Shown piece after piece: positions 1 through 8,573 of a stretch of DNA of 8,573 nucleotides. Positions within the stretch are counted from its first letter, which is position 1; the number at the start of each line of letters is the position of its first letter. The notes under the pieces were generated by a model. That model saw nothing but the letters and a program-made list of their open reading frames with translations, did no database searches and was not told the DNA's origin. Made by a program: the position numbers and the translations under genes. This DNA comes from a bacterium (lineage in GTDB: Bacteria; SZUA-182; DTGQ01), in the NCBI GenBank assembly GCA_040755755.1, contig JBFLZW010000043.1, positions 1-8,573 of the forward strand, written 5' to 3'.

Positions 1-118
1 GGTTTCCACCCTATTCACAATCTCAACAACTAATTTCACTTGTTAACTATTTTATAAATTTATAATTTGGGGGTGGGGGAATTTTCGGCTGTCACGGTGG
101 GGGAATTTTCGATTGACA
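1..118 (-). mobile_element. Probable IS21-family insertion sequence end (partial, runs off the window)
   Basis: Read on the minus strand from 118, the sequence starts TGTCAATC and contains two copies of a 16-bp unit (CGAAAATTCCCCCACC) at 111-96 and 87-72, 24 bp apart, followed by an AT-rich stretch. Closely spaced copies of a CGAAAATTCCCC-type motif behind a TG start resemble the multiple terminal transposase-binding repeats of IS21-family (istA/istB) elements. The family assignment is from memory. No transposase is visible because the element would continue past position 1. The putative end touches the last base of the ATPase stop codon, which suggests insertion into or right at the end of that gene. 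Confidence 0.5.
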
Positions 119-2200
119 TTACCATTCCATCTCCAGGATGGCGAATTTACTCTGCAAGAGGTTCATTACTCCCATGATATTGGCTACCTTCCCTTTGGGC
201 ACCTGGAACCGTAGATGGATTTTATCTTTAACCTTTGGTGGCACTGATGGTGATGCTGTTGGTGATGCTGTTGGTGATATCTGCGGTGATATTGATGATC
301 CTGGTGATGATACTGAAGGTGTAGGCAGTGTTGTAGCCCCCTGGCTGTTTCCCTGGTAACCTGAGATGGGTGGAGAATTCACCGTACCAGATGGTTGGGG
401 GTAGACAGGGTCTTTTGGTTCAGGGAGGATTTCTTTTCTCTTCCTTTGTTCATTGCACAGGGCTTCGCTTATCATGACTTCATTTTCAGAGAAGGCGATT
501 GATGCGGGCTCCTTGAAGTACCGGCAGACTGGAGCATCGTTTTCCATCTCGCCCAGGCCGAAAAGGCCCATACGGACACCTTCACTGATTCCCTGTTCCA
601 GGACAGCTTTGCTCTTTGGCCTTGGTTCTCCAGGGGTCTTGAGGGATGATTGGTAGAGCTGGTCTGTGGAGACATAATCCCTGCCGGAAAGGTACTTCTC
701 TCGGAGGACTAGCGGAGCGATTCTTTCCAGTATCTCTTTATCGGCGCGCAGTTTCTCGTATACCTCGTGATCGAGCCCCTTATCCTCACCATAGGTGGGG
801 ATACCCAGGTCAGCGTCTTTAAACCGCTCCTTATCTGGAATGGCAATGATCCGGTAGAGCATGCGAATGGATTCTTTCAGCCTCGTTCCGGCCTTATCGA
901 GTTCCTTCTTAACTGTTTTCTGCTGCTCGGCAGAGAGATTAAGGCTTTTATCAGCCTCAATATCATCGTAGGCCATCTTGTGCTTCAGGGTATTGATAAA
1001 GCCTGTTCTTTCGGATTCCAGAGGATAGAGGAAAAAGATTGTGTTCCGGTAAACCCGTGGTGTTTGGCCCTTGGTTTTGACGATAGTGCTCATCATTTCA
1101 CTGGCTTCTTGATTAAGAATCACCAGTTTCAATTCTTCCGAATCTGGGATATTGCCTGGATTTTTCTCCCAGATAAAAACTTTCATCTTTCCACCAAGAA
1201 TGCTCTTTTTCAGAAGCTCGCGTTCGGTCTCAACGAGTCTGTCATCCTTGATGTTTTCCATCTTTTTCAGCAGGATACGGTTTAAGTTGGGCTGATTGCT
1301 GAAGAAATATCTCTCGCCGGTATTTTGCAGGTAAAAGAGTTTCCCCCGAAGCTGCTCAACAGCCTCAGCTACAACGCTGGCAGGGTTTTCAGGAGTGGTA
1401 GCGGCCCGCTTGATCTCAGCCGTGGTAATGCCGTGCTCTCTGCCGCCTGAGAAAGAGTGAAGGAATATCGTACGAGCCGCCCTGCTGCCCAGATTGAGCC
1501 CCTGGTAGGCATTGCCCAGTGATGAATCTACCTTCTTGGAACCCGCCTCAATGTTCGTGATATCGGCAGCAATAATGCTGTTGTATTCTTGTCCGAGATG
1601 CTTTACCAGTTCCTGTCGGAGTCCCTGATTAGCCAGGTCAAAATCTGCCGCACTGATGTATGGCTTATTCGATCCTTTTAAGGAGTGTACCACCAGGGAA
1701 AGAAGCCTGAGTACGCCACGGGTCCTCTGAAAGCTCGGAAAACTTCCCCAATGGTGGTAGAGCATGTCCACTACCTCCGGCATGAATGGATATGAGTCAA
1801 GGAATCTATCCCTGTATTCGCTCTGGGATAATCCTGCCGGAAGAATCCCTTCTTTTTCAGCATACCCCATGAAGCATGCTACCGCATCTCTGGCGCTGTC
1901 GTCATCGAGCTGGCTGAATAGCCTCCTTCTGATGATTTTGGTAATCTCGTTTTCCTGAACCGGTGTGTATATCTTTTCAACTCTGCCAGCTACATGCTGT
2001 AACTGCTGGTAAAGTCTTTCCGCCTTTGCATCGTAATGCTCCATAATGCTTGAAGGCAAAGTGACTACCAGGCAAACCTTGGCTAATGTACCTACCGCTT
2101 CGGTGAGTTCCTGCATAAAGGCAATGGTCTGGTTCGCCAGGGTGCTTTCGGCCACTCGCACGCCTGCTGCTTTGGTCACATACTCTAAAACCTCATCCAT
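119..2200 (-). CDS. DUF499-type ATPase, C-terminal fragment lacking Walker A (broken gene)
   Basis: This is the large remaining part of a DUF499 AAA-like ATPase, the usual partner of DUF1156 methyltransferases in a predicted anti-phage locus. The 693 codons begin at an ATG (2200-2198) overlapping the TGA that ends the N-terminal fragment (TGATG), so reinitiation is possible. Visible parts, in order: a Walker B-like ILMDEVLEY at the start, a VTLPSS strand, the FQRTRGVLRLL segment typical of the family, a Pro/Ser/Thr-rich linker with two SPTA units coded by a 12-bp DNA repeat near 249-284, and a short terminal domain with FQVPKGKV. No GxxxxGK[ST] P-loop exists here or upstream. Open reading in the same frame continues up to 2329, but those extra 43 codons translate the repeat region and the true N-terminus in the wrong frame, so they are not counted. 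The protein ends EMEW next to an insertion sequence end; family members seem to run further, so the C-terminus may also be clipped. ATP hydrolysis is unlikely. Confidence 0.8.
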   Translation of the reverse strand: MDEVLEYVTKAAGVRVAESTLANQTIAFMQELTEAVGTLAKVCLVVTLPSSIMEHYDAKAERLYQQLQHVAGRVEKIYTPVQENEITKIIRRRLFSQLDDDSARDAVACFMGYAEKEGILPAGLSQSEYRDRFLDSYPFMPEVVDMLYHHWGSFPSFQRTRGVLRLLSLVVHSLKGSNKPYISAADFDLANQGLRQELVKHLGQEYNSIIAADITNIEAGSKKVDSSLGNAYQGLNLGSRAARTIFLHSFSGGREHGITTAEIKRAATTPENPASVVAEAVEQLRGKLFYLQNTGERYFFSNQPNLNRILLKKMENIKDDRLVETERELLKKSILGGKMKVFIWEKNPGNIPDSEELKLVILNQEASEMMSTIVKTKGQTPRVYRNTIFFLYPLESERTGFINTLKHKMAYDDIEADKSLNLSAEQQKTVKKELDKAGTRLKESIRMLYRIIAIPDKERFKDADLGIPTYGEDKGLDHEVYEKLRADKEILERIAPLVLREKYLSGRDYVSTDQLYQSSLKTPGEPRPKSKAVLEQGISEGVRMGLFGLGEMENDAPVCRYFKEPASIAFSENEVMISEALCNEQRKRKEILPEPKDPVYPQPSGTVNSPPISGYQGNSQGATTLPTPSVSSPGSSISPQISPTASPTASPSVPPKVKDKIHLRFQVPKGKVANIMGVMNLLQSKFAILEMEW

Positions 2201-2286
2201 CAAAATTCTGCGGCAAAGATATCCATTGTGAGCCTGCCCTCTAAAATATCCTGATGGGGAATGGCAATCGTATGAAAGGCTTTCAT
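2200..2286 (-). pseudogene. N-terminal fragment of the broken DUF499 ATPase gene
   Basis: Twenty-eight codons from ATG 2286 read MKAFHTIAIPHQDILEGRL, then TMDIFAAEF, then TGA. The pattern IPHxDILEGxxxxxxFAA is the characteristic start of DUF499 proteins. A strong ribosome site (GGAGG, 2300-2296) lies 9 bases upstream, and the ATG overlaps the TGA of the preceding 63-codon ORF (ATGA). This fixes the authentic start of the ATPase gene. The reading frame is one base out of phase with the remaining gene, and the match jumps from residue 28 to the Walker B-like region. An internal deletion has therefore removed the family segment with the P-loop, probably around 200 codons judging from recalled family members. 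The exact deletion endpoints fall near 2203-2212. Confidence 0.8.
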
Positions 2287-2474
2287 CGGTAATAACCTCC
2301 GTTATAATACCCCCCGTCATGATATCCACTGCTCTGATATCCCCTATTCTGATATCCTCCGGTGCTCTGATCCTTATCTTTGCAGCCGATCTTTGGCTCT
2401 TTACCCGTACCCGCTAAAAACCTGTCTAAAGGTTTCTCATCCTTGCTTTCACCTTTGCTTGCGTCAGGTTTCAT
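2283..2474 (-). CDS. 63-residue ORF resembling the methyltransferase C-terminus, Gly-Tyr repeat tail
   Basis: The ORF starts with ATGA overlap on the stop of the second HepT gene and ends with ATGA overlap on the DUF499 start, so it may be translated at least for coupling. Residues 9-22 (ESKDEKPLDRFLAG) match the end of the upstream DUF1156 methyltransferase (ESKEKKLLDGFLAG) at 10 of 14 positions, and the underlying DNA is also similar. Residues 40-63 are five pentapeptides of the type GYxNx, coded by a 15-bp tandem repeat. The simplest reading is a leftover methyltransferase 3' end from a duplication or a second gene copy, now carried as a linker ORF. No independent function is recognised. 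It may equally be a non-functional remnant kept only because the overlaps couple translation. Confidence 0.5.
   Translation of the reverse strand: MKPDASKGESKDEKPLDRFLAGTGKEPKIGCKDKDQSTGGYQNRGYQSSGYHDGGYYNGGYYR
2286..2357 (-). repeat. 15-bp tandem repeat, copy A (Gly-Tyr pentapeptide code)
   Basis: There are five units on the minus strand: GGATATCAGAATAGG, GGATATCAGAGCAGT, GGATATCATGACGGG, GGGTATTATAACGGA and a shortened last unit. They code GYQNR, GYQSS, GYHDG, GYYNG and GYYR. The same repeat type and period occur just after the methyltransferase (4109-4168); within the two blocks, 2298-2317 and 4121-4140 agree at 18 of 20 bases. Confidence 0.85.
2296..2300 (-). promoter_or_regulatory. Shine-Dalgarno site that sets the DUF499 start
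   Basis: GGAGG lies 9 bases before ATG 2286 on the minus strand. It falls within the 15-bp tandem repeat, so the repeat both codes peptide for the upstream ORF and supplies the ribosome site. It decides that the ATPase starts at 2286 and not at an ATG near 2329 in the frame of the large fragment. Confidence 0.75.
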
Positions 2475-2923
2475 TTTTCTCCCTCTTCAATATCTCCAAC
2501 TTTTCCAACTTCTCCGATTTTTTCATTTTCCTCGGTTTCCTCGGTTTTCTCAGCTTTCTCAGTTTTATCAGATTCATCAATCTCTTCAATCTCTTTTAGT
2601 ATTTTTTTAAATGCCGGTCGTAGGGGCGGAAGTTCTTCTTTCACTGTAATCCATACAATATCTACTTTAACACCGTGATATTCGTGGATTAACATGTCTC
2701 TCATTCCAGCCATATCCCTCCACGGTATCTCAGGGTATCTTTCCCTCATTTTGGGGGGAATCTTCTTAACGCCCTCACCGATGATTTCCAATGCCCGTAT
2801 CACTGCGAAAATGGTTTTATCATCCTTCGCAAATTTATCGTAGGAGATGCCATGAGCAAATTTCATCGCCTTGTCCAAAGCGTCTATGATATCCAGAATA
2901 TAATCTTTAATTTCTCTCTTCAT
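2471..2923 (-). CDS. hepT: HEPN toxin, HepT-like RNase, with a repetitive charged tail
   Basis: This is a HEPN-domain toxin, a metal-independent RNase partner of an MNT nucleotidyltransferase. The core (residues 1-110) carries RALEIIGE, then PEIPWRDMAGMRD, and the catalytic RX4HXY motif as R75, H80 and Y82. In characterised HepT/MntA systems the antitoxin adenylylates the Tyr of this motif; that role here is inferred from the family. Residues 115-150 form an unusual Glu/Lys-rich tail built of tripeptides such as EKT, EKA, EET, coded by a 9-bp tandem repeat. The tail makes the protein longer than its 116-residue paralogue in this window. Its MNT gene lies upstream with an 84-bp spacer full of 16-bp repeats, instead of the usual overlap. 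No clear ribosome site precedes ATG 2923. The stop overlaps the next ORF (ATGA). Confidence 0.9.
   Translation of the reverse strand: MKREIKDYILDIIDALDKAMKFAHGISYDKFAKDDKTIFAVIRALEIIGEGVKKIPPKMRERYPEIPWRDMAGMRDMLIHEYHGVKVDIVWITVKEELPPLRPAFKKILKEIEEIDESDKTEKAEKTEETEENEKIGEVGKVGDIEEGEK
2483..2599 (-). repeat. 9-bp tandem repeat coding the HepT tail
   Basis: Thirteen consecutive 9-bp units can be laid out on the plus strand, for example ttcctcggt twice (2528-2545), then tttctcagc and tttctcagt. The period is a multiple of three, so slippage lengthens or shortens the acidic tail by three residues without breaking the frame. Confidence 0.85.
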
Positions 2924-2930
2924 GGGTTTT

Positions 2931-2978
2931 TATCTTTGCAGCTCTTTATTTTTACAGCTCTTTATCTTTGCAGCCTTA
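2931..2978. repeat. 16-bp tandem repeat between mntA and hepT
   Basis: Three units on the plus strand read TATCTTTGCAGCTCTT, TATTTTTACAGCTCTT and TATCTTTGCAGCCTTA, with partial units continuing to about 3005. The period is not a multiple of three, which fits a non-coding spacer. A similar string (ttatctttgcagcc) recurs at 2374-2387 inside the 63-codon ORF. Confidence 0.8.
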
Positions 2979-3007
2979 CAGCTTTTCCTCTTTGCAGGGT
3001 GCTCTCT

Positions 3008-3307
3008 TTACAGGTAAACAACCTCTTCGAGTATATGCTTTCCTATATTGGGCTTGAGAGCATCTTTCATAACAAGGTCAACTTTCACTCCTAAAAGCTC
3101 ACTGAGGTAATTTTCCATATTGATAAACTTTAAAAGGCCAATCTTAGCCCTACTCTCAAATTCCACGAGAATATCTACATCGCTCACTGCTTTCTGCTCA
3201 CCACGAACGTAAGAGCCAAAAATTCCTATCTCTTTTACTTTATATTTCTGCCTCAGTTCCTCTTTATGATCTCCCACGATACCTTTTATATTTTCAAGGG
3301 TTTTCAT
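3008..3307 (-). CDS. mntA: MNT nucleotidyltransferase antitoxin, MntA-like
   Basis: This is a minimal nucleotidyltransferase of the MntA antitoxin type, expected to transfer AMP to its HEPN partner and so silence the RNase. The signature GSX10DXD is complete: G31-S32 and D43-V44-D45 in GSYVRG...SDVDILV. The third carboxylate is D77 in KVDLV. At 99 residues it has normal family length. The start at 3307 is supported by GAGGAGT at 3321-3315, about 7 bases upstream. It precedes the 150-residue HEPN gene by 84 bp and follows the first HEPN gene after a 145-bp spacer. It resembles the decayed copy near 8240 more than the neighbouring copy at 4093, so the pairs have different origins or ages. Confidence 0.92.
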   Translation of the reverse strand: MKTLENIKGIVGDHKEELRQKYKVKEIGIFGSYVRGEQKAVSDVDILVEFESRAKIGLLKFINMENYLSELLGVKVDLVMKDALKPNIGKHILEEVVYL

Positions 3308-3392
3308 TTTTCTTACTCCTCAAGCTTCAAAAGGTGTGCTGGCAATGACCACCCTCTTGGCCTCCCGTTCGCCCGCTTCATTACACTGTTAC

Positions 3393-3472
3393 TCCAGCTT
3401 GTTTCATTTGAGCCGACTTACTCCAATTGATCCTGATCGATTCCGGTTGGTTTCAGCCTTGTTCCGACTCTT
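3393..3472. repeat. Degenerate 10-bp periodic repeat after the first hepT gene
   Basis: About eight diverged 10-bp units with a common shape (pyrimidine-C, two variable purine-rich bases, then TTG) run from the last codons of the 116-residue HEPN gene into the spacer. On the minus strand they include CCGGAATCGA, TCAGGATCAA and TTGGAGTAAG. Divergence is high, so this is a weaker call than the other arrays. Confidence 0.4.
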
Positions 3473-3803
3473 CTAAGATCTTGCTTATCAATGGTTTAAT
3501 CTTCGGGATAACATCCTTTATCGTATTCCAGACAAGTTCACATTTGATGCCGAAATAAAAATGAATGAGCCTGTCTCTCATCCCTGCCATTTCTCTCCAG
3601 GGGATAGAGGGATAGCTCTTTCTAATGCTTTCTGGAACATTTTTGGTTGCTTCTCCGATAATTTCAAGCTTCCTTATGATGGCACTCGATCTCAGGTCAT
3701 CAGTTCTTAAAGTCTCAAGATCCATCCCTTCTACGAACTTCTCAATGGCTTCCATAGCCTCTATGATATCAGCCAGGTAAAGCTTATGGTTCCTCGTACT
3801 CAT
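3453..3803 (-). CDS. hepT: HEPN toxin, HepT-like RNase
   Basis: This is a 116-residue HEPN toxin of the HepT family. The helical core contains IIRKLEIIGEA (residues 42-52), PSIPWREMAGMRD (65-77) and the active-site RX4HXY motif R76, H81, Y83. Known family members cleave RNA and are kept inactive by adenylylation of this Tyr. The start codon overlaps the stop of the upstream MntA gene (ATGA at 3803-3800), the standard order and coupling for these modules. The 3' end (EESEQG) runs into a 10-bp periodic repeat. The gene sits directly downstream of the DUF1156 methyltransferase unit, so it may be co-transcribed with it. Confidence 0.93.
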   Translation of the reverse strand: MSTRNHKLYLADIIEAMEAIEKFVEGMDLETLRTDDLRSSAIIRKLEIIGEATKNVPESIRKSYPSIPWREMAGMRDRLIHFYFGIKCELVWNTIKDVIPKIKPLISKILEESEQG

Positions 3804-4093
3804 AGGTAAACGGCCTCTTTAAAGACCTGCTCCTTGATTTCTTCCCGAACAGTGTCAGCAGGAACAATGTCCACTCTTACCTTGAGTTTTTCTTCGAGGA
3901 AGTCCGCAATGCCGACGAAATCAAGTAAGGACGCGCCTTCCAGAAACCTTACCAGGATATCTATATCGCTGCTTTCTTTTTGTTCTCCACGGGCATAAGA
4001 ACCAAATACCCCAATAATCTCAGCCTTGTATTTTTGCCTTATTTGATCTTCTAAGCCCTTGAGAATCCTTATAATATTTACAAGCTCTCTCAT
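3800..4093 (-). CDS. mntA: MNT nucleotidyltransferase antitoxin, MntA-like
   Basis: This is a 97-residue MntA-type nucleotidyltransferase, the presumed antitoxin for the overlapping HEPN toxin. The GSX10DXD signature is intact: G31-S32 in GSYARG, D43-I44-D45 in SDIDILV, with D75 (RVDIV) as the third metal ligand. The likely ribosome site AGAGG (4107-4103) lies 9 bases before ATG 4093 and is embedded just past the 15-bp repeat block following the methyltransferase. The gene begins 61 bp after the methyltransferase stop with no obvious terminator between, so read-through transcription is likely. Confidence 0.93.
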   Translation of the reverse strand: MRELVNIIRILKGLEDQIRQKYKAEIIGVFGSYARGEQKESSDIDILVRFLEGASLLDFVGIADFLEEKLKVRVDIVPADTVREEIKEQVFKEAVYL

Positions 4094-4108
4094 TTAAAAT
4101 TACCTCTC

Positions 4109-4168
4109 ATCGGGACGGCTTCCGTTGGAATACCCCCCGTTAGGATAATTCCCGCTAGAATAATTTCC
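4109..4168 (-). repeat. 15-bp tandem repeat, copy B, overlapping the methyltransferase stop
   Basis: Four units on the minus strand: GGAAATTATTCTAGC, GGGAATTATCCTAAC, GGGGGGTATTCCAAC and GGAAGCCGTCCCGAT. Read one frame off the methyltransferase they code GNYSS, GNYPN, GGYSN and GSRPD, the same pentapeptide style as copy A. The methyltransferase TAG stop (4157-4155) lies inside the first unit. Confidence 0.85.
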
Positions 4169-6842
4169 GCTGCCTGGATTCTTGCAATCGCTCCTTACCA
4201 GCTAAAAACCCATCCAGAAGCTTTTTCTCTTTGCTCTCAATAGGCAGTGTCTCGGATACTGCCTGCGCCACACGGAAGAAGGCTTCCTTATCGCCATACC
4301 CTGTGTCCTTAAGCAGTTTCATCATCTCTTCCCGTTTGCTCTTTTCCCAAAGCAGGAGGACGTTATGAAGAATATCTATCAGTTCCGATGCATCCTTAAG
4401 GTCTGCAAGGTTTCTCTCCTGCGGCCCCAAAACCCTGATAAATTCCTTCTCTTTTTTGATGAACCCAGGTCTGCTCCATTCTCTGGGAAGATCAAGGCTG
4501 CACGTACGGGCAAGCTTGTTTGCCTCATCAAACTGAACCTTTGCCTCACCATAATTCCATCGGTAGAGGACATAAAAGCGGGTCAGGTCAGTGATTTCAC
4601 CGGCAAAGCCATTATGCAATATCTGGTGTACGGCATAATCAGTAGAGATTTTTCGTACCTCTTCCAGCAGCCGATCAGCACGCACGATATTGCCTTCATA
4701 ATCCATTACCTTCTCGTATTTGCCAAAAACTTCGATAGCCGAGCCAATGGCCGCAATGAAGAAGTCTGCCCCCCTGATTCCCTCCTCCCAGAGCCGGTCA
4801 AGCTTTTTGTTGAGATGCTGTTTCAGTTCCTCTTTGACCTCATTGTAGAATCCGGTAGGCTGGCGGGTCATCTTGCGGGCGACAATGTAGATGGAAGAGG
4901 CAAGAGCAGCCGATTCCTTGGCTCGAAGTCGTGTTCGCATTTCCGTGTTTATTGGCCAAGCGCCAGTGACGATTAGGCCGGAATCAAGGAGTGAGTTAAT
5001 GAGAGTTTCCCAGCCCTCGGTGGATTTGTGGGCATAGACGATAGTGGTGATACCATTTGGCCTTAAGACACGATAGATTTCTTGGAAGGATTTTTTGAGC
5101 ATAGACTCAAAAAATTGCTTAGAGTTCTCCTTCCCACCATGTCTATAAGGGTCTGATACGATCTCATTTAATTTGGGAGTTACCAGTGTCGAAAACAGTT
5201 CTGGATATAGATCTCCTACTGTCCTTTTTAACCAGACATAAAAGAAGTCCGAAAGATTAGCATATCCAACATTATCATAATAGGGTGGATCAGTGAAAAC
5301 TGCGTCGAAGTAGTTATCGGGATAAGACAATGATGTGGCGGAGGATTGAGTGATGGTGGCGGGAGTGTCAGAGACAAGAGTTTGTTCTAACGAATATATG
5401 ATTCTTTCGACTTGGTCTATAAATGCCCCGCTATGAGAATAGATAGGATTATTTTCAACATAATCCCATGTCATCGGTAGAGCTTGTCGTGCGAAGATAT
5501 CCACTGGACACTCTGCATCCGCTTTCCATCTCGTTAATGTAGATGTAAACATTAAAGTTCTATCTATTCCCAGTCCTAAATAACTAGCCACTGCCTTTGC
5601 ATAATCCTCTCCAAGTTTCGACTCGCTCATGTTCTTGTACGATTCTCTCATTTTCTCTGCAAGGGTAATCAGTGCTAACTTCTGCCTTATATTAAATAAA
5701 TCGCCCCATGTGTTCATTCCGTACATCGGTGGTCGATCTACATCATGACAAGGTATAGGAATTGCCTCATCCGGCACGGGATCTATTCCCCATTCCAACA
5801 TCAGCTTTTCCTGTTTTTCCTTCAAACATTTCTCTGCCTCTCTAAAAATTTCTATATCTTTATCTGTAGCAATTCTATATCGCTTGCCGCTTGTGCTTGG
5901 CTTATGTAAAACCACAGCTATTATCCTCTGCCCAGATTTTCCTTCCCGAAATAATTTTCTTGTTGTTTTATCATCAACGACCGATGGGCAAGCTAAACAC
6001 GTGGCAACTGCCTTTGAAATAGTGCCATTAGAAGGATCAAACCCATCTGGTATCTTTTCATATCCATCGCCCACAATCTTGTACCTCACCTCTCCACCCT
6101 CAACATAGGGGAAAAGGGCAATCTTTTTTTTCTCCTTCTTTGCTAACCAAAATTGACGCATTAAAGGAATCTCGGCACTACATGTTAGATTTTGACAGGG
6201 AATTGTCCTTGCCCAAATATAACCAACAGGAATAGCACCGTCCGCCTCTGTTGGATAAAACCTCCCAATCTCCTTTTCCTCTTCATCTAAAACCCATTTG
6301 CCCCATTTTTTCACATCTTCAAGCAGAGAATTTTGCAAGGGATTAGCCCAGATTAATTTTTTCCCCTTATCTGCTTTTATATCCTTCGATCTTCCATACT
6401 TCTGAGGATACTCAAGGGTGCATTTCTGAATTAAAACCGCAACAGGATTCACGTCATTAGAGTAGGTTTCACATCCCAGGCGAAGAGCTTCCAATGGAAT
6501 AGTCCCACCTCCACCAAAGAGATCGAGCACCTTTGGTGGTTTTCCACCATTTGCCTTCAGTATATCTTCTCTGGCTTTATCAATGAGCTGGCGGCTCAAG
6601 GATTTTTCCCACTTCGAAAATTCGATGATAAACTCTCTCTGTTTATTCCATTCATCAACATTTTCTGGAGCGGGGATCAGGGCTGCATAATTAGTTGCTC
6701 GCCTTGATGCCAGCGGTCGTCTTGCCCACCAGATATGCAGGGTAGATATATGCCCATGCCGGATATTTTTCTCTCTTGCTGATTCTATGCTGACTTCCCG
6801 TACCGGAAAGGTCTCTTCTATGAAGCGCTTATCGTTTATCAT
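4155..6842 (-). CDS. DUF1156-domain adenine-type DNA methyltransferase
   Basis: This is a large DNA methyltransferase of the DUF1156 family, predicted to modify DNA (probably adenine N6) using S-adenosylmethionine. The N-terminus has the family hallmark: FIEETFPVREVS, then GHISTLHIWWARRPLASRRA (residues 30-49). Motif I, DLFGGGGT, is at 107-114 with ND130VNP after it, and the catalytic TDPPYY is near 517-522. Cysteine pairs at 216/221 and 282/285 may form a zinc ribbon. The end QRKLF resembles the usual family terminus, and 895 residues is a normal length, so the gene looks intact. ATG 6842 is the first possible start because an in-frame TAG directly precedes it; GAAAGGG (6860-6854) is the nearest ribosome site, 11 bases away. 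It leads the operon, followed by two MntA/HepT pairs and the broken DUF499 ATPase, its usual partner in a predicted defence set. Confidence 0.92.
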   Translation of the reverse strand: MINDKRFIEETFPVREVSIESAREKNIRHGHISTLHIWWARRPLASRRATNYAALIPAPENVDEWNKQREFIIEFSKWEKSLSRQLIDKAREDILKANGGKPPKVLDLFGGGGTIPLEALRLGCETYSNDVNPVAVLIQKCTLEYPQKYGRSKDIKADKGKKLIWANPLQNSLLEDVKKWGKWVLDEEEKEIGRFYPTEADGAIPVGYIWARTIPCQNLTCSAEIPLMRQFWLAKKEKKKIALFPYVEGGEVRYKIVGDGYEKIPDGFDPSNGTISKAVATCLACPSVVDDKTTRKLFREGKSGQRIIAVVLHKPSTSGKRYRIATDKDIEIFREAEKCLKEKQEKLMLEWGIDPVPDEAIPIPCHDVDRPPMYGMNTWGDLFNIRQKLALITLAEKMRESYKNMSESKLGEDYAKAVASYLGLGIDRTLMFTSTLTRWKADAECPVDIFARQALPMTWDYVENNPIYSHSGAFIDQVERIIYSLEQTLVSDTPATITQSSATSLSYPDNYFDAVFTDPPYYDNVGYANLSDFFYVWLKRTVGDLYPELFSTLVTPKLNEIVSDPYRHGGKENSKQFFESMLKKSFQEIYRVLRPNGITTIVYAHKSTEGWETLINSLLDSGLIVTGAWPINTEMRTRLRAKESAALASSIYIVARKMTRQPTGFYNEVKEELKQHLNKKLDRLWEEGIRGADFFIAAIGSAIEVFGKYEKVMDYEGNIVRADRLLEEVRKISTDYAVHQILHNGFAGEITDLTRFYVLYRWNYGEAKVQFDEANKLARTCSLDLPREWSRPGFIKKEKEFIRVLGPQERNLADLKDASELIDILHNVLLLWEKSKREEMMKLLKDTGYGDKEAFFRVAQAVSETLPIESKEKKLLDGFLAGKERLQESRQRKLF

Positions 6843-6894
6843 CTAAGTGTAATCCCTTTCAATCTCCTTCAGGATTTTCTCAATTTATCTTTTA

Positions 6895-6922
6895 TTTATA
6901 CTGCGAACGGGTGAATGTTGAA
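6895..6922 (-). promoter_or_regulatory. Candidate sigma-70-type promoter for the methyltransferase operon
   Basis: On the minus strand TTCAAC (6922-6917) and TATAAA (6900-6895) are separated by 16 bases, about 50 bases before ATG 6842. The -35 part is weak. It coincides with the outer edge of the neighbouring inverted repeat, so that repeat may supply half of the promoter. Confidence 0.4.
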
Positions 6923-7044
6923 CTTTTTGCACAGGAGTCAGAAGTCAGGAGCCAGAAGAAAGTAAAAGGACTCCTTATTTAAGATAGCCCACACCTTCTT
7001 GTGAATTCTGACTCCTGACTCCTGGCTCCTCTGGAAAAGTTCAA
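6918..7044. repeat. MITE-like inverted repeat with 7-bp internal repeats
   Basis: The left arm (6918-6960) begins TTGAACTTTTT and continues with 7-bp units GGAGTCA, GAAGTCA, GGAGCCA, GAAGAAA. The right arm (about 7006-7044) holds the complementary units TTCTGAC, TCCTGAC, TCCTGGC and ends AAAAGTTCAA. The arms can pair imperfectly over about 40 bp around a loop of about 45 bp with no ORF. This could be a miniature transposable element, or a strong hairpin ending transcription from the gene at 7327. Confidence 0.75.
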
Positions 7045-7326
7045 TTCTAAGCCGTTTATAGTATAAATGCCATGAGTATCTCCCTTTGTAGTTCCAACCT
7101 TTTCTGCCATATTATTTTTATTTTTAATTTGGGCAATCTCTATAATTCTACTTTGTCACATTTATGGTTAAGTTATTGATAATATTAACTACTGCTAAAA
7201 ATTGGATCTTCAAGAAATTCAACCACTTAGCTGGTAATGTGGCAAAGTAGAAATAATTATCTCCTTTATTTATATTTTGGAATCTATTCCCGTTTTCAAG
7301 AGTGCCAGGTAGCCAGGCTTTCTGCT
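7045..7326. other. AT-rich stretch with no supported gene
   Basis: No recognisable coding region is seen on either strand. A 61-codon minus-strand ORF (7333-7148) overlaps the stop of the nuclease-like gene, but it shows no family resemblance and its composition is that of AT-rich spacer. Together with the inverted repeat at 6918-7044, this stretch forms the gap of about 480 bp between the 184-residue gene and the methyltransferase. Confidence 0.5.
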
Positions 7327-7881
7327 CTACCATATTTGGGGCTTAAATTTTTCATCATTGAGGATAGCCACGCTCTCTCCTCTTTCCACTATGATAAATA
7401 ACCCTTTTCTATAAGCGTACTTATCCGCTTTTTCCTCTATGGCGAGCGCTCCTACTGCTCCGATCACTTTTCTGTCCTGATATTCAGGAAAAAATCCCTT
7501 AAAGTTTTTCAATCTCTCTAAATGTTCATCGACGTCTTCTATTCTCAGGGTGCTCTTGGCTTCTATTAATACTGCATATTCACCATTTATGGCCAGGATG
7601 TCTATTTCTATTCCAAACCCGTTTTTTTGCTTCTTAACTCTTTGATAGATGGTATCTACCTTTATCTCTCGCTCTTTAAACAGCCTTATTACCGAAGGAG
7701 CGATTGAATTTTCTACAAATTTGCCCCATTTTCCTGTCAGGGCATTCACTGCCTTGCTCGTCCTATTGATTTCATCGTTTGTTTCTTTAATTCTTTGATC
7801 CGTTTCTTTAAATCTTTGATCTGTTTCTTTAAACAGATTCCATATCTCCTGAAATCCCTTCTCTATTTCTATATTAGTCAT
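7327..7881 (-). CDS. Coiled-coil protein with PD-(D/E)XK nuclease-like domain
   Basis: This is a 184-residue protein. Residues 10-50 form a predicted coiled coil made of three heptads, FKETDQR, FKETDQR and IKETNDE, coded by a 21-bp DNA repeat (about 7771-7833). The C-terminal half fits the PD-(D/E)XK nuclease fold: E57 in GKFVEN, D94 in GIEIDILA, and E107-A108-K109 in VLIEAKS. Related proteins are commonly annotated DUF3782 or as uncharacterised PD-(D/E)XK proteins; that label is from memory. Whether it cleaves DNA is unknown. The start at 7881 has AAAGGAG about 7 bases upstream. It lies 12 bp after the truncated HEPN remnant and may have taken the place of that toxin's 3' end. Confidence 0.8.
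   Translation of the reverse strand: MTNIEIEKGFQEIWNLFKETDQRFKETDQRIKETNDEINRTSKAVNALTGKWGKFVENSIAPSVIRLFKEREIKVDTIYQRVKKQKNGFGIEIDILAINGEYAVLIEAKSTLRIEDVDEHLERLKNFKGFFPEYQDRKVIGAVGALAIEEKADKYAYRKGLFIIVERGESVAILNDEKFKPQIW
7771..7833 (-). repeat. 21-bp repeat coding coiled-coil heptads
   Basis: Two near-identical 21-bp units and a third diverged one code FKETDQR, FKETDQR and IKETNDE. The period equals one heptad, so changes in copy number would lengthen or shorten the coiled coil without breaking its register. Confidence 0.75.
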
Positions 7882-7893
7882 AAGATATCTCCT

Positions 7894-8019
7894 TTATATA
7901 TGGAGGAGCGAAATTGGGACTTGTCCCAATTTCCAAAAGCCCATATTATGCACAAAATCTTCAATTTTATTTATGCTATCCAGGATATCTTTAACAAAAA
8001 GCCCGTAATCTCGCTTCAA
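7894..8019 (-). pseudogene. Truncated HEPN (HepT) toxin remnant
   Basis: From a TTG at 8019, which overlaps the stop of the upstream MntA-like gene (TTGA), the frame reads LKRDYGLFVKDILDSINKIE, then DFVHNMGF. This matches the start of HepT toxins such as the 150-residue copy in this window (MKREIKDYILDIIDAL...). After about 28 codons the similarity stops; 13 unrelated codons follow, most of them spanning a palindrome, and end at TAA 7896-7894. The IIGE segment and the RX4HXY active site are absent, so no RNase can be made. Confidence 0.75.
7910..7933. repeat. Perfect 11-bp palindrome inside the HEPN remnant
   Basis: GAAATTGGGAC and GTCCCAATTTC flank a two-base centre. It sits exactly where HEPN similarity ends, as expected for a mobile or REP-like palindrome that accompanied the truncation. 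A role as an operator or hairpin for the downstream nuclease-like gene is possible. Confidence 0.75.
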
Positions 8020-8240
8020 ACATAGACTACCTCTTTTAAGATGAGGTCTTTTAGTTCTGGCCAAATAGCCTTCTTTCTGACGAGATCAACCTTTACCTTA
8101 AGGAGCTTTTCAAGATATCTCTCAAGTTCAATGAATTTAAACAAGTCTGGGACTTCATCAAACTCAACCAGGATATCCACGTCACTCCTCTTTTTCTGCT
8201 CACCTCTGGCATACGAGCCAAATATCCCGATTTCTCTCAC
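8016..8240 (-). CDS. mntA: MntA-like nucleotidyltransferase antitoxin, 5' end damaged
   Basis: This is a third MntA copy. From GTG 8240 it has 74 codons with the catalytic signature intact: G8-S9 (GSYARG), D20-V21-D22 and D52. The normal N-terminal helix is broken. Upstream, ATG 8281 starts METLAE, matching the MKTLEN start of the copy at 3307, but that frame ends at TGA 8239-8237. The matching stretch REELHKKYKV, directly before GTG 8240, is in another frame. Comparison with the 99-residue copy suggests a deletion of about 28 bases. The GTG overlaps that TGA (GTGA), so a shortened protein might still be made by reinitiation. Its HEPN partner directly downstream is also truncated, so the pair is probably decaying. 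Confidence 0.75.
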   Translation of the reverse strand: MREIGIFGSYARGEQKKRSDVDILVEFDEVPDLFKFIELERYLEKLLKVKVDLVRKKAIWPELKDLILKEVVYV

Positions 8241-8281
8241 TTTGTATTTCTTATGCAGTTCTTCTCTGCAAGGGTCTCCAT

Positions 8282-8573
8282 TTTTTCATCCTCCACCTTC
8301 CGGCCTTGGAACTGATGATTAAAAGTTGGGATGGGGAACCCCTCATTTCTAATCACTAATTCTCTTCGTCTTCCCCCTGATATCATCTTGGCCTACAGCG
8401 TGCATGATAATTCAAAAGCTTCCTCATACTAAGGCGCTTTGCTCTGTTAAGGGGAATGGCACTTACATAAGAATTAGTAATTCTCCCGCAGAGACGCTGA
8501 GACGCAGAGGATATCATTGAAAAGTAAAAGTAAAACAAGTTCCTCCTTGTGCCTTTTTACTTTTTGCTTGCTT
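8282..8573. other. Intergenic stretch with dispersed short repeats
   Basis: No gene is supported here. A perfect palindrome with arms AGAATTA and TAATTCT lies at 8470-8484. It is followed by the string gcagagacgctgagacgcag, a type of simple intergenic repeat seen in many bacterial genomes. Near the edge an imperfect inverted repeat pairs aaaagtaaaagtaaaacaag (about 8520-8539) with cttgtgcctttttacttttt, able to form a hairpin. Confidence 0.5.

Follow-up and report, generated by a model that had tools for sequence, protein, structure and literature searches.

Two MntA-HepT pairs lie between diverged copies of the hmaB end in a partly decayed Hma operon

Results

A decayed Hma operon with toxin-antitoxin cargo

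The window analysed here comprises 8,573 nt and is an entire contig (JBFLZW010000043.1) of a metagenome-assembled genome (GCA_040755755.1); its features are listed in Table 1. An Hma operon requires a DUF1156-type DNA adenine methylase, HmaB, a functional DUF499 ATPase with a Walker A motif, HmaC, and an SNF2-type helicase, HmaA, encoded alongside them. The first is present: the FGGGG and DPPYY motifs can be read in the hmaB sequence, and the product shares 67-68% identity, over nearly its full length, with HmaB of the related loci L045 and L047. The second is recognizable as an HmaC homologue but is broken in this assembly. The true start of hmaC is the ATG at 2286, which overlaps the stop of a 63-codon ORF (ORF63), and the frame runs for 28 codons before reaching a stop. 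About 385 nt are missing, corresponding to residues ~28-155 of its relatives and including Walker A, which puts the remainder in another reading frame; at the low end of the contig the gene also lacks the codons for its last ~32 residues. A preliminary description of this DNA named an ATPase gene here without noticing that it is broken; at its 5' end the 736-aa ORF taken for the ATPase is not the true hmaC frame. A search for the missing segment elsewhere in the assembly returned only paralogues of 37-47%. The deletion could represent a minority or misassembled state of the metagenome-assembled genome. Since Walker A is lost and the frame is broken, we classed the locus as a decayed Hma operon rather than a working one.

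The predicted nuclease gene upstream of hmaB also gave weak matches to the CARF_PDDEXK profiles of PADLOC. The decayed third pair, in the hmaA-hmaB slot, is relatively close to the pair occupying the same slot in L046 (54% and 57%). A stop-free hmaA, matching HmaA of L047 at 72%, ends a separate contig (C23) at position 209 in the matching orientation, the break between C23 and the window being unbridged. Many short tandem arrays occur across the contig.

Table 1 Features of the window, ordered by position.
Feature	Position	Strand	Basis
hmaC pseudogene (DUF499/HmaC ATPase)	119..2286	-	PADLOC HmaC 4.5e-85; comparison with relatives
ORF63, putative remnant of duplicated hmaB end in frame with Gly-Tyr repeat	2283..2474	-	alignment, HMM; no relative found
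Block B, diverged duplicate of block A, ending near GGAGGTTATT (likely hmaC ribosome-binding site)	2298..2451	-	repeat search, gapped alignment
hepT2, second toxin, RX4HXY intact	2471..2923	-	Pfam HepT-like 4.6e-28
mntA2, second antitoxin, GSX10DXD intact	3008..3307	-	Pfam NTP_transf_2 6.1e-19
hepT1, HEPN RNase toxin, RX4HXY intact, overlapping mntA1 by 4 nt	3453..3803	-	Pfam HepT-like 3.2e-28
mntA1, minimal nucleotidyltransferase antitoxin, GSX10DXD intact	3800..4093	-	Pfam NTP_transf_2 4.6e-16
Block A, 3' end of hmaB plus the 15-bp Gly-Tyr repeat after it	4121..4239	-	repeat search, gapped alignment
hmaB, DUF1156 DNA adenine methyltransferase, 895 aa, apparently intact	4155..6842	-	PADLOC HmaB 1.5e-140; DUF1156 (Pfam) 1.7e-22
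DUF3782-like gene, predicted PD-(D/E)XK, upstream of hmaB	7327..7881	-	Pfam DUF3782 4.8e-5, slightly below cut-off
Third mntA-hepT pair, decayed (mntA3 frame-shifted, hepT3 a fragment)	7894..8267	-	hmaA-hmaB slot

Two diverged type VII pairs occupy the hmaB-hmaC junction

Type VII toxin-antitoxin systems combine a MntA antitoxin carrying GSX10DXD (PF01909) with a HepT HEPN RNase carrying RX4HXY (PF01934), and MntA silences HepT by adenylylating the Tyr (PMC7641770). Both pairs in the window have these domains and motifs, which bears out the preliminary description of two such pairs between the blocks. MntA1 also matched the NCBIfam MntA model (6.9e-14), yet under that model's score cut-off, and among PDB entries it matched 1wot (1.6e-13) and an Mnt antidote (5yep and others, 6e-4); HepT2 had no PDB match by sequence at 0.001. 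According to a tandem-repeat scan, the low-complexity Glu/Lys tail of HepT2, ~35 aa long, is built from 9-bp repeats.

Identity between the two pairs is no more than 45-47%, so they did not arise through the block duplication described below. Tandem duplication of a block-MntA-HepT unit was rejected on the same identity and because no block lies between the pairs. The gaps preceding mntA1 (61 nt) and mntA2 (145 nt) could contain separate promoters; a promoter consensus scan gave no more matches than chance.

The end of hmaB is duplicated before hmaC

The same composite block had been reported on both sides of the island, with 18 of 20 bases shared between 4121-4140 and 2298-2317, and our direct reading reproduced these coordinates and counts. 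An ungapped repeat search paired 2298-2324 with 4121-4147 (85%) and 2405-2451 with 4193-4239 (72%). Gapped alignment linked the two parts collinearly with a score of 47, which none of 1000 dinucleotide shuffles reached (best, 39), and each half alone outscored 1000 of 1000 shuffles. When block B was compared with 4952 tiles (240 bp each) covering the window's own genome and related loci, block A was its top match (47); the best tile outside the window, scoring 33, came from a relative, L028, and was again an hmaB 3' end. The similarity is modest, at 99 of 158 aligned columns with gaps counted. The Gly-Tyr half alone was not significant across the whole genome (E 0.33), and an HMM built from the tails of 10 other HmaB proteins gave a weak score of 6.3 bits on the 63-aa ORF, exceeded or matched by only 1 of 2000 shuffled versions. 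Consequently, the case for duplication rests on the collinearity of tail and repeat.

The Gly-Tyr array (4136-4171) extends across the final codons and the stop of the true hmaB, and the repeat is absent from all 10 other hmaB 3' ends that we compared, so block B was probably copied within the window's own lineage. The same 0 of 10 disfavours a foreign hmaB as its source.

ORF63 overlaps both hepT2 and the hmaC start by 4 nt. Searches of Pfam, NCBIfam, PADLOC, phage records, related loci and the rest of the window's genome returned no relative of it and, as far as they reach, ORF63 is not an ordinary conserved gene. The best reading of ORF63 is that it is what remains of the duplicated hmaB end and now bears the hmaC ribosome-binding site.

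A possible, if rather less probable, origin of block B is a second hmaB: the hmaB region would have been copied in tandem, with MntA-HepT ahead of the second copy, which was then almost completely deleted. MntA-HepT does lie directly upstream of hmaB, filling the slot between hmaA and hmaB, both in L046 and in L014, a paralogous operon of the window's genome, and block B begins inside the hmaB tail and extends to hmaC. However, no further hmaB remnant is present upstream of the tail, and the similarity to hmaB begins <30 codons before the hmaB stop. For the present data this scenario and a small duplication of the junction, which we prefer, carry the same expectation.

The hmaB-hmaC junction is empty or variably filled in related operons

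The preliminary description had called for empty-site alleles and for alleles with another number of pairs, and both kinds exist; neither of the outcomes that it named as refuting (no empty site, or ORF63 as a conserved gene unrelated to the methylase) came about. The junction is empty in L028/L047, L031, L032, L033 and L034, an ATGA overlap joining the two genes in L031 and L032, and it holds one pair or other cargo in L027, L045, L049, L052 and L053. Cargo in related junctions comprises MntA-HepT, MNT-HEPN, DUF433-DUF5615, TumE-like and AAA/OLD-like ATPase pairs. In Thermus thermophilus, operons that share 96-97% identity on either side of this slot hold HicB-RelE in one case and HicA-HicB in the other, and in T. 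oshimai hmaB adjoins hmaC. Given these empty junctions and those with differing modules, the hmaB-hmaC junction is a recurrent exchange slot in Hma operons of bacteria and archaea.

No transposase or integrase was present among the genes recognised between the blocks, no tRNA or Rfam RNA was found as an integration site, and HmaB relatives were absent from viral contigs and represented in phage records only by distant STSV methylases. The terminal repeats or target-site duplication that a transposon or integron cassette would share among independent insertions were not seen, as the five other filled loci have no comparable flanking copy.

Insertion might instead proceed by a recombination that always duplicates the junction and keeps both ATGA couplings, the blocks being the footprint of a general mechanism. 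Apart from blocks A and B themselves, this idea draws on L053, where the closing 16 nt of hmaB (GAGGTTGTTTGAATGA) reappear immediately before hmaC (GGAGGTTATTTGAATGA) with 15 of 16 positions matching, and on a similar string at the hmaB/hmaC overlap of L031. However, a ribosome-binding site plus ATGA would also produce the short L053 match. No convincing hmaB-tail copy precedes hmaC in the five other filled loci: of 500 shuffles, 347 (L027), 36 (L045), 23 (L049), 294 (L052) and 11 (L053) reached the tail-copy score (five tests), and in Thermus a long repeat is lacking from both filled and empty alleles. We consider a general mechanism of this kind unlikely; with no like duplication in the other filled loci, the direct repeats are private to the window's copy. 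The proposed cassette bounded by direct repeats thus stands as toxin-antitoxin cargo between methylase and ATPase genes with empty alleles elsewhere, but not as regards repeats marking its boundary in general.

Discussion

Our model, to which we assign a probability of about 0.72, is that the window holds a partly decayed Hma operon in which two type VII pairs entered the hmaB-hmaC junction, the junction was duplicated, and the pairs now back up or outlive the core. Small modules, either toxin-antitoxin or nuclease, would land repeatedly in the gene junctions of Hma operons. In the event that brought in the two MntA-HepT pairs, or in a later rearrangement, the junction (the hmaB 3' end, its derived 15-bp repeat and the hmaC start context) would have been duplicated. 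One copy would be retained by hmaB as its own end and the other by hmaC as its translation-start context, the latter persisting as the 63-codon remnant ORF coupled through ATGA overlaps. The pairs are most likely co-transcribed with hmaB. MntA would adenylylate and silence HepT, and freed HepT would trigger an abortive or growth-arrest response that either backs up the core system or merely outlives it, the core being incomplete in the window's copy because hmaC is broken. The architecture, the duplication, the filled and empty alleles, the damage to hmaC in the assembly and the intact motifs of toxins and antitoxins are observed; co-transcription, toxin activity, a role as backup and the sequence in which duplication and decay took place are elements that we infer.

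The pairs might also be addiction guards that hold the operon in the genome, with loss of the module freeing the toxins. Several Hma operons carry toxin-antitoxin cargo in their junctions, and CreTA, which guards CRISPR-Cas, is a precedent. However, each pair has its own antitoxin, and hmaC was lost while the pairs stayed intact, so they failed to protect it. Moreover, hmaC is incomplete or stopped in four of six filled loci (the window; L052, with a large deletion; L053, which has an in-frame stop; L049, where the gene is cut close to the start of the contig and to a transposase-like gene), against none of five empty ones (Fisher p 0.06). We regard guarding as distinctly improbable. The suggestion that toxin expression depends on an intact module is likewise not supported, as the toxin pairs are intact beside an hmaC without its Walker A region and frame.

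That the blocks resemble each other through convergent microsatellite growth and a tail match arising by chance is very unlikely, since, despite the many short tandem arrays on the contig and the E value of the Gly-Tyr match alone, the collinear tail and repeat outscore every shuffle and every other tile compared, and beyond the window the best source is again the end of an hmaB.

Beyond the model of a duplicated junction in a decaying operon, we can only speculate that Hma junctions are dedicated exchange slots, which would accept cargo by duplicating the overlapping hmaB end and hmaC start; translation would thereby stay coupled on either side of the insert, and toxin-antitoxin cargo would then persist while the ATPase gene decays. 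We think this improbable. The alleles compared here, clearly empty, one-pair, two-pair or swapped, show a defence operon in which bacteria and archaea alike use the junctions again and again as slots for modules. Intact toxin-antitoxin cargo beside a dead core ATPase gene bears on whether such cargo is a backup effector of the operon or mainly self-serving.

Hma (PADLOC; helicase-methylase-ATPase) corresponds to the DUF499-centred BREX-related (BR) systems, whose core loci carry embedded auxiliary HEPN, TOPRIM/OLD and PD-(D/E)XK effectors (PMC8565338, PMC12839542). The window resembles them in that a DUF1156 methylase adjoins a DUF499/HmaC ATPase and hmaA lies at a matching contig end, and differs in that hmaC is a pseudogene and two MntA-HepT pairs are flanked by the duplicated hmaB end. 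Like the type VII HepT/MntA system (PMC7641770; SO_3166/SO_3165), each pair has the antitoxin gene first, the toxin gene overlapping or close, and both motifs; unlike it, two diverged pairs sit side by side within a defence operon, hepT2 has an extra low-complexity tail, sequence identity is low, and NCBIfam scores fall under their cut-offs. HEPN RNases within methylase-ATPase-helicase operons (restriction-modification, Pgl) have been proposed as suicide or backup effectors (Anantharaman 2013, PMC3710099), whereas here standalone MNT-HEPN pairs, unfused to the ATPase, occupy an exchange slot. CreTA is likewise a toxin-antitoxin module tied to a defence locus, but silencing of its toxin requires Cascade, while MntA-HepT is, as far as known, independent of Hma components. 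HEPN/MNT modules in such operons have thus been reported before; the unusual part is the duplication of the junction.

Operon layout

The window makes up the entire contig C43 (8573 bp), one of 88 in a 5.26-Mb assembly that is taken here as a metagenome-assembled genome. Every gene of interest is encoded on the minus strand. Because PADLOC calls the methylase HmaB and the ATPase HmaC, this is a Hma operon, also described as a DUF499-centred BREX-related system (PMC8565338, PMC12839542).

Features of the window, in minus-strand reading order
Feature	Position	Strand	Remark
Motifs shared with contig C23	8454-8509		
Third mntA-hepT pair, decayed	8267-7894	-	first gene pair
DUF3782-like gene	7881-7327	-	between decayed pair and hmaB
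hmaB	6842-4155	-	PADLOC HmaB, 1.5e-140
Block A	4121-4239		
15-bp array of block A	4136-4171		
mntA1, hepT1, mntA2, hepT2, 63-codon ORF		-	in this order after hmaB
16-bp tandem repeat	2929-2997		between mntA2 and hepT2
Block B	2298-2451		spacer motif at 2371-2387
hmaC	start ATG at 2286	-	last gene; PADLOC HmaC, 4.5e-85
Direct 23-bp copies	72-118		after premature hmaC end

A matching helicase gene, hmaA, was found at the extreme end of contig C23 of the same genome, in the right orientation and with 72% identity to hmaA of the related L047 operon. Motifs resembling GAATGGCACTTACATAAG and CGCAGAGACGCAGAG are shared, in inverted order, between the C23 end after hmaA (L081, 34-126) and the window's high end, a pattern suggestive of a repeat element with inverted ends in the hmaA-mntA3 gap that broke the assembly. 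Three more Hma-like operons, all distant, are present in this genome (L013, L014 and L015); in L015 a stop lies within the hmaB match.

A duplicated block flanks two toxin-antitoxin pairs

The preliminary description had noted a repeated block on both sides of the MntA-HepT island, and this repeat is real. Blocks A and B align collinearly across the hmaB end and the 15-bp repeat that follows it, with a score of 47 that none of 1000 dinucleotide shuffles reached, and each half alone passes the same test. Among 4952 tiles from the same genome and related loci, the top match of block B was block A, and its best match beyond the window was the hmaB end of the relative L028. Against an HMM built from ten other HmaB tails, the 63-aa ORF scored only 6.3 bits, with 1 of its 2000 shuffled versions scoring higher, and the Gly-Tyr part by itself gave E 0.33 across the whole genome; thus, it is the collinear pair, and neither part singly, that supports duplication.

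The array of block A overlaps the final codons and stop of hmaB, which ends in Q-R-K-L-F-stop, resembling the K-K-L-F or T-R-L-F ends of its relatives. This array was absent from all 10 other hmaB 3' ends compared. The simplest reading is that it arose from the hmaB end within this lineage before block B was copied. An indel in block B brings tail and array into a single frame, thereby producing the 63-codon ORF, whose end, GGAGGTTATT, is likely the hmaC ribosome-binding site. At the empty junction of the relative L031, hmaB itself finishes in a near-identical string; the duplication would thus have preserved the hmaC start context once the junction was split. The 16-bp tandem repeat, TTTATCTTTGCAGCTC, has a 17-bp motif in common with the block B spacer.

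Both pairs between the blocks look intact from their sequences: GSX10DXD is retained in both MntA and RX4HXY in both HepT proteins, motifs linked to the adenylylation mechanism (PMC7641770). Overlaps of 4 nt join mntA1 to hepT1, hepT2 to the 63-codon ORF, and this ORF to hmaC. Since pairs 1 and 2 are only 45-47% identical, they are two old modules and no recent copy. The third pair is frame-shifted and truncated; it lies in the hmaA-hmaB slot and shows relatively high similarity to the pair that locus L046 carries there.

Junctions in related operons are empty or variably filled

The hmaB-hmaC junction is empty in L031 and L032, where the two genes overlap by ATGA, and also in L033, L034 and L028/L047. 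Elsewhere it carries varied cargo: one MntA-HepT pair, a small ORF and another nucleotidyltransferase in L027 (archaeon LFW-280), whose HepT is without the R of RX4HXY; DUF433 and TumE-like genes in L045; DUF4062, DUF433 and DUF5615 genes in L049; MNT-HEPN, DUF2283 and an ATPase pair in L052; and an ATPase pair of the same kind in L053. Plasmid Hma operons of Thermus thermophilus hold HicB-RelE in this slot in strain JL-18 and HicA-HicB in HB8, so that within one species (loci L083 and L077) the toxin-antitoxin pair differs between slot flanks that are 96-97% identical. In T. oshimai, hmaC follows within about 100 bp of hmaB-like sequence. A second slot lies between hmaA and hmaB; it is occupied by MntA-HepT in L046 and in the paralogous operon L014, and by a RelE-HigA pair in Planktothrix.

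The existence of empty and filled alleles agrees with the earlier proposal of a cassette between methylase and ATPase. Direct repeats as its general boundary are not supported: none of the five other filled loci has a convincing copy of the hmaB end before hmaC. A 15/16-bp match in L053 spans a ribosome-binding site and an ATGA, both of which would be expected there in any case. The duplication is therefore best treated as private to the window locus, and the preliminary interpretation is only partly supported.

hmaC is broken in the assembly

The 736-aa ORF begins out of frame. Comparison with relatives places the true hmaC start at an ATG overlapping the 63-codon ORF's stop codon; its frame reads MKAFHTIAIPHQDILEGRLTMDIFAAEF and then a stop, and homology picks up again at residue 156 in a different frame. 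As four relatives have FAA(D) or YAAD from residue 24, Walker A at 83 and LMDE at 157, about 385 nt of hmaC are gone, and the missing segment was not found in the rest of the assembly. The match stops at residue 814 of 846, close to the contig end. Immediately after it are two direct copies of GGTGGGGGAATTTTCG..TG.CA, which look like insertion-sequence ends; an insertion may have removed the C-terminus. The gene is thus broken in the assembly, and this damage may itself reflect misassembly or a minority state in the population.

Counting incomplete or interrupted genes, hmaC was damaged in 4 of 6 filled loci (the window, L052, L053 and L049) and 0 of 5 empty ones (Fisher p 0.06); because numbers are small and loci were not randomly sampled, this association is only a lead. 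In L049, hmaC is truncated close to a transposase-like gene and the start of the contig. In L052 (12267-13214), it has shrunk to a 315-aa fusion that joins its first ~58 residues to its last ~256, which marks a second, independent loss of the AAA core among the filled loci. The L053 gene (3631-6183) has a single in-frame stop at codon 142 and is otherwise full-length. These counts speak against the pairs protecting hmaC.

Proposed function and comparison with known systems

The MntA-HepT pairs are probably carried on the hmaB transcript, and MntA would silence HepT through adenylylation. A role as backup suicide effectors has been proposed for the HEPN and TOPRIM/OLD modules found in loci of this type (PMC12839542), and would fit the window pairs as a putative function. 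None of the parts is of a new kind, and BREX-related operons with HEPN/MNT modules have been reported before; what makes this variant unusual is the duplicated junction around the cargo of a broken operon.
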